Source: Polystyrenella longa
GTDB lineage: Bacteria > Planctomycetota > Planctomycetia > Planctomycetales > Planctomycetaceae
Direction of reading: 5' to 3'
DNA: 64,000 nucleotides
NCBI RefSeq assembly: GCF_007750395.1
Contig: NZ_CP036281.1
Location: 471,211-535,210, forward strand
Below are positions 1 to 64,000 of the stretch, piece after piece (the stretch's first letter is position 1; each line of letters begins with the position of its first letter). The notes beneath the pieces are model-generated. The model did no database searches. It worked only from the letters and a program-made list of their open reading frames with translations, and was not told the origin of the DNA. The position numbers were made by a program, and so were the translations under genes.

Positions 1-1196
1 CCGAACAGCGAGAGGTTGTTCAAAGAGAACCCGAAAAACGCCATCCCCGCAAATGTACCAATCAGCGAGACAGGCACGGCTACCATCGGAATGATCGTCG
101 CACGCCAGCTTTGTAGAAAGATCAGGACGACCAGGAAGACGAGTCCGAGGGCCTGAAACAAAGTCACGAAAACATCGTTGATGGATTGTTCAATAAAACC
201 AGTCGTGTCATAAACGATTTTGTAGTCGAGACCAGTTGGGAATGTTTTCTTTAATGTTTCCATCTGCTCCCTAATGCGGGTCGCGGTGTCTAAAGCGTTC
301 GAGCCGGGCAACTGGAACAGCCCCAATGTGACAGTAGGTTTACCATCGATCAAACTACTGATGTCGTAGTTTTTCGCGCCCAATTCAATGCGGGCGACAT
401 CTTTGAGATGTGTCGTTTCGCCATTCGAACCTGTCTTCACGACGATCTGTTCAAACTCGGAGACTTCTTTCAGGCGACCTTTGGTATTAATGGTAAACTG
501 AAAATCTTCTCCAGTAGGGACAGGAGGTTGTCCCAATTGGCCAGCTGCAACCTGCACATTCTGTTCACGAACAGCCCGTAAAACATCGCCTGCAGTCATG
601 TCCCTGGCTGCTAGAAGACTTGGATCGAGCCACACACGCATGCTGTAGTCACGTGCCCCCCAGACAATCAGATCGCCGACCCCTTCGACGCGGGCCAGCG
701 CGTCGCGAATACGGATCGTGACGTAGTTACTGAGGTACAGTTCGTCGTAGGTGTCGTCCGGTGAAACAATATTGACACACATCAGCAGACTGGGAGATCG
801 TTTTTTCGTCGTGACCCCTTGACGCGTGACTTCTTCGGGCAATTTGGGCATGGCAATGGCCACCCGGTTTTGTACGTTGACCTGGGCCATGTCGATATCG
901 GTACCGACTTTGAATGTTACATCGATATTCATCTGACCGTCGTTGGTACTGCTGGAGGAGAGATACAGCATGTCTTCAACGCCGTTGATCTCCTGCTCGA
1001 TCGGTGTCGCCACCGTGTCGGCAACCGATTCCGCGTTCGCTCCCGGATAAATGGTCGAGACCTGGATCGTCGGCGGGGTCACTTCCGGGTACTGAGCGAC
1101 TGGCAATACGAGGTACGCCACCGAGCCTAGAATCACGATCACGATCGACAAGACTGTCGCAAAAATTGGCCGGTTAATGAAGAAGTGAGAAAACAT
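1..1196 (-). CDS. RND efflux pump inner-membrane subunit (AcrB/MexB, HAE1 family), C-terminal part outside window
   Basis: Proton-driven inner-membrane pump of a tripartite RND exporter, likely for drugs, detergents or other hydrophobic compounds. The frame opens at an ATG at 1196 and runs off the left edge without a stop, so about the first 398 of roughly 1,040 residues are visible. The N-terminus MFSHFFINRPIFATVLSIV is the classic HAE1 start with the first membrane helix. It is followed by the PVAQYPEVTPPTIQV stretch and the periplasmic porter domain, then GSNALDTATRIR and the second helix region (VFLVVLIFLQSWRATIIP). The adaptor gene lies upstream on the same strand, about 100 bases away, forming an adaptor-pump operon. 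Family is clear; substrate unknown. Confidence 0.95.
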   Translation of the reverse strand, partial: MFSHFFINRPIFATVLSIVIVILGSVAYLVLPVAQYPEVTPPTIQVSTIYPGANAESVADTVATPIEQEINGVEDMLYLSSSSTNDGQMNIDVTFKVGTDIDMAQVNVQNRVAIAMPKLPEEVTRQGVTTKKRSPSLLMCVNIVSPDDTYDELYLSNYVTIRIRDALARVEGVGDLIVWGARDYSMRVWLDPSLLAARDMTAGDVLRAVREQNVQVAAGQLGQPPVPTGEDFQFTINTKGRLKEVSEFEQIVVKTGSNGETTHLKDVARIELGAKNYDISSLIDGKPTVTLGLFQLPGSNALDTATRIREQMETLKKTFPTGLDYKIVYDTTGFIEQSINDVFVTLFQALGLVFLVVLIFLQSWRATIIPMVAVPVSLIGTFAGMAFFGFSLNNLSLF

Positions 1197-1296
1197 GGTC
1201 AGAAACCTTTAACAGCTCTTTTATCAATGACGGGAGAGGAAGCTGAGAGAAGTAAGGATGTGAGGCACCGCATAAAGTCTTGCGGACGGGTCGACT

Positions 1297-2589
1297 TTAT
1301 TTCGCGGGTTCTGCCGGTTTGGATTCTGGAGTCTCCTGCGCCGGAGCCGGTTCTGAAGCAGGTGATTTTTCCGGCGACTCTTCTGATTCGGATTCTTCTG
1401 CAGAAAGTTCCTGTTTAACAGGATTCACTGTCGTGCCGGGCTGCGCCCGTTGGAGACCATCGATCACAATCCATTCGTCCGCTTGAAGTCCCGCTTCGAT
1501 TTCTCGCATGCCATCGTCTGTTTGCAATCCGGGAGTCACTTGCCGGTATTGCGCCATCTTGTTTTCATCAATCACCAGGACGAATTTATTTCCCTGGTCC
1601 GTTCCAATCGCACGCGAGGGAACGAGGACATGAGGCCGTTCCTTACCCAGAGGAATCTTTACCGTCACGAACAAACCTGGCAGCAAAAAATTGTTCGTGT
1701 TGTCGAACTTAGCACGCAGGCGAATCGTTCCCGTTCCCGAATCGACCTGATTATCGACAAAGTCGAGTACTCCTTGATGCTCGAATGAATTTTCATTCGC
1801 CAGTTTAATCCAGACAGGCCATTGGACTTCGGAAAGTTTCCGCTTATCTTCTCCACCGTATTGTTTACGATGTTCGGCCTGAGCTTTCAGGATGGTTCGC
1901 TCATCCACGTCAAAGTAGACGTGGATCGGATCCATACTGACGACGGTCGTCAGTGGTATCCCGCTGATATTCACAGCCGACACGAGATTCCCCTTCGTCA
2001 GGTTGGATTTGCTCACGCGGCCAGCTACGGGAGATAGGACTTTCGTGAAGGTTAAATCGAGCTCTGCTTGACGAAGATCCGCCTTCGCCCCTTCAAGATT
2101 AGCGCTCTGAATTCCTTCATCGGCAATCGAGGCTTCCAGTTGCTCTGGAGTAAGTGCTCCCCGGTCAGCCAATTCTTTATTACGGGCAAGATCGGCCTGG
2201 GATTTTTTTAATGATGCTTCCCACTGGAGGACTTTCGCTTTGGTGGCGTCGAGTGTGGCCTGGTATGGGCGGGGATCGATTTCAAACAGAACTTCCCCTT
2301 CTTCAACCAGTTCTCCCTCATCAAAGTTGATCTTGTCGAGGTAACCGGTAACGCGCGCCTGAATTTCAACATGTTCAACCGCTTCCGTCGTGCCAGTGAA
2401 TTCAGCGAAGTCGGCAAAAGTCTGCTCTAATGGCTGAGCAATTGTCACTTCCGGCGGTGGAGTTTCAGAAATCGGCGTCGGTTTGCGTTCGCATCCTGCA
2501 ATCAGGCTGCAAACGATCAACAAACAGGACACTCGCACAAAACTGCGAGTTCGTGAGGGAACAATGGAGAAGGGGACTGGAGGAGTCAT
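1297..2589 (-). CDS. RND efflux periplasmic adaptor (membrane fusion protein), lipoprotein
   Basis: Periplasmic adaptor that links the RND pump at 1-1196 to an outer-membrane channel. The 430-residue protein has an N-terminal signal ending in a lipobox (SLIAGC, Cys33), so it is probably lipid-anchored. It then shows the biotinyl-lipoyl half motif (VEIQARVTGYLDKINFDEGE), a helical hairpin around 110-165, the second lipoyl half (VLSPVAGRVSKSNLTKGN), beta-barrel and membrane-proximal domains, and a Glu/Pro/Ala-rich tail of about 35 residues. Length and order match AcrA/MexA-type adaptors. It precedes the pump gene in the same operon. No TolC gene is adjacent; the nearest TolC-like gene, at 14174, belongs to another cluster. 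Confidence 0.93.
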   Translation of the reverse strand: MTPPVPFSIVPSRTRSFVRVSCLLIVCSLIAGCERKPTPISETPPPEVTIAQPLEQTFADFAEFTGTTEAVEHVEIQARVTGYLDKINFDEGELVEEGEVLFEIDPRPYQATLDATKAKVLQWEASLKKSQADLARNKELADRGALTPEQLEASIADEGIQSANLEGAKADLRQAELDLTFTKVLSPVAGRVSKSNLTKGNLVSAVNISGIPLTTVVSMDPIHVYFDVDERTILKAQAEHRKQYGGEDKRKLSEVQWPVWIKLANENSFEHQGVLDFVDNQVDSGTGTIRLRAKFDNTNNFLLPGLFVTVKIPLGKERPHVLVPSRAIGTDQGNKFVLVIDENKMAQYRQVTPGLQTDDGMREIEAGLQADEWIVIDGLQRAQPGTTVNPVKQELSAEESESEESPEKSPASEPAPAQETPESKPAEPAK

Positions 2590-2959
2590 TCTATCGGATC
2601 CTGAGCTCTTTTTGAGTGTCGCCCCGAAATGTTGAAGTCAATTGCCGGAAGATGTGCCAAATCCTGATTTCCGGTAAGGGAGGGGCGAGGAAAGGACACT
2701 ATAGACCATCGGAGAGCAAAAATCTTTCTTGGAGTACCAAAAAGGATGCTCCTATCCATTAGTTTCACGATCGAGGTTCCATTCTGGAATCGGAGTTTTT
2801 TGACTGCCAGACTTCTCTTTGACGATTGCAACCACTTCCTCCTGTGACATAATGAAGCGGGTCAAAAAATGTATTCACTTTTGAAAATGACTCATTTCCG
2901 AATAACACCGTTAACGCTACTAACAACACCCCACTATTAACACCATTGAGGAATTTCGC
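2590..2959. other. Intergenic region between divergent genes
   Basis: About 370 bases separate the leftward adaptor gene from the rightward oxidoreductase gene, so it should hold promoters for both. No convincing -35/-10 pair or operator was identified. A short leftward frame here (2586-2831) has no protein-like character. Just before the rightward start at 2960 there is a GAGGA Shine-Dalgarno element. Confidence 0.4.
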
Positions 2960-4006
2960 ATGATCTCTGCTGCACGTACGTTTTTCGTTTTCGCACTCGT
3001 TGGGACTTTGGCTTTCGCCAACCTGACCAACCAGGACCTGACGGCCGCAGAGCCGGACCTAATCAAAGTCGGTATTATTGGACTCGATACCTCTCATGTG
3101 CCGAACTTCACCAAGTCGTTTAATGTCGATAACTCCGAAGCCGATGTCGCCGGTTTCAGAGTGGTCGCCGCCTACCCTAAAGGAAGTCCAGACATTGAGT
3201 CTTCCGTTTCCCGCGTGCCCAAGTACATCGAAGAAGTCAAAAAGATGGGCGTGGAAATCGTTCAGTCGATCGACGAACTGGTGGAAAAAGTCGACGTCGT
3301 CATGCTGGAAACCAACGATGGTCGTCCGCACCTCGAACAACTGATCCCCTGCCTGAAAGCGGGCAAACTTACGTTCATCGACAAACCGATCGCCGGTAGC
3401 CTGGCCGACACTCTGGCTATCTTTAAAGCGTCTGAAATTTACGACACCCCAATATTTTCTTCATCATCGCTCCGTTTTGCCGAGGGTGCCCAGGCGATTC
3501 GTAATGGCGCCATTGGCGACGTTCTCGGTTGCGACGCTTACAGCCCCGCATCGCTGGAAACCACCCATCCCGATTTGTACTGGTACGGTATTCATGGTGT
3601 CGAAACTTTGTTTACCTGCATGGGCGCTGGTTGTAAATCAGTCGTGCGTACACAGACCGAAGACTTTGAAGCCGTCACTGGCGTTTGGGATAATGGCCGC
3701 ATCGGTCGATTCCGTGGTATTCGCAAGGGAGCCAGCGGATACGGGGGGCTCGCTTTTGGAACCAAAGAGATTCGTGAGATTGGTAAATACGGCGGATACC
3801 GCCCACTGGTTGTCGAAATGGCCAAGTTCTTCAAAACTGGCATTTCACCCATTCCTAATCAGGAAACAATTGAAATCTACGCCTTCATGGAAGCGGCTGA
3901 TGAATCCAAACGTCAGGGTGGCAAACCAGTCACTTTGGAATCGGTCATCGAAAAAGCCAAACCCGAAGCTGATGCTCGCCTGAAAGAATTCGGTGTCATC
4001 AAATAA
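2960..4006 (+). CDS. Secreted Gfo/Idh/MocA family oxidoreductase
   Basis: Probable NAD(P)-dependent sugar or polyol oxidoreductase, 348 residues. An N-terminal hydrophobic signal (residues 5-22, then LTAAEP) suggests export. It is followed by a Rossmann start (IKVGIIGLDTSH), the FIDKPIAGSLADT segment containing the family's EKP-like lysine, and the C-terminal alpha/beta substrate domain. A GAGGA ribosome site precedes the ATG. Planctomycetes carry many exported members of this family, which are mostly uncharacterised and thought to act in polysaccharide or glycoside breakdown. The gene is monocistronic and ends at a strong terminator. Exact substrate cannot be told from sequence. Confidence 0.88.
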   Translation: MISAARTFFVFALVGTLAFANLTNQDLTAAEPDLIKVGIIGLDTSHVPNFTKSFNVDNSEADVAGFRVVAAYPKGSPDIESSVSRVPKYIEEVKKMGVEIVQSIDELVEKVDVVMLETNDGRPHLEQLIPCLKAGKLTFIDKPIAGSLADTLAIFKASEIYDTPIFSSSSLRFAEGAQAIRNGAIGDVLGCDAYSPASLETTHPDLYWYGIHGVETLFTCMGAGCKSVVRTQTEDFEAVTGVWDNGRIGRFRGIRKGASGYGGLAFGTKEIREIGKYGGYRPLVVEMAKFFKTGISPIPNQETIEIYAFMEAADESKRQGGKPVTLESVIEKAKPEADARLKEFGVIK

Positions 4007-4030
4007 AGTGAATTTAATTCACGCAAAATA

Positions 4031-4072
4031 AAAACCTCCGTCGACCCTGTCTGGATCGGCGGAGGTTTTTTT
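4031..4072 (+). terminator. Rho-independent terminator of the Gfo/Idh/MocA gene
   Basis: A perfect 10-bp stem (AAAACCTCCG at 4031-4040 with CGGAGGTTTT at 4060-4069) is followed by a T run to 4072. It starts 25 bases after the stop of the oxidoreductase gene. The flanking A and T tracts mean it could also serve the converging leftward gene that ends at 4130. Confidence 0.85.
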
Positions 4073-4129
4073 ATGTTATCAATTGTATTAAGTGGTCCCG
4101 AAAGCCTCTGATTCAGGTATCACGAACGA

Positions 4130-5218
4130 TTAATACCAGGCGTTCTCTGGGTCCCAGATGGTGCAACCAATAAACCGAAAGGCTTGTCCTTCGGTGTGGT
4201 AATAGTAGATCGAAACCAGTTTGCCATCAGGTCGTTTTACTGTGCGAGGGTAACCGATGTCCCAACTGGCCGAGTCTCCCCGGAGGATCATTTCGCGTCC
4301 CCACGATTGGCCATTGTCCTCGGAAATTTTCGCCCGAATTCCGTAGGGGGCTCGGCGGAAACCGTAGACCATTGCCAAGCGGTTATCGTCGAGACGCGTG
4401 AGCGTTGCTGGATTTCCTGCGTTGTTTATCGTTTCATCTTTGAGCTCGTACCAGGACATTCCTTTGTCGGGCGAAAGGAAGGTTTCCAGCCACCACTGTT
4501 TTTTGCCGTCAATTCGACCGCCGCGTCGAATGATGCTGAGGTAACTGTTCTCGTTCAGGCTGACCGTTGCTGGCATGATGGCGTAGCCATAGTCTTGAGC
4601 CGGTTCTTCCATAATCCAGCCGACCAGTTTCCAGGTGAGGCCACCATCGTTAGTTCGCATACAGAGAGGTTGGCCTTCTTTCCCATTTTGTTTTGTTGCC
4701 GTTGTGAATGCCGTTACCTGCTTCGGACCCTCAATGATGTAGTCAGTACGCGAAAGTAGGTCGGGGCGACCAAAAGTAGGAAGCTGGTAAGGGCCCGCCC
4801 ACGATTTTCCTTTGTCTTTCGAGTAATAGATTTTGTCACCCTTTAAGTTAAGGGCGACTTCCGGATTGCTGAAGTCGATTGCTTCGGTCAATTCATGCAT
4901 CTTTTCCTGATCGTGCAACCAGTTCTTTTCTTCAACCGTCCAGGTTTCTCCACCATCCAGACTGCGAGCTTGCCGAGTGATGGAGGGCTCATCGCGGGAC
5001 ACATCGTGTCCCCCTGTGGGGTTTTTCAGATAAACACCGTCGGTAAACCCGACGAGAATTTCATCGCCCCAGGACCAGATACCGAAGTTCGCAGGCCAGC
5101 CTGCAAATCGGCCTTCCTGTTGGAAGACGACGACATTCTTGATGTCTCGATCTTGAGCGAAAAGGGAGGCGGAGGAGAACGAGAGCGCGCAACAAAGCGT
5201 CAGTAGTAATAATCGCAT
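4130..5218 (-). CDS. Secreted sialidase-like BNR/Asp-box protein
   Basis: Exported beta-propeller protein of the sialidase/neuraminidase superfamily, 362 residues. The start chosen is the ATG at 5218, giving MRLLLLTLCCALSFSSASLFAQ, a standard signal peptide; a longer frame exists upstream but only adds non-signal sequence. Five Asp-box repeats (S/T-x-D-x-G-x-S/T-W) are visible: SLDGGETW, SKDKGKSW, TNDGGLTW, SPDKGMSW and SEDNGQSW. This is consistent with a six-bladed propeller. Planctomycete members are usually annotated exo-alpha-sialidase, but the catalytic arginine triad and Tyr/Glu pair were not verified, so hydrolase activity on sialic acids is uncertain. It converges on the oxidoreductase gene. 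Confidence 0.82.
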   Translation of the reverse strand: MRLLLLTLCCALSFSSASLFAQDRDIKNVVVFQQEGRFAGWPANFGIWSWGDEILVGFTDGVYLKNPTGGHDVSRDEPSITRQARSLDGGETWTVEEKNWLHDQEKMHELTEAIDFSNPEVALNLKGDKIYYSKDKGKSWAGPYQLPTFGRPDLLSRTDYIIEGPKQVTAFTTATKQNGKEGQPLCMRTNDGGLTWKLVGWIMEEPAQDYGYAIMPATVSLNENSYLSIIRRGGRIDGKKQWWLETFLSPDKGMSWYELKDETINNAGNPATLTRLDDNRLAMVYGFRRAPYGIRAKISEDNGQSWGREMILRGDSASWDIGYPRTVKRPDGKLVSIYYYHTEGQAFRFIGCTIWDPENAWY

Positions 5219-5386
5219 GAGGCTGCTTTCCAAGAGGAAGTTCAGTGAGATTGAATCAGCTGGGAACAGAATCCGTCGAGTTCCAGATAAGAAAACCAAG
5301 GCGCGAAATCCGAGTGGTCGCCTCATCTTTTATAAACCACCGCGGAGGGACTCGCAAATCGCTGAACGAAATTCTACCCGGAGGAG

Positions 5387-6718
5387 CTACTGAATCATGG
5401 TCGCTGGCAGGATCGGTTCCACGAAATACCACCAATAGGCGGCGACTTCTCTTCCCAACGAGAGAGTTCGGTCCTCAAGTAGAGTCGAGTCGTTAGCAGG
5501 TACTGTGTACCATTCCATTCCGGCGCGATCGGCCACCATTTGAATACGAGGCAAATGATAGAAATTGCTGACGGCCAATACGCTTGGTGAGGCAGCTCCG
5601 GGAGCAGCCATTCCCTGTTGTTGAGTGAGAAATTGTTTCACATTGAAAATGGTGTCGCCTGTGTCCCAACCTTGTTCATCAATGACCAACGCCGATTCTG
5701 GCAGGCCCGCTTCCAAGGCGAGTTGCCGCATGACGGCAGTCTCGTGAAACTCACCTTCGCCCGGACCTCCTGAAAGTAGCAATGTCGGAGCCAAACCTTC
5801 CTGATAAAGTTCAATCCCGGTCAGCATGCGGTTACGAAGCGAAGAGGAAGGTGTTCCATCTTCCAGTGCACGACAACCGAACACGGCAATGTAGTCCGCC
5901 GGACGGCGGTGGTCTGTGTGGCCATAGCAGAACATTTGAGCGAGCGGAAAGCTGATCAGGCAAATCGCAACCGTGAAAATTCCAAGGAAGAAATCACGAG
6001 ATTTATTCACCTTGTGCTGATGACGTTTCCATAGCCCGGCAAACACAACGGCCAGCATCGCAAGCAGGTGAAGCGAGAACGCAACTGGGAATGAGGAATG
6101 GAACTGCTCTAGTTTCAAACCGAGATAATACTGATACGCCGTGAAACCTAAGAAGCCTGCCCAACAGAGCAGGACCAGGCTGGCGAGTATGCGGATTCCA
6201 CGGGGGAGATCGGGTTTGAAAGCAAACGCGAGCAGGCTCACACCGCAGACGGCTAGCAGGCCATTCGCCATCTGTGGTGGAAGCGGTTGCATATGAATCC
6301 ACCAGCGAGTGGAGTCCGTCATTCCCGAGAGGACTTCTCCCAGTAGATTGAGCAGTAGAAAAGCTCCCAGGAACAGGGCGACTCCTCGGGAGATCGCAAT
6401 CCAGGCGGGGGCAGGTCCGAACGACGGGAGCGGGTCACCCAAATAAGGTTGGACCGGTCGCCGGTGTTGTCGCGCACTTTGTCCCGGTTGATTGGAGCGA
6501 CCACCTGGGGACGTACTGCTGGAAGTTCGAGAACGCGAAGCTCGTGGTTTTGCAGTCTGTGGCCGAACGGCTGTCTGCGTGGCATTATCGGTTTGGTCAT
6601 AACTGCCTGAGTGCGATGCGATCGAACGGGACGGTCGTGAAGATCCCGATGAAGACGTGTTTGAGGCAGGTCTGGCAGAACGAGGGGATTGCGAGCGCGA
6701 AGTACGTGGGGAATCCAT
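5387..6718 (-). CDS. YdcF-like DUF218 membrane protein with Ser-rich N-terminus
   Basis: A 443-residue membrane protein of the YdcF/SanA (DUF218) family, whose members are linked to envelope integrity but have no settled biochemistry. Residues 1-90 are low complexity (Ser, Arg, Pro) and probably disordered cytoplasmic sequence. About five hydrophobic helices follow between roughly 105 and 265. The DUF218 domain (about 275-430) shows ADYIAVFGCRALEDGTPS, LLLSGGPGEGE, the acidic and Thr-rich WDTGDTIFN, and VLAVSNFYHLPR. An AGGAG element precedes the ATG at 6718. The long Ser/Arg-rich head is unusual for the family. It lies downstream of the small gene at 6757. Confidence 0.8.
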   Translation of the reverse strand: MDSPRTSRSQSPRSARPASNTSSSGSSRPSRSIASHSGSYDQTDNATQTAVRPQTAKPRASRSRTSSSTSPGGRSNQPGQSARQHRRPVQPYLGDPLPSFGPAPAWIAISRGVALFLGAFLLLNLLGEVLSGMTDSTRWWIHMQPLPPQMANGLLAVCGVSLLAFAFKPDLPRGIRILASLVLLCWAGFLGFTAYQYYLGLKLEQFHSSFPVAFSLHLLAMLAVVFAGLWKRHQHKVNKSRDFFLGIFTVAICLISFPLAQMFCYGHTDHRRPADYIAVFGCRALEDGTPSSSLRNRMLTGIELYQEGLAPTLLLSGGPGEGEFHETAVMRQLALEAGLPESALVIDEQGWDTGDTIFNVKQFLTQQQGMAAPGAASPSVLAVSNFYHLPRIQMVADRAGMEWYTVPANDSTLLEDRTLSLGREVAAYWWYFVEPILPATMIQ

Positions 6719-6756
6719 TCCTGAAGCTCCTGAGGGAAATGAGGGTTAATCGTACA

Positions 6757-7149
6757 TCATAAGGGACCCGTTTCCGAATTGGCCAGACTTTTCTGTCCAA
6801 TTTGAAGCAGCTCTTCCAAATCCGCCAGACAGACTTCGATGGAAGCGACTGCTTGATGGAAGTTGGTATGCGTGGAGGCGTTAAAGGCATCATCCCGAAA
6901 TTCTGCCACTGCTTTTCGAAAACGACTGAGCTTCTTCTTCAGCATCTGGAAGTAATCTTTAGGGTTCTCGATCCGTGATTCGAGGGCCAGACTGAGGTCG
7001 AAGACGCCGCGTACGATGACCATCAACTCCGGAAAGTCCTCCACTTCTTCACCATGTTTAATGAATGTACGGACCATCCAGGCGTGAGTCAGCACCTGCT
7101 GGCAACGCTCTACTACTTGGGGTGGTGTAAGCTGGGGGGAGTACCACAT
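6757..7149 (-). CDS. Conserved-looking small helical protein, function unknown
   Basis: I do not recognise a named family with confidence. The 130-residue product has no signal peptide or membrane segment. It is predicted all-helical, with amphipathic stretches (VVERCQQVLTHAWMVRTFI, DYFQMLKKKLSRFRKAVAEF, AVASIEVCLADLEELLQIG), so a small cytoplasmic helical bundle is likely. The start is the ATG at 7149. It sits between apt (upstream, same strand, ends 7248) and the YdcF-like gene (38 bases downstream), so the three may be co-transcribed. Confidence 0.7.
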   Translation of the reverse strand: MWYSPQLTPPQVVERCQQVLTHAWMVRTFIKHGEEVEDFPELMVIVRGVFDLSLALESRIENPKDYFQMLKKKLSRFRKAVAEFRDDAFNASTHTNFHQAVASIEVCLADLEELLQIGQKSLANSETGPL

Positions 7150-7247
7150 CGGTTTGTTTCAGTTCCTGTTCTGATTTAGGTTCTGGGTAGATTCGTCATG
7201 ACGCGGATCGAAATGGGGCATCGAACATCTCTTTGCCGTTGAACGTG

Positions 7248-7775
7248 CTACGGATATTCAATCAAAGTGAATACATCTTTGCCCCGCAGGTTTCGGCGAC
7301 CGTTCAATCCGCAAAGTTCAATAACGAAGGCGCAACCGACGACCGTTGCTTCGGCCTTTTCCGTCATTTGGATGCAAGCCCCCATGGTTCCTCCCGTTGC
7401 CAGCAGGTCATCGAGTAACAAAACACGATCGCCCGGTTCCAATGCGTCCGTATGCATTTCCAGCGTGTCGGTGCCGTATTCCAACTCGTAGTGAAAGGAG
7501 TGAGTATCGAAAGGGAGCTTCCCTGGTTTGCGAACCGGGATGAATCTCGCTTTCAGTGCCAGGGCCAACGGGGCGGCAAAAATGAATCCGCGTGCTTCCG
7601 CACTGACGATGGCGGTGACGCCTTGGTCCTTATACTCTTCTGCAAGAAGATCGATGGCTTGTTGAAATGCCTCCGGACTGGCGAGCATGGGGGTGATATC
7701 TCGAAAGAGGATGCCCGGTTTGGGAAAGTCAGGAATATTTCTGATGTAATTCTGCAGGTCGAGATCGGTCGTCAT
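7248..7775 (-). CDS. apt: Adenine phosphoribosyltransferase
   Basis: Purine salvage enzyme making AMP from adenine and PRPP in the cytoplasm. The start at 7775 gives 175 residues, the usual length; a longer frame reaching 8003 adds 76 residues unlike any APT. The N-terminus [18 protein letters not shown] is the APT hallmark. Residues 61-63 ARG and 85-89 GKLPF follow the family pattern. The PRPP-binding loop is [14 protein letters not shown] (118-131). No clear Shine-Dalgarno precedes the ATG, which is common in planctomycetes. The identification is firm. Confidence 0.95.
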
Positions 7776-8123
7776 GAAGGAGTTGCCTGGTGGAAGGGAG
7801 CGATGGAGATTTGCGGTCGAGTTGATTATCGGGAATCGACCGTCAAATGTCACGTCGCCTGTTACCAGAAATTCGGACGAGCCTGCGGGTTCGGGTTGTA
7901 ATAACCACAACGCCCAGATTGAGTGGGAGAGCGAGAAACTCCTGTTCTGCGAAGAGTCGCTGATTTCTTCCAATTTGTTCCTGCGTTTTCCCATCACCTC
8001 CATTATGATGATATTCTATGTCTGGCCTGTTTCTGAGCCCTCCTTATTCACACCGGGCGCGGCCAACTTCATCAAATCTACCGATCTCTTCCGATTCCGG
8101 ATTTATCCTTCAGTGGGTCAGAT
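7776..8123. other. Intergenic region between divergent apt and the 8124 gene
   Basis: About 350 bases with no supported gene. The apt frame stays open through part of it, but that extension is not protein-like for the family. Promoters for both flanking genes must lie here; I could not assign them. Confidence 0.35.
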
Positions 8124-9953
8124 ATGAACTTTATACATTCAATCCATTACCGATCGAGCCTCTTGTACAGTGGTCTACTGTTGGGATTGCTCACCTGTTC
8201 TTCGACGCTAATTGCAGGCCCCTCGACGCAGGACCCTACTCAGCTCTATGAAGTCCGTGACGAAGAAATGAGCCAGTATTACTGGGAGCGATCCAGGGAC
8301 GCGATCGATATTATTCTGATGGTCACGAAGAAAATCGAAGACGCACGAGCGATTGGTGATATCTCCGTGGTGTCCCCCCGCGAGGTGAGTGAAGCGTATG
8401 TGATGGTGGAGGAGCTTACCTTCTGCGCAGGAAAGCTGGGACAATTCGGAGAACCCTGTGCTCGTCATTTTCTTTTGGTTTCAAGTGATGCCAAAGGAAC
8501 TCTCCTGAGGTTCATTCGAGATTATCTTGAGATTCCTAATGTGAAGGATCAGCTTTACAGCGAGCAGACGCAAAGCCGGCTGAAGAAAGTTGTGAAAGAG
8601 CAGGCTAGTAAAGTTAAGAAATTACAGGCCATGATTAAACGCCAGGAGTGGAGAGATCTGGATGAGACCATCCACGGAATCTATCTCGAAGTGTGGCGTT
8701 ACTTATGCTGGTATCCGGACGAAAAAGTGGAAGATCCTGTTCTCAAACAAATATTCGAATTGAGACCTGAGTACAATGAAGAAATTAACGAGTGGTTCCG
8801 GCAGGAAGCGGACGAGATCCTCACCCAATTGAGCGAACAGCATACTCCGGCTTTTCCGAGTGTTCTTCAAAGTATGAATGACTCTCTGGTAAACATTGAA
8901 CAAAATGGTCGAGTTGTCTGGGATAACAGCGAAGTCACTGGCCCAGAATGGGTCGAACTGTTTACAGAACGGATCAAGCAGGCTCAAGTGGAGGCTCTCA
9001 AGTACGTGGGTATTCAGGTTTCTCACCTCTCTTCGAATCCCCAGATAAAAACGTCATTGGAAATAATGATGAAGAGCCAACGGCAGTTTATGGCGACTGC
9101 CATTGAAGGAATTGCTCAGGCGATTCAGAAAGACGCCGTTCGAGTTTCCGGAATCGAAGCCGAAACATTGTACCGCGAGTACCTTGGGGCGCTAACGGGG
9201 CTCCTCGCTCTGATTGAAGACCAGGAACTGGTGGCTCCTATTGAACCTGCAATGCAGGAACTGGCAGCCAAATCGGAATCCTTTACCAAAGATGTTGCTA
9301 CCTATAGTGATGTGACTGGAGACCTGTTGAGATGGAGGGAGCGAAAGGCGACGGCTCAAGTCGCACGAGCGCGAACCTTGGAAACTCAAGAGGAATATAT
9401 TTCTCTGTCCGAACTTTTCAAGTCTGAAAAAATCGGAAAACAAGAGCGGACTCGTGGGGAGGATATCGATGTCGAACTGCGTACCTGGATCGATGAATTA
9501 CGGTTCATTGATGAAGAATTCATTAGCAAGCCAGTTTATGTTGACGACCTGGTGCTTTCCGAACAGCGTCAACGTCTTTTATCACCCGTGCGCGAGCACT
9601 ACTGTGCCACTGTGGAAATGCCCAAAGCCGCATCCACGGAACTTTCTTATCTGATGACGGATCTCCAGGCTAATGCCTCTGACTCATTTCCACTGAGCAT
9701 TAAAGCCCAACTGGCGATCTACAGGGCCTTGCATTACGATTTTTACCAGGTTGGAGGAGAACTGACTGAAGTAGAATTCGAGTCGAGAATTACCCAGTTT
9801 GCCAGAAGTAGTCCCAGCGACCTTGCTCGGGAACGGCTCTTTCAATTCGAAGAAAGAATTAACCCAGAAAGCTTCCGGGTACGTAACGCGACGATCGGGC
9901 ACATCAAACCGCATTGGGTGCGTCACCAATACTTCTTTTCCCATTCTAACTAA
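8124..9953 (+). CDS. Large secreted or periplasmic helical protein, function unknown
   Basis: I do not recognise this 609-residue protein. Residues 1-32 look like a signal peptide (hydrophobic LLLGLLTCSSTLIAG, cleavage near LIAGP). A Cys lies inside the hydrophobic core, but the spacing does not make a convincing lipobox. The mature part is acidic, mainly helical and without repeats, rich in Glu/Gln/Arg amphipathic stretches (for example around 160-190 and 400-440). It contains scattered cysteines and no recognisable catalytic motif. It is preceded by divergent apt and followed, after 234 bases, by the SLBB-like gene. An exported planctomycete-specific structural or scaffold protein is a guess only. 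Confidence 0.75.
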   Translation: MNFIHSIHYRSSLLYSGLLLGLLTCSSTLIAGPSTQDPTQLYEVRDEEMSQYYWERSRDAIDIILMVTKKIEDARAIGDISVVSPREVSEAYVMVEELTFCAGKLGQFGEPCARHFLLVSSDAKGTLLRFIRDYLEIPNVKDQLYSEQTQSRLKKVVKEQASKVKKLQAMIKRQEWRDLDETIHGIYLEVWRYLCWYPDEKVEDPVLKQIFELRPEYNEEINEWFRQEADEILTQLSEQHTPAFPSVLQSMNDSLVNIEQNGRVVWDNSEVTGPEWVELFTERIKQAQVEALKYVGIQVSHLSSNPQIKTSLEIMMKSQRQFMATAIEGIAQAIQKDAVRVSGIEAETLYREYLGALTGLLALIEDQELVAPIEPAMQELAAKSESFTKDVATYSDVTGDLLRWRERKATAQVARARTLETQEEYISLSELFKSEKIGKQERTRGEDIDVELRTWIDELRFIDEEFISKPVYVDDLVLSEQRQRLLSPVREHYCATVEMPKAASTELSYLMTDLQANASDSFPLSIKAQLAIYRALHYDFYQVGGELTEVEFESRITQFARSSPSDLARERLFQFEERINPESFRVRNATIGHIKPHWVRHQYFFSHSN

Positions 9954-10003
9954 GCTTCCTTGTTTATGCCGTCTTGCTGTTTTGACATCGGAATGAATTC
10001 GAT

Positions 10004-10030
10004 TTGGTTATCAAACCAAGTTTGATTGAT
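10004..10030 (+). promoter_or_regulatory. Two mutually exclusive short hairpins; possible weak terminator or attenuator
   Basis: TTGGTT (10004-10009) can pair with AACCAA (10014-10019) across a 4-base loop. The overlapping ATCAAAC (10010-10016) can instead pair with GTTTGAT (10020-10026) across CAA. A short T run (TCTTTTT) follows a few bases later. It lies 50 bases after the 8124 gene and about 160 bases before the SLBB-like gene. It may simply end the upstream transcript; regulation is inference. Confidence 0.3.
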
Positions 10031-10187
10031 CTTTTTGGTACGAATATGCCGAATAGTCGTATTGTGTGGCTCTGTCTGCGTGCCGGAGTCTCACAGGTGC
10101 ATGAAGAATGGACTTTTCGCACTTTACTATTTCTCCTGATTTTTCTGTTTTAGCAAAATCAAGAGATTCGACCCCGAATTGATCGCG

Positions 10188-11984
10188 ATGAATGGATTCC
10201 TCGTCATGATTCTGAGACGACTGTTACTCGCTTTTTTGGTAATGGCAACTCCCTGCAGCTGGATTATTGCTCAGGAGCAAGCCACTTCCGGTCCGCAATT
10301 TGTCCCTCTGGAACAAACTTCGACTCCGATTACCAAAGCGAAAAGCCCGTCCTTTGCCTACTACTCCGTCAGCGGATCTGTTCAGAAGCCTGGCGTTTAC
10401 GAGTTCGAGCACTCGCCAGTCACTGTCCAGGATTTAATTAATAAAGCGGGTGAAGCAGGGCTTGCCAACGCGGCGATTGTACGCCCATTAACGCGGGATC
10501 AAATCGAACCACAGATGCAGCGCCCATCGGCTCAGAGTCCACCATTGCCTTTGCTTCAGTCATCACACATTGTTGAATCACCGGACGAAATCGTCCATCC
10601 GGGTGATTTGGTCGTCTTTCAGTCCATCCGCCCTGCAATTCAACAAACAGTTCATCAACCTGCCGCACCTGCTGCGAATGGCAAAGTCAAATTGATCCTC
10701 GCCAACTTGATCGGCCGTCCGGTTCATGCCGAAGTCGATGCCAGTCAGGCAAACGTTCTCAGCCTGGCTCAGCACTTGGGGATCCCACAGGAAAATGTTG
10801 AAAAGAATGCGATTATAGTACTCCGTTCCCGTCAAAATCCGGAAGGAACTGCCGCCGGTCACATGGTCGCAACGGAGCCATTGCCCTCGGGAACCATTCT
10901 GCTGTTCGATCCGACTTTGGTTCATCTGGAACAGTTGAATTCGGAATCGATTGAACAACTGACACAGACTCATAAACCAATTCGGGTTGCAACCAATCCC
11001 CATGAAGAAAGTCGTACCGACGTACCGCAAAGCAACCTGATGACAGAATACCAGGACGAATCTGCGTATCCCAACAGTCTTGCAGAATCGGCTTCGACAA
11101 TTGCACCGCCGATGATGAACGCTCCCAACTTCGTTGACCAGCCGACTCCTGCCCCGGAAGAAGAAATGTTTTCCGCACCGATGGTCACTGCACAGGTCGA
11201 AGCTCCGGTAGAAATGCTGGCTGCTCCTCCCGAAGGAGCAGGTATGTACGACGGTGAAGGTTCCAATCTGGTTGACGTGGAAGCCATGCTGGCCCGCAAT
11301 GGGAACAGCCTTCCTGCCTTTGATGACACCCCTGCTGCACCCGTTAATTCTCTGTTAGCAGAGAATGACCTGGAACTGGCAGAGGCTTCGGCTCCCAAGG
11401 CTCGTAGTCAGGCATCGCTCTGGGTGATCTCGGTGCTGGTCATCCTGATTGCTTCTGTACTTGGGTTCTACTTGTACAACACGCGATCAACAGCTCCGGT
11501 CAAAACGGCCAAAACCAAACAGAAGCTCGCTCCTCAGCGGCAACCTGTTAAACGACCTAATATGCTCGACAATATTCACGACCCTAAAGTGGCTCAGTAC
11601 CGGCAGAAGGTCGAACAGAAAAAGAAAATGTTCGCTGCTTCAACACGACGCGAAGAAGAGTTGCAGATTGATGCCTTGATCAACGATTTCCTGCCTGTTC
11701 AGGAAGAAGAAATGGTGATCTCCCGGACATTCAATCTACCCGGTATCGGACAATCGTTCCGAATCGACCCGGCCTCCACAGAATTACAGGGGCCTCACTT
11801 CCGTCAGGCAGCTAAGGTCAACCGGAAGTCGACCGAGAAAGTTACAGCTAACGTAGGTACAGAACAATCGCGTCCGGTCGCTGATCGTCCCGATTCTTCT
11901 CGACCTGCCAGCGGACGGCCTGCTAACCAGGCATATCATACCATCCACAAAGGTGGTGACAGTCATTTCGGATCCGGTAAATAA
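10188..11984 (+). CDS. Membrane-anchored SLBB-like protein with cytoplasmic tail
   Basis: A 598-residue protein of likely envelope function. A signal or anchor helix comes first (ILRRLLLAFLVMATPCSWIIAQ). An SLBB/polysaccharide-export-like fold follows (YYSVSGSVQKPGVYEF, then VTVQDLINKAGEAGLANAAI and HPGDLVVFQS), then a low-complexity Pro/Ala/Glu region. A transmembrane helix lies at about 409-430 (LWVISVLVILIASVLGFYLY), and a Lys/Arg/Pro-rich tail of about 165 residues ends the protein. The start is ambiguous: TTG 10179, ATG 10188 or ATG 10206; 10188 is used. The actin-like gene begins 39 bases downstream, so the two are almost certainly one operon. A link to polysaccharide export is inferred from the SLBB resemblance only. 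Confidence 0.72.
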   Translation: MNGFLVMILRRLLLAFLVMATPCSWIIAQEQATSGPQFVPLEQTSTPITKAKSPSFAYYSVSGSVQKPGVYEFEHSPVTVQDLINKAGEAGLANAAIVRPLTRDQIEPQMQRPSAQSPPLPLLQSSHIVESPDEIVHPGDLVVFQSIRPAIQQTVHQPAAPAANGKVKLILANLIGRPVHAEVDASQANVLSLAQHLGIPQENVEKNAIIVLRSRQNPEGTAAGHMVATEPLPSGTILLFDPTLVHLEQLNSESIEQLTQTHKPIRVATNPHEESRTDVPQSNLMTEYQDESAYPNSLAESASTIAPPMMNAPNFVDQPTPAPEEEMFSAPMVTAQVEAPVEMLAAPPEGAGMYDGEGSNLVDVEAMLARNGNSLPAFDDTPAAPVNSLLAENDLELAEASAPKARSQASLWVISVLVILIASVLGFYLYNTRSTAPVKTAKTKQKLAPQRQPVKRPNMLDNIHDPKVAQYRQKVEQKKKMFAASTRREEELQIDALINDFLPVQEEEMVISRTFNLPGIGQSFRIDPASTELQGPHFRQAAKVNRKSTEKVTANVGTEQSRPVADRPDSSRPASGRPANQAYHTIHKGGDSHFGSGK

Positions 11985-12023
11985 TCCCCCCCTTACACTA
12001 CTGGACATGGAGCTTGGATCAAG

Positions 12024-13040
12024 ATGAGTATTTCTCTCGATGTGGGAACTGATACCCTGAAGTCGCTGCGACGGCAGGGGAATCAATTGATCGCCAAAAA
12101 ATGTCGTGGATTGTTCGCCGTCATGGATGGCAGCGAAACGCGTCGCGAATTATTGAACAACTTGAAGATTCCCTATTCGACTGCAGAAGAGCAGATCGTA
12201 TTAATGGGCGATGCGGCTTCTCACTACGGAGAGATGTTTCAGACATCCTCACTCTCTCTGTTTACCGAAGCCAAGAGTCGCTCTGACGAAGCGGTTCTTT
12301 CCGCCGAGGTGTTGCAGGCATTGATTCAATCGATCCTGGACAAACCACGGTATGCTCAGGAAACCTGTGCCGTCGTATTGCCTGCGACGAATGTGAACCG
12401 GAAATTAATCACTGCCGCCATTCGTGATTTAGGATACCAACCGTTGATCATCAGCTCCGGCATGGCGATCATTCTGGCGGAGATGGTAAAAACATCCTTT
12501 AACGGAATCGGACTCAGCCTGGGCGCCGGTTCCTGCACAATGAGCCTCGCTCATCATGGCGAAGAGGTTGCCCGGTATACATTGCCCCTGGGAGCGAACT
12601 GGGTTGATGAACAACTTGCTGAAGCGAACGAAGACATCGGTTTCGATTCGCGTGGGCATCGTTACCTGAAAACGGAACGCGTTCGTAACTGGAAAGAATC
12701 ACACACCGGTGCTTTCGTTAACCCGAGCACAGAAGGTGAGTTGATTCTGAAAGAAGTTTATACACAAATGCTCAAAGAGTTATTCACCCAGGCAGGTGAA
12801 AACTTCAGCCTGATTCCTCGCGTGTTGAATTCTCCTCAGCCAATGACGATGGCTGTTTCCGGTGGACCATCCCGGCTGCCAGGTATTAGAGAAATGATTG
12901 AGCGAACATTGCTGACCACACCGTTTCCCATTGAAATCAATCGCGTTCGCGTTGTTTCGGAATCACTGTATGTTGTCTCTCGTGGCGCCTTGATTCATGC
13001 CGAACTCGAACAGGAATCGTCGCTTCGCAAAGCAGGTTAA
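12024..13040 (+). CDS. Actin/Hsp70-fold ATPase (MreB/FtsA/PilM-like), divergent
   Basis: A 338-residue protein with the actin-superfamily nucleotide pocket. Phosphate-1 loop is at the N-terminus (MSISLDVGTDTLKSL), phosphate-2 loop is IGLSLGAGSCTMSLAHHG, and the adenosine motif is AVSGGPSRLPGIREMIE near 275-292. The phosphate-2 motif lacks the usual acidic residue of DxGGGT, reading SLGAGSC, so hydrolysis may be altered. No membrane helix or signal. It follows the membrane-anchored SLBB-like gene by 39 bases and is followed by a strong terminator, so the pair is a complete transcription unit. Its role could be a cytoplasmic scaffold bound by the partner's tail; this is inference. Ordinary MreB is unlikely given the divergence. 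Confidence 0.72.
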   Translation: MSISLDVGTDTLKSLRRQGNQLIAKKCRGLFAVMDGSETRRELLNNLKIPYSTAEEQIVLMGDAASHYGEMFQTSSLSLFTEAKSRSDEAVLSAEVLQALIQSILDKPRYAQETCAVVLPATNVNRKLITAAIRDLGYQPLIISSGMAIILAEMVKTSFNGIGLSLGAGSCTMSLAHHGEEVARYTLPLGANWVDEQLAEANEDIGFDSRGHRYLKTERVRNWKESHTGAFVNPSTEGELILKEVYTQMLKELFTQAGENFSLIPRVLNSPQPMTMAVSGGPSRLPGIREMIERTLLTTPFPIEINRVRVVSESLYVVSRGALIHAELEQESSLRKAG

Positions 13041-13071
13041 TTCTCGTTAAGCGATACATTTTAAATCAACA

Positions 13072-13112
13072 AAAACTCCAGGCTGTATGTTTCATATAGC
13101 CTGGAGTTTTTT
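13072..13112 (+). terminator. Rho-independent terminator of the SLBB/actin-like operon
   Basis: A 13-bp perfect stem (AAAACTCCAGGCT at 13072-13084 with AGCCTGGAGTTTT at 13098-13110) and a T run, starting 31 bases after the actin-like gene stop. Confidence 0.88.
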
Positions 13113-13305
13113 ATGCGCGATACAAAGGCACGCGTAGAACATAGGTGTGAAAGGACTTCTTCAAAACGAAATTCAATCATGAGATTTGCTTAAGGCGCAG
13201 ACGATTGAGGGCCGAATATAAAGTTAAGGAGTAACGATTTTAACGCTTTTGAGGGCGGCCTTCGCTCCAGAAGTAATACCTGAAGTTTTGCGAGAGTAAG
13301 GTTCT

Positions 13306-13950
13306 ATGACCGATTTTCGTTTTGCAGCCGACGATTCGATTCCTTCTGTAACACCGATCAATCCACCGGTGAAAGTACAGTTACACCAGCCAACCTCTCA
13401 TGAGGCCGTATTGGAACACATTGTGTCCCACGAACCGGTGACTCGTCCGGAGGATCCCCGAGATGAATCGGCAGCTCGGCTTGTCGATAATCTGCTGGAG
13501 ATAAGCCAGAAACTGCGTGGTTTGTTACAGCAGCATTACAATGAATTTGATCTCAATGAAGTGCGTTATACAGTGCTTCAGTTTATCAACCAGACAAAAG
13601 AGGCTGGGTGTTCCCAGGCGGAGCTGGCTGACAAACTTCAGCAATCAGAATCTTCGGTCAGTACTTTGATCGAACGCATGAAGAACAGCGACTTGATTTA
13701 TCCACTGCGTTCCAAGCAGGATCGCCGTAAACGGATTCTGGTCTTAACAGATCATGGTCGTGAATTGCTCAAACGGATCGAAGACTGCCACGCGATGCGT
13801 ATGCGTGTTCTGTTGGAGAAACTTCAACTGAGCTATGGACATGAATTGGTCGCTGCCGTCCAGGAAATGAATGAAAAACTGGAAGGTGTTTCCGGAGCCT
13901 GGTTCAAACAGATTACCAGTGACCGCAATGAATCTTCCCAGGCAGCTTAA
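13306..13950 (+). CDS. MarR-family transcriptional regulator
   Basis: Winged-helix DNA-binding regulator, 214 residues, longer than the usual 140-160 because of a Pro-rich head of about 55 residues. The MarR core is clear: a dimerisation helix (LVDNLLEISQKLRGLLQQHY), the recognition region AELADKLQQSESSVSTLIER at about 103-122, and the wing SKQDRRKRILVLTDHGRELL. It lies upstream of a complete tripartite ABC export system (14174-21153) on the same strand. MarR proteins often repress neighbouring efflux genes and respond to small ligands, so it likely controls this cluster; no operator was pinpointed in the 223-base gap. Confidence 0.9.
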   Translation: MTDFRFAADDSIPSVTPINPPVKVQLHQPTSHEAVLEHIVSHEPVTRPEDPRDESAARLVDNLLEISQKLRGLLQQHYNEFDLNEVRYTVLQFINQTKEAGCSQAELADKLQQSESSVSTLIERMKNSDLIYPLRSKQDRRKRILVLTDHGRELLKRIEDCHAMRMRVLLEKLQLSYGHELVAAVQEMNEKLEGVSGAWFKQITSDRNESSQAA

Positions 13951-14173
13951 GTTGCCCGGCAATGTTCACGCTTCCGCTTAGATCAATTCTAGATCCACCC
14001 ATGAAGTTTAAGCGGGCAATCTCTACGGTCGCCTTCACCGGCCGAACTGGTTTCAGCACTGTTCGCAGCGTCAAATCACTCTCCAATGGTTGACCAATCA
14101 GGTCGCGATTGTTGAGGCGGTAATCGCTGCATTGGTCAGTGTACCTCAGGAACTTTTCATCACCGGGATCGGC

Positions 14174-17167
14174 ATGTTCAATCTTCAGAATTATCAGGTA
14201 CTGCGGCCAGACGGGAAGGCATTCATACACTTTCCTGAAAAATCCGTGTTGTATGGCCTGCTGGTCATCTGCCTGATCAGTTTATGCAATACGGGGTGCT
14301 CTCGTTCCTTCTGGCGAAAGCAGGCCGATGAAGAATCGTATCGATTGCTGGTCAACAAGATGACAGACTACCGTTGGACGCTTCCACGGATTGACGTCAC
14401 CCCCAGCCCTTACAGCCGTCTGTACGAACCTTACGATCCCGACAAACCGCCGCTGCCTCCGGACGATCCTGCGGCACACCGTTATATGGAGCACATGAGC
14501 TATGACGGCAAAATTCACGGATACGAAGGCTGGCATAAATTCGGACAGTCGTTCACAGTGGAGAATCCGCAGTGGCTCGATCAGTTTGGAATCACGCCGG
14601 ATCAGCTAAGTCCGTCGGATGAGGAACCGGGCGAAGCACCTCCCGTGCTTGCGAACATGACATTAACCGATGCGCTTGAACTGGCTACGATCAACTCACG
14701 CGAATATCAAACAGAAATCGAGAACCTTTACCTTGCCGCGCTCGACCTTACATTCGAACGGTTTCAATTTAATATTCGGTTTCTTGGATTCGGCGGCGAA
14801 CCCAGTACCGACCTCGAATATGAATCCATACCAGATGGACAGAATAGCCTGAGATCCACCTCACGATTTGGTATATCCCAACTGATGCCCAGCGGGGCGC
14901 AGTGGGTGGTCGAACTGGCGAATAACACGCTGTGGCTCTTCTCCGGTGAGAACTCCACGAACACCTCTTCGATACTCTCTTACTCACTCGTGCAGCCTCT
15001 GTTACGTGGAGCAGGCCGGAAGGTCGTTCTGGAGAACTTGACGTTGCAGGAGCGGATCGTGTTGTATCGCACACGCGACCTCGCCCGGTTCCGAAAAACT
15101 TTCTTTACCGATATCGTTTCAAGTTATCTTGATTTGATGCAAACGGTACAGACCATCGCGAACCTGGAGAACAACATCGAGCTTCTCGAAGATCAGTTGG
15201 ATCGATTAAGGGCTGCCTCAGAACTCCGTGAATATAATCGATTCACCACGCGCTTGAAGGAACTTGAACCGGGGATTGTATATCCTCCTGAAGTTGCTGA
15301 TCAGATTGAGTATGACGAGCGTCAGCTCATCCTGATCTGGAATGGCGAAATGACTTCAGAGCAGATGAAGATTCTTAGAGAGACCTCTGATAACCCACTC
15401 TTCGCAGCGGCTGTTTCCGATCTGATTCAACAACAGACGGCCGAGCAGACTTCGCTCGAATTAATTCAGCTGGAGTCCCGGTTCGTCAATTCTCAGAACT
15501 CACTCCGGCAGGCCAGACAGAATTACCAGACAGCACTGGACCAGTTCAAGCTGTTGCTCGGTTTACCGACGGACTTTGGCATCACACTGGATAAATCCTT
15601 AATCATTCCGTTCCAACTGATCGACGAAGCACTTTCAGGCACCACCGAGGAACTGAAGGACTCGATCGCGATGATTCCGGAACCGGAGGGAAGTCCGTCG
15701 ATCGACGATTACCTCGAAGTCGCGGATCGATTCGAGCAAGTCTTTCTTGAATTGCAGCGTCAAACGATCGACCTTGTTGAGATTGACGCAGATAAGGTGA
15801 AGACCCTAGTTGAAACTCGCCGCGCCGAAGCGAATAATTCTACAAACTCCGTTACGAATCTCCCCCGCTTGGAACAGGACGTTGAACGCGACTTGAGACT
15901 GTTGGAAGATGAAAAAAGTTCGTTTGATCTTGAAAAGGAACGACTCAAAGAGCTGAAGGTTCAGTTGGTTGAATATCGCGAACAGGATTCAGTGACACCA
16001 GAACTTCTAGAACTGATTTACGAACAACTGGGAGAGATCCGTCAACAACTGATTCGAATTTCGCAGTCACTCCAGGTATTACAGATTGGTTTGCGGGTCG
16101 AATTGATTTCGCTGGAGCCGTTCGACATTTCCATGAATAATGCCGTTGCGTATGCCTTAGCGAACCGACTTGACCTGATGAATGCCAAGGCGCGAGTGAT
16201 GGATGCCCGTCGGCAGATGGAAGTCGCGGCGAACAATCTGGAAGCAGTTTTGAATGTAAGGGCCGAGGGGGACATTAGGACACCTGTCGGTACTCGGCCA
16301 TTCGACTTCCGCGGTTCCCTCAGTAGTTTCCGGATTGGGCTTGGATTTACGGCACCTTTGGATCAGATTAATGAACGTAACAATTACCGAGCATCACTCA
16401 TCAATTATCAACAAGCTCAGCGAGACTACATGTCGCTGGAAGATCGTGTCAAACAACAAGTTAGACAAAGCCAACGAAACCTGATGGTGCTGCAGCAGAA
16501 CTTTGAAACAGCCCGACAGTCAGTGCGGATTAACGCTCGTCAGTACGATATTACAGTAGAACTGGCGAATTCGCGGAACCCTTCGCCGAATCAGGGGTTA
16601 AATATCCTGAACGCCCTCGACAGTGTGTTGGGTGCGCAGAACCAGTTGATCGGAATCTTCATCAATTACGAAACGAATCGCCTTAACATTTACCGTGACA
16701 TGGGTATGATGGAAATAGACGAACGAGGTGTCTGGGAAGATCCCTTCTATCAGGGTAATTCGACCAGACTTGGTTCTTCTCCCCCGAATCTACTTCAGGG
16801 GCCTCCACTCCCACCACCAATGGTTCAACAAAACTCGGAAACGACTTCGGTAAAAGAATCCTCCGCTGACGTAAAACTGGTTTCTGATTTGGACATACCC
16901 CAACCTGCCTCCTCGCAGTTAAAGAACACATCGCTTCCTACAGCGAATGTCAAAACTGCGGAAAATAATGAAACGACTCCAAACGCGACAACTCAAGTCA
17001 GGCCCTTTGAATCTAACCCATTCCTGGATCCTTCCCCTTCCGAATCCACTCCTGCGGCACATGAGTTGAGTGAGAATACACATGATCAAAATAATGAGCT
17101 ACACAGTGATCGTCCTTCTGATTCTGGGGGGCAGCGTCTGGACCTACAGCGGCTGGAACGAGAGTAG
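14174..17167 (+). CDS. Oversized TolC-family outer-membrane efflux protein
   Basis: Outer-membrane channel for the exporter encoded downstream. The ATG at 14174 gives 997 residues with a signal-like hydrophobic stretch and lipobox-type CNTGC near residue 43; the longer frame from a TTG at 14090 adds nothing signal-like. TolC hallmarks include the motif LTDALELATINSREYQTEIE, long helices with Gln/Asn/Arg (SQNSLRQARQNYQTALDQFK) and a second repeat near the C-terminus (NNYRASLINYQQAQRDYMSL). It is about twice the usual 450-500 residues. The excess is a central coiled-coil insertion (roughly 560-660), an N-terminal domain rich in Pro/Asp, and a disordered C-tail of more than 100 residues. Its end overlaps the adaptor gene by 86 bases. 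Confidence 0.88.
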   Translation: MFNLQNYQVLRPDGKAFIHFPEKSVLYGLLVICLISLCNTGCSRSFWRKQADEESYRLLVNKMTDYRWTLPRIDVTPSPYSRLYEPYDPDKPPLPPDDPAAHRYMEHMSYDGKIHGYEGWHKFGQSFTVENPQWLDQFGITPDQLSPSDEEPGEAPPVLANMTLTDALELATINSREYQTEIENLYLAALDLTFERFQFNIRFLGFGGEPSTDLEYESIPDGQNSLRSTSRFGISQLMPSGAQWVVELANNTLWLFSGENSTNTSSILSYSLVQPLLRGAGRKVVLENLTLQERIVLYRTRDLARFRKTFFTDIVSSYLDLMQTVQTIANLENNIELLEDQLDRLRAASELREYNRFTTRLKELEPGIVYPPEVADQIEYDERQLILIWNGEMTSEQMKILRETSDNPLFAAAVSDLIQQQTAEQTSLELIQLESRFVNSQNSLRQARQNYQTALDQFKLLLGLPTDFGITLDKSLIIPFQLIDEALSGTTEELKDSIAMIPEPEGSPSIDDYLEVADRFEQVFLELQRQTIDLVEIDADKVKTLVETRRAEANNSTNSVTNLPRLEQDVERDLRLLEDEKSSFDLEKERLKELKVQLVEYREQDSVTPELLELIYEQLGEIRQQLIRISQSLQVLQIGLRVELISLEPFDISMNNAVAYALANRLDLMNAKARVMDARRQMEVAANNLEAVLNVRAEGDIRTPVGTRPFDFRGSLSSFRIGLGFTAPLDQINERNNYRASLINYQQAQRDYMSLEDRVKQQVRQSQRNLMVLQQNFETARQSVRINARQYDITVELANSRNPSPNQGLNILNALDSVLGAQNQLIGIFINYETNRLNIYRDMGMMEIDERGVWEDPFYQGNSTRLGSSPPNLLQGPPLPPPMVQQNSETTSVKESSADVKLVSDLDIPQPASSQLKNTSLPTANVKTAENNETTPNATTQVRPFESNPFLDPSPSESTPAAHELSENTHDQNNELHSDRPSDSGGQRLDLQRLERE

Positions 17168-18962
17168 CCAATCTCTGGATGGCGAGCTCATCACTCAGCA
17201 GGTGAGTCGCGGACCGTTCCGGATTACCATCGCCGAACGGGGAACACTCGAGTCGCAGTCGAACGTCCAACTGGCTAGCAACGTTGAAGGGACAACCACC
17301 ATTCTGGACATCGTTCCAGAAGGAACCGAAGTTGAAGTGGGTCAAGTAGTGTGTGTTTTAGATTCCTCCAGTATTGCCGACAAAGAGCAACAGCAGCAGA
17401 TCACCTTGACCGATGCCCGGTCTAAACTGCATCAGGCTGAGGAAGCTGTTGAGATCCAGGAGACACAGAACGAGAGTGATATATCAAAGGCACTTCTCAA
17501 CTACGAACTGGCCGAACTCGACCTCGACAAATACGAAAACGGAGACTACGTCCAGGAGCTGAACGAGTTGCAAAGCAATATTACGTTGGCCGAAGAAAAT
17601 CTGTTGCAGTCCGAAGAGGACTATCAGTTCGCGAAGCGGATGTCGCGCAAAGGTTATAAAACGTTAAACGAAGTCGAAACCGCTCGCATTGCCGTCAGCG
17701 ATACTCAGCTGAAACTGGACATCGCTAAAAGTAAGCTGAACGTTCTGAAGACATATACTTATGAGCGGACGATCAAAGAGCTCAAAGAGAACGCCAAAGA
17801 GACAGAACGCGAACGCGTGCGTGTTGAACGTGCCGGCAAATCAGCGTTAAGCCAGGCAACGGCCGAACTGGAAGCTCGACAGCTGACATTAAAGGTCGAA
17901 GAGGACAAACTGAGAAAGTATCAGGAGCAGATCGAGGCCTGTATCATCAAAGCGCCGCAGGCAGGTAAGGTCATCTACAACAACTCAAGCAGTCGCCGCA
18001 ACGAGAGCGAATCAATTGAAGAAGGAACTTCAGTCCGTGAGCGACAGGTCATTATCAAACTTCCCGATTTGACTAAAATGAAGGTCGAAGCCCGAATTCA
18101 TGAGTCGCGCATCCGAATGCTGCGAGCCGGGCTCCCTGCGGAAATTCGTGTCGATGCGTTGCCGGGCCAACTCTTCAAAGGGAAAGTCAGCACCGTTTCC
18201 TCCGTTCCACTCTCTTCCAGCTGGATGTCGCCCAACCTCAAAGAGTACGCCGCTGAAGTCGAAATCAGTGGAACGGATGAGCAGATTCGTTTGCTCCGAC
18301 CGGGGATGACGGCAGAGATCGAGATTATCGTCGCCCAGGAAAATGATGTCCTGCAGATCCCAGTCCAGGCCGCTGTCTCTATCGGTCGTGACTATTACGT
18401 CTACACAATCGTGGATGGCAAACCTGAACGACGAGAGATTTCCCCGGGAGAGACGAACGGAAAAGCGATCGAGGTTCTGGACGGCATCGCGGATAACATG
18501 ACAGTGGTGCTTAATCCGAGAACTGCCTTTGCAAAAGAGATCAGCGATTTTCAGGAACTGAAAGCTCGGGAACGACGGGCTGAAGAACCAGAGGCTGTCG
18601 ACGAAGTCATTGAAGTCATCGACAATAATTCGACCGCAAGTAATACCGGGGGTAAAGGAGAAGGAAAACGCCGCGGCGAAGGTCGCCAGAAGAACGGGGG
18701 CGGCAAAGGAGAGTCTAAGGGCGAAAGCGAATCGGATACTGCTTCCGCAAATACAGGATCAGGTCGCCCTGGCGGAGGAGATACAAACGCATTCTTCAGC
18801 CAGATGGATAAAGATAGTGACGGGAAGATTTCTAAAGAAGAAGCTCCGGGGCGCATGGCCGATAAGTTCACTGAAATCGATGCCAACAGCGATGGATTCA
18901 TTGATCAATCCGAGCTAAAAAGTGCCTTCGCAAAAATGACTTCGGGTGCCGGTGCCGAGTAA
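17082..18962 (+). CDS. MacA/HlyD-like periplasmic adaptor with C-terminal EF-hand pair
   Basis: Adaptor of the tripartite ABC exporter, 626 residues from the ATG at 17082 (a GTG 12 bases earlier and an ATG at 17094 are possible). It has an N-terminal membrane anchor (MSYTVIVLLILGGSVWTYSG) and a lipoyl half (ASNVEGTTTILDIVPEGTEV). A very long coiled-coil hairpin (about 100-290) follows, then the second lipoyl half (IIKAPQAGKVIYNN), beta-barrel and membrane-proximal domains. A Gly/Lys/Ser-rich linker leads to two canonical EF-hand loops, DKDSDGKISKEE (576-587) and DANSDGFIDQSE (600-611). Acidic residues occupy positions 1, 3, 5 and 12 of loop 1; loop 2 has Asn at position 3. EF-hands are not part of usual MacA proteins, suggesting calcium-dependent assembly or control. 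The ATPase and permease follow. Confidence 0.9.
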   Translation: MIKIMSYTVIVLLILGGSVWTYSGWNESSQSLDGELITQQVSRGPFRITIAERGTLESQSNVQLASNVEGTTTILDIVPEGTEVEVGQVVCVLDSSSIADKEQQQQITLTDARSKLHQAEEAVEIQETQNESDISKALLNYELAELDLDKYENGDYVQELNELQSNITLAEENLLQSEEDYQFAKRMSRKGYKTLNEVETARIAVSDTQLKLDIAKSKLNVLKTYTYERTIKELKENAKETERERVRVERAGKSALSQATAELEARQLTLKVEEDKLRKYQEQIEACIIKAPQAGKVIYNNSSSRRNESESIEEGTSVRERQVIIKLPDLTKMKVEARIHESRIRMLRAGLPAEIRVDALPGQLFKGKVSTVSSVPLSSSWMSPNLKEYAAEVEISGTDEQIRLLRPGMTAEIEIIVAQENDVLQIPVQAAVSIGRDYYVYTIVDGKPERREISPGETNGKAIEVLDGIADNMTVVLNPRTAFAKEISDFQELKARERRAEEPEAVDEVIEVIDNNSTASNTGGKGEGKRRGEGRQKNGGGKGESKGESESDTASANTGSGRPGGGDTNAFFSQMDKDSDGKISKEEAPGRMADKFTEIDANSDGFIDQSELKSAFAKMTSGAGAE

Positions 18963-19057
18963 ATATAATTCCCGTATTAATCCCGATCTTTACTGATATG
19001 ATTGCCTAACTAACCTGCTGCTATTCCTTTCCAGTATTCCCACCGACAAAGCCCTCC

Positions 19058-19756
19058 ATGCAGTACGCAGCCGAACTCATCAATATTGAAAAGCATTACG
19101 ACCTGGGGTCGGTGCTGGTGAAAGCGCTGAGGGGTGTATCGATGACGTTTCCGCGTGGGGATTACGTCGCCATCATGGGATCGTCCGGTAGTGGGAAAAG
19201 TACACTGCTGAACCTGCTGGGCGGGCTCGACCGTCCGACACATGGAGAATATTATCTTGGTGGTACCGATGTAGCGAAGCTATCGGATGATGATCTTTCC
19301 TTCAAACGAAACCAGATGATTGGATTTATCTTTCAATCGTACAATCTGATTCCGCAATATACCGTGCTGGAAAATATTGCGATGCCGCTGGCGTATCGGC
19401 CTGGTTATCCAGCCATCAACGCTAAGGATACCGCCCATTGCGAGGAATTGGCCGGTCGTGTCGGATTGAGTGATCGACTGGGACATCGCCCCTATCAACT
19501 TTCCGGGGGGCAACAACAGCGCGTCGCCATCGCGCGAGCCCTGGTGAATGAACCGGAAATCATCCTTGCCGATGAACCGACAGGAAACCTCGACTCGGCA
19601 ACGGAAGCGGAGATCATGGCACTACTGGGTGAGCTTAACAAAGAAGGTAAGACAATCATTATGGTCACCCATGAAGATGCCGTCGCCCGGGAAGCCAAAC
19701 GACAAATCTTTATGAAGGACGGTCTTGTAGCCGGAGAAGGAGTCTTTCCGGGTTGA
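19058..19756 (+). CDS. MacB/LolD-type ABC transporter ATP-binding protein
   Basis: Cytoplasmic ATPase powering the exporter, 232 residues. Walker A is GSSGSGKS (41-48), the Q-loop is IFQSYNLIPQ, the signature is LSGGQQQR (148-155), Walker B plus catalytic Glu is IILADEP (168-174), and the H-loop is MVTHED. The pattern and length match the MacB N-terminal domain and LolD, with the permease as a separate gene 50 bases downstream. Together with the TolC and adaptor genes it completes a MacAB-TolC-like system. Confidence 0.95.
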   Translation: MQYAAELINIEKHYDLGSVLVKALRGVSMTFPRGDYVAIMGSSGSGKSTLLNLLGGLDRPTHGEYYLGGTDVAKLSDDDLSFKRNQMIGFIFQSYNLIPQYTVLENIAMPLAYRPGYPAINAKDTAHCEELAGRVGLSDRLGHRPYQLSGGQQQRVAIARALVNEPEIILADEPTGNLDSATEAEIMALLGELNKEGKTIIMVTHEDAVAREAKRQIFMKDGLVAGEGVFPG

Positions 19757-19806
19757 GCTGAGAATCCGCGATAGCCGATTCGATATCTTATCCCGTTGAT
19801 TAAATC

Positions 19807-21153
19807 ATGATTGCTAATAACACAATCCGCACAGTTCGATCGGCATTAAAAAGCCTGATGCTGCACAAGTTGCGCTCCGGCTTAACGATGCTGGGGATCG
19901 TGTTTGGGGTGTTTTCCGTAATTGCCATGCTGGCCATCGGCGAAGGAGCCAGTCTTCAGGCCCAAAAACAGGTGTTGGAGCTGGGAGCGACGAATATCAT
20001 CATCATCTCGGTGAAACCCCCTGCCGAAACGCAGCAATCGAATTCAAGTAGCCGCGTACTTCAATACGGTCTCCTCCGATCTGACTACGATCTCTTGATC
20101 AAAACCATTCCTACTGTCGTCAGCGCGGTTCCCATCCGGGAAAGTCAGCAGCATGTACGGTATCTCGACAAAGAAATGAATTCCCGTCTTGTCGGTTGCA
20201 CGGAAGAGTACATTGGCATGAACCACCTGGAAGTTGAACGGGGGCGGTTCATTTCCGAACAGGACCAGGTCAACATGCTGAATGTGGCGGTCATCGCCCG
20301 AGAAGTCGCCGACACGCTTTTCCCACTTTCGGACCCCATCGGAAAATCAATCCGGGTCGACGATAACTACTTCAAAGTGGTCGGCATTACCAAAGATCGA
20401 ACCGCCTCGGCCGCCATCGGTGGATCGCTTTCCGGTCAAGACTACAACAAAGATATCTACATTCCCCTGCGAACATTCTTCGTTCGTTTGGGAGACTTGA
20501 TCGTCGCGCGACAAACAGGTTCCTTCTCTGCAGAACAGGTAGAGCTGAACCAGATCACGCTCAAGGTCGATGATCCCGAGCAAGTCATCGCGACTTCGGA
20601 AGTGGTGCGGGAAACTCTGGAGAAAACCCACGCTCGCAAAAAAGACTACGCCGTCGTTGTTCCTCTGGAACTCCTGGAACAGGCGCGGCAAATCCGGTTG
20701 CTCTTCAATGCGGTGCTGGGTTCCATCGCGGCCATCAGTCTGGTTGTAGGGGGGATCGGTATTATGAACATCATGCTGGCGACCGTCACGGAGCGAACTC
20801 GAGAAATTGGGGTTCGTCGTGCGCTGGGTGCTCGGCAACGAGACATTACCGAGCAGTTCCTGACCGAGACTATCGTGCTCTCGGGAACGGGTGGTGTGAT
20901 CGGTGTGTTACTCGGCCTTTCGACTCCGCTGGCCTTTAGTGTCATCCGATCGGTGTTGAAACAGTTCCTGCTCGAAGGGGCCGACTCATCCTCGGAAGCG
21001 GGGCGTATTTTCTTTGAGATGGAACCGCAGATTGCCGTCTGGTCTTTGCCACTGGCGTTTGGGATTTCAGTCGGCATCGGAATCATCTTCGGACTTTATC
21101 CTGCCCGCTCCGCTGCCCGTCTCGACCCGATCGAAGCCCTGCGGCATGAGTAA
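19807..21153 (+). CDS. MacB-like ABC transporter permease (FtsX family)
   Basis: Inner-membrane mechanotransmission subunit, 448 residues. Membrane helix 1 is near 24-45 ([21 protein letters not shown]), followed by a periplasmic MacB-PCD domain and three C-terminal helices. Motifs are typical: [52 protein letters not shown] at the end. Works with the ATPase at 19058, the EF-hand adaptor and the long TolC. MacB-type machines push substrates from the periplasm through TolC; substrates range from macrolides to lipoproteins and peptides and cannot be chosen here. Confidence 0.95.
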
Positions 21154-21192
21154 GAGTGCACGAACCTCTGGCAGGCTATCCCTCTCTCTCCG

Positions 21193-22554
21193 TTAGACGA
21201 ACCCATGTTCTTTTAACAGGTCGAGCCCTTTGCTAAAGCTTTCGATCGTCTGGTCGACATCTTTGTCTGAGTGCGCCGAGGAAGTCATGGCCCCCCATCC
21301 CATGAAGTCGAGCCCGTTCACCAGCATTGCTTTCCGGAAGGCGTGTGATAATTCCTTTTCGATTGGGCGATCTACCTGTTGGAAATCGTTTTCGTAGGGC
21401 AGGAAGTCTTCACTCTCCGGGCGAGGGCCTTCGTAGTTCGGAATAATCTTGAACATCGCGTAGTCACCATAGGCGGCCCAGTTGATGTTCTTTTCGGCGA
21501 ACAGATTGTTGAATTCTCTTCGCAGCACTTTCGCCACTTCGCTCGCCCGCTTGCACGGTTTGCCCGTGGCAACCTGTTCAAGCATTGCGCAACCGGCGGC
21601 CGCCGAAAGAGGGTTAGCGTTGAATGTACCGTGATGTTTCATTTTCTTGCCGTAGCGGTTCGTGAAGGAAAGGGCTTCCATTAAATCCGCCCGTCCTGCG
21701 ACACAGCCTCCCGGCAACCCACCAGCCAGAATCTTGGCGAGCGTCGTCAGGTCCGCTTTGATGTCATACAACCCCTGCACGCCACCCGGATGAACGCGGA
21801 AACCGCTGATAACTTCATCCATCACCAGCAGCACTCCTTTCTCTTCTGTCAGCTTACGAAGCCCAAGCAGAAATTCTTTCCGAAGAGGAACGACACCCCA
21901 GCGACCGCCGGTGGCTTCACAGATTACGCAGGCCGGATCGTGTTCGTCGATCAGCTTGCTCAGCGCCTCCAAGTCGTTTGGTGGTGATATAATCAGGTCC
22001 GACATCACCCCTTGAGTTATTCCGGGTTGCGAATAATCACCGTTATCGTGAGGAGGTTCGGCAGCAGGGATTAAGGAATCATGCCAGCCATGAAAATGGC
22101 CGGCGAACTTGATGACGTTTTGTTTTCCTGTGACAAGTCGGGCAATCCGCAATGCCATCATGGTTGACTCTGTTCCACTGCTGGTAAAGCGGACCATTTC
22201 GGAAGAGGGAACCAGTTTGTTGATCCACTCGGCCCATTCGAGTTCGAGCTCATGGCAGGCGCCCCAGTGCGTTCCTACTTCAACCTGACCTTGCACGGCA
22301 GCGACCAGCGTGGGATGAGAATGCCCGAGGAGCAGGGCACCATGCCCCATCCAGTAGTCGATCAGATCATGATTGTCGACGTCGGTCTTGTGAGCCGCTT
22401 TGGCGCTCTTGATATAAACCGGAAATGGCGCCAGATAACGGCTGTCGTGGGTGACCCCGCTGGGAAAGAGCTTACACGCTTTTTCATAACGCTTCACTGA
22501 AGTCGGAAACCGTTCAGCATACAGAGCATCTAAAGCAGAACCGTTAGCGGGCAT
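21193..22554 (-). CDS. Class III aminotransferase, glutamate-1-semialdehyde aminomutase-like
   Basis: PLP enzyme of the HemL/class III aminotransferase group, 453 residues from the ATG at 22554. That start has an AAGAGAT element just upstream; the longer frame would use a TTG at 22611. Visible motifs are the PLP-phosphate segment TSSGTESTMMALRIAR, GHFHGWHD, the cofactor Asp in LLVMDEVISGFR (Asp246), and the Schiff-base Lys in LAKILAGGLPGG (Lys274). True HemL makes 5-aminolevulinate for haem; this protein departs from HemL in places (for example GHFHGWHDSLIPA and the C-terminal third), so a different amine substrate is possible. It ends 40 bases from the convergent permease gene. Confidence 0.82.
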   Translation of the reverse strand: MPANGSALDALYAERFPTSVKRYEKACKLFPSGVTHDSRYLAPFPVYIKSAKAAHKTDVDNHDLIDYWMGHGALLLGHSHPTLVAAVQGQVEVGTHWGACHELELEWAEWINKLVPSSEMVRFTSSGTESTMMALRIARLVTGKQNVIKFAGHFHGWHDSLIPAAEPPHDNGDYSQPGITQGVMSDLIISPPNDLEALSKLIDEHDPACVICEATGGRWGVVPLRKEFLLGLRKLTEEKGVLLVMDEVISGFRVHPGGVQGLYDIKADLTTLAKILAGGLPGGCVAGRADLMEALSFTNRYGKKMKHHGTFNANPLSAAAGCAMLEQVATGKPCKRASEVAKVLRREFNNLFAEKNINWAAYGDYAMFKIIPNYEGPRPESEDFLPYENDFQQVDRPIEKELSHAFRKAMLVNGLDFMGWGAMTSSAHSDKDVDQTIESFSKGLDLLKEHGFV

Positions 22555-22640
22555 ATCGTATCTCTTTGGAAAAAAGGAATCCGTTGTTTTATCTGGCCGA
22601 TATTTTGTCAAGTTGAATCAACTGGTGATATTCTGTGAAG

Positions 22641-22985
22641 TTAACCGGGTGGCCACGTCAGATTTCGACCGCCCATCAGGTGGACATGCAAATGAAAAAC
22701 GGTCTGGCCCGCACCTTCGCCGCAGTTGATAATGGTGCGATAACCGTCGGTCAGGTTTTCCTGTTTAGCAATCTTTTGAGCGACCAGAAACAGGTGCCCC
22801 ATCACTTGTTCGTCTTCGGCGGAAAGGTGGTCTATGGACGCGATCTCTTTGCGAGGGATAATCAGGATGTGGGTTGGTGCCTGCGGATTCACATCGCGAA
22901 ACGCCAAAGACTGATCGTCCTCGTAAACGATGTCCGCAGGGATTTCACCGTCGATGATTTTCTTGAAGATCGTTTTTTCAGCCAT
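22641..22985 (-). CDS. HIT-family (HINT-like) nucleotide-binding hydrolase
   Basis: Small cytoplasmic purine-nucleotide phosphoramidase, 114 residues. The ATG at 22985 has an AGGAG ribosome site eight bases upstream. N-terminus IFKKIIDGEIPADIVYEDD and the histidine triad FHLHVHLMGG (His98, His100, His102) are diagnostic of HINT proteins such as E. coli HinT. It lies upstream of the aminotransferase gene on the same strand. Confidence 0.95.
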   Translation of the reverse strand: MAEKTIFKKIIDGEIPADIVYEDDQSLAFRDVNPQAPTHILIIPRKEIASIDHLSAEDEQVMGHLFLVAQKIAKQENLTDGYRTIINCGEGAGQTVFHLHVHLMGGRNLTWPPG

Positions 22986-23150
22986 CAGAAATCTCCTTCG
23001 TAGAACGCATCCTGAAATCCGGTTGTGGTAGCCATCCGTATTGGAGAACAGAAACCGACTTGATTCATTTGCGGGATTCATTACCGCATGTCGTCATGCG
23101 GAACTGCTTCCGCCAGTTCTAGCAGAAGCAACATCCCAACTCAATTGCCG

Positions 23151-24860
23151 TTACTTCATCAGTTTCTTCATTTGAGCCCAGCTACGGGTATTGGCGACGT
23201 CCGCCTTGGTTAAACCGGCCCGGCGAGCTTGATAGACACCGTACTGCCGGACATTGTACCCTTCCGGCGAGTGAGCGTCGGTATTGATCACGATCGGAAT
23301 CCCCAAGTCTTTCGCTGCTGCAGCATGGACTTCGCTTAAATCGAGCCGACTGAAATGAGCGTTGATTTCCAGAAGCGTTCCATGGTCGGCGCAAGCCTTC
23401 AGAAATTCGTCCATGTCGATGTCGGCCCCGGGGCGTTTTAAAATCAAACGGCCTGTCGGGTGTCCGATCATATGGACGTAGGGATTCGTGATGGCCGTCA
23501 TTAACCGCTTCATAATCTTTGCGCGAGGTTGCTTCAAACCATAGTGCAAAACGGCGATGACCCAGTCTCCTTGTTTCAGGACTTCATCTTCCAGGTCAAG
23601 TGTTCCATCTTCGAGAATGTCGCATTCGATTCCCTTGAGGATCTCGATCCCTTTAGTTTCTTCATTGACCCGGTCGATCTCTTCCCAATGTTTCAACAAT
23701 CGCTTGCCATCGAGGCCGTTCGCCATCATCACTCGTTTACTGTGGTCAGTAATGGCAATGTATTTCAGGCCCTGCTGCTTCGCGGCTTCGGCCATTCCCG
23801 CAATGGAGGCCTTACCGTCTGAAGCGGTGGTATGCATATGGAGGTCCCCTTTGATGTCCTCCAGTTCGAGTAGCTCGGGGATCTTGTCTGCTTCCGCGAG
23901 ATCAAACTCGATTCGACTTTCGCGTAGCTCCGGCGGAACCCAGGCAAGGTCAAGCTTCTGATAAACTTCTTCTTCGGTTTTACCTGCGACTAGTTTCTCT
24001 TCTTTGAACAAACCGTATTCGTTGAGCTTTAAGTCCCGTTCTTGAGCCCGACGGCGCAGGACGATGTTGTGTTCTTTCGAGCCGGTGAAATAAACGAGTG
24101 CGGCACCATAAGATTCTTCGGGGACGACTCGCAGGTCGAGTTCGATGCCGTTCTTCAGGCGGACACGCTGTTTGGTATCTCCCCGGGCGATTACCTTGTC
24201 GACCAATGCGTGTGCGGCCAGGGCATCCATCGCCTCTGCCGAGTCCGACGCGGTCACCAGTACATCCAGGTCGCCGACAGTCTCTTTGCGACGTCGACAA
24301 CTTCCTGCGACTTCCGCCTGTTTAACTGATTCAAGTTTCAGCAGATCGTTGCGGATTTCGTCGGCATAACCTTTCGCTTCGGCGAGATAAAATCGCCTGT
24401 TGGTCAAGTCGAGTGTATCGATGCCCTCGATGATCGTTTCCTCCGTCTTCTTGCCGAACCCTTTAAGCTTCGCCAGCTCTCCTTTTTCTGCTGCTTCTTT
24501 CAGTTGCTCCAGCGATTCGATTTTCAGGTCGCGATAAAACGTACCGACTTTTTTCGGACCAATGCCGGGAATTCGCAGCATCTCCACAACCCCGGCGGGA
24601 ATCTTCTTTTGCATCTCCAACAGTTGAGGTAAGGAGCCTGTCTGAATAATCGTGATGATCTTCTCGGCCAGGTCCTTTCCAATGCCATCCAGTTCGGTCA
24701 GGTTGTCTTCGTCTTCGACCATCCGTGTCAGGTCGGCATTGGTGGAGTCGAGCGTCCGGGCCCCGTTGCGATAAGCCCGTACACGAAAGGAGTTGGCGCC
24801 ATCAATCTCCAGAAGATCGGCGAGGGCGTTGAAGAAGGCAGCAATTTCCGAGTTACGCAT
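23151..24860 (-). CDS. PolX: DNA polymerase X with PHP nuclease domain
   Basis: Bacterial family X polymerase, 569 residues from the ATG at 24860, the usual PolX length; a longer frame adds 60 unrelated residues. Domain order: N-terminal helix-hairpin-helix 8-kDa region ([19 protein letters not shown]), HhH repeats ([25 protein letters not shown]), and a nucleotidyltransferase core ([17 protein letters not shown] with the DxD pair). The C-terminal PHP domain follows ([28 protein letters not shown]). Acts in gap-filling DNA repair, with 3'-5' exonuclease or AP endonuclease activity from the PHP part. All metal-binding motifs look intact. Confidence 0.95.
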
Positions 24861-25253
24861 GAATATCAGTCTCTTTAAGCAGATCAAATACTGTTCCGAA
24901 AAGAACAGGGGCGGTGGCAGCCAATCATCTTTCCGGCAACCCCTGTCTGTCAACTGAGGCCAAGCAAAAGTACAAGACTGCACAAATGATTGGACCGCCG
25001 TCCGGAAGTTTGTCGCTTCGCAGTAGTGGTAAGGAGGCACTGATATCGGTTAGATTAGATTATACTCAATAATACCGTCGCCTATTCTGGCAATCGTCTT
25101 ATTTGAATCCAAATTGAACGCCTCCGGAATTCGCTGAAGGTAAGTCGCTGCATTTCATGGTGATATGTCTGGAAACTCACTTCTTTGTCCAGTCTTGCCT
25201 AAAACATATCTTGTCTTTCTCTCATCTCGTTTCTGTCGAAGAGTTTCACGATC
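24861..25253. other. Intergenic region between divergent polX and the 25254 gene
   Basis: About 390 bases with no supported gene, RNA or repeat. It should contain promoters in both directions; an AT-rich patch near 25048-25070 is a possible -10 area for the rightward gene but no clear -35 accompanies it. Confidence 0.35.
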
Positions 25254-26768
25254 ATGTCTCTTGATTCGTCCGCGGAAAATCCGACTTCGCCACCGTACAC
25301 ATTGTCCGCAGTCCCTTTGCTGTTGGTTACCCTGCTGCTTTGCAGTCTGGCTGGTGCGATGGCGTGGGGCATTCGGGGGCAGTACGGCCACGAGACAGGA
25401 GCAATGATCTTCGGCCCGCTCGTCGGTTTCAGTATAGTGATGCTCTACCTGCCTCAGGCGAATACGTTGAAAGGTGTCCGGGTGGTGGCGCTGTTATCGA
25501 TGGCCATCGGCATTGGCGGTTCCATGTCCTATGGGGAGACCGTGGGGCTAACTCATGATACCGCGGTCCACCAGACTCTTGTCATTGATGAGGCGGGTGA
25601 AGAGACCTACGTTAAGGAATGGAACAACGAAGCTTACTGGTGGGGTATGCTGGGGTTGGGGATCAAGGGAGGGCTCTGGCTCGGATTCGCAGGACTCTTT
25701 CTGGGAGTCGGACTCGGCAGAAAAACATATTCGCCGATGGAGCTACTAGGCCTGATACTCGTGGGAGTTCTGCTGTTGATCGTCGGGATCTGGTTATTTA
25801 ATACCCCCTTCGAACCAGAAAATAGAATTCTTCCGCGCATCTACTTTTCCGATCACTGGCGCTGGGAGCCGGCGGAATTTGTCAATCCACGTCCAGAGAA
25901 TTGGGGAGGCGTGTTGTTACCCTTTCTGGCGGCAATGGCTTATCTGCAATTCATCAAACGAGACCGGCTTCCGGTATTGCTCGGGTTTTGGGGCCTTGTT
26001 GGTGGTCTGGGATTCCCAATTGGACAATCGCTCCAGGCGGCAATGGCCTTCGATGTCGCCTCTTTTCGGGAATACTTTCCCATCCTGTACGGGATCAATA
26101 ACTGGAACATGATGGAATGCACATTTGGGTTCGTCGCGGGGGGCGTATTAGGTTTCGGGGTCTGGTTACATCGGGGACGCATCGCACAGACGGAACCCGA
26201 GGACAATGTGGTCCTCTCCCTCAGTTGGGAAGTTTGCCTGCTGGTTGCTTATCTCTATCTGATGCTGGTCGCCTGGTTTCTGGAAGACACGCAGTTCGGC
26301 CAGTTCTACGAATACGGTTTGGTGATGGCCATTCTGCCGCTGGTCGGGGTGATGGGCGGGCGCTTCTGGCCCTATCTCTACGCCTTCCCCATCGTTGCCA
26401 TGCCGATTGCCGTAAAAACATTCCGGGCGGTTGCCATAGCTCATAACGATCAACCCCCACGCGTTCCAACCGACATGGGGTGGTTGCTGATTGTGACCTT
26501 CCCGTTATTACTGCTGACCATCTTCGCCCTATCCTGGGCCAAGCCAGAGAACGACCGGGTTCGCGCTAGCTACTTCGGCGCGTGTGGTCTCCTCGCCTCG
26601 AGCGCCTGCTACTTCATCCTGAACGCCACCTTCCTTGGGAATCCGCTTTCCTGGTTGGAAGGCTGGCGCCTGCAGACCCTCTCCGGGATGATCTACATCA
26701 TCGCCTGGGTTGTGCTCTCCCTCGCTGCACTATTCGTCGTGCTGAAACCGAATGGAAAACAGTTGTAG
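25254..26768 (+). CDS. Polytopic inner-membrane protein, function unknown
   Basis: I do not recognise the family. The 504-residue protein has around twelve hydrophobic segments, starting at about 20-38 (AVPLLLVTLLLCSLAGAMAWG). A conserved-looking GIRGQYGHETGAMIFGPL follows the first helix. Gly-rich helices and the polar loop GGSMSYGETVGLTHDT suggest a transporter-like core. Charged residues in membrane-adjacent loops (RGQYGHE, SYGE) could be functional. It is divergent from polX; a small leftward membrane-protein gene abuts its 3' end. Confidence 0.75.
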   Translation: MSLDSSAENPTSPPYTLSAVPLLLVTLLLCSLAGAMAWGIRGQYGHETGAMIFGPLVGFSIVMLYLPQANTLKGVRVVALLSMAIGIGGSMSYGETVGLTHDTAVHQTLVIDEAGEETYVKEWNNEAYWWGMLGLGIKGGLWLGFAGLFLGVGLGRKTYSPMELLGLILVGVLLLIVGIWLFNTPFEPENRILPRIYFSDHWRWEPAEFVNPRPENWGGVLLPFLAAMAYLQFIKRDRLPVLLGFWGLVGGLGFPIGQSLQAAMAFDVASFREYFPILYGINNWNMMECTFGFVAGGVLGFGVWLHRGRIAQTEPEDNVVLSLSWEVCLLVAYLYLMLVAWFLEDTQFGQFYEYGLVMAILPLVGVMGGRFWPYLYAFPIVAMPIAVKTFRAVAIAHNDQPPRVPTDMGWLLIVTFPLLLLTIFALSWAKPENDRVRASYFGACGLLASSACYFILNATFLGNPLSWLEGWRLQTLSGMIYIIAWVVLSLAALFVVLKPNGKQL

Positions 26769-26769
26769 C

Positions 26770-27066
26770 CTACAGGGAGAGCCACAGAACATAGAGAATT
26801 CCCAAGGCAACGACGAAGTACAGCAGCGAGGTTCCCAATAATTCCAGGGCGGTCTTTTTCTGAATTTCTTGCAGTATTGCGTGCTCGGCTTCCTTATCTT
26901 CAGTTCCGGAGGACGTGCAAACCAGAACCAATATGACGACAAAGGCCAACGTGAACCCATCGTCGCTATTGTGTTTTCCGGACGACAACTCCTGCAAAGG
27001 CTTCATCCAGAATTCCAAATCGAATAAGCGAAACCATGAATCCTGTTGGGTCAGCTGTTGAGTCAT
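26770..27066 (-). CDS. Small membrane protein, function unknown
   Basis: A 98-residue protein with two hydrophobic segments (about 42-52, FTLAFVVILVLVC, and 78-97, LLYFVVALGILYVLWLSL) joined by an acidic/Lys helix (GTEDKEAEHAILQEIQKKTA). Start ATG at 27066. No family recognised. It converges with the 25254 gene, stops one base apart, and lies downstream of the SDR gene on the same strand. Confidence 0.6.
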   Translation of the reverse strand: MTQQLTQQDSWFRLFDLEFWMKPLQELSSGKHNSDDGFTLAFVVILVLVCTSSGTEDKEAEHAILQEIQKKTALELLGTSLLYFVVALGILYVLWLSL

Positions 27067-27172
27067 GACGTGATATCCTGCTTTATTCGAGAGAAATCTG
27101 GCGGCACCAGCAAATCAGAGAGGGCAGTTTATGAACGGGCCTCTCTCTGATATTGGCCGGCTTGCTTTAATA

Positions 27173-27946
27173 TTATTCAGGCGTCACATAAGCGGCGGTA
27201 ATGCCACCATCCACGACGAACTCGGTGCCGGTCATGTAGGAGGATTCGTCGGAGGCCAGGAATAAGGTGGCTTGGGCCATCTCTTTTGCCAAGCCAAAGC
27301 GGCCCATTGGAATGTGAACCAAGCGGCGCTGTTTTTTCTCTTCGGTGTTTAAGAATTTCATCAGGAGTTCTGTTTGCAAAGGTCCGGGACAGAGGGCATT
27401 CACGCGGATGTTTTCCCTGGCGTGAATCACCGCGAGTTCACGCGTCATGGCGACGACACCCCCTTTGCTAGCGGTATAGGCCACCTGCGGAGTTGCGGCA
27501 CCCATCAAGGCCACGAAGGAGCCAGTGTTGATGATCGAGCCACCTCCGGCACGCTGTAATGCGGGGATACCAAACTTGCAACCAAGGAAAACCCCTTTCA
27601 GGTTGACGTTCATTGTCAGATCCCACACATCTTCTTCGGTATCCTGAGAATTCCCGTCGCGGCCGTCCATGATGCCTGCGTTATTGAACATCACATTCAG
27701 TTTGCCAAAAGTTTCTTCGGCCTGTTTCACCATGTTCTCACTATCAGCGGCGCTGGAGACATCGGCCTTCACGAAGATCGCTTCGCCTCCCGCTTCTTTC
27801 ACCATCGCGACGGTTTCTTCTCCACCAGCGACGTTCATATCCACGCCGACAATCTTGGCTCCTTCCTGGGCGAACAACAAACAAGCTTCGCGACCAATGC
27901 CACTGGAAGCTCCCGTAATCAACGCCACTTTATCCTGCAACCGCAT
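27173..27946 (-). CDS. Short-chain dehydrogenase/reductase (SDR)
   Basis: Classical SDR oxidoreductase, 257 residues. TGASSGIG cofactor motif at 11-18, an Asp at position 36 (VGVDMN) pointing to NAD(H) preference, NNAG at 88-91, and the catalytic Ser143, Tyr157, Lys161 triad (YTASK). The C-terminal YMTGTEFVVDGGITAAY is typical of FabG-like enzymes. It is the third gene in a leftward run after a glutamine-synthetase-like ligase and a gamma-glutamyl hydrolase, so it may oxidise an intermediate of amine degradation; this is inferred from position only. Confidence 0.92.
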   Translation of the reverse strand: MRLQDKVALITGASSGIGREACLLFAQEGAKIVGVDMNVAGGEETVAMVKEAGGEAIFVKADVSSAADSENMVKQAEETFGKLNVMFNNAGIMDGRDGNSQDTEEDVWDLTMNVNLKGVFLGCKFGIPALQRAGGGSIINTGSFVALMGAATPQVAYTASKGGVVAMTRELAVIHARENIRVNALCPGPLQTELLMKFLNTEEKKQRRLVHIPMGRFGLAKEMAQATLFLASDESSYMTGTEFVVDGGITAAYVTPE

Positions 27947-28074
27947 CGTTATTTCTCCTGAGTTTGTTTGGAAAGGTTATAGGTGAGGACAGACCTTTGA
28001 AACCTGGTCATGTCTTTTTATCTTTGTGCAGTCTTGATGATCTTTTTGAAACAAGAACCTCTGGGCTGCCGATT

Positions 28075-28779
28075 TTATTTGCTGTCACGGCAAGCGACGA
28101 CGAACTTGTCGAATAACCGTTGTTGAATTGGGTCAATCGCCGACGTCAATTCCGGGTGCCACTGGACGGCGTATAACCAATGATGGCTGGGGCATTCGAG
28201 TGCTTCGATCACGCCATCGGCCGCTCTGCCGACTACCTGCAATCCATCGCCAACCTGGTTCACTGACTGATGATGCCAGGATGAAGAACTGAATTCGTGC
28301 GTCTCAAAGATCCGGGCGAGTTCGGATGCCGCGTCGAGTGAGACTTCATGCGGAGTCGGTTCGCGCGGAGGCATGCGATGATTGATCGATTCGCCATAGA
28401 CATCGGGCAGGTGCGGATGGAGCGAACCTCCTTTAACGACGTTCACCATCTGTAGCCCTCGGCAAATTGCCAGGACTGGTTTGTTCGATTCCAGAATGCG
28501 TACTGTCAGCGCCGCTTCGGACGAGTCCCGTTCTTCGTCGAGCATGTAGATCGTTTCATGCATGTCACCCTGGTACCGACGGGGGTCGATGTCTCCACCT
28601 CCCGCGAGAATGAAACCATCCAGGCGTTCGATTAACTGATCGAATTCCGTTTCTCCCGGCGGGATCAATACGGGAATTCCATCTGCGCGCCGAACTGAGT
28701 CGACGTATTCGCCCGGTAATGTAAATCGATTCGATTCATCACGACCATACGTCGTGATTCCGATAAAAGGTTGGTTCAT
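28075..28779 (-). CDS. PuuD-like gamma-glutamyl hydrolase (class I glutamine amidotransferase, peptidase C26)
   Basis: Cytoplasmic hydrolase of gamma-glutamyl amides, 234 residues. Conserved features: GFILAGGGDIDPRRY (55-69), the nucleophile elbow AICRGLQMVN with Cys106, and QWHPE with His208 and Glu210 completing the triad. This is the pattern of E. coli PuuD, which releases GABA from gamma-glutamyl-GABA. The gene is 49 bases downstream of a PuuA/GlnA-like ligase, which strengthens the pathway assignment. Confidence 0.9.
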   Translation of the reverse strand: MNQPFIGITTYGRDESNRFTLPGEYVDSVRRADGIPVLIPPGETEFDQLIERLDGFILAGGGDIDPRRYQGDMHETIYMLDEERDSSEAALTVRILESNKPVLAICRGLQMVNVVKGGSLHPHLPDVYGESINHRMPPREPTPHEVSLDAASELARIFETHEFSSSSWHHQSVNQVGDGLQVVGRAADGVIEALECPSHHWLYAVQWHPELTSAIDPIQQRLFDKFVVACRDSK

Positions 28780-28828
28780 AGAAGTCTGATCTCAAGCAGA
28801 CATGGGAGGGACGGGTAAAGGGACCAGG

Positions 28829-30208
28829 TCAGATACGTTCGAAGTATCGGCGGCGCTCCCAGTCGGTGATTTCGCGATCATATGCAGCCTGTTCCGTCCG
28901 AAAGAAGTGAACGTAATGACGCTGAATATCTTCACCGAAGGCTTCCTTCACGAATTCGGATTGTTCGAATCGATCCGTCGCTTCATGGAGGGTTTTAGGG
29001 ACTTCCGGAATCTCATCGGCGCTGTACATGTCACCCGAGAAACATTCGGGAGGTTCAATCTTGTTTGCGATTCCGTTCAAACCCGAGGCGAGCGAAGCGG
29101 CGAAGGCGAGGTACGGGTTACAGTCGGCTCCTGGAATACGGCATTCAATCCGCAAGCTCGGTCCACTCCCCACGATTCGGAACCCGGCCGTGCGGTTGTC
29201 GTTACTCCACGCCAAACGAGTTGGCGCCCAGGAGCCTGCCCGAAATCGTTTATAAGAATTAACCGTCGGCGCGTAGAAGGGAGTCACTTCCCCCGCGTAA
29301 CGAATCCAACCTCCCAGAAAATGCCGGAAGGTATCGGAGCAGGCGATGGAGCCGAACTTGTTCTGACCGACGAACGCGTTCTTACCATCTTTCCATAAGC
29401 TAAGATGCACGTGGCTACTCGAACCGGCCCAGTCTGTTTCAAACTTGGCCATAAAAGTGACACTGACGCCTTGTTTGTCGGCGGTCTCTTTCAGGCACTG
29501 TTTAAAAACGGCGTGGTTGTCCGCCATTTTGAGAATGTCGTCGTATTTAACATTCAGTTCATGCTGGCCTTTACCCCATTCCCCTTTGGTCGATTCAACA
29601 ATCACTCCCGACTTACTGAGATATCGCCGCACGGCGCCGTTGAACGACTCTTCCCGCGTTCCCTGCATCATGTGGTAGTCTTCAATGTACCACCCTGCGG
29701 GTTGCAGATTATGAAAGTTCTTTTCGTTAGCTTCGCGGTAGCTGTCGTCGAACAGGTAGTACTCCAGTTCCGATCCCGCTTTAGCATCGAAACCAGCAGT
29801 TTGCGCCCGCATGATTTGCTCGTTCAGCAGACTGCGAGGAGCTTCCCGCACAGGGGAATGGGTCGCGTCGTTCTGAAGATTGCATTGAATCAGTGCGGTC
29901 TTGTCGAGCCAGGCGGCGTGACGCAGAGTGGTCAGATCGGGTAACAGGTGGAAGTCGCCGTAACCACTTTCCCAGTTTGCAAACTGATAACCGGGAATCG
30001 GTTCCATCTCCATGTCGACGGTCAGCAGATAATTGCAGGCATGAGTCCCGTCTTCGATGACGGTATCCAGAAAGAACTGTGCGTCAAACCGCTTGCCCAC
30101 CATGCGACCGTACAAATCGGTAAAGACAGCGGCGACGGTATCAATTTCCTGTTGCTCAACAAGTTCTTTAAGTTCAGGGATCGTAAGTAATCCGGGAGGT
30201 GTCGACAT
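28829..30208 (-). CDS. Glutamine synthetase-like gamma-glutamyl-amine ligase (PuuA-like)
   Basis: ATP-dependent ligase of the glutamine synthetase superfamily, 459 residues. Visible motifs: WESGYGDFHLLPDLTTLR, the metal-binding AGSELEYYLF, GQHELNVKYDDIL, the ammonia/ATP region FETDWAGSSSHVHLSLW, and RIECRIPGADCNPYLAFAAS. Length and missing adenylylation tail fit the PuuA/GlnT group rather than housekeeping GlnA. Its partner downstream is a PuuD-like hydrolase, so it probably glutamylates a polyamine or other amine as the first step of catabolism. The true amine is unknown. Confidence 0.88.
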   Translation of the reverse strand: MSTPPGLLTIPELKELVEQQEIDTVAAVFTDLYGRMVGKRFDAQFFLDTVIEDGTHACNYLLTVDMEMEPIPGYQFANWESGYGDFHLLPDLTTLRHAAWLDKTALIQCNLQNDATHSPVREAPRSLLNEQIMRAQTAGFDAKAGSELEYYLFDDSYREANEKNFHNLQPAGWYIEDYHMMQGTREESFNGAVRRYLSKSGVIVESTKGEWGKGQHELNVKYDDILKMADNHAVFKQCLKETADKQGVSVTFMAKFETDWAGSSSHVHLSLWKDGKNAFVGQNKFGSIACSDTFRHFLGGWIRYAGEVTPFYAPTVNSYKRFRAGSWAPTRLAWSNDNRTAGFRIVGSGPSLRIECRIPGADCNPYLAFAASLASGLNGIANKIEPPECFSGDMYSADEIPEVPKTLHEATDRFEQSEFVKEAFGEDIQRHYVHFFRTEQAAYDREITDWERRRYFERI

Positions 30209-30357
30209 CTATGAACTCCAGCGTTGCGCCTGACGGCGAGCAGAATGAATTGCGTACAATATTGTAGAGGGTGTTCTGAAGTCTTCAGTGGCGGCCTATC
30301 GAATCGGGGGAACAGAATTCGAGATCGTCACAACTGGGTTTCAGAACAAGGAACAGT

Positions 30358-30846
30358 TTACTTCTGAGCGGCCTTCCAACTGTTCAGGCAGAAGTGAGCT
30401 TGTCCCTGGTGATGCGCTTCATGCCAGGCGGAGATCATGAGCAGTTTCTCGACCGTCCATTCTCGCTCCTGACGCCCCGGTGTCAATTGTGAGAGATCCT
30501 TTCCTTCCCAGGATCGAATCGACTCCAGCAGATGCTCGCGAGTCAGTGCCAGTGTCTCCCGGATTTCTTCCGGTGAATGAATCTGGTCGTCGGCCACACT
30601 GTCTTTCATAAATCGAGGAATTAGATCGGGCAGGCCCGGTTTGGAATTTTGCAGGAAGGCAGTTGCAAAAATTTCCTCGGTGATGGCGATGTGCATTAAT
30701 TGCCAACAGAGATGGGCTCGACCGGGGTTCGATTGCCATCCCAGGACGGCGGAGGGGTCGGGTAGTTCCGCAATGGTGTCCAGCGTCGCCAAAGTGAGTT
30801 CGCGGGCAAATTCCCAATGTTGGATGGTCTGTTCGATGGCACTCAT
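30358..30846 (-). CDS. DinB-like four-helix metal-binding protein
   Basis: A 162-residue DinB/YfiT-type helical bundle. Helix 1 is EQTIQHWEFARELTLATLD. Likely metal-site histidines are in WQLMHIAITEEIF and in the C-terminal SAWHEAHHQGQAHF; the last motif is the DinB HxxHxG-type signature. Members are often thiol-dependent transferases or of unknown role. Stands alone between the GS-like gene and the GNAT gene. Confidence 0.85.
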   Translation of the reverse strand: MSAIEQTIQHWEFARELTLATLDTIAELPDPSAVLGWQSNPGRAHLCWQLMHIAITEEIFATAFLQNSKPGLPDLIPRFMKDSVADDQIHSPEEIRETLALTREHLLESIRSWEGKDLSQLTPGRQEREWTVEKLLMISAWHEAHHQGQAHFCLNSWKAAQK

Positions 30847-31098
30847 ATGTGAAATTCCTCTCGTCTCTTTCGGAAAATTCGGTAAGAGGTCAATTGTAAC
30901 GCCTTTACAATCAAGTGAAATAAAACGTATTGATGAATAGCATATGTAGACATTGATGCGTCAGGGGAATCACTTTTACCTCATTTTCCCTGCTGGGTGC
31001 CATGCGGTGACCCTGTTTTTCTTGACCGGCGTTGTAGGCTGGTCGTTTCCCACGCGACCATTCCAGGTTCGTTGCTCCCGCGGTGTCAGGTGATTTTC

Positions 31099-32016
31099 AT
31101 GACGATTCACGTTTCAGCCGCCAACGGAGAGAAACAGGAACGTGCGCTGAGGGTGCTGTTTCACGATATGTTGCCAGAGGAACTGCAGTCGCAGATCAAT
31201 ATTGTTCAAGAAGCGAACAAACGGGGAGATTTGCAGCTGGAAGGGCTTTATCTGGCAGAAGAGCAGGGGGAGGACGTGGGGGCCTGCCTCACCTTAACTC
31301 AGCGAGACCGCTCGGCTTTCGTCTGGCCGCCCGTCGTCCTGGATGCGATCAACTGGGAACGGGTCGGTTCCGCACTGCTGCAGGAAATTCAGAAACAGCA
31401 GGACGTGGTCGGGGTGCTATACGCTCAGGCGATGCTCGATCCCGACGCTCTGGATGAACGGAGCCTGCTGGAAAAAAATGGCTTCGAGCCTTTGGCAGAA
31501 CTTTATTTTATGGAATGCCAGCCAGATCGACAGAAAACCACACACCCACAATTACGAGCTGGGAAAGAATGCCGGTCAACGTCGTTAGAAGAGTTGGGGG
31601 AGACAGGGCCGTTTCGCGAGGTTCTGGAACGAACCTACGAGGAGACGTTGGATGTTCCTCAATTTAATCTCATGCGGTCTGGTGAAGAGTCGCTCGAAAG
31701 TCATCGTCTGAATGGCCCTTTCGATCCGGCTCTCTGGTTTTTGTATTACGTTGGCGATACTCCAGCCGGGTTGATTCTGCTGCGAAATTACGACGCGGAC
31801 GATCGCTGGGAAGTCGCGTACATGGGCGTGGTTCCGGAACACCGGGGGACGGGGTTGGGGACCTTCATGCTGCAGGAGGCCGTTAACCGTGCTCGTGCAT
31901 TACAAAGGTCAGTGGTCTTTCTCGCAGTCGATTCACGAAACCACTTCGCTTTAGAGATCTACGAACGAATTGGATTTCAGCGAATGACGGTCAAGCAGGT
32001 ACTGATTCGTCCGTAA
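31099..32016 (+). CDS. GNAT-family N-acetyltransferase
   Basis: Acetyl-CoA-dependent acyltransferase, 305 residues from the ATG at 31099; the frame also has an upstream start at 30997 that adds non-conserved sequence. The C-terminal GNAT domain is clear: WEVAYMGVVPEHRGTGLG contains the acetyl-CoA pyrophosphate loop, then VFLAVDSRNHFALEIYERIG. The N-terminal half looks like a degenerate second GNAT domain (LEGLYLAEEQGEDVGACLTL), an arrangement reminiscent of mycothiol-synthase-like tandem GNATs. Substrate unknown. Confidence 0.85.
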   Translation: MTIHVSAANGEKQERALRVLFHDMLPEELQSQINIVQEANKRGDLQLEGLYLAEEQGEDVGACLTLTQRDRSAFVWPPVVLDAINWERVGSALLQEIQKQQDVVGVLYAQAMLDPDALDERSLLEKNGFEPLAELYFMECQPDRQKTTHPQLRAGKECRSTSLEELGETGPFREVLERTYEETLDVPQFNLMRSGEESLESHRLNGPFDPALWFLYYVGDTPAGLILLRNYDADDRWEVAYMGVVPEHRGTGLGTFMLQEAVNRARALQRSVVFLAVDSRNHFALEIYERIGFQRMTVKQVLIRP

Positions 32017-32516
32017 CTCTATTCTGCAAACAGTTTGCGCTATCAATCGGGAGAACGGGCTTCGCAAAATTCAATCACACGTTCGTTTGCAAAGTTGAAG
32101 ATATTTTGGAAATTCCACAACTTCTGAACATCTCGATTCGTGATTTGACGGTAGCGGGAAAAAGTTCTGTCCGGTGAAGATGCATGAATTTTCGGAGAAG
32201 AAGCGCCGCCGGATCAGTTCCCGAAAAATCTCTTTCAGAAATTGGCTCGCTGAGGTTTGACAGTTGAGCGCTGTAGGATAACATCGTTCTATCAGTGAAC
32301 GAGTCGTCCTTTCGACAGCAAGCATGGTGCAAAGCAAGCTGTCGATCTTTCCTGTCTTATCAATCCTCTCTTTGACTACAAGGATTCGTGTTCGCGTCAA
32401 TTTGGTAACGGAATGCTACCCTTCCCTTCTGCTTTTGTGAGTTTTTTAGTGCTCATGTGAATGGAGGAATTGCGCGCAATGACTGGCTTTGAGACACAGC
32501 CCTAAAGGGATGCAAG
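32017..32516. other. Intergenic region upstream of dnaA
   Basis: A 500-base gap before dnaA. I looked for TTATCCACA-type DnaA boxes on both strands and saw no cluster, and no long AT-rich unwinding tract. No RNA gene seen. It must hold the dnaA promoter (see the candidate at 32257). Confidence 0.4.
32257..32284 (+). promoter_or_regulatory. Candidate sigma-70-type promoter for dnaA
   Basis: A perfect -35 hexamer TTGACA (32257-32262) is followed after 16 bases by TAACAT (32279-32284), a 4/6 match to the -10 consensus. This leaves a leader of about 225 bases before the dnaA start. Found by eye; planctomycete promoter consensus is poorly defined. Confidence 0.3.
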
Positions 32517-33998
32517 ATGCAGGCCCAATCCTTGGCGATGGTGCAGCCGCAATCTTTTTGCGAATCAACTTTCCTCGGACTACTTCAAGACGAAATAGGC
32601 TCAAAAAATTATGACAGTTGGTTTAAAAACAAGGTTTCCCTGAAAACGGAACAGGATGAACTCAGTGTTGGCGTGGGCAGCCCTTTTCTGCTGAACTGGA
32701 TGCAGAAGCAGTTTCGCACCCCGCTAACCAAGCTCGCGCGAAATTTTCTCGGCGATTCTGCACGTGTCAACTTTCATGTTGATGCGGCCATGCTGGAACA
32801 AAGCCGCGCTGAGCACAAACAGCAAACTACCAAGCCTGCGCTGGTCGTGCCGATTACCAATACTTCGGCGTCGGCCCAGTCTCGCGAAGAGAACTCGGCG
32901 ACTGTAGCTGCACCACGTAAAGCGGTGCCTCAGCAGGGGCACGCACGCCGCACGGGTCGCAAGTATGCAAGTCTCGCTGATTTTATCAGTGGAGAATCCA
33001 ACCAGCTCGCGTACACGGCGTCGCTACAGGCCTGTCAATTTCCAGGGGAGCGGTTCAATCCGCTTTATCTGCATGGAAACGTCGGTCTGGGGAAATCGCA
33101 TCTGCTGGAAGGGATGTACAAGTCGATGCGGCAACTGCACCCCAGCTTAAATGTGATGTTGATTAATGCTGAATCGTTTGCGAATTACTTTACATTAGCC
33201 TTACGCGATCGGACTCTTCCCAGTTTTCGGCATAAATTCCGGAACGTGGACATTCTGCTCGTCGACGACATCGATTTTCTGGAAGATAAAAAAGTCATTC
33301 AGGAAGAATTTCTGCACACCTTCCGTCAGCTTGACTCCAAAGGATGCCAGATCGTGCTGACGTCCGACCGGCATCCTCGTCTACTGACGAAGACCTCTTC
33401 CGAATTGTCGACTCGTTTTCTGTCCGGTTTAGTTTGTAAAATTGAGTCTCCCGATAAAACGACTCGCGAACAAATTGTGCAGCACAAAGCCCAAAAGATG
33501 AATAGCCCACTCAGTAAGAGTGTGCTCCGATTCATCGCCTCCCGGTTTCAGCAGAATGTGCGGGAACTGGAAGGAGCGCTCAACTGTCTGGAAACTCATC
33601 GCCTGATGGAGGCCAGTCAGACTTTGTCTGTGAATTCGGCTCGCAAAATCCTGTCGGACCTCGAACGGGATTGTGTGCGAATTGTGAGGATGGCAGATGT
33701 CGATTCCATCGTGTCGGAGTTCTTTGGGATTACCCCTGAGGAAATCAAATCAGCGAGTCGCAGTCGTAAGTTCAGTCTCCCCCGGATGATCGCCATTTAC
33801 CTGACCCGCAAACTGACTGAAGCCGCCTACAAAGACATCGGCCAGCACTTCGGTGGACGGAATCACAGCACGGTCATGTCGGCAGAGAGGAAAGTGATCA
33901 AGTCGCTCGAACAGGGTTCTGTTTTCAAGCTCGCTCTCAAGGAATGGCCCGCTCGCGATTTGGTGGATACCCTGGAACGCCGTCTGCTCGCGTCCTGA
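32517..33998 (+). CDS. dnaA: Chromosomal replication initiator DnaA
   Basis: AAA+ initiator that binds and opens the origin, 493 residues. Domain I is at about 10-85 (FLGLLQDEIGSKNYDSWF), then a Gln/Ala-rich linker. The AAA+ core has Walker A GNVGLGKS (about 187-194), Walker B ILLVDDIDFL, and sensor-type SELSTRFLSGL. Domain IV ends with the helix-turn-helix motif GGRNHSTVMSAERKV (from about 446), where consensus is GGRDHTTV; the Asp-to-Asn and Thr-to-Ser changes are conservative. No dnaN, recF or gyrB follows; the next gene is dcd. The start ATG at 32517 is preceded by a weak ribosome site. Confidence 0.92.
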   Translation: MQAQSLAMVQPQSFCESTFLGLLQDEIGSKNYDSWFKNKVSLKTEQDELSVGVGSPFLLNWMQKQFRTPLTKLARNFLGDSARVNFHVDAAMLEQSRAEHKQQTTKPALVVPITNTSASAQSREENSATVAAPRKAVPQQGHARRTGRKYASLADFISGESNQLAYTASLQACQFPGERFNPLYLHGNVGLGKSHLLEGMYKSMRQLHPSLNVMLINAESFANYFTLALRDRTLPSFRHKFRNVDILLVDDIDFLEDKKVIQEEFLHTFRQLDSKGCQIVLTSDRHPRLLTKTSSELSTRFLSGLVCKIESPDKTTREQIVQHKAQKMNSPLSKSVLRFIASRFQQNVRELEGALNCLETHRLMEASQTLSVNSARKILSDLERDCVRIVRMADVDSIVSEFFGITPEEIKSASRSRKFSLPRMIAIYLTRKLTEAAYKDIGQHFGGRNHSTVMSAERKVIKSLEQGSVFKLALKEWPARDLVDTLERRLLAS

Positions 33999-34146
33999 TC
34001 AAGGGAGTGTTCATGCGGGATTCTGTTGCATTCTCGATGCGAAAATCCTACTGTGGCAGTATGTTCGTCGCGATCAGTCGGACTGGCTGTCGCCAATGTG
34101 GACTGCGTCTGGTTAAACCCGTTTTTAAAACGACAGGCTTGTGCTG

Positions 34147-34713
34147 ATGATTCTTTCCGGAATGGAAATCAAAGCCCAGTTGGGAAACAACATCGAAATT
34201 GATCCGTTCCGAGAATCGCAGCTCAACCCGAACAGTTACAACTTGTCATTGCACAATGAACTTCTGGTCTATGAAGAAATTGTGCTGGATATGAAACGGC
34301 CCAATCGGTATCGCCGCTACGAAATTCCTGAAGAGGGGTTCGTGCTGCAACCGCATAAACTGTATCTGGCACGAACGGTCGAGCGGACCGAGACGCACAA
34401 CCTGGTGCCGATGCTGGAAGGACGTTCTTCGGTCGGTCGACTCGGGTTGATCGTCCACTGCACGGCCGGTTTCGGTGATGTCGGTTTCTGCGGTTACTGG
34501 ACGCTCGAAATGTTTGCCGTGCAACCAGTTCGGATTTATCCTAACCTGCCAATCTGCCAGATCTTTTATCACACTCTGGAAGGTGAAGTGCAGGAATACA
34601 AAAGCGATAAGTATCAGAACAATCGGGATATCCAGCCGAGCCTGTTGTACCGCGAATTCGAGCAGACAACCGACCCGCAGATGCGTCTCGGTTTTCATAC
34701 GCATGACGATTAG
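34147..34713 (+). CDS. dcd: dCTP deaminase
   Basis: Deaminates dCTP to dUTP (or to dUMP in bifunctional forms) for dTTP synthesis. The ATG at 34147 gives 188 residues; a GTG six bases earlier is possible. Motifs: IEIDPFRESQLNPNSYNLSL, the active-site segment LEGRSSVGRLGLIVHCTAGF, and IYPNLPICQIFYHTLEGEV, all as in Dcd/dUTPase-fold enzymes. Start follows dnaA by about 150 bases on the same strand. Confidence 0.92.
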   Translation: MILSGMEIKAQLGNNIEIDPFRESQLNPNSYNLSLHNELLVYEEIVLDMKRPNRYRRYEIPEEGFVLQPHKLYLARTVERTETHNLVPMLEGRSSVGRLGLIVHCTAGFGDVGFCGYWTLEMFAVQPVRIYPNLPICQIFYHTLEGEVQEYKSDKYQNNRDIQPSLLYREFEQTTDPQMRLGFHTHDD

Positions 34714-35016
34714 CGTTACGACCAAGCCGTCGGGCATCTAGTCGGCATGATCCGACCGATTTGAAATCAGTGACTTTAACCCTTGCCAACCGGTCTGCGC
34801 TGAATTATCAAGCAGTCCCAATGTTCGAATCAGTTTGAAAGCCCGTTTTCGTCCTCAAGGTAGACGTCCGGGCTCCAGGAATTCACCTTACAAGTAGTTT
34901 TAAAACCCTCTGCTGGGTCACATTGCCCCAGTTTTTGTAGAGTTTCGGACAGCCACAACCGGGTTTTGAAATGGCCTCTAAACTTTTTAGACTTATTCAG
35001 TAAGCAGACAGAAATC
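34714..35016. other. Intergenic region between dcd and ettA
   Basis: About 300 bases; a short inverted arrangement CGACCAAGCCGTCGG is present but no T-run terminator. Nothing else supported. Confidence 0.35.
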
Positions 35017-36690
35017 ATGTCGCAACAATACATTATGTCGATCGAAGGCCTCACTCGCATTTATGACGAGAAAGAGGTCCTGAGCAATATTAATATCGCT
35101 TTCCTGCCGGGTGCCAAAATTGGTGTTCTGGGGGGCAATGGTTCTGGTAAGAGTACGCTGCTACGCATTATGGCGGGTAAAGACCAGGACTACATGGGGA
35201 CCGTTCGTCCGGCCAAAAATATCAGCATTGGTTATTTTGAGCAGGAGCCTCAACTTGATCCGGAGCAGACGGTCGAAGAGGCCATCTTTGAAGCGGTGCA
35301 GGGATCTCAAGCGATCCTTGATCGTTACAATGAAGTGAACATGAAGTTCGCCGAAGAGATGACGCCCGAGGAGATGGAGCGACTGATCGAAGAGCAGGCG
35401 AAACTGCAGGATAAGATCGACGCTGCCAATTTATGGGAACTCGACCGAACCGTCGAACTGGCGATGGAAGCTTTACGCGTGCCACCCAGTGACGCGAAAA
35501 TAGATAAGCTGTCCGGGGGAGAAAAACGCCGCGTCGCTCTCTGTCGTCTGGTCCTTGAAAACCCGGACATGCTGCTCCTCGACGAACCCACGAACCACCT
35601 CGACGCCGAATCTGTCGCCTGGTTGGAGCATTTCCTGAAAGATTTCCCGGGGACTGTCGTTGCCGTCACCCACGACCGGTACTTCCTCGACAATGCCGCC
35701 GGTTGGATTCTGGAACTCGACCGCGGGCAGGGAATTCCTTACGAAGGGAACTATTCTTCCTGGCTGGAACAGAAACAGGCTCGGCTTAAAGAAGAGGAAC
35801 GCCGCGAATCCAAACGGCAACGGATGCTGAAGCAGGAACTCGAGTGGGTGCGCATGTCGCCCAAAGCTCGTGCGACTAAAAACAAAGCTCGACTGGAACG
35901 GTACGAGTCCTTAGCCGCACAACAATACGATGAACGAGAAGACGCCGCCGATATCCAGATTCCTGTTTCACGACCATTGGGTGACTTGGTTGTGCGGGCG
36001 GAAGGGTTATCGAAAGCGTTCGATGATAAAGTTCTGTTTGAAGATCTTGAATTCAACCTGCCTCGCGGGGGAATCGTCGGTGTGATCGGACCGAACGGTG
36101 CCGGTAAAACGACTCTGTTCAAAATGATCATGGGAACCGAAGAACCGACCTCCGGGTCGTTGCGAATTGGAGACTCGGTCGAACTCGCTTATGTTGATCA
36201 GAGTCGCGACGCGCTCGATGGAAACAAATCTGTTTACGAAGAAATCTCCGGTGGTCTGGACTTGATGGAAGTCGGTGGAAGCCGCATTCACGCACGGGCT
36301 TATTGCGGTCGATTCAACTTCAAGGGTTCCGATCAACAACAGAAAGTCGGTACACTCTCCGGGGGACAACGCAACCGGGTCCACTTGGCGAAACTGCTTC
36401 GCTCTGGTGGAAACCTGCTGCTGCTCGACGAACCCACAAACGACCTCGACGTGGAAACACTTCGCTCGCTGGAAGATGCCCTGTCCAACTTTGGCGGATG
36501 TGCCATGGTGACGAGCCACGACCGTTGGTTCCTCGACCGGATCGCGACCCACATTCTTGCCTTCGAAGGAGATAGCAATATCGTCTGGTTCGAAGGGAAC
36601 TACAAGATGTATGAGATCCAGCGACGCGAGCGGCTGGGTGACGACGCCGATCGCCCAAGGCGGGTTCGATATAAACGAATTGTCACTTAA
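35017..36690 (+). CDS. ettA: Energy-dependent translational throttle protein EttA (ABC-F)
   Basis: Ribosome-associated ABC-F ATPase that gates entry into the elongation cycle according to ATP/ADP. 557 residues, nearly the E. coli length. Two ABC domains: Walker [10 protein letters not shown] and GPNGAGKTT, signatures KLSGGEKRR and TLSGGQRNR, Walker [12 protein letters not shown] and [11 protein letters not shown]. The EttA arm (about 95-135) and linker ([37 protein letters not shown]) are present. The ATG at 35017 is chosen over the longer frame because [14 protein letters not shown] matches the family N-terminus. A strong terminator follows. Confidence 0.95.
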
Positions 36691-36717
36691 GCAATTCATC
36701 GAAAATCAGCATGATAC

Positions 36718-36753
36718 AGGCTTCCCGCACCTTTTCCACGGGAAGCCTTTTTT
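36718..36753 (+). terminator. Rho-independent terminator of ettA
   Basis: A 10-bp stem (AGGCTTCCCG at 36718-36727 with CGGGAAGCCT at 36739-36748) and a T run, 27 bases after the ettA stop. Confidence 0.88.
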
Positions 36754-36846
36754 CATGCGGTGCGACTGTTCTTCGGGAGTGGGTCTGTTAGGATGAATGG
36801 TCTCCTGTTCGCCGATGATTCCCTCACAGTAGCTGGAAGTAGATGC

Positions 36847-38901
36847 ATGCCGTCCCGCCTGAAAACTCTATTCGTTTGTGCTATAGTTTCGCTTCTTGTC
36901 TGTGAAACTAAAGCGGTCTTCGCTGATGGCGAGCGGGATAATGATTCGACCCAGGTGCGTCGTATTCCCAAAGAGGGCGTCGAAATTCCAGACGACGTTC
37001 GTGCCGAACTTACCGAGAGCTTGCAGCATCTCGAGAAGCAGATTAACGAACTGCGGACAAAAAAAGACGAACAAGTCTCTTCGCTGCTACCGGATGTGGA
37101 AATCTTTCATCGCGCCGTACGGGTAGCAATCGAATACAATGAGTTCTTCGATCAAAAAGAATTCTCCGTTGCCAAGGCTTTAGTGGCGACTGGATCGGAA
37201 CGGGCTCAACAATTATCCGAAGGTAAATCTCCCTGGACTCGTCAAACGGGACTGGTGGTTCGTGGGTATCGTTCGCGAATTGATGACACCGTTCAACCTT
37301 ACGGTTTGCTCATCCCGGATGGGTACAACTTCGACGACACTCGGGAGTACCGCTGTGATCTTTGGTTTCATGGTCGCGGTGAAACATTAAGCGAAGTCAA
37401 CTTCATCAACCAGCGCATGAAGTATGGCAGTTATGTGACTCCGGAAAACACGATCGTCTTGCATCCCTATGGGCGATATAGCAATGCATTCAAATTCGCC
37501 GGTGAGGTCGATGTACTCGAAGCTCTGGAGTCGACTCAAGAACGGTACCGCATCAACGAAGACTTAATTGCCTCTCGTGGTTTCTCCATGGGTGGTGCGG
37601 CGGCGTGGCAGTTTGCCGTGCACTATCCCGATCGCTGGTTTGCCGCGAATCCGGGAGCCGGTTTTTCAGAAACGCCCGAGTTTCTCAAGTTCTTTCAAAA
37701 AGAAAAACTCAACCCGAATGAGCAGGAACGTGCCTTGTGGCATCTCTACGACTGCACTGATTACGCCGTGAACCTGAAAGCCTGTCCGACGATAGCTTAC
37801 AGTGGCGAACTCGACATTCAAAAGCAGGCGGCCGATGTTATGGAAACAGCGTTGGCAAAAGAAAATATCCGGTTGATGCATATCATTGGCCCGGAAACGA
37901 AACACAGTATTCATGTCGATTCCCGCACGATTATCGAACAGAAATTGAACGAACTTGCCAAGTTTGGACGTCCCTTCCTGCCCCGACGTCTGGAGTTTGT
38001 GACCTACACACTCAAGTACAACAAGATGCACTGGATCACATTGAATGGACTCCAGAAGCATTGGACAGAAGCCCGCATCAAAGCGGAGACTCGTGGCAAC
38101 GAGGTGATCGCGACGACAAAAAATATCCGGGATCTTACATTCGAATTTCCGGCGGGTTCTTATCGTTTCGAAATGGATCAACCCATCACGGTGAACATTG
38201 ACGGACAGACATTGGAACTACCTGGCCCTATGTCTGACTTGTCCTGGAAGACAAGGCTCCAGTTGAAGAACGACCAATGGGTTGTTGCCGAAACAGAAGT
38301 TGAGTTGCAGGCAGGTGCTAAAGCTGCCAGCTTACGGAAACAGCATGATCTCCAGGGACCAATTGACGATGCCTTTATGGATTCATTCGTCGTGGTGACT
38401 CCGACTGGCACGAGTCCACATAGCCATGTGCAGGAATGGTCCGCGTCCGAACAGGAACACGCCATCGTTCACTGGCGTCGACATTTCCGAGGCGACGCCC
38501 AAGTCGTGAGTGATGCCGAACTGACCGATGAACAGATTGTCGCATCCAACTTGATTCTCTTTGGAGATCCTGCAAGCAACAAAGTTTTGGCCAGAATCTC
38601 AGATCAACTGCCCATTCAATGGACGCCAGAGGCCATCTCGGTCGGTTCTAAAAAATACGATGCGAGCCACCATGCGTTGATCCTGATTTATCCGAATCCG
38701 CTCAACCCCCAAAAGTATGTGGTGCTTAATAGTGGGTTCACATTTCGTGAATACGACTATCTCAATAATGCCCGGCAGGTTCCCAAACTTCCCGACTGGG
38801 CAATTATCGATTTGAATACTCCCGCCGACAGTCGTGCTCCGGGTAAGGTAGTCGATCTCGATTTCTTCGACGAATCCTGGCAGCTTGCTCCTGCTGAATA
38901 G
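36847..38901 (+). CDS. Secreted alpha/beta hydrolase (prolyl-oligopeptidase/esterase-like)
   Basis: Exported 684-residue hydrolase. The ATG at 36847 yields MPSRLKTLFVCAIVSLLVCETKAVFA, a signal peptide; an upstream in-frame start is not signal-like. A helical N-terminal region is followed by an alpha/beta-hydrolase domain with CDLWFHGRGETLSE (oxyanion area), nucleophile elbow GFSMGGAAAW (Ser247), an acid candidate in AYSGELDIQKQ and a His candidate in ETKHSIHVDS. The remaining C-terminal 300 residues form beta-rich sequence of unknown role. Similar proteins in planctomycetes are annotated as prolyl oligopeptidases or PHB-depolymerase-like esterases. Substrate not determinable. Confidence 0.82.
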   Translation: MPSRLKTLFVCAIVSLLVCETKAVFADGERDNDSTQVRRIPKEGVEIPDDVRAELTESLQHLEKQINELRTKKDEQVSSLLPDVEIFHRAVRVAIEYNEFFDQKEFSVAKALVATGSERAQQLSEGKSPWTRQTGLVVRGYRSRIDDTVQPYGLLIPDGYNFDDTREYRCDLWFHGRGETLSEVNFINQRMKYGSYVTPENTIVLHPYGRYSNAFKFAGEVDVLEALESTQERYRINEDLIASRGFSMGGAAAWQFAVHYPDRWFAANPGAGFSETPEFLKFFQKEKLNPNEQERALWHLYDCTDYAVNLKACPTIAYSGELDIQKQAADVMETALAKENIRLMHIIGPETKHSIHVDSRTIIEQKLNELAKFGRPFLPRRLEFVTYTLKYNKMHWITLNGLQKHWTEARIKAETRGNEVIATTKNIRDLTFEFPAGSYRFEMDQPITVNIDGQTLELPGPMSDLSWKTRLQLKNDQWVVAETEVELQAGAKAASLRKQHDLQGPIDDAFMDSFVVVTPTGTSPHSHVQEWSASEQEHAIVHWRRHFRGDAQVVSDAELTDEQIVASNLILFGDPASNKVLARISDQLPIQWTPEAISVGSKKYDASHHALILIYPNPLNPQKYVVLNSGFTFREYDYLNNARQVPKLPDWAIIDLNTPADSRAPGKVVDLDFFDESWQLAPAE

Positions 38902-38973
38902 AACGATTTACGACTTCATTTATTAATATCTTTCAATCTGGAACTTTTTCCTTTTCCATAGCAGAACAAATAT

Positions 38974-40029
38974 ATGACCGCTGCAGATACCTTGTCGCTT
39001 CTCCGTGCTCACAGTCAGTCAGAGACATTATCCGAATTGCCCGGTCCCCGGTTGAAGTCGTTCGGTGACAGTGCCGCGGAATGGAAAGCCGTTGAAGAAG
39101 AAACTGTCTTGTTCGATTTGAACCAGTCGTTCTGCTGGAGAATGACGGGGAAGGATCGCATCAAGTTTATGAACAATTTCTGCACGAACAATATGGTTCT
39201 ACTGCAACCAGGTTCGGGATGTGAAACCTTTTCGACATCCGTGAAAGGACGTGTACTGGGACATCTGTTTGTCGTCTGTGAAACTGACAGCCTGCTTTTG
39301 ATTGGATTAGGTGGTGATGAAGAAGAATTGCTTAAGCATTTTCGCAAGTATGTATTGCTGGACGATGTGCAAATCACTCCCTTGAACGAGCAGTATGAAC
39401 TCTTTTACATGACGGGCAACGGGGCTGGCGCGAAAGCGGAAGAGGTTATCGGCACCTCGCTGGAACGATGGCAAACTGCAGAGGTTGATCAGTTTGAACA
39501 GCCTTTCTTATCAGTAAGAATTGATCTGTTTGATATGCCCGGTTATCTTCTGATGATTCCTCAAAATGACGTTGCCACACACTGGAAATATCTTACTGAG
39601 AACGGCATACTCGCCGCAGGAGCTGACTGCTTTCATACGCTGCGAATTGAAAGCGGTCTTCCGCTATGCGGAATCGATATCTCCGAAGACAACCTCGCTC
39701 ATGAAGCGGCCCGTACAAGCTCAGCGATCTCATTTACAAAAGGGTGTTACCTCGGGCAGGAGCCAATTGCTCGCCTGGAAACGTTAGGTCACACCAATCA
39801 AGAGCTAAGGAGTGTGTCGTGGGATGGAGCCCACATTTTCTCTCCGGGAGCAGCCCTCTTTACCACTGCAGGGGAAAAGCAAATTGGTCGCATCACCTCG
39901 ACCTGCCTGCACCCCGATGGAACCAGTGGTCGGGCTCTGGCGATGGTTCGCCGAGAATATCTCGAATCAGGCACGGCCGTACTGATTGATGCAGAAGGAG
40001 TTGAAAAACAGCTCGCCGTCGTATTGTAA
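38974..40029 (+). CDS. YgfZ/GcvT-like folate-binding protein
   Basis: Homologue of YgfZ, a tetrahydrofolate-dependent factor supporting Fe-S cluster proteins such as MiaB. 351 residues. The diagnostic K-G-C-Y-x-G-Q-E motif is present as KGCYLGQEPIARLE, with Cys258. The N-terminus shows the GcvT-like DRIKFMNNFCTNN pattern (usual R-x-x-F-L-x-g-l-x-T-N). Lies 187 bases upstream of mdh on the same strand. Confidence 0.9.
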   Translation: MTAADTLSLLRAHSQSETLSELPGPRLKSFGDSAAEWKAVEEETVLFDLNQSFCWRMTGKDRIKFMNNFCTNNMVLLQPGSGCETFSTSVKGRVLGHLFVVCETDSLLLIGLGGDEEELLKHFRKYVLLDDVQITPLNEQYELFYMTGNGAGAKAEEVIGTSLERWQTAEVDQFEQPFLSVRIDLFDMPGYLLMIPQNDVATHWKYLTENGILAAGADCFHTLRIESGLPLCGIDISEDNLAHEAARTSSAISFTKGCYLGQEPIARLETLGHTNQELRSVSWDGAHIFSPGAALFTTAGEKQIGRITSTCLHPDGTSGRALAMVRREYLESGTAVLIDAEGVEKQLAVVL

Positions 40030-40216
40030 GAACATATTGTAAGAGCGTGCTGTAAGTCTTTTAGTCATTTTGCGATAAGCCGCCTGAATCGTGCTCGTCC
40101 TTGGTCGATTCTTCGTCCCAACCCTCGTTTGATGACTGGTTCGGTTACATCGGCGTCCGATTTTTTCTAAGATACACTTTTCCATACATCTATTTGCTTC
40201 TTTCAGGAGTCCAGGA

Positions 40217-41206
40217 ATGAAAGCCCCGATTCGCGTGGCCGTCACAGGCGCCGCCGGTCAGATTGGTTACGCCCTCTTGTTCCGTATTGCATCGGGTCAA
40301 CTCTTTGGTAAAGACCAGCCCGTTATTCTCCATCTCGTCGAGGTTCCCCCGGTAATGGGTGCTCTCGATGGCGTGGAAATGGAACTTGATGACTGCGCAT
40401 TCCCGACCCTGGCTGGTGTCGTCAAAGCGGACAGTGACCATCTCGAAGACGGATTCGCTGATTGCAACTTCGTGCTGTGCGTTGGTTCTGTTCCCCGTAA
40501 AGCGGGTATGGAACGGGGCGATCTGATCCGTATCAATGGACCGATCTTCACCAACACTGGCAAAGCGATTCAAGCCGCTGCGGCGAAAGACGTCCGTATT
40601 GTCGTCGTTGGAAACCCGTGTAACACGAACTGCCTGATCGCCATGGCGAACGCCCCCGATATCCCCCGGGATCGTTGGTACGCGATGATGATGCTTGACG
40701 AAAACCGTGCTGTTTCTCAGCTCGCGAAAAAATCGGGCATGACGGTGGCCGATGTCAAAAACATGACGATCTGGGGTAACCACTCCGCGACGCAGTATCC
40801 GGACTTCTACAACGCCACGATTGGTGGCAAACCTGCTGCTGACGTTATTGGTGACGAATCCTGGTTGCAGGATACGTTCATCGAAACCGTTCAGAAACGA
40901 GGCGCCGCCGTCATTCAGGCTCGTGGAGCTTCTTCGGCCGCTTCCGCTGCCAACGCCTGTATCGATACCGTCAAAAACATCATCACTCCCACTCCGGCTG
41001 GCGAATCCTTCAGTGCTGCGATCTGCAGTGATGGAAGTTACGGAATCGATGAAGGTCTGATCTGCAGCTTCCCACTCACTAGCGATGGTTCCAACTGGTC
41101 CATCAAGCAGGGTGTGAAGCAGAACGAATGGGCACAAGCCAAAGTCGATGCGACTGTCGCCGAATTGAAAGAGGAACGGGACACGGTTAAAGATCTGCTT
41201 CCATAA
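40217..41206 (+). CDS. mdh: Malate dehydrogenase (NAD-dependent, MDH type 2)
   Basis: TCA-cycle enzyme interconverting malate and oxaloacetate, 329 residues. CAGGAG-type ribosome site precedes the ATG. Rossmann motif [14 protein letters not shown] (type-2 cytosolic-like group), substrate loop [14 protein letters not shown] with its arginines, [14 protein letters not shown], and the catalytic His in [12 protein letters not shown]. The usual TRLDHNRA reads MMLDENRA, so the His of that segment is Glu here, a small departure. A hairpin terminator follows. A 407-residue open frame on the opposite strand is a codon-usage shadow. Confidence 0.95.
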
Positions 41207-41244
41207 GCAGGGACCAGCAACCAGCCCCGATTCAACAAAACCTG

Positions 41245-41280
41245 ACAAACGCCGTGGTGGAGATTCCCCACGGCGTTTGT
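41245..41280 (+). terminator. Hairpin terminator after mdh
   Basis: A perfect 13-bp stem, ACAAACGCCGTGG (41245-41257) with CCACGGCGTTTGT (41268-41280), 39 bases after the mdh stop. Only a weak T tract follows, so termination efficiency is uncertain. Confidence 0.65.
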
Positions 41281-41363
41281 TACGTTTAAGAGTGATTTTA
41301 CCGGTAAGTCTCTGAGGATGTAGAAGCCGATCCGTGTCCGAAAAAGCATCCCAAGATGGGTAG

Positions 41364-41402
41364 CCCGGACAACCACGAAGTGGTGTCCGGGTCGCGCAGC
41401 GA
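41364..41402. repeat. REP-like intergenic palindrome
   Basis: CCCGGAC plus ACCAC (41364-41376, one bulged A) pairs with GTGGT plus GTCCGGG (41380-41391) across a GAA loop. A small hairpin TCGC-GCA-GCGA (41392-41402) follows. GC-rich, intergenic and hairpin-forming, it resembles dispersed REP elements. Only one copy is seen in this window, so repetition is unproven. Confidence 0.45.
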
Positions 41403-41524
41403 CAAGCCAGCACCAGATGGTGTGTCTATCCCAATTGTGTGTCACATTTCTATCTGTGTTCTTTTCTAGTGCCCCAAATCTTTTTGCTCTTCAATTTCAC
41501 TGTCTTACTTTCGAAAGCACTCCC

Positions 41525-42676
41525 ATGCCGCCGTTTGCAGAATTGAAACCGAGCCAGGATCCTGCTGTTGTGGGACTCTGTCCCGAGCGCTGGACCGGGA
41601 TTTCTAAACAGGCAGCGGCCTGGTGCGCAGCGGATGCTATTCCGGCGATCTCTTACTTGATGGGAAAAGAGAGCAATGCCACGGAGGTTGTACGGCTGGG
41701 GCGGCAACAGGTCAATTCGGATAAACCTCTGGCAACCGACAGCATCTTTCTCGTCGCCTCGATCACCAAGCCGATCGTGGGTACGGCTGTTTTGCAATTG
41801 CTCGAGCAGGGCGAGTTGATGCTAAACGACAAAGTCCGCAAGTTCATTCCCGAGTTCAAAGGGACCGGGAAAAATAGCATCACCCTGCGGCATCTGCTCA
41901 CCCACAGTTCCGGTTTGCCCGATATGCTTCCGAACGATTTTGATCTGCGAAATGCGCACGCCCCCTTAAGCCGTTTCATCGAGGGAATCTGTCAGGCTGA
42001 TTTACTCTTCACGCCGGGAGAATCAGTCAGCTACCAGAGTATGGGATTCTGCTTGCTTGGAGAAGTGATTCAGCGAATCACGTCGTTGCCCTGTGCTGAT
42101 TACCTGCATCAGTCGATCTTCGCTCCGTTACAGATGCACGATACCGCCCTCGGTGCTCCAGACAATTGGTACGAGGGTGATAAACCGAAGGCGAATCGCA
42201 TCGCAGAAATACGTCTTCCCGAGACGCAACTCGCTGCCAATTGGAATTGGAATGAAAAGTATTGGCAATCATTGGGAGCACCGTGGGGTGGGTTGCTGAC
42301 AACTCCCGAAGATCTGTCCCGGTTCGCCGCCATGATGTTGAATGAAGGCCACTTTGAGGACGCGACAATATTAAGCCCCGCTACCGTGCGTGTTGCGACC
42401 ACCAACCAGTTGAATGCAATGATCGACATGCCGGAAAAGGAACGTCGATGTCGTCCCTGGGGGTTGGGATGGAAGCTGACCTGGCCCGGTTATTCTGCGC
42501 ACTTTGGCGATCTGCACAGTCCCAATACATTCGGGCACTGGGGCTCGACCGGCACGCTACTGTGGATGGATCCCGAGAATAATTCGTTTGGCATTATCCT
42601 CTGTACTGAACCTCAGGAACCGCACGGTCCTTATCTCGCCCGCATGACCAATCGCATGCGGGCTTCGATTCGATAA
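41525..42676 (+). CDS. Serine beta-lactamase-like hydrolase (class C/esterase family)
   Basis: Member of the beta-lactamase/penicillin-binding esterase superfamily, 383 residues. SxxK motif ASITKP (Ser79, Lys82), the YxN-equivalent SYQSMGF (Tyr170), and the KTG-equivalent HWGSTGT. The Asn of YxN is replaced by Ser, which fits esterases or D-aminopeptidases rather than beta-lactamases. Start is taken at ATG 41525; an ATG at 41417 would overlap the palindrome above and add a weakly signal-like head, so cytoplasmic location is likely but not certain. Substrate unknown. Confidence 0.88.
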   Translation: MPPFAELKPSQDPAVVGLCPERWTGISKQAAAWCAADAIPAISYLMGKESNATEVVRLGRQQVNSDKPLATDSIFLVASITKPIVGTAVLQLLEQGELMLNDKVRKFIPEFKGTGKNSITLRHLLTHSSGLPDMLPNDFDLRNAHAPLSRFIEGICQADLLFTPGESVSYQSMGFCLLGEVIQRITSLPCADYLHQSIFAPLQMHDTALGAPDNWYEGDKPKANRIAEIRLPETQLAANWNWNEKYWQSLGAPWGGLLTTPEDLSRFAAMMLNEGHFEDATILSPATVRVATTNQLNAMIDMPEKERRCRPWGLGWKLTWPGYSAHFGDLHSPNTFGHWGSTGTLLWMDPENNSFGIILCTEPQEPHGPYLARMTNRMRASIR

Positions 42677-42727
42677 GAGTCTGAAGTCGCTTCGGTATCT
42701 TTGGAAAAGATCCTTAGCGACTCTATC

Positions 42728-43414
42728 TTACCCAGTAGGTTGACTGGAAGAACCACTCGCACCCGCCAGCATCGTGGAGTCTACCGCAAGGCGATAGATG
42801 TCGGACAATTCATCGGGGTGAGTGATGCAACTGCCCAGGTCTTTGAGGATTCCATCTTTCAAGCGGTAGATCCAACCATGAACGGCCAATTCCTGACCAT
42901 TCTCCCAAGCTTCCTGCACAATCGTTGTATGGCAGACGTTTAGAACCTGCTCGATGACATTCAACTCGCAGAGGGTATCGAGTTCCGACTCGTTGTCAGC
43001 ACATTCGGAAAGCAGTTGTTCGTGCTTGGACCGCACATCTTTGATATGGCGTAGCCAGTTATCAATCAGTCCAAGTTTGTTGTTCTGCATTGCCCCTTTG
43101 ACTCCGCCGCAACCATAGTGACCACAGACGATCACATGTTTCACTTTAAGGACGGCGACGGCGTATTCCAGCACGGATAAGCAATTGAAGTCGCTATGAA
43201 CCACCACGTTGGCGATATTGCGATGGACGAAAACTTCGCCCGGAGCCATTCCCATAATCTGATTCGCCGGGACACGACTGTCTGCACAGCCAATCCACAG
43301 GATTTCAGGTGATTGTTGGGCCTCTAAGTTTTTAAAGAAATTAGGGTCGCGATCAATTTCGCTTTGAGCCCAATCACGGTTCTTCTGAAAGATATTCTTT
43401 AACACTCTCATCAT
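42728..43414 (-). CDS. can: Beta-class carbonic anhydrase
   Basis: Zinc enzyme interconverting CO2 and bicarbonate, 228 residues. Zinc ligands Cys43, His99, Cys102 are present (WIGCADSRVPA; CGHYGCGGVKGAM) with the Asp45-Arg47 dyad. N-terminus VLKNIFQKNRDWAQ matches the E. coli Can group. Stands alone and converges on the serine-hydrolase gene. Confidence 0.95.
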   Translation of the reverse strand: MMRVLKNIFQKNRDWAQSEIDRDPNFFKNLEAQQSPEILWIGCADSRVPANQIMGMAPGEVFVHRNIANVVVHSDFNCLSVLEYAVAVLKVKHVIVCGHYGCGGVKGAMQNNKLGLIDNWLRHIKDVRSKHEQLLSECADNESELDTLCELNVIEQVLNVCHTTIVQEAWENGQELAVHGWIYRLKDGILKDLGSCITHPDELSDIYRLAVDSTMLAGASGSSSQPTG

Positions 43415-43716
43415 TAACTCCCCCAGAGCGTACCTTGTTCAGCAACTCCACGCGCGACGTGTCCATGAAAGGACCATCACCGTGATAATTTGCAGATTAA
43501 GGCTTACCCTGAAAACATGTTGCCGAGCATGCGTCTGATCGACATGATCAGAAAGGGTCGCGTTCAAGAGTAGAACCCATCCTGAAAATCAGTTGTGGCT
43601 GTTCCTGATCCGGTTGATACCGATCCAAGATGCTCCAACAGCAGGTTTCAGGAAGAATTCTAAAGTACTCTCAAGTGTCTTTAATTAGTGTCGTTTAAAG
43701 TATCATACGAGGTAAA
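43415..43716. other. Intergenic region upstream of the carbonic anhydrase
   Basis: About 300 bases. No gene, RNA or clear repeat was recognised. It contains the carbonic anhydrase promoter region and the 3' flank of the PDZ gene. Confidence 0.35.
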
Positions 43717-44973
43717 TTAGTTAGAAGGAAGCTCGATTACCTCAGTAGGAGCACCGAGTACCTGTGTAGAGCGACGAGGTGAATAGAACTCGGGCGCTTC
43801 TGATTGTGGGATAACGCGCGGGTCAAGGACTGGTTGCATCTGCAATTCGATCGGAGTACGAGGGTCGACGACGGGAGCTGGTCCAGGCTTGTAGGTGCCG
43901 ACTTCCACGAAACCAAGTCCACCTGGTAGCGGGACGACCATTTTACGTGGTTCGGGACCAGGAGCCACCGCGTCGAACTCAAGTTGAGTTGGCGGTACTT
44001 TTCCCGATGCATTATCAGAGGGATTGGATGTGCCTGCCGTCATTTGAATATCACGGTCACCAAGTTGAACGGTCAGTTCACCGAGACGCGAGCCACGAAT
44101 GAGGACGACTTGAACTTCGTCGCCCGTTTGATGTGCGTGGACGATATCAACTAGTTTGTTGAGGGAACCGACTGGCTGGCCATCGACGGCGATGATGATG
44201 TCATGCTTCATCAACCCTGCTTTACTCGCCGGAGTGTTATCACCCACTTGTGTCAGATGAAGGCCAGCGCCTGCGGGAATGATGTCTTTGAACTGAGTTG
44301 CCAGTGCCTCGCTGATGGGTTTGACGCTGACGCCCAGATAAGCTTTCTGTGGTGGCTCATTCGTATTTGCCTGGACAACAGAAGAAGCGTCCGCTTTCGG
44401 TGAGAAATCTTCCAGTGTTGAAAGAGGTTCCTGTCCCGGCTCCGGAGGAGCTTCCAACGGAATGGGAGGGGCAATTGGTTTTACAGGGGTCGGTTCATTG
44501 GATTTAGGTTGAGTCGGTTCCGGCGGTGCCTCGAGTCGGGGAGAAGACTCAGGTCCCAGTAGTTGAGGACCGTCCTCATCGGGTGTGCCCAACAAGTCGG
44601 GCTCACTGGGGGCACCAAGGACGTCTTCACCGGGGGCTCCGGTGTAAGCCTCGTCAAAAAGTTGATCAGGACGTTCGGCGTAGACAGGGCCACGCAGTTC
44701 CGGGTTGACGCTCACATCGAGATCGATGGGAATGGTACCATTCTGGCGGACTTGAACATCGACAGATCGATCTCCATTGCGATCGGGACCAATTTCAATC
44801 TTCAGTCCACGGGCATATGGGGTGAAGCGACCAATATCCAGCTGGAAGCCGCCTCTCGATTTTCGTTCGATGGCTCCTTCTCCCGGAGGATCTGCCAGCA
44901 GTGCTGCGGGTGCCAGGAGGAGACTTCCAATTCCCAGGACACAGATTGTTCGGACGTAGTGAGGTAACTTCAT
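43717..44973 (-). CDS. Exported PDZ-domain protein with Pro-rich linker
   Basis: A 418-residue envelope protein. Signal peptide 1-27 (ICVLGIGSLLLAPAALLADP), then a beta-like region, a long Pro/Glu/Gln linker (about 110-200), and a PDZ domain (about 210-300: AYLGVSVKPIS, ASKAGLMKHDIIIAVDGQPV, GDEVQVVLIRGSR). The C-terminal 110 residues are Pro-rich. PDZ domains bind C-termini or regulate proteases, but no protease domain is fused or adjacent here. An adaptor role is inference. Confidence 0.85.
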   Translation of the reverse strand: MKLPHYVRTICVLGIGSLLLAPAALLADPPGEGAIERKSRGGFQLDIGRFTPYARGLKIEIGPDRNGDRSVDVQVRQNGTIPIDLDVSVNPELRGPVYAERPDQLFDEAYTGAPGEDVLGAPSEPDLLGTPDEDGPQLLGPESSPRLEAPPEPTQPKSNEPTPVKPIAPPIPLEAPPEPGQEPLSTLEDFSPKADASSVVQANTNEPPQKAYLGVSVKPISEALATQFKDIIPAGAGLHLTQVGDNTPASKAGLMKHDIIIAVDGQPVGSLNKLVDIVHAHQTGDEVQVVLIRGSRLGELTVQLGDRDIQMTAGTSNPSDNASGKVPPTQLEFDAVAPGPEPRKMVVPLPGGLGFVEVGTYKPGPAPVVDPRTPIELQMQPVLDPRVIPQSEAPEFYSPRRSTQVLGAPTEVIELPSN

Positions 44974-45592
44974 GAGCGGACTCCGGTCTGCAGGGGGGCG
45001 CCATCGATTTTCTGGCGATAGTCAAACAGTTATACGTGGGGTGAAACAAGCACCGGTCAGGCTACGCCTGAGGGGGCACAAGTCATCTATTTTCGGGCGA
45101 TATCGCTGAAAACGGCGAGCAGAATGGCTCGGACAGTTTGTAGCGGAGAGGTAATCTGTCAGCGAATTCGGGTCTATTTTACGGGCTAAAAGACGCAGGG
45201 TACAGATGAGACCCGCTTATTCCCGCTCGAAGGGGCTGAATCTTTCCGGGAGCGGTTTTTCCATTTCTGGTCAATTGGTCAGAGGTTAATGAGGGTGGCT
45301 AGACGACTACAGGGGCTAATTCGCCTTCTAAAGTGGGAAACTCCCGGCGAAATCGGCCTTGCGCTCAAGGGATCAATTGCGACGGCAGGGCTGGTTTGCC
45401 TATACTCGTTCCCGCTTCGCTCCGCTCGCGCAACGTCAATCCTTCCGCCTGAATGTCCCGCCGGTTGGTTCACGAGCCCTCCCATTCCTGTTGCTGAACA
45501 CTTGATTCTGGACAGTTGGAGTTTGGGGTGGTTTTCACAGATTTGACCCGCCCGTTTCTTTCCCTCTACTTGAATTCGTTCTGTTCCGTAAG
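44974..45592. other. Long intergenic region without supported gene
   Basis: About 620 bases between the divergent PDZ and ROK genes. An 85-codon rightward frame (45289-45546) is low quality. A GC-rich repeat-like stretch with CGCTTCGCTCCGCTCGCG sits near 45414-45431. Promoters for both flanking genes are expected but not assigned. Confidence 0.4.
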
Positions 45593-46633
45593 ATGACTGA
45601 TCAAAACTCTACTGCTGCTTCCGACCCGAACCAATCGCTCTTTTTAGGGATCGATATTGGCGGGACCAACGTCAAAATTGGTGTCATCAACGATGCCGGT
45701 GAGTCGTTGGCGAATACCAAAATTCCGACCGATCCCGAATTGGGCCCCGCCGTCGTCCTGCAGAAGATCAAAGAGGCGGCATCCGGAATCATCAAAGAGG
45801 CGGGCACTTCGCTTCCGAAACTGAAAGCGGTTGGAGTCGTTTCTCCCGGAACGATGAATATCAAACAGGGAATGCTGATCAACCCGACGAACCTGCCGGG
45901 CTGGCAGAATTACCCGATCCGCCAGAAATTCGCCGACGCTTTCGAACGACCGACTTATCTGAATAACGATGCCAATGCGGCGGCCTATGGAGAATACTGG
46001 GCCGGAGCCGCCCGGAACGCCAGTTCTCTCGTCTTCTGGACATTGGGAACGGGGATCGGCTGCGGGATTATCATCAATGATGTCGTTTTGAATGGAGAAA
46101 ACTCACACGGCGGCGAGTGCGGGCATATCATTATTGAAATGAATGAGGGGCGTCCGTGGGACACGGGGCAGACCGGAACCCTGGAAGCGTATGCCTCGGC
46201 CAAGGCATTGATTCAGCGAACTTACGAAGCATTGGATGCTGGAACAGAATCATCTTTACAACAGGTGCAGGAATCTGGAGAATCAATCACCCCGCTCCTG
46301 GTGGCTGGCGAGGCGGAAAAAGGGGATGATCTGTCCCTTAAATTGATTATGGATACTGCCCGATATCTGGGCGTGGGGACTACCAGCTTGATGCATACGA
46401 TCGATCCGGACATGGTTCTCTTCGGTGGAGCCATGACGTTCGGCGGAAATGAGACGGAATTAGGCCGCCGTTTTCTGGCCAGAATCAAGGAAGAAGTCAA
46501 ACAGCGGGCCTTTCCGACTCCGTATGAAAATACCACGATTAATTTCGCCTCCCTGGGAGGCGACGCCGGATACATCGGCTCGGCAGGGTGTGCTCGTCGC
46601 GATTGGATCAACGCCGGAAGCCCGGAGAATTGA
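45593..46633 (+). CDS. ROK-family sugar kinase (glucokinase-like)
   Basis: ATP-dependent sugar kinase, 346 residues. Phosphate-1 loop GIDIGGTNVKIG (19-30), catalytic base Asp in LNNDANAAAYGE (Asp126), and LGTGIGCGIIIN (151-162). The HGGECGHIII segment keeps the zinc-ligand His178. The following zinc motif, normally CGCGxxGCxE, reads WDTGQTGTLE (189-198), so all three cysteines are lost while Gly192, Gly195 and Glu198 are kept. Glucokinase is the likeliest role, but N-acetylated sugars are possible. Lies 257 bases upstream of lepA. Confidence 0.9.
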   Translation: MTDQNSTAASDPNQSLFLGIDIGGTNVKIGVINDAGESLANTKIPTDPELGPAVVLQKIKEAASGIIKEAGTSLPKLKAVGVVSPGTMNIKQGMLINPTNLPGWQNYPIRQKFADAFERPTYLNNDANAAAYGEYWAGAARNASSLVFWTLGTGIGCGIIINDVVLNGENSHGGECGHIIIEMNEGRPWDTGQTGTLEAYASAKALIQRTYEALDAGTESSLQQVQESGESITPLLVAGEAEKGDDLSLKLIMDTARYLGVGTTSLMHTIDPDMVLFGGAMTFGGNETELGRRFLARIKEEVKQRAFPTPYENTTINFASLGGDAGYIGSAGCARRDWINAGSPEN

Positions 46634-46890
46634 GCCGCCATGGCGAGAGCCATCACAGCCATTCTCATCCCGGGAGAACATTAAGGGCTACCACCTTTTC
46701 GTCAGGATCAGGTTTGGCCCATCGAAGTCAGCGTCAGCAGTAGCAGGAATTCTCGTTCACGAAACGCGGTGAACGGATAGCGGAATCAGTCGCGTTGCTC
46801 TGCCGACCTACCGGGATCGCCCGAAAGCCGGCCCCGTCACCAAATACCCCTGGTACATCACCAGACATTTTACTGGATAATAAACCGTCA

Positions 46891-48693
46891 ATGGACACCA
46901 AATATATCCGTAACTTTTCGATTGTAGCGCACATCGACCATGGCAAAAGTACGCTGGCCGATCAATTGCTGCTCTTGAGCGGGGCGATTACCCAACGGGA
47001 ATTCAAAGAACAGATTCTTGACGACCTGGACGTAGAAAAGGAACGGGGAATTACGGTCAAAGCACGCGCCGTAACGATTCATTACACACATGAAGGCGAG
47101 GTTTACGAACTGAACCTGATTGACACTCCGGGCCATGTTGACTTTCATTACGAGGTCTCGCGTAGTCTGGCAGCCTGTGAAGGGGCACTACTACTGATCG
47201 ACGCCTTTCAAGGTGTACAGGCTCAGTCCGTCGCGAATGCCTACGCTGCGATTGAGGCCGATCTGAGTATCATCACCGTCGTCAATAAGATCGACCTGCC
47301 CGTCACCCGCATCGAAGAAGTTCTCGAAGAGGTCGAAACGATCATTGGACTTCCGCCTGATGAAGCGCTCCGCGTCAGCGCGAAGCAGGGGATTGGTATT
47401 CATGACGTCTTCAAAGCAATCATCAAGCATATTCCTCCGCCCGCTGGTCTAGCGGATGCCCCTTTGCGAGCCCTCGTCTTCGATAGTAAATACGATAACT
47501 ATCGCGGTGTCATTACCTATATCCGGGTAAAGGAAGGGACGCTTCATAAAGGCCAGACCATCAAATTCATGAACGATGGTTCCAAGTCTCATGTCATCGA
47601 AGTGGGCCAGTTCTGTCCAAAGATGGTTTCCTGTGACTCACTTGGTCCCGGGCAGGTAGGCTATATCGTCTCGGGAGTAAAAACCCTGGGAGACATTCAT
47701 GTCGGTGATACAGTTACATTAGCCGAGAACCCGGCCGAGAAAGCTTTGCCCGGTTACGCAAAACCACAGCAGATGGTTTTCTGTGGGATGTACCCGATCG
47801 ACGCAACCGACTTTGAAAAGTTACGCGACGAACTGCATAAGTTGAGCCTGAACGATGCCTCGTTCACGTTCGCTCCCGAGTCGAGCGACGCGCTCGGATT
47901 TGGATTCCGGTGTGGATTCCTGGGGATGCTGCACATGGAAATCATCCAGCAGCGTCTTGAGCAGGAACAGGAAATTGACCTGATCCAGACCGCTCCGAAC
48001 GTCACTTACGAGTTGCTGCTGACGAATGGACAGACGCAGCTGATTGATAATCCGGAGAACGTTCCCGATGCGGGGCAGATTCAGGAATTTCGTGAACCGA
48101 TTGCGAAGACAGCCTTCATCGTTCCGGGTGAAAATATCGGCACGATTATGCAGCTATGTGCAGATCGACGAGGAATTTACAAAAGCACCGAGTATCTGGG
48201 GCCGCTTCGGGCACAGATTGTTTATGAGCTGCCGCTCGGCGAAATTGTCTATGACATGCACGACCGTCTGAAAAGTGCGACGCGTGGTTATGGAACGATG
48301 GACTACGAGATCATCGGTTTCAAAGAGAGCGACCTCGTCAAAATGGACATCCTTGTCAAAGGCGTGAAGGTCGACGCTCTCGCCACCATCGTGCATCGCT
48401 CCGAAGCAGAACGTCGAGGACGGTCGCTGGTCAAGCGATTAAAGAAAGAGATTTCCAAACACCAGTTTGAGATTGCTCTGCAAGCGGCAATTGGTGCCCG
48501 CGTCATCGCTCGAGAGACACTCTCTGCACTCCGCAAGAACGTCACGGCGAAATGTTACGGTGGTGACATTACCCGTAAGCGAAAACTGTGGGCGAAGCAG
48601 AAAGAGGGGAAAAAGCGAATGAAACAGTTCGGCCAGGTAGAGATTCCCCAGAAAGCATTCCTGTCTGTTCTGGATGTGGCCAAGGAAGATTAA
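46891..48693 (+). CDS. lepA: Elongation factor 4 (LepA), back-translocating GTPase
   Basis: Translational GTPase acting on stalled ribosomes, 600 residues, the standard length. The ATG at 46891 is chosen over a longer frame because MDTKYIRNFSIVAHIDHGKST matches the family N-terminus. G1 AHIDHGKST, G2 RGIT, G3 DTPGH, G4 NKID, then EF-G-like domains II, III and V. The LepA C-terminal domain ends the protein (LWAKQKEGKKRMKQFGQVEI). No overlap with neighbours. Confidence 0.97.
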   Translation: MDTKYIRNFSIVAHIDHGKSTLADQLLLLSGAITQREFKEQILDDLDVEKERGITVKARAVTIHYTHEGEVYELNLIDTPGHVDFHYEVSRSLAACEGALLLIDAFQGVQAQSVANAYAAIEADLSIITVVNKIDLPVTRIEEVLEEVETIIGLPPDEALRVSAKQGIGIHDVFKAIIKHIPPPAGLADAPLRALVFDSKYDNYRGVITYIRVKEGTLHKGQTIKFMNDGSKSHVIEVGQFCPKMVSCDSLGPGQVGYIVSGVKTLGDIHVGDTVTLAENPAEKALPGYAKPQQMVFCGMYPIDATDFEKLRDELHKLSLNDASFTFAPESSDALGFGFRCGFLGMLHMEIIQQRLEQEQEIDLIQTAPNVTYELLLTNGQTQLIDNPENVPDAGQIQEFREPIAKTAFIVPGENIGTIMQLCADRRGIYKSTEYLGPLRAQIVYELPLGEIVYDMHDRLKSATRGYGTMDYEIIGFKESDLVKMDILVKGVKVDALATIVHRSEAERRGRSLVKRLKKEISKHQFEIALQAAIGARVIARETLSALRKNVTAKCYGGDITRKRKLWAKQKEGKKRMKQFGQVEIPQKAFLSVLDVAKED

Positions 48694-48871
48694 GCGAGTT
48701 TTTCTGTTCCGTCTAAAAAACGGAGCAGACTGGCACTGCTTTAAAGCCGAGAGGGCTTCTCTCGGCGCGCTATCTTACTGACGAGACCTTGACTGCTTTC
48801 GTGGGATTCGATCAGCCCTGCAGGGGAGCCATCGCTTTCAAAATAACGACCCTGCCAGAAAGCACCGCGCA

Positions 48872-48903
48872 TAAAAAAAAGCCGGCGATTAAATCGTCGG
48901 CTT
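48872..48903 (-). terminator. Rho-independent terminator of the cold-shock gene
   Basis: On the minus strand, a 12-bp stem AAGCCGACGATT/AATCGCCGGCTT (48903-48892 with 48890-48879, one G-T pair) is followed by eight T (48880-48873). It lies about 20 bases after the csp stop at 48924. Confidence 0.85.
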
Positions 48904-48923
48904 CGCTGTTTTATGCCAGAGCA

Positions 48924-49121
48924 CTAAACAGGCTTAACGTTTTCTGCTCTGGGACCTTTAGGGCCACGTCCTTCTGTGAAAGTGACGGTCTGACCTTCCT
49001 GGAGCTCTTCGAAACTGACCCCTTCAAGGTTAGACATGTGGAAAAACATATCTGAACCATTGCCGGTGTTAATGAAGCCGAAACCTTTTTCGGTCAATTT
49101 CTTAATAGTACCTTCTGCCAT
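48924..49121 (-). CDS. Cold-shock domain protein (CspA family)
   Basis: Single-stranded RNA/DNA-binding protein, 65 residues. RNP1 is KGFGFI and RNP2 is MFFHMS (usual VFVHFS, so slightly divergent). C-terminus GPRAENVKPV is typical. It probably acts as an RNA chaperone; induction by cold is not shown by sequence. Transcribed leftward with a clear -10 box and terminator. Confidence 0.95.
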   Translation of the reverse strand: MAEGTIKKLTEKGFGFINTGNGSDMFFHMSNLEGVSFEELQEGQTVTFTEGRGPKGPRAENVKPV

Positions 49122-49148
49122 CGTAACTCAAATTCCTGAAAAAAAAGT

Positions 49149-49206
49149 AGGTGCGGCTTAATCCCGATAAACTGCTTCCGGGTGATCATCCGCACCTGCA
49201 ATTATA
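49149..49206 (-). promoter_or_regulatory. csp promoter and structured leader
   Basis: On the minus strand, TATAAT (49206-49201) is a perfect -10 hexamer, with no convincing -35. Transcription would begin near 49194 and give a leader of about 70 bases. AGGTGCGG (49149-49156) and CCGCACCT (49190-49197) can pair to fold much of this leader, with the outermost bases near the start site. Confidence 0.45.
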
Positions 49207-49332
49207 ACAGGGGGCTAGCACAATAAACAGATAACTTCGCTAGATTGACAAAAACTTTAAAAATAGCAGAAATTGCTGAAACCCCATAAACAGAGGCCTT
49301 TTCAGGCCCGAATCACTGGGAAAACCTATAAA

Positions 49333-49800
49333 TTAGCCTTCATGAAGTTCAAAAATGGCCTCGACTTCAACGGCAATGTTTCCCGGAAGTGATCCCATCC
49401 CGACGGCGGAGCGGGCTGCCCGTCCGTTGTTTTCGCCAAAAACGTCCAGCAGCAGCTGGCTGAAACCATTAATCACCTGGGGGTGTTCGCCGAACTCGGG
49501 TGTGGCGTTTACCATCCCCAGTACCTTGATTGCCCGCTTAATTCGATTTAATGATCCCAGCTGAGCCTGCAATGTGGCGAGCATCGTCAAGCCAACTTGA
49601 CGAGCGGCCTGGTATCCTTCTTCCATGGTGAGGTCGCCTCCCACCTTCCCGCAAATCTGAGTGCCATCCACGAGGTTGGGCCCATGGCCAGACACATAAA
49701 TCAAGGACTCCTGGTACACAAGGGGAGTGTAAATACCACCCGGCGGCGGCGGTGCAGGGAGTTCCAGATTCAAACTGATAATTCTGTCTTCCGGGCTCAT
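49333..49800 (-). CDS. RidA/YjgF-family protein
   Basis: Member of the RidA superfamily, 155 residues. The ATG at 49800 has an AGGAAG ribosome site seven bases upstream, which decides it over longer starts. Motifs: LIYVSGHGPNLVDG, GGDLTMEEGYQAARQVGLTM, RIKRAIKVLGMVNATPEF, and ARSAVGMGSLPGNIAVEVEA, where the Arg that binds carboxylate in RidA is conserved. It belongs to the longer YjgF subgroup whose members may be imine deaminases or related hydrolases. Confidence 0.92.
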   Translation of the reverse strand: MSPEDRIISLNLELPAPPPPGGIYTPLVYQESLIYVSGHGPNLVDGTQICGKVGGDLTMEEGYQAARQVGLTMLATLQAQLGSLNRIKRAIKVLGMVNATPEFGEHPQVINGFSQLLLDVFGENNGRAARSAVGMGSLPGNIAVEVEAIFELHEG

Positions 49801-50027
49801 GATAATCTTCCTCATTTTTGAAGCAGGGTACATACCACGTACGAATTAAAGTCACGACTTTGGGCTATAGCGAATCACATTTAACTAGGACGGTTTCTGG
49901 CGGCGCAACACCCTTCTTCGAAGACTTCACGCATCCTGATGCCGCCGCACTTATTTTTGGACAAGCTGTAATTCCACCTTATCGGATTTAACAGCAGATA
50001 TCGATTCTCGATTTGACAGACAGGAGT

Positions 50028-51140
50028 CTAAAGCCGCAGAAAGATTTTCTTGCGATACATCACGTACAGCACGAGCCATTTCAGTATCAATCCGGTTCCG
50101 GCAATCAATGTCGGATGCAGTCGGCCTTCTTCATTCCGTAGTATTAAAGCTGCAATTGCATTGAAATCGATAAAAGCGCTGGCCAGATAAATGAAGAGGG
50201 GATTAACACCAATGACGACAAAGAACAACGTCCACCAGCGCAGTTTCCAAACGTCGATCACCAGGTAAAACGTGGCGAGGAAAATCAGGCTCCAACCCAC
50301 TGTCACCAGCACGAAGGAACTCGTCCACAGGTTTTTGTTAATAGGAAAATCGAAGTTCCAAAGCTGTCCCGCACCCCAGCAGAGAATGCCCGCCAGGGCC
50401 ATGGCGCCGACCTTCTGGTAGCCCGATTTATCTTCACGTCGCAGCCAGTCTCCGGTGATGACCCCGGCGAGGACATTGACGATAGAAGGGATTGTGGAAA
50501 CGAGTCCTTCCGGATCGCGGACATCCTTATAGAGATGGCCAGAGACGATAATTCGATCGAGATATCCGGACCAGGTTTCGCCTGGATTGTCCACGCCCGT
50601 TCCGAAGCCGGGAACAGGAACATACTTCATGAGAATCCAGTATCCCAGCAGCAAGGCGGCTGCCACGATCAGGCGTCCCTTCGTCTGCAGGTGCAGCGCG
50701 ATCAGGGCGCCCCCCATGTATCCCAGTCCAATTCGGCCCAGCACGCTTGGGTAACGCTGATTTTCGAAATCGAATAACAAGAGACCATTGTAAATGCAGC
50801 CTAGCAGAACGAGCAGCAGACCTCGTTTAATAATCTGCCAGTGGAGTTGGGCGTTCGAGGTTCCCTGTTGCCGCCGTTTATTCAATGAATAACTGAAGCT
50901 CACCCCGGCGAGAAACATGAAGAGTGGAAAGATGAGGTCATAAAAAGTAAACCCATGCCATTCAGGGTGCTGTAACTCGGTGTGCAACCATTCCAGTGGT
51001 CCCCAGTGAAATTTCTCGTGCAGAATGTGGACGAGCGCTTCCCCAAAAATGATCCAGAACATATCGAACCCGCGCAGTGCATCGAGAGAGACGAGTCGTT
51101 CCTGGCGAGACGGTTGCAAGGTGGGTGAGGGGTTGCTCAT
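50028..51140 (-). CDS. HGSNAT-like membrane acyltransferase (DUF5009 family)
   Basis: Polytopic acyltransferase related to heparan-alpha-glucosaminide N-acetyltransferase, 370 residues with about ten membrane helices. N-terminal RLVSLDALRGFDMFWII and FTFYDLIFPLFMFLAGVSFSYS are the family signature, with a likely catalytic His in the segment between. Such proteins acetylate sugars at the membrane using cytoplasmic acetyl-CoA and are frequent in planctomycetes and Bacteroidetes. Confidence 0.9.
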   Translation of the reverse strand: MSNPSPTLQPSRQERLVSLDALRGFDMFWIIFGEALVHILHEKFHWGPLEWLHTELQHPEWHGFTFYDLIFPLFMFLAGVSFSYSLNKRRQQGTSNAQLHWQIIKRGLLLVLLGCIYNGLLLFDFENQRYPSVLGRIGLGYMGGALIALHLQTKGRLIVAAALLLGYWILMKYVPVPGFGTGVDNPGETWSGYLDRIIVSGHLYKDVRDPEGLVSTIPSIVNVLAGVITGDWLRREDKSGYQKVGAMALAGILCWGAGQLWNFDFPINKNLWTSSFVLVTVGWSLIFLATFYLVIDVWKLRWWTLFFVVIGVNPLFIYLASAFIDFNAIAALILRNEEGRLHPTLIAGTGLILKWLVLYVMYRKKIFLRL

Positions 51141-51321
51141 ACAGGGTCTATTTCCAGCGAGTGGGCAATGAGAAGGGATTTCAGAGAACCGTATTCCGAC
51201 CGAAGAGGAACGAGCGACTGGCGAATAACGTTAAGCTGAATTGTGATCCGAAGCACAGTCGAAGTTCAAGCGAAACCAGAATAAGAGCTGATAGACTGGG
51301 AAGAACTCGGCGAGTCGTTTT

Positions 51322-51642
51322 TCAGCTGTTCAGCCATTCGAGATGAATATATTTGGCGAGCGATCCCAGATTCTCCTGGAGCAGCCATTCCATATCTGAC
51401 TTCTCTAGTCGGGTGGACAGATAAAGATTGTCCCGAATTCCCAAGTCGATGTCGTGTAGCAGGCTTTCGAGTCCGCGGGGGGACATGCAAATTCTTGCCC
51501 GTAGCATATTCCCCACCTGCGTGCTGATTTGTTCGACGTCTTGCTCCATGGCATCCGGAGAGACCATTAATACAAATTTTCGGTATTCCATGGACATGGC
51601 GATGATGCCTGATCGATAAGAGCAACGGATTGAGTTCTCCAA
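51322..51642 (-). CDS. Small hypothetical protein
   Basis: 106 residues if started at 51642; the ATG at 51597 (MSMEYRKFVLMVSPDAMEQ) gives 91 and looks more protein-like. Soluble, helical, no motif recognised. Lies between the acyltransferase and phosphatase-cytochrome genes on the same strand. A competing 145-codon frame overlaps it but has poor composition. Confidence 0.5.
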   Translation of the reverse strand: MENSIRCSYRSGIIAMSMEYRKFVLMVSPDAMEQDVEQISTQVGNMLRARICMSPRGLESLLHDIDLGIRDNLYLSTRLEKSDMEWLLQENLGSLAKYIHLEWLNS

Positions 51643-51703
51643 AGCGGGTCACAGCCAAAGGTGACCAGCAAGTCACTATATCATAGAAGAGACCGGACGT
51701 CAC

Positions 51704-52648
51704 TCAATTCCGAAATTGTGCATGACAGGCTTTGCAGTCCCGTTTTATTTCATTCAGTTTTTCAAGCCAGGTCGCTCGGGAGTGCGTCGTCTTCAATTCA
51801 TATTTAATCGATTTGAGGCGGAGATCGCTTTCTTCAAAGGCAGTGACTAACTCCGCGTCGGAACTTTTGTCGAGCGCGACGGTGCGGCGTGATTCCCGGA
51901 TTAACTCCCAGAGCAGCAGCGTCTCGCCGTTCAGCTGGTCTTCGATTTCGGGAGTCATGTCCTCGGTCGCTTCCAGGAACGCAGTGAGGTGATCGAAACG
52001 GCGATCTGCTTCGGCCATATGGCTGGCTACGGAATCGACCTCGGCAGTTTCTTCCAGAGGAGGTAACTCCTCGGAGGTGGCAGGCGGCTGGAACTCGCGA
52101 ACCGATTTCCACAGTCCTTTGTATTGCGGGCTGGTTCCGGCTTCTTGCAGGAATTGCTCCGCCTGTTTGCCATCGAAGACCTCGGCTGCCTGACAGAGAA
52201 TAGCCATCGCCGCAGGACCGCGATGTTTGCCATGATGGCAGTGCACGTATACGGGTTCATCTATTTCCTTCGCGGCCCGAACGAGCGAAAGTTCCGCACC
52301 GCGATCAATCCCGCTGTATTGCACCGGGATATGAACATATCGGATTCCGTACTTCCGCGCGAGTTCCACATTGGGTCGAATGCCATCAACACTAATGATG
52401 ACTTTCACTCCCATCTCTTTTAACTGCTGGAACGCGGCCTCTCCAACCGGTTCAGCCCCGCTGTAGTATTGAAGTGTAATCTTTTTGAGGTTGTGCAGAG
52501 ATTCTTCTGCCTTCTCTTCAGCGAACCCATTTGCTGGGCCGAAGAAAAAATCCCCAAGAAATAATACGGCGACAAAGAGGGTCAGGGGTGCGAACGAGCA
52601 GTCTTTGAGGCGATCTTGAAAGGAGAGGAGAGAGTGGAAAAGATGCAT
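51704..52648 (-). CDS. Secreted dual-specificity-phosphatase-like domain fused to cytochrome c'-like domain
   Basis: A 314-residue exported protein. Signal or anchor helix at about 20-42 (LTLFVAVLFLGDFFFGPANG). Residues 55-165 look like a cysteine-based phosphatase: KVIISVDGIRPNVELARKYG, YVHIPVQYSGIDRG (possible general acid Asp115) and the P-loop VHCHHGKHRG, which fits CX5R with Cys137 and Arg143. After a linker rich in Glu/Pro, residues 205-314 are helical and end with DCKACHAQFRN. CxxCH (305-309) plus Arg313 is the C-terminal haem signature of cytochrome c'. The combination is unusual. Function unknown: either redox control of a phosphatase or a phosphatase-fold sensor. It is divergent from the DUF3179 gene. 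Confidence 0.82.
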   Translation of the reverse strand: MHLFHSLLSFQDRLKDCSFAPLTLFVAVLFLGDFFFGPANGFAEEKAEESLHNLKKITLQYYSGAEPVGEAAFQQLKEMGVKVIISVDGIRPNVELARKYGIRYVHIPVQYSGIDRGAELSLVRAAKEIDEPVYVHCHHGKHRGPAAMAILCQAAEVFDGKQAEQFLQEAGTSPQYKGLWKSVREFQPPATSEELPPLEETAEVDSVASHMAEADRRFDHLTAFLEATEDMTPEIEDQLNGETLLLWELIRESRRTVALDKSSDAELVTAFEESDLRLKSIKYELKTTHSRATWLEKLNEIKRDCKACHAQFRN

Positions 52649-52784
52649 GTCGAACGTTTCGATATCAATGGAGTGATTTCAATGAGGAATGGCCTGCTGC
52701 CAAGTTAACAGTCTATTGTTTCAGGGCGCTCGGAAGAAGGAAACCGATTCTCAGGAGTTTTTTCAATTTCTCAAATCATTTCCC

Positions 52785-52806
52785 AAATGTGATTCAGCTC
52801 ACATTT
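52785..52806 (+). promoter_or_regulatory. CRP/FNR-family palindromic operator
   Basis: A perfect 22-base palindrome of the CRP consensus type: AAA-TGTGA, six-base spacer TTCAGC, TCACA-TTT. It lies about 120 bases before the DUF3179 start and about 135 bases before the divergent phosphatase-cytochrome start, so it could control either or both. A CRP/FNR homologue is not in the window. Confidence 0.6.
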
Positions 52807-52925
52807 ATAAAGATGGGGTTTAGGTTATCGTAAGAGTTACCACATCTTTACCAGCAGCGATCCAATGCTGCTGAATTCTCCTAATCATTGGCCTGTCTGA
52901 AGCTACCTTTCTGAAGGGAATAGCC

Positions 52926-54095
52926 ATGAGTAATGAGCCTGCGTCTCCTTCTGTTCCGCCCGAGAACACTCCTGGATCAGATAAATCTAGTCCACCTGCA
53001 TATCCCCTCAAACGAATTGTTATTCTGGCAGCCATCATCCTATGCCTCAGCGTCCTGGGGGTGGCGGCGATCGATAACTCAACCTATCTTGCTGCGGTCT
53101 GCCAACAGCAAACATTTTCTCCGTATTCCGGCACGGAAGATATGCAGAAGGGAAAAGGGTATCAGGCGAACTATCCATTGTTTGCGTTTGATCTACGGCG
53201 CATGAGCATTCCCAGGAATCAGGTTCGGGCCGGTGGAGTGCAGAAGGATGAAATCCCTGCGCTGGTTGATACAGAAACAGAAACCGCTGAACAGTCAACA
53301 CATTTGAATCCCCGTGATCGGGTCGTCGGAGTCGTGCTGGACGGTGAAGCCAGAGCATATCCGATTAAAATCATGCGACATCACGAAATCGCCAACGATC
53401 AACTGGGGGGAATGGATATCGCTGTGACCTATTGCCCATTATGTGATTCGGTCGCTGTCTATGATCGAAATACAGAGGGAGGGACTGTTGAATTGCGAGT
53501 TTCCGGACTGGTGTATCAAAATAATGTCCTTATGTTTGATCGATCACAATCAGAGGAGGATCTGGAATCCCTCTGGTTACAAATAGGTTCCAAAAGTGTC
53601 TCCGGAGAATCCAAAGGTGAGGCACTTGATGCTTTACCAGTTGAGTTAACAACTTGGGGAGAATGGAAACAACGATACCCAGATACAGCTGTGTTGATTG
53701 CTGATCAGGGTTTCAGCAAGGACTATGAGAATAATCCCTATGCACAATACGAGAGTTCTCTAGCACCGATGTTTGAGATCGCCAATCCGGATAAGCGTTT
53801 GCCTCATAAAGAACGGGTGCTGGGCGTCTGGACTGAAAAGACAAATCGCGCATACCCTGTCTCGCTGTTCTCCGCCGATAAGACGACGATCGAAGATGAG
53901 ATCGGCGGGCTGAAAATAAAGCTGGCGTACAATCCTAACACTGAATCGATTCGTGTTGTTGAAGCTGACGAAGGGCTGGAATGGATGTATTCCTTCTGGT
54001 TTGCCTGGGCTGCCATCCGTCGAGATACTGAGATTCACAACGAAGACGAAGTGGCCGCTAAGTTGTCTCTCCCCAATATTGGCACTCCTGAATAA
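52926..54095 (+). CDS. DUF3179 family protein with N-terminal membrane anchor
   Basis: A 389-residue protein with one N-terminal membrane helix (about 30-50, IVILAAIILCLSVLGVAA) and the DUF3179 domain. Key pattern: VVGVVLDGEARAYPIKIM, RHHEIANDQLGG, and AVTYCPLCDSVAVYDR, whose paired cysteines and His residues may bind metal or haem. The domain is common in planctomycetes and has no established activity. Placed downstream of the CRP-type site. Confidence 0.88.
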   Translation: MSNEPASPSVPPENTPGSDKSSPPAYPLKRIVILAAIILCLSVLGVAAIDNSTYLAAVCQQQTFSPYSGTEDMQKGKGYQANYPLFAFDLRRMSIPRNQVRAGGVQKDEIPALVDTETETAEQSTHLNPRDRVVGVVLDGEARAYPIKIMRHHEIANDQLGGMDIAVTYCPLCDSVAVYDRNTEGGTVELRVSGLVYQNNVLMFDRSQSEEDLESLWLQIGSKSVSGESKGEALDALPVELTTWGEWKQRYPDTAVLIADQGFSKDYENNPYAQYESSLAPMFEIANPDKRLPHKERVLGVWTEKTNRAYPVSLFSADKTTIEDEIGGLKIKLAYNPNTESIRVVEADEGLEWMYSFWFAWAAIRRDTEIHNEDEVAAKLSLPNIGTPE

Positions 54096-54115
54096 TCAGG
54101 GGAGGGTGGATGTGC

Positions 54116-54985
54116 TTAGATACGCTCTTCAGCTACAAATCGATTTCGTAACGTACCCAGTTTTTCGATCTCGACTTCGCAAACATCGCCCGGTTTCAGG
54201 AAGACGGGTGGCTTGCGTGCCATACCGACGCCTGGCGGGGTTCCAGTGAAAATGATGTCGCCCGGGAGCAGCGTGCAAATCTGTGAGAGGTATGAAACCA
54301 ACTCGGGAATACCGAAGATGAGTTGCTGCGTGGTGGAGTCCTGCATCGTTTCGCCATTCAATCGTAATTGAACCTTCAGGTTCCCCGGGTCTCCTACTTC
54401 ATCGGAAGTCACCAGGTAAGGTCCGTAAGGGGCGAAGCCATCAAATGTTTTTCCAGACAGCCACTGTTTGCCCGGTTTGTTCAATTGCCAGTCACGAGCC
54501 GAGACGTCATGACCGGTGCAATAACCGGCGACATAACTGGAAGCGTCTGTTTCGCTCACTTGTTTGCAGGTTTTGCCAATCACTACGACAAGTTCGGCTT
54601 CATAATCGACCTGAGTACTGACTGAAGGAAGAATGACGTCTTCTTCATGTGCCGCAACGGCAGTCGGAAATTTGTTGAACAGCACCGGTTCCTCGGGTGG
54701 TTCAACTCCCGATTCTTTGGCATGGTCGGCGTAGTTCAAACCGATACACATGACCTTCTGTGGGTTGGGAATGGGAGCGAGTAACTTCACCTGGGAAGAA
54801 TCAATGCCCGTTCCTTTATTGATCGCGTCTGCTGTTTGAGACAGTAGCTTCTCTCCGCCTGCCAGCAATGTTTTCATACAAGTTGGGAGAGTGCTGTCGG
54901 CTTGATTCAAGTCAACCAGCTGACCCTGCGCATTGACGCCTGCAATTCGGGAACCGTTTTCGGACTGATAGGTGACTAATCGCAT
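54116..54985 (-). CDS. Fumarylacetoacetate hydrolase family protein
   Basis: Mg-dependent C-C hydrolase or isomerase of the FAH superfamily, 289 residues. Visible are the fold's KVMCIGLNYADHAKESG, the metal-binding glutamates in VDYEAELVVVIGK, GYCTGHDVSARDWQ, and DIIFTGTPPGVGMARKPP. Likely acts on a ring-cleavage or acylpyruvate intermediate, e.g. as an acylpyruvase or 5-oxopent-3-ene-type hydrolase. It converges with the DUF3179 gene 20 bases apart. Confidence 0.94.
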   Translation of the reverse strand: MRLVTYQSENGSRIAGVNAQGQLVDLNQADSTLPTCMKTLLAGGEKLLSQTADAINKGTGIDSSQVKLLAPIPNPQKVMCIGLNYADHAKESGVEPPEEPVLFNKFPTAVAAHEEDVILPSVSTQVDYEAELVVVIGKTCKQVSETDASSYVAGYCTGHDVSARDWQLNKPGKQWLSGKTFDGFAPYGPYLVTSDEVGDPGNLKVQLRLNGETMQDSTTQQLIFGIPELVSYLSQICTLLPGDIIFTGTPPGVGMARKPPVFLKPGDVCEVEIEKLGTLRNRFVAEERI

Positions 54986-55470
54986 GAAAACAATACTTTG
55001 TAAATGAGGATTGTAAATGAGGATGATAAGGGGCGGTTGATTGGCTCGGTTAAAGAGCGGGCAGCTGAAGTACTTTATTAATGATCAATATCTTGTCAGG
55101 CAGTCGGTCGTCGGTCAAGCGAGTCACGAATTAAGCCCGTAAGAGCTTGGTACGATAAGTCTATGAAAGCAAACAACTTCGGGTCGGGTGGATTGTTAAG
55201 AGTCACATTTGGCAGTCTGTTCAAGCTGTTCCTGGTTAATTGAGAATTATTTAAATCGCGTTCAGGGGCGACGGAATCTTCTTCCTGGCCGGAATTAAAA
55301 GCTGGTACACTGGTAGGGTTGGCACGAACGCACGGTTGACCAATTTCGGCAAACTTGGGAACCAATCCTGAACCTCAATAGTGGTCTATCCGGAATAGAT
55401 AATTTAAGCCTTCGCGTGCCTGGTCAGAGGTTTTCAGGGACACTTCCAGTTGTGTGGGAGGGAAGCAGTG
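54986..55470. other. Intergenic region with a 13-base tandem duplication
   Basis: About 485 bases upstream of the FAH gene. TTGTAAATGAGGA is repeated head to tail at 54998-55010 and 55011-55023, within the leader of the FAH gene. The leftward frame 55096-55365 is not convincing. The last 15 bases hold the ribosome site of the gene at 55471. Confidence 0.5.
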
Positions 55471-55692
55471 ATGAACAGAATTCAAGATAGAACCGACAAG
55501 AAAAAGATTCGCATCGATCTCGATACCGAACAATCGATGAACCTGGAACTCGAAGAGGGTTCCGGTATCTGGCACGTCGTTGTTAAACATGACGAAGCAG
55601 ACGAGAAAGTGAATCGGTCCGTTATCGATCTCCACGGAGATAAACGGGCAGTAAAAAGAGAATTGGATTTGAGACAGTTTCAAATCGACTGA
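55471..55692 (+). CDS. Small charged protein, function unknown
   Basis: 73 residues from the ATG at 55471, chosen because GGAGG lies at the right distance upstream; a longer frame from 55450 would override it. Highly charged (Lys, Arg, Asp, Glu), beta-leaning, no membrane segment and no motif. An antisense frame of similar length exists, but the ribosome site and composition favour this strand. Confidence 0.55.
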   Translation: MNRIQDRTDKKKIRIDLDTEQSMNLELEEGSGIWHVVVKHDEADEKVNRSVIDLHGDKRAVKRELDLRQFQID

Positions 55693-55727
55693 TTCTCAGT
55701 TCGAATTTTCTATCAGGTCGTTGGTCT

Positions 55728-57947
55728 TCAGCGGACTTGATACAACTCTGCCATCACGACGAACGTCTTCCCTTCTTTCGTGTGAATTAAGTCCGGTGCC
55801 CATTCCTTGATCTCATTCTGCTGGGATGCGTTCAGGTTGTCGAATTCGATAATCCACAACGATTCGGGTTTAGAGAGAATCTCCCTCTCGACCAATTGCT
55901 GGAGGTGGGCCGGTGTCACCTTTTCGTCAAAGCCATAGGTCTGACGATAACGCAAAATCTCTTCCCAGTTGACGGCGACATAATCGAGGTTCGCTTCAGC
56001 GAATCTCGATTTGATTTCAGCGGTTGGTTTTAACTCGGAGGTATCCGGGTTCGCATCAGGTTGCTCGACCAGACTGAGATACTCTGAGCGATTAAAGACC
56101 GTGTTATAGATCGGTACAAACCGGGCATCAAATACTTGCGCTTCGCCGATAAGTAAGACTCGGGATTCTGCCGGAAGTTTTTGGTTTAACACATATGTTA
56201 AGTAGGCTCCCTGTTCAGCAATCTGGCGAGTCGTCGCCATGTCACTACCGACTGGTAAGTGCGTACCGAGTGAGGAGATCATCAGCACAAAGTTAACCCC
56301 CATCATCAGGAAGCCGACAACGCGACTGTAACGGAACCAGGCAGGGGTATCGCTCCAGGTGAACCCACCTCCGGCCAGGACAGTGAACGGCAACAGTGCT
56401 GGCAACCAGAACCGGTCGATTCGATGCGTGAAGAACCACCACATCAACGTTAAGTAAATGATGCCACCTAACAGCCACCAGCCAGTAACTCGTCTCCTCG
56501 CGTTCAACCAGAGCAATGGTGCAAACAGGAGCAGTAGGGGTGATTGCAGTGGGTCGCTGACTAGGCGGTGAAAAAGGGAACGAGGTAGTTCATTGAGTGC
56601 TTCCTGAGGAACAGAGTGGCCCGCTTGCCAGGCAGCATGGATTTCGTCCGTCCACCCCCGTCCTCCAAACAGGCCGTAAGCGAGAGGGAAAACAGGATTG
56701 CCAGTGAAGATGATATTCTTGAATAACCAGGGACCGACCGCGACTGTTAACCCGATGAAGAATCCGATCAATGGGTTCCGATAGATCTGCCAAAGTGATG
56801 GAGACGACGACGATCTCGCTCGTAGATACGGATGGTAGAGCAAATAGATCAGGAATATCGCTGCGGGCAGCACACCCCAGATCAAGCCCGGATACTTGCA
56901 AGCCATCGCGCCGCCGGCGAACCCACCGAGGAGAGTCGCCGGGATCAACAGGTCGGTGGGGGTGTCTGTCTTATTTTCGCTTCGCATGCACTGCTGCAAT
57001 TGCACGCCGAGAAGAAATGTGAGCGAAAGATAGAACAGCATTCCTCCTTCCGCATAGGCCGTCTTTGACAATGTGTAGCTCCAGGGGATGGAAAGCCAGA
57101 TCAGACAAGTCAGCCAGCCACTCGTTTCGTTAAACAGTTTCCGGGCGATGCTCGCCAACGCTAAACCGGTGCAGGGGACCAGCGGCATCAACAGGCATTT
57201 GCCAACCAATGCTCCGCGATACCAGTCACCCCGAAGCAGCATGCCTAACAGGGCAGTCATCTCTGTTAGTGCCGGGAAGCTGGTGTAAACGTTGTGTTCT
57301 AAAAAGGTGATCTGGCCCGCGAGATAATATTCCTTAGGCCCTTGCAGATGATATTCACGAACGTCGAAGTCGAGCGGAGGTTGTGTTGCTCCCAGGATCA
57401 TCAGCGTCAAGAAGGGAATCGCACACAAAACCAACCCGAGGTGACTTCGGAAAGGGAGGAGCGTAGGACCTTTAGACCGGTTTGTACGATGTCGATACCA
57501 ATGAACGGTTTCGATTAACAGGGGGACTAGGATCAACAATCGCCACAGCCAGGACGAGAGCATCCCCACCATACCGAGGATTAGGACCAGGCTGGTAACT
57601 AAAGAAAGCCCGATTCCATATGCGAACAGATTGAAGTCGAGCTCGTTCAGTTCACCGCTCCCAAGAAACCCACGTACATTGCGCAAAACCAAACGACCGC
57701 TCGTCCAGATTCCCAGTGTGCCGAGTAGTGCGGTGAACCACAGGTCGATCCTTTCCCAAATGAATTGATCGAGTGACGTTCCATCAATGCCCCAGTAGTC
57801 TGACCACCATTCGGAAAAGATCAGCGCGATGTCGATCCGACCGATGGTCACCCCCGGCAGGGCAAGCGGAACGGTCAGCAAATACCCTCCCAGTAAGAGC
57901 AGCCAGAGAAAAGCGACGATCAAAGGAAGAGAGGCGGAACGCGACAT
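55728..57947 (-). CDS. GT39-like polytopic glycosyltransferase (ArnT/Pmt type)
   Basis: A 739-residue integral membrane protein with about 13 hydrophobic helices, then a soluble C-terminal region (about 580-739). It resembles lipid-linked-sugar glycosyltransferases: an acidic first loop (PPLDFDVREYHLQGPKEY) with the DxxxY/H-type pattern, Lys-Tyr-Pro-Gly loop GAMACKYPGLIWG, and IPWSYTLSKTAYAEGGML. Start at ATG 57947 (MSRSASLPLIV), as a longer frame would overlap the neighbour. Probably transfers a sugar from polyprenyl phosphate outside the membrane. Confidence 0.78.
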   Translation of the reverse strand: MSRSASLPLIVAFLWLLLLGGYLLTVPLALPGVTIGRIDIALIFSEWWSDYWGIDGTSLDQFIWERIDLWFTALLGTLGIWTSGRLVLRNVRGFLGSGELNELDFNLFAYGIGLSLVTSLVLILGMVGMLSSWLWRLLILVPLLIETVHWYRHRTNRSKGPTLLPFRSHLGLVLCAIPFLTLMILGATQPPLDFDVREYHLQGPKEYYLAGQITFLEHNVYTSFPALTEMTALLGMLLRGDWYRGALVGKCLLMPLVPCTGLALASIARKLFNETSGWLTCLIWLSIPWSYTLSKTAYAEGGMLFYLSLTFLLGVQLQQCMRSENKTDTPTDLLIPATLLGGFAGGAMACKYPGLIWGVLPAAIFLIYLLYHPYLRARSSSSPSLWQIYRNPLIGFFIGLTVAVGPWLFKNIIFTGNPVFPLAYGLFGGRGWTDEIHAAWQAGHSVPQEALNELPRSLFHRLVSDPLQSPLLLLFAPLLWLNARRRVTGWWLLGGIIYLTLMWWFFTHRIDRFWLPALLPFTVLAGGGFTWSDTPAWFRYSRVVGFLMMGVNFVLMISSLGTHLPVGSDMATTRQIAEQGAYLTYVLNQKLPAESRVLLIGEAQVFDARFVPIYNTVFNRSEYLSLVEQPDANPDTSELKPTAEIKSRFAEANLDYVAVNWEEILRYRQTYGFDEKVTPAHLQQLVEREILSKPESLWIIEFDNLNASQQNEIKEWAPDLIHTKEGKTFVVMAELYQVR

Positions 57948-58009
57948 TAGCAATTCAATGAAGAGAGGGGGTGGGGATTGAGTTTCAGATATATTGCCTG
58001 GGACGGGAA

Positions 58010-59014
58010 TCAAATCTCCAGAAGTTGACGCATCATTTGCCAGGGTTGAATGTAGGTCAAAAAGGGGAGCCCGTCGACCGTCGCTTCAGGTCGACCAGTC
58101 ACGCCATCGACAGCGGGGCCTTTCTCGACCATCCGTTCCAGCAACTGCAAATGGTGCTCTGCCGTCCAAGGCGCCAGAATATCGGGGCGCTGTTTGAGAA
58201 TTGCGATCGCAGCAGTCAGTGCCAGGGCGCCCCAGTTACTGGTTCCGGCAACAATGATTTCATCTGTCGCTACGCGACAAGGAATATGGCTCGTTCCCTC
58301 CAGTGGAAGGCACGCCTGGATCTGTTGCCAGTCGAGTTGTCCCATCCCGATTTCATTACCACCATCTCCGATACCCATTGTGAGAGCCTGCGGATGGAAA
58401 TGAGGCAATTGCTCGAACAGTTCATGCAGCGGGGCATTCCACTCGTCGATGCTCAACCCCCGCATATTGTGACAACATCCCTGTTTTTCAGGAGGAACCT
58501 GGCTCAAGAACTCATTGATGTCTAAGTCGGGGTATTGTGATTGGAAAGTCTCGGTCGTGTGACCCGGCCCGGCACGCTCAATAGCAATGAGGTGGGTTAA
58601 TCCACAGCCCGGTCCTGATTCATAAAAGTGGCGATGCCACTCGGGTTCCGGTTTGAGCGGAACGATATGCACGAGTTCCGGGTCAAGGTCGACGGCGCGG
58701 GCCGCAGACTTAACGGCGGACTCCGAATGGGTGTCAGTCACGATTTGTGCTTTGATCCCCAGTTGTTCCAGCATTTTTGTCAGATAAACCGTTCCGGGTG
58801 GGCCATCGGTTTCCGAGGCGGCCACAATTCCGCTGGGGATATAGAAACCTGTGACCAGTACCACCCGTTGAGCGTTCTCCGCCAGCTCTGCGGCTGCCCG
58901 GGCCAGACTCCCCATTCCGAACGACTGGCCAGGCGTGCTCTGCCCCAGCAGGCCGCGTTGTCCGGGGTCGCGTCGAATCAATTGTTCCAGTTTGGAAATC
59001 AGGTCTGGGTTCAC
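58010..59014 (-). CDS. D-glutamate cyclase-like protein (DUF4392)
   Basis: A 334-residue homologue of the bacterial D-glutamate cyclase/C-terminal DGLUCY domain, which converts D-glutamate to 5-oxo-D-proline. Visible are LVTGFYIPSGIVAASETDGPPG and the diagnostic MGIGDGGNEIGMG, plus an early Arg/Gly-rich RDPGQRGL segment. The start is a GTG at 59014. Immediately upstream of the glycosyltransferase gene in the same direction. Confidence 0.88.
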   Translation of the reverse strand: MNPDLISKLEQLIRRDPGQRGLLGQSTPGQSFGMGSLARAAAELAENAQRVVLVTGFYIPSGIVAASETDGPPGTVYLTKMLEQLGIKAQIVTDTHSESAVKSAARAVDLDPELVHIVPLKPEPEWHRHFYESGPGCGLTHLIAIERAGPGHTTETFQSQYPDLDINEFLSQVPPEKQGCCHNMRGLSIDEWNAPLHELFEQLPHFHPQALTMGIGDGGNEIGMGQLDWQQIQACLPLEGTSHIPCRVATDEIIVAGTSNWGALALTAAIAILKQRPDILAPWTAEHHLQLLERMVEKGPAVDGVTGRPEATVDGLPFLTYIQPWQMMRQLLEI

Positions 59015-59843
59015 TTTGCTCTGCTGTTGTAAGGTGTTTATCTTAAATAAGTTATGGTTGCTGCGTGTGAATCCGAGGTGATTGATTCGATAGACGTTTT
59101 TTCATTCTTCCGCTCGGGAATAAGCGTCCGAATGGCATTCTTGCTTTCGAGAATTGGAGTCGCAGGACCAGAATCGGAGTTGCGAGTCGCATGGGGAATT
59201 GAAAGAATCCACCATAACATCGCGATCTGATAAGGGAGAGTGTATTTTCAGACTGGGGTTGTTGTCTCGCGACAGCGACTGTTTCCTCTAAATACTCTCG
59301 CTAAATTATAGGTTCGAACGCTCTCGATTCCTCATTTTCAGGTCGACCGCTCAGATCGATTTCACTGAGAGGGGCTATTATCTGAATTCTAACTCATTTA
59401 ATACTAGTGAGTTAGGCGTGCTAGTGCCTGCGGTTGTTTGAAAAAGCTCTTTCACAGACAGATCAGGAGTGCTGTTCAAACGGATTGAGGCGAGTTGGTG
59501 GGAGATCTGCACAAAAACGTGCGGAAATCAGGTTTCCTTCCGGCATGTCGGCTGATTCAGGCCTCTTGACCGTTTAGGATGGGCCAAAAGTTACTGGCAG
59601 GAGGCTTTACCGGCGGTGATTATCATCGTCATGGAGATATTACGGTGCCAAATTTCACACCGATGTCTAGATTTATATAGAGACGTTCAGTCGGTTTCTC
59701 ATTTGAAACTTCGCTCTCCCGCCTGACTACTAACTTGTTCAATTCAAAAAATCCCTCCGTCATAAATGGCTTTTCCCGGTCTGTGCTGACCGATTTCTGG
59801 AAAACCTCGTCGGAGACGTTTGTCATTCTCTGGAATAACATAC
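59015..59843. other. Long intergenic region upstream of the cytochrome oxidase operon
   Basis: About 830 bases. Two short leftward frames (59038-59220 and 59629-59841) do not look coding. An inverted repeat lies at 59389-59415 (separate entry). No tRNA or terminator was found; the region probably contains the oxidase operon promoter and perhaps a long leader. Confidence 0.4.
59389..59415. promoter_or_regulatory. Inverted repeat, candidate operator
   Basis: CTAACTCA (59389-59396) and TGAGTTAG (59408-59415) form a perfect 8-bp inverted repeat with an 11-base AT-rich centre. Located about 430 bases before the cytochrome operon. The symmetry fits a dimeric regulator or a small hairpin; binding protein unknown. 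Confidence 0.35.
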
Positions 59844-61298
59844 ATGTTCGAAATCGCTAACGAAACCAGATTCAGGAGCTATCGCTATCTCCTGCCGCTG
59901 ATGCTGGTTTCTGCCAGTTTGGTCGGCTGCGGCGAACCTTCCGATATGGAGTTTGCGCCCCACCCTCGCGTTTTCAACCTGATGCCGAAAGCTCAGGACG
60001 TCGTCAATTCCACCGTGAATACTCATTTCGGTGAACCAGGGTCGCTGCATGCCTGGGATGCCGTCCCAGTGGATTTCGGAATGGTCACGGGCGCAGTGAC
60101 AGAAGTCGCTGATGCTGCCGAAGGGCAGAAGAAGCTGACAATTGAACTCGAAGAAGAGTCTGAAAAAGACCTAACCGGGGACAGTGTTCAGTTCTATCGC
60201 GAAGATGAAGAAGGCGAAGAGGTGATCGATTTCATTCGCGTGCTCAATCACGATCCGGCGACTAACACTGTCGTCGTGTCGGGTGAATACTTTCCAGAAG
60301 CAGAAGCCGAAGTCAGCATCGGAGGGCATCAGCTGATTGAAGGTCAGCGGCTGTATATGAAACATTGTGTTCATTGTCACGGCGTGACAGGAGACGGAGA
60401 AGGAGCCACCGCGAAATACCTTAATCCCAAACCACGCGATTTCCGGTTGGGGTTGTTCAAGTTCAAATCAACAGATTACTCCGACAAACCATCGCACGAT
60501 GACTTGCTTCGCACCTTGGACGACGGCATTCCTGGTACCTATATGCCCTCATTCAAGTTGTTGCCTGAGAAAGAGAAAGCTTCGATTGTCGAGTATGTTC
60601 GCTGGTTATCCATGAGGGGCGAAATCGAAAAACGATTGATCGACTTCTTTGAGGGCGATTTTTCGATGCTTGCCTACGAAGAAGCGAAAGAAGATAGCGA
60701 AGAGGAAGTCGAGTACCTTGAGCAGGACTTGCAGGATCTCGTTCTCGACGAACTTCCGGATGAACTGGAAGCGATTACAGAGCAAATTGCTGCTAAGTGG
60801 GAGCAGGCGGACAAGAAGTCCAGTATCGTAAAGCCGACTAAACCCCGTGTTGAGGATACGCTTGATTCCCGCCTGCGTGGCAAGGAATTATATACATCAC
60901 TTAAGTGCGTCACCTGTCATGGTCCGCTCGGAAACGGAGACGGATCGGAGACAGAAACATACAAAACCGATCCACTCACCCAGGTGACGTACTCTGAACC
61001 GGGATTGTATGATTCCTGGGGTTCCCTGGTGAAGCCGCGAAACCTCCGGTTGGGTCAGTACCGCGGTGGGCATCGACCGATCGATGTTTTTCGACGTATT
61101 AAAGCGGGAATTCCCGGTACGCCGATGCAGGGTTTTGCTTCTGCTGCCAATGATAATCAGATTTGGGACATCGTAAATTATGTTCTCAGTCTGCCTCACC
61201 AAGATCCTTCTGTTGAATTTAATACAGCGTCTCCTGCCGAGACGACTTCGACTTCTCCAAGTGGGACGGATAGCTCTTCCGGCTCCGAAGGGGAATAG
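59844..61298 (+). CDS. Di-haem cytochrome c lipoprotein
   Basis: Exported electron-transfer protein, 484 residues, from the ATG at 59844. Lipobox VSASLVGC (Cys29) suggests a lipid anchor. Two class I cytochrome c domains: HCVHCHG (Cys175 to His179) and KCVTCHG (Cys355 to His359), each followed by a PGTxM axial Met region (GTYMPSF near 234; IPGTPMQGF). A Glu-rich helical linker separates them. It heads the operon with oxidase subunits II and I, so it likely donates electrons to the oxidase. Confidence 0.92.
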   Translation: MFEIANETRFRSYRYLLPLMLVSASLVGCGEPSDMEFAPHPRVFNLMPKAQDVVNSTVNTHFGEPGSLHAWDAVPVDFGMVTGAVTEVADAAEGQKKLTIELEEESEKDLTGDSVQFYREDEEGEEVIDFIRVLNHDPATNTVVVSGEYFPEAEAEVSIGGHQLIEGQRLYMKHCVHCHGVTGDGEGATAKYLNPKPRDFRLGLFKFKSTDYSDKPSHDDLLRTLDDGIPGTYMPSFKLLPEKEKASIVEYVRWLSMRGEIEKRLIDFFEGDFSMLAYEEAKEDSEEEVEYLEQDLQDLVLDELPDELEAITEQIAAKWEQADKKSSIVKPTKPRVEDTLDSRLRGKELYTSLKCVTCHGPLGNGDGSETETYKTDPLTQVTYSEPGLYDSWGSLVKPRNLRLGQYRGGHRPIDVFRRIKAGIPGTPMQGFASAANDNQIWDIVNYVLSLPHQDPSVEFNTASPAETTSTSPSGTDSSSGSEGE

Positions 61299-61373
61299 TC
61301 GGCGGTTGCTGCTTTACTTATTTTTATTTTATCTGATACATGATCGTTTGCCTCGCCGAGAGGATTACTTGTT

Positions 61374-62189
61374 GTGAAGAAGTTCTGGTCTCTCTTTTTC
61401 ATCTTCTGGCCCATCGTGGCTGTTGTCTTCTTTGCCGTTTCTCCATCAATGAATTGGTGGTTTCCAGGCGAAGCAGCATCAACCATTGGTGCCCGGATTG
61501 ATAGTCTGTTTTATCTGATTCTGTACCTCACTGGGGCAGCGTTTATTGGAACGCAGGTCGCAATGGGGTATGCGCTGTGGCGCGCCAGTGGCGTGAAGAC
61601 AGAGGACAAAGCCTGGTATTCCCATGGAAACCACAAACTCGAATTGATTTGGACGGTGATTCCCGCTCTGGTTTTACTGTTCATTGCTTTTGAGCAGATG
61701 GATGTCTGGGCCGAGTTTCGCATGGTAGATCGCGTCGCCGTAGAGATTCAACAGAACCCGGTTGCGGAAGTGACCGCCCGTCAGTTTGAATGGCGGATGC
61801 GCTATCCTGCTCCGGGCGAACAGCTTCAACTTCTTCCTCAGCCCAGCGACATGTTCATCGTGAATGAGCTCGTCTTACCAGCGGGACGCAAGGTCGTAAT
61901 TAACCTCAGAACAAGTGACGTGCAGCATTCCTTTTTTTCGCCCCAGTTACGGGTGAAGCAGGATGCCGTTCCCGGAAAGATGATCCCCATCTGGTTCGAA
62001 GTTCCGAAACCCGGAACATACGACCTTGTCTGTGCTGAGCTATGCGGGTGGGGACACTACAAAATGAGAGCGTTGATTAAAGTCTTGCCCGAAGAGGAAT
62101 ACGACGCATTCCTACAGTCGCTCTATGAGGATGAAACCTCTGATGGATTCGTAGCCAAAGCGGGCGAATCGACTGCTGATGAAGAATAA
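61374..62189 (+). CDS. coxB: Cytochrome c oxidase subunit II
   Basis: CuA-bearing subunit of the terminal oxidase, 271 residues, starting at a GTG. Two N-terminal membrane helices, aromatic segment RQFEWRMRYP before the CuA fold, and the CuA site VCAELCGWGHYKMR (Cys, Glu, Cys, His, Met all present) with the upstream His in SDVQHSFFSPQL. Unlike caa3-type proteins it has no fused cytochrome c; that role is presumably taken by the neighbour at 59844. Confidence 0.97.
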   Translation: MKKFWSLFFIFWPIVAVVFFAVSPSMNWWFPGEAASTIGARIDSLFYLILYLTGAAFIGTQVAMGYALWRASGVKTEDKAWYSHGNHKLELIWTVIPALVLLFIAFEQMDVWAEFRMVDRVAVEIQQNPVAEVTARQFEWRMRYPAPGEQLQLLPQPSDMFIVNELVLPAGRKVVINLRTSDVQHSFFSPQLRVKQDAVPGKMIPIWFEVPKPGTYDLVCAELCGWGHYKMRALIKVLPEEEYDAFLQSLYEDETSDGFVAKAGESTADEE

Positions 62190-62293
62190 TCTGTTTCTAT
62201 TTCTTCGTCTCACTCTGAATTTGGCACTTCCAGAGTCCCTGATAGTTTCACATTTAATATTAACGACGCAACCTGTTTTAATGAGGTCGTCTC

Positions 62294-64000
62294 GTGGCAA
62301 CAATTGAACCGACCGCTTCCGGACTTTCCGCACATTCCCATACGGAACATGCGGGGACTCACCAGATCGGTTTTATCCGAAAATACATTTTCTCCACTGA
62401 TCACAAAGTCATCGGGATTCAATTCCTCATTACGACTTTGCTGATGATGATGGTCGGTGGTGCCCTTGCGCTGGGAGTGCGCTGGAAACTCGCTTTTCCT
62501 GATACCCCAATGCCGTTTGTGGGTGAATGGCTCTTCTCGTCGCAAGGCGGTCAGATTACCCCCGAATTCTACACCATGCTGTTCACCATGCATGCGACGG
62601 TCATGACCTTCCTGGTCGTGATTCCAATCCTGGCGGGAGCGTTTGGTAACTTTTTAATTCCGCTCATGATCGGGGCGGACGACATGGCGTTTCCCAAGTT
62701 GAACATGTTCAGCTATTGGTTCATGATACCGGCAATCGCCTTCTTTGGATTCAGTATGGCCGACCCGAACGCGGGACCTGCGGCGGGTTGGACGGCGTAT
62801 CCTGTGCTTTCCGCACTCGCCGAATCCGCACCTGGATCACAAACCGCCCAGACGTGGTGGTTGCTGGGTCTGACCTGTGTCGGTGTTTCTTCGATGATGG
62901 GATCGATCAACTACCTGACAACAATTATCAACATGCGGGCACCGGGCCTGACCATGTTTCGATTGCCTCTGACGATCTGGGCGATGTTCATCACCGCGAT
63001 TCTACAGGCGTTCGCGTTGCCTGTATTAACGGCGGCAGGATTCATGTTGCTGGCAGACCGAGTGTTCGGGACCTGTTTCTTTATTCCGGCCGGAATCGTC
63101 GTGAATAATGCCGACCCAACCGTAGGTGGTGGTCAACCTCTGCTGTGGCAGCACTTGTTCTGGTTCTATTCGCACCCGGCTGTTTACATCATGCTACTCC
63201 CTGCAATGGGCATGGTATCCGACATGCTTTCCACTATGAGTCGGAAGCCAGTGTTCGGATATCGACCGATGGTTTACTCGATGAGTGCCATTGCGGGACT
63301 CGGGTTCCTGGTTTGGGGACACCATATGTTTACCAGCGGAATGAACCCGATGATCGGCATGACCTTTATGGTCTCTACCATGTTGATCGCACTGCCATCG
63401 GCGATTAAGACATTCAACTGGCTGGCGACGATCTGGGGTGGGAAACCGGAGTTCAACACGGTCTTCCTGAACTGTGTTGCATTCGTCTCTATGTTTGTTG
63501 TTGGGGGCTTGAGCGGAATCTTCATGGCGTCCGTACCAACCGACGTTTACTTTCATGATACTTACTTCATCGTCGCCCACTTCCATTATGTGTTGTTCGG
63601 AGCGACTTTGTTTGGCGTCTTCGGGGCCATTCAGTACTGGTTCCCGAAAATGTTCGCTCGCAAAATGAGTGAAGGTCTGGGGCAGCTACATTTTCTGCTC
63701 ACCTTTATCGGATTCAATGGAACCTTCTTCCCGATGCACATGCTCGGAATAGGTGGTATGCCCCGTCGTTACGCTGACCCTTACATCCACCCATATCTTG
63801 AGCACTTCCTGCCGATGAATCAGTTGATGACTTATTCGGCCATGCTGATGGGGTTTGCTCAGTTCATTCTGCTGTTCAATTTCCTGTACAGCATCAAGTT
63901 TGGCAAGAAAGTCGGCCGCAATCCTTGGAATGCCAACACTCTGGAATGGGCGGCTCCTTCACCTCCACCCCATGGAAACTTTGATGTACAACCTGTTTGT
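62294..64000 (+). CDS. coxA: Cytochrome c oxidase subunit I (A2-type), C-terminus outside window
   Basis: Catalytic haem-copper subunit. Starts at a GTG at 62294; 569 codons are visible and the frame is open at the window end. Haem and copper ligands are in TMHATVMTF, FYSHPAVYIM (His294 and Tyr298, the cross-linked pair), GHHMFTSG and VAHFHYVLFG. The position of the D-channel Glu in A1 enzymes (GHPEV) reads YSHPAV (Tyr292-Ser293), the A2 signature. The K-channel Lys is in SAIKTFNWLATIWGG. Pumps protons while reducing O2. Confidence 0.97.
   Translation, partial: MATIEPTASGLSAHSHTEHAGTHQIGFIRKYIFSTDHKVIGIQFLITTLLMMMVGGALALGVRWKLAFPDTPMPFVGEWLFSSQGGQITPEFYTMLFTMHATVMTFLVVIPILAGAFGNFLIPLMIGADDMAFPKLNMFSYWFMIPAIAFFGFSMADPNAGPAAGWTAYPVLSALAESAPGSQTAQTWWLLGLTCVGVSSMMGSINYLTTIINMRAPGLTMFRLPLTIWAMFITAILQAFALPVLTAAGFMLLADRVFGTCFFIPAGIVVNNADPTVGGGQPLLWQHLFWFYSHPAVYIMLLPAMGMVSDMLSTMSRKPVFGYRPMVYSMSAIAGLGFLVWGHHMFTSGMNPMIGMTFMVSTMLIALPSAIKTFNWLATIWGGKPEFNTVFLNCVAFVSMFVVGGLSGIFMASVPTDVYFHDTYFIVAHFHYVLFGATLFGVFGAIQYWFPKMFARKMSEGLGQLHFLLTFIGFNGTFFPMHMLGIGGMPRRYADPYIHPYLEHFLPMNQLMTYSAMLMGFAQFILLFNFLYSIKFGKKVGRNPWNANTLEWAAPSPPPHGNFDVQPVC

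Follow-up and report, generated by a model that had tools for sequence, protein, structure and literature searches.

A putatively exported fusion of a PTP-fold domain with a class II cytochrome c-like domain, conserved in planctomycetes and other bacteria

Introduction

An open reading frame of 314 aa in the genome of the planctomycete Polystyrenella longa (51704..52648, minus strand) joins a PTP-fold domain to a class II cytochrome c domain, as judged from its translation and from family searches. Positions refer to the 64,000-nucleotide stretch of contig NZ_CP036281.1 analysed here, called the window. This reading frame is a genuine two-domain fusion and not a product of chance, because its architecture recurs in relatives with the motifs of both domains kept. 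The fusion family is conserved and is undescribed within the literature searched, mostly outside subscription papers, and no PTP-fold enzyme with a c-type haem was found among the Pfam and NCBIfam models searched.

At a probability of roughly 40%, we favor the reading that the protein is a periplasmic PTP-fold enzyme, either secreted or a lipoprotein, whose catalytic Cys137 is redox-coupled to the haem of its own chain. The haem would be bound through Cys305 and Cys308, with His309 and Met211 as ligands of the iron, and as a six-coordinate, low-spin electron carrier it could exchange electrons with the periplasmic cytochrome pool. The redox state of Cys137, the reactive residue, would be set by the haem or would be sensed by it. 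Via a covalent Cys137 intermediate, a phosphoester or some chemically related group would then be cleaved only while the respiratory pool keeps the haem, and hence the cysteine, in the right state, so that the reaction would be gated by respiration. Such redox control of a catalytic cysteine is plausible. If the haem is indeed coupled to the reactive cysteine, periplasmic respiration would be tied directly to Cys-phosphatase (or sulfur) chemistry, and relatives in which the two halves are encoded by separate genes put this coupling within reach of simple genetics and of mixing purified halves.

The Reading Frame and Its Domains

Residues 1-43 (52520..52648, minus strand) are hydrophobic and signal-like by eye and presumably act as an export signal; lipobox-like or signal-like starts were seen, also by eye, in several relatives. 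The PTP/DSP-fold domain covers residues about 50-190 (52079..52501, minus strand), as delimited by Pfam, by a profile search of the PDB and by Foldseek and VIA comparisons of a structural model. Its P-loop, HCHHGKHRG (52217..52243, minus strand), was identified from the translation and alignment and contains Cys137 and Arg143 together with the conserved His136, His139, and His142. Profiles and the model place a four-helix domain of the class II cytochrome c type (c′/c-556/b562-like) at residues 198-314 (51707..52057, minus strand). The chain closes with CKACHAQFRN, whose key residues are Cys305, Cys308, His309, and Arg313: CKACH (51722..51736, minus strand) is the motif for covalent haem attachment and includes the proximal His309, and Arg313 (51710..51712, minus strand) stands after CxxCH as in cytochromes c′. 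The coordinates, signal-like start, P-loop and C-terminal motif reported in an earlier note on this DNA all agree with the translation of the minus strand. Its principal claim, that a phosphatase fold and a haem domain of the cytochrome c′ family occur in one exported chain, is borne out by profiles, by the model and by the survey of homologues. The AlphaFold model of the mature protein is confident (pLDDT 93.4, pTM 0.86) and has two domains, one of them with the phosphatase fold. At the level of domain models the picture is mixed: Cytochrom_C_2 is matched by 96 of 97 members, and the window protein itself falls below the curated cut-offs for both halves.

Conservation and Distribution of the Family

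The window protein was matched in 36 of 59 relative genomes, and 33 of the matches, one per genome, span most of the protein; all 30 sequences examined among these 33 keep both HCxxGxHR and the C-terminal CxxCH. A profile built from 30 near-full-length homologues (A1) matched, at E 1e-3, 187 of the 294 genomes sampled from the window's phylum. Among the matches listed, the full fusion is represented by 97 homologues in 96 of the 294 genomes, all at E 4.6e-60 or better. This sample was cut at a gap, no listed match falling between E 4.6e-60 and 1.4e-40, so that no protein of the family proper consisting of the phosphatase half alone is missed by the cut.

In the alignment of these 97 homologues, His136, Cys137, Gly140, and Arg143 are each invariant, and His142 and His139 are kept in 96 and 95, respectively; position 138 is occupied by His (63), Phe (32) or Tyr (2). 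On the cytochrome side, Met211 is found in all 97 proteins, Cys305, Cys308, and His309 in 94, and Arg313 in 93. The three proteins that lack CxxCH (L144, L180, and L199) all have reading frames reaching a contig end, L199 being ambiguous in that it departs from the profile shortly ahead of that end. Co-conservation of Cys137 (97/97), Arg143 (97/97), and CxxCH (94/97) was thus found across the family, and the proposal of the earlier note withstands the refutation that it had itself named: the fold is there in the model, and the motifs are present in most species. Four further positions, E248, E252, R255, and H138, had appeared near-invariant in a less diverse set of 101 sequences (110 minus nine duplicates) and were dropped from consideration, being kept in 60, 47, 45, and 63 of the 97.

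A scan of named records confirmed 499 relatives. It was searched with P-loop peptides as patterns, and its P-loop counts are therefore no evidence of conservation. Of 80 loci examined, 79 carry the C-terminal CxxCH and the remaining one is cut by its contig. By record name, these 80 comprise 52 planctomycete, 22 verrucomicrobial, two lentisphaeral and one hydrogenedentotal entries and three called only "bacterium"; most are MAGs, in which binning errors are possible. In the phylum of Chthoniobacter flavus, the full protein was found in one of 145 sampled genomes, namely the C. flavus seed genome. With 52 of 80 names planctomycete and a single occurrence among those 145 genomes, the family occurs most often in the window's phylum and yet is not confined to it. 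No relative was found in viral contigs, and only two among 72,556 plasmid records, both planctomycete and annotated as "dual specificity protein phosphatase" and "hypothetical protein". That unrelated reading frames had been joined by chance or by faulty assembly, or that the CxxCH is fortuitous, is refuted by this survey, the architecture being the same in 94 of the 97 sampled homologues and in 79 of the 80 named-record loci, with the rest cut by contig ends; nothing was found in favor of such an artefact, and its probability is practically nil.

The PTP-Fold Domain and Its Catalytic Site

The solved structures nearest to the first domain are those of TpbA, DUSP23, and a DUF442 protein (3gxg). 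Foldseek matched the model to TpbA at E 1.1e-6 (TMt 0.72), VIA superposed it on DUSP23 with Z 17.1 and rmsd 2.5 over 140 residues, and the profile of the domain matched TpbA chains in the PDB at 2.5e-10 and 1.8e-9 (4r0s). Pfam scores lie close to or below the curated cut-offs: the whole window protein reaches 25.9 of 27 bits for Tc-R-P and 19.5 of 33.5 for DSPc, and the PTP domain alone 28.3 and 21.4, respectively. TpbA, a periplasmic DSP of P. aeruginosa (PDB 4r0s, 4r0t, 2m3v), thus gives the best match in both Foldseek and profile searches and shares with the fusion protein the fold, a CX5R P-loop (HCKHGNNR in TpbA) and the periplasmic location, but has no haem domain. The P-loops also differ, since that of the fusion proteins is mostly HC[HF]HGxHR[GS], with a His ahead of the Arg and usually no Ser/Thr behind it. 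In PTP/DSP phosphatases a Ser or Thr after the P-loop Arg is usual. It is absent in most family members, the window protein included, where Arg143 is followed by Gly in 82, by Ser in 14 and by Ala in one of the 97 proteins (Gly144 in the window).

Two other groups share the fold. The DUF442/BLH-type PTP-like domains (PDB 3gxg; PF04273; Blh) superpose with Z 16.0, and 3gxg is matched by the profile at 4.6e-8; they differ in that the window protein is far under the curated cut-offs of their models and in the shortened P-loop of 3gxg. The Siw14/PFA-DSP inositol pyrophosphate phosphatases superpose with Z 15.4 (6byf) and 15.0 (7mok) and have, like the fusion protein, a P-loop of the HCxxGKHR type, but they lack a haem domain and score weakly in sequence against the PTP profile of the fusion.

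The general acid is the less certain part of the active site. In TpbA this role is proposed for Asp105, and the D105A mutant is reported to lose 53% of its efficiency (PMC4409338). In the alignment with the PDB profile, Asp105 falls on position 112 of the fusion protein, which is Ser112 in the window (52313..52315, minus strand). Asp occupies this position in 52 of the 97 proteins, the others having mostly Lys, Ser or Arg, and it tracks residue 138: Asp is found in 51 of 63 proteins with His138 as against one of 32 with Phe138. Asp88, kept in 96 of 97, is a candidate that might substitute as the general acid. Because replacement of Asp105 is reported to cost TpbA only 53% of its efficiency, a missing Asp leaves phosphatase activity possible; because the residue is kept in only 52 of the 97 proteins, the predicted activity is plausible but unproven. 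The word phosphatase used in the earlier note therefore holds for the fold, the Cys and the Arg, and is too strong for the general-acid position.

The same deficit counts in favor of a sulfur or thiol redox enzyme, in which Cys137 acts as a rhodanese-like or thiol-oxidising residue through a persulfide or sulfenyl intermediate, the haem removes the electrons, and no phosphatase activity exists. Some matches point in this direction. The window protein has weak ones, both far under the cut-offs, to the Blh model (18.9 of 625 bits, E 5.6e-4), a sulfur transferase/dioxygenase, and to the TIGR01244 sulfur transferase model (14.1 of 85.85 bits, E 0.037); the BLH_phosphatase model PF04273 matches 40 of the 60 members in an alignment (A3) of the window protein and 59 of 99 others listed. 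An invariant haem motif and Met would, moreover, suggest a part in turnover. However, the closest characterised structures, TpbA and DUSP23, are true phosphatases, the Rhodanese model matches only six of the 60, the loss in TpbA D105A is reported to be partial (PMC4409338), and the seven neighbour proteins scanned include none for sulfur oxidation. We regard sulfur or thiol chemistry as unlikely, though it deserves to be kept in view beside the redox-coupled phosphoester-cleaving enzyme.

The Cytochrome Domain and Its Haem Iron

Modelled alone, the cytochrome domain forms four helices (pLDDT 93.2). Pfam Cytochrom_C_2 matches 96 of the 97 haem-domain sequences submitted at E up to 1, the best at 5e-9; the alignment of these sequences (A2), in which the window sequence takes the place of L001, omits L100 (contig end), L017 (no final Arg), L018, and L094, and so the count excludes those four. 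The window domain alone scores E 0.0061 with 17.9 of 26.5 bits, and the whole protein 15.4 of 26.5 bits. When compared with the PDB, the haem-domain profile matches cytochrome c′ at 5.4e-6. Structural searches are less discriminating. The top eight Foldseek matches (E 0.09-0.37, probability 0.99-1.00) all belong to cytochrome c′, NaxLS or cytochrome cb562, none as good as E 0.001. The best VIA match is NaxLS with Z 13.6 and rmsd 2.0 over 105 residues; a designed bundle reaches 13.1 and cytochrome c′ 6a3k 12.2 (rmsd 3.3 over 109 residues). Since designed bundles score as high as the latter, the fold alone is weak evidence for membership among the cytochromes, and the predicted class II membership is carried by the sequence profile.

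The known class II cytochromes c (cytochromes c′ 5agf and 6a3k, and c-556 1s05) and b562 (2bc5) share the four-helix bundle with the fusion, and the c-type ones also share CxxCH and the Arg. Unlike class II cytochromes c, the cytochrome of the fusion makes up the C-terminal part of an enzyme; in helix A it has an invariant Met, as in b562 and unlike c′. Cytochrome c-556 likewise has a helix-A Met. The residue in question, Met211 (52016..52018, minus strand), is residue 14 of the domain model and the sole invariant methionine of helix A, and it is proposed as the sixth haem ligand from its invariance and from the end points of the superpositions. VIA places model residues 8..116 onto 1..106 of cytochrome cb562 (2bc5), and 7..117 onto 25..129 (6r6o) or 8..117 onto 26..129 (6r6m) of an anammox four-helix chain. 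Given a gapless helix A, Met211 would come to lie on Met7 of b562 and, in the anammox protein, on residue 32, a register that rests on the first and last aligned residues and from which the sequence profile places b562 about three positions off.

The low-spin haem of b562 is held by His102 and Met7 (PMC7864044), and cytochromes c′ have a vacant sixth site beside Tyr16 or a Leu (PMC5368077). The anammox chain belongs to NaxLS (Kusta0087/Kusta0088) of the planctomycete Kuenenia (PDB 6r6m-o, chain A), a two-subunit complex without a phosphatase domain that gives the best superposition of the cytochrome domain. The PDB titles mention changes at Cys32 (in two of them) and Cys101, with the chain unstated; Cys32 may belong to the four-helix chain, where it would take the place of Met211 and bind the iron.

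These comparisons bear on the suggestion in the earlier note that the haem could sense NO and control the catalytic cysteine, taken here as an open, five-coordinate c′-type haem that binds NO (or CO) and thereby switches the phosphatase. Six-coordinate haems are able to bind a gas once a ligand is lost, and a gas sensor would be in keeping with membership in Cytochrom_C_2 and with the Arg after CxxCH in 93 of 97 proteins. Furthermore, NaxLS is called nitric oxide-binding in one report (PMC11897245). Against this stands the invariant Met211 on what the range ends indicate to be a known sixth-ligand position, a site described as vacant in cytochromes c′ (PMC5368077). Sensing by an open haem is accordingly not borne out, and a gas switch of this kind appears improbable. 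Because Met211 is invariant and falls on that position, a six-coordinate His309/Met211 haem serving as an electron carrier is the more likely prediction from the alignment and the model.

The window genome has two matches to cytochrome c assembly families. PF01322 finds matches in 29 of 30 relative genomes, the fusion family being counted among them; class II cytochrome-like C-terminal domains are thus frequent in these genomes (L111-L130), many of them lying, by eye, within longer proteins of other make-up.

Evolution of the Two Halves

When 40 relative genomes were searched with a profile restricted to the phosphatase half, 21 matches reached E 1.4e-54 or better, the next being 2.1e-14, and all 21 are fused proteins ending in CxxCH. 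The three nearest non-fused relatives (L131/L246, L132/L247, and L133/L248; E 3.9e-40, 1.7e-36, and 6.4e-28 with the A1 profile) show the same association in two-gene form: directly downstream of each phosphatase gene lies a separate gene on the same strand with a C-terminal CxxCH and, by eye, a signal-like start. The two genes overlap as GTGA in L247 and are less than 100 bases apart in L246 and L248. The split cytochromes match the haem profile modestly (E 2.4e-7, 2.9e-6, and 5.1e-4), and each has, by eye, a Met near the expected place, which is spanned by the profile match in two of the three. By contrast with these split loci, the surroundings of 21 more remote PTP-only relatives (20 loci with 4.2-9.3 kb around the gene, and L249 with 3.9 kb) contained no haem-profile match. 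The 20 control loci were hand-picked from the phosphatase-only matches and include the paralogue of the window genome itself. Among them, L267 has on its other strand, some kb off, a reading frame of 167 aa with CxxCH at the C terminus, which has no match to the haem profile.

The P-loop follows the same division. His142 is found in 96 of 97 fused proteins and in all three split ones as against one of the 20 PTP-only controls, 18 of which have a DRT form instead. The Fisher value of 7e-20 for this distribution ignores relatedness; the pattern falls mostly within one clade and not in independent events, and the value is therefore no true probability. In a tree made from 144 columns by a quick method, the fused proteins form essentially one group with L131 and L132 outside, and L133 and L143 lie inside it on long branches that possibly attract each other. 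A gene pair that was later fused would fit this poorly resolved tree, and the long branches make the order of events tentative. As sequence comparison shows, the halves are linked to each other in evolution.

From this history a more ambitious reading can be drawn, namely a new class of haem enzyme in which the PTP-fold Cys137 chemistry is wired to a His/Met c-type haem and electrons enter or leave Cys137 during turnover. It would have been born from the two-gene pair, with the P-loop remodelled to HC-H/F-HGxHR and the general acid made dispensable. We hold it to be doubtful, and would rather speak of redox coupling in the general sense given above.

Another proposal is that the protein is an ordinary periplasmic phosphatase in which the haem domain is a docking, stabilising or localisation module without electronic coupling. 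Class II cytochrome-like domains do occur in other proteins, as the sequences mentioned above and the PF01322 matches in 29 of 30 relatives (fusion family counted) attest. In addition, one relative (L097:6171-8789) has an alkaline phosphatase domain (PF00245, 1.3e-40) ahead of the PTP-cytochrome unit, and frames in L091 and L052 look similar by eye. Because alkaline phosphatase is fused ahead of the unit in these proteins, they hint at a link to phosphate metabolism. A docking module, however, could do without the haem motif and the ligand-like Met that all complete copies keep, and would have no need to track the P-loop His. We therefore consider such a role for the haem domain to be quite unlikely, and redox coupling of Cys137 to the haem is again preferred.

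Some frames with unusual make-up were encountered in the course of this comparison. The frame L081:6093-8792 encodes a 3-keto-disaccharide hydrolase, a GDSL lipase, the PTP domain and the cytochrome in a single product of 900 aa. In L143 (G320), a transporter-like (exchanger-like) membrane segment, recognized by eye, is joined in one frame to a diverged PTP domain (CETGRDRA) and a cytochrome domain. At L248:8982-9935 (minus strand), a second, partial match to the PTP profile occurs in the split-type phosphatase frame. This frame of L133/L248 begins near a contig end, its start resembles, by eye, a piece of a tRNA-binding protein, and the opening portion of the PTP profile is missing from it; it may be an assembly chimera.

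Gene Neighborhood

The fusion gene and a divergent DUF3179 gene (52926-54095, plus strand), which lies between it and a gene for FAA-hydrolase, are separated by a putative CRP-type site, the palindrome TGTGA-N6-TCACA (TGTGATTCAGCTCACA, 52788-52803). The earlier note had pointed to a paired-Cys motif in DUF3179, and CPLC is indeed present in its translation. Its further suggestion of a CRP-type operator shared by the two genes stands as far as the exact palindrome is concerned and fails with regard to conservation. The core palindrome is the only exact copy in the window and one of seven in the 6.1 Mb genome, as compared with one site for the reversed-pattern control and about six expected by arithmetic under equal base use; among the seven, only the window copy has AAA/TTT flanks. 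One Crp-type HTH was matched in the window genome. No exact site occurs in the other 107 homologue upstream stretches, some of these loci being copies of each other: among all 108, the window has no mismatch, and L011 and L073, which judged by length are one and the same contig, have one each. A CRP operator as a trait of the family was rejected, since the site is not conserved upstream of homologues; a role of the putative site in this strain is possible.

Neighboring genes name neither a pathway nor a substrate or redox partner, since no widespread partner family emerged: when neighbor ORFs of the 80 named-record loci were clustered, no family was present in more than 10. The largest cluster is an ABC transporter (one member scanned) at scattered distances, and an alpha/beta-hydrolase (one of seven scanned) is close to the fusion gene in seven of the 80 loci.

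The gene order is shared with the sole same-genus relative that has the gene, in which a homologue of the window ORF 55731-58013, FAA-hydrolase, the fusion gene, a small ORF and an HGSNAT-like gene follow in the same order. There, FAA-hydrolase adjoins the fusion gene where the window has DUF3179 and the palindrome, and DUF3179 had no match in the 9.6 kb around the fusion gene; either DUF3179 was gained in the window genome, or it was lost in the relative. The small ORF, of 106 aa, lies directly downstream of the fusion gene (51325-51642, minus strand, from translation). It has no Pfam match and is 77% identical over 93 aa to its counterpart in the same-genus genome, and is thus probably a real, uncharacterised gene.
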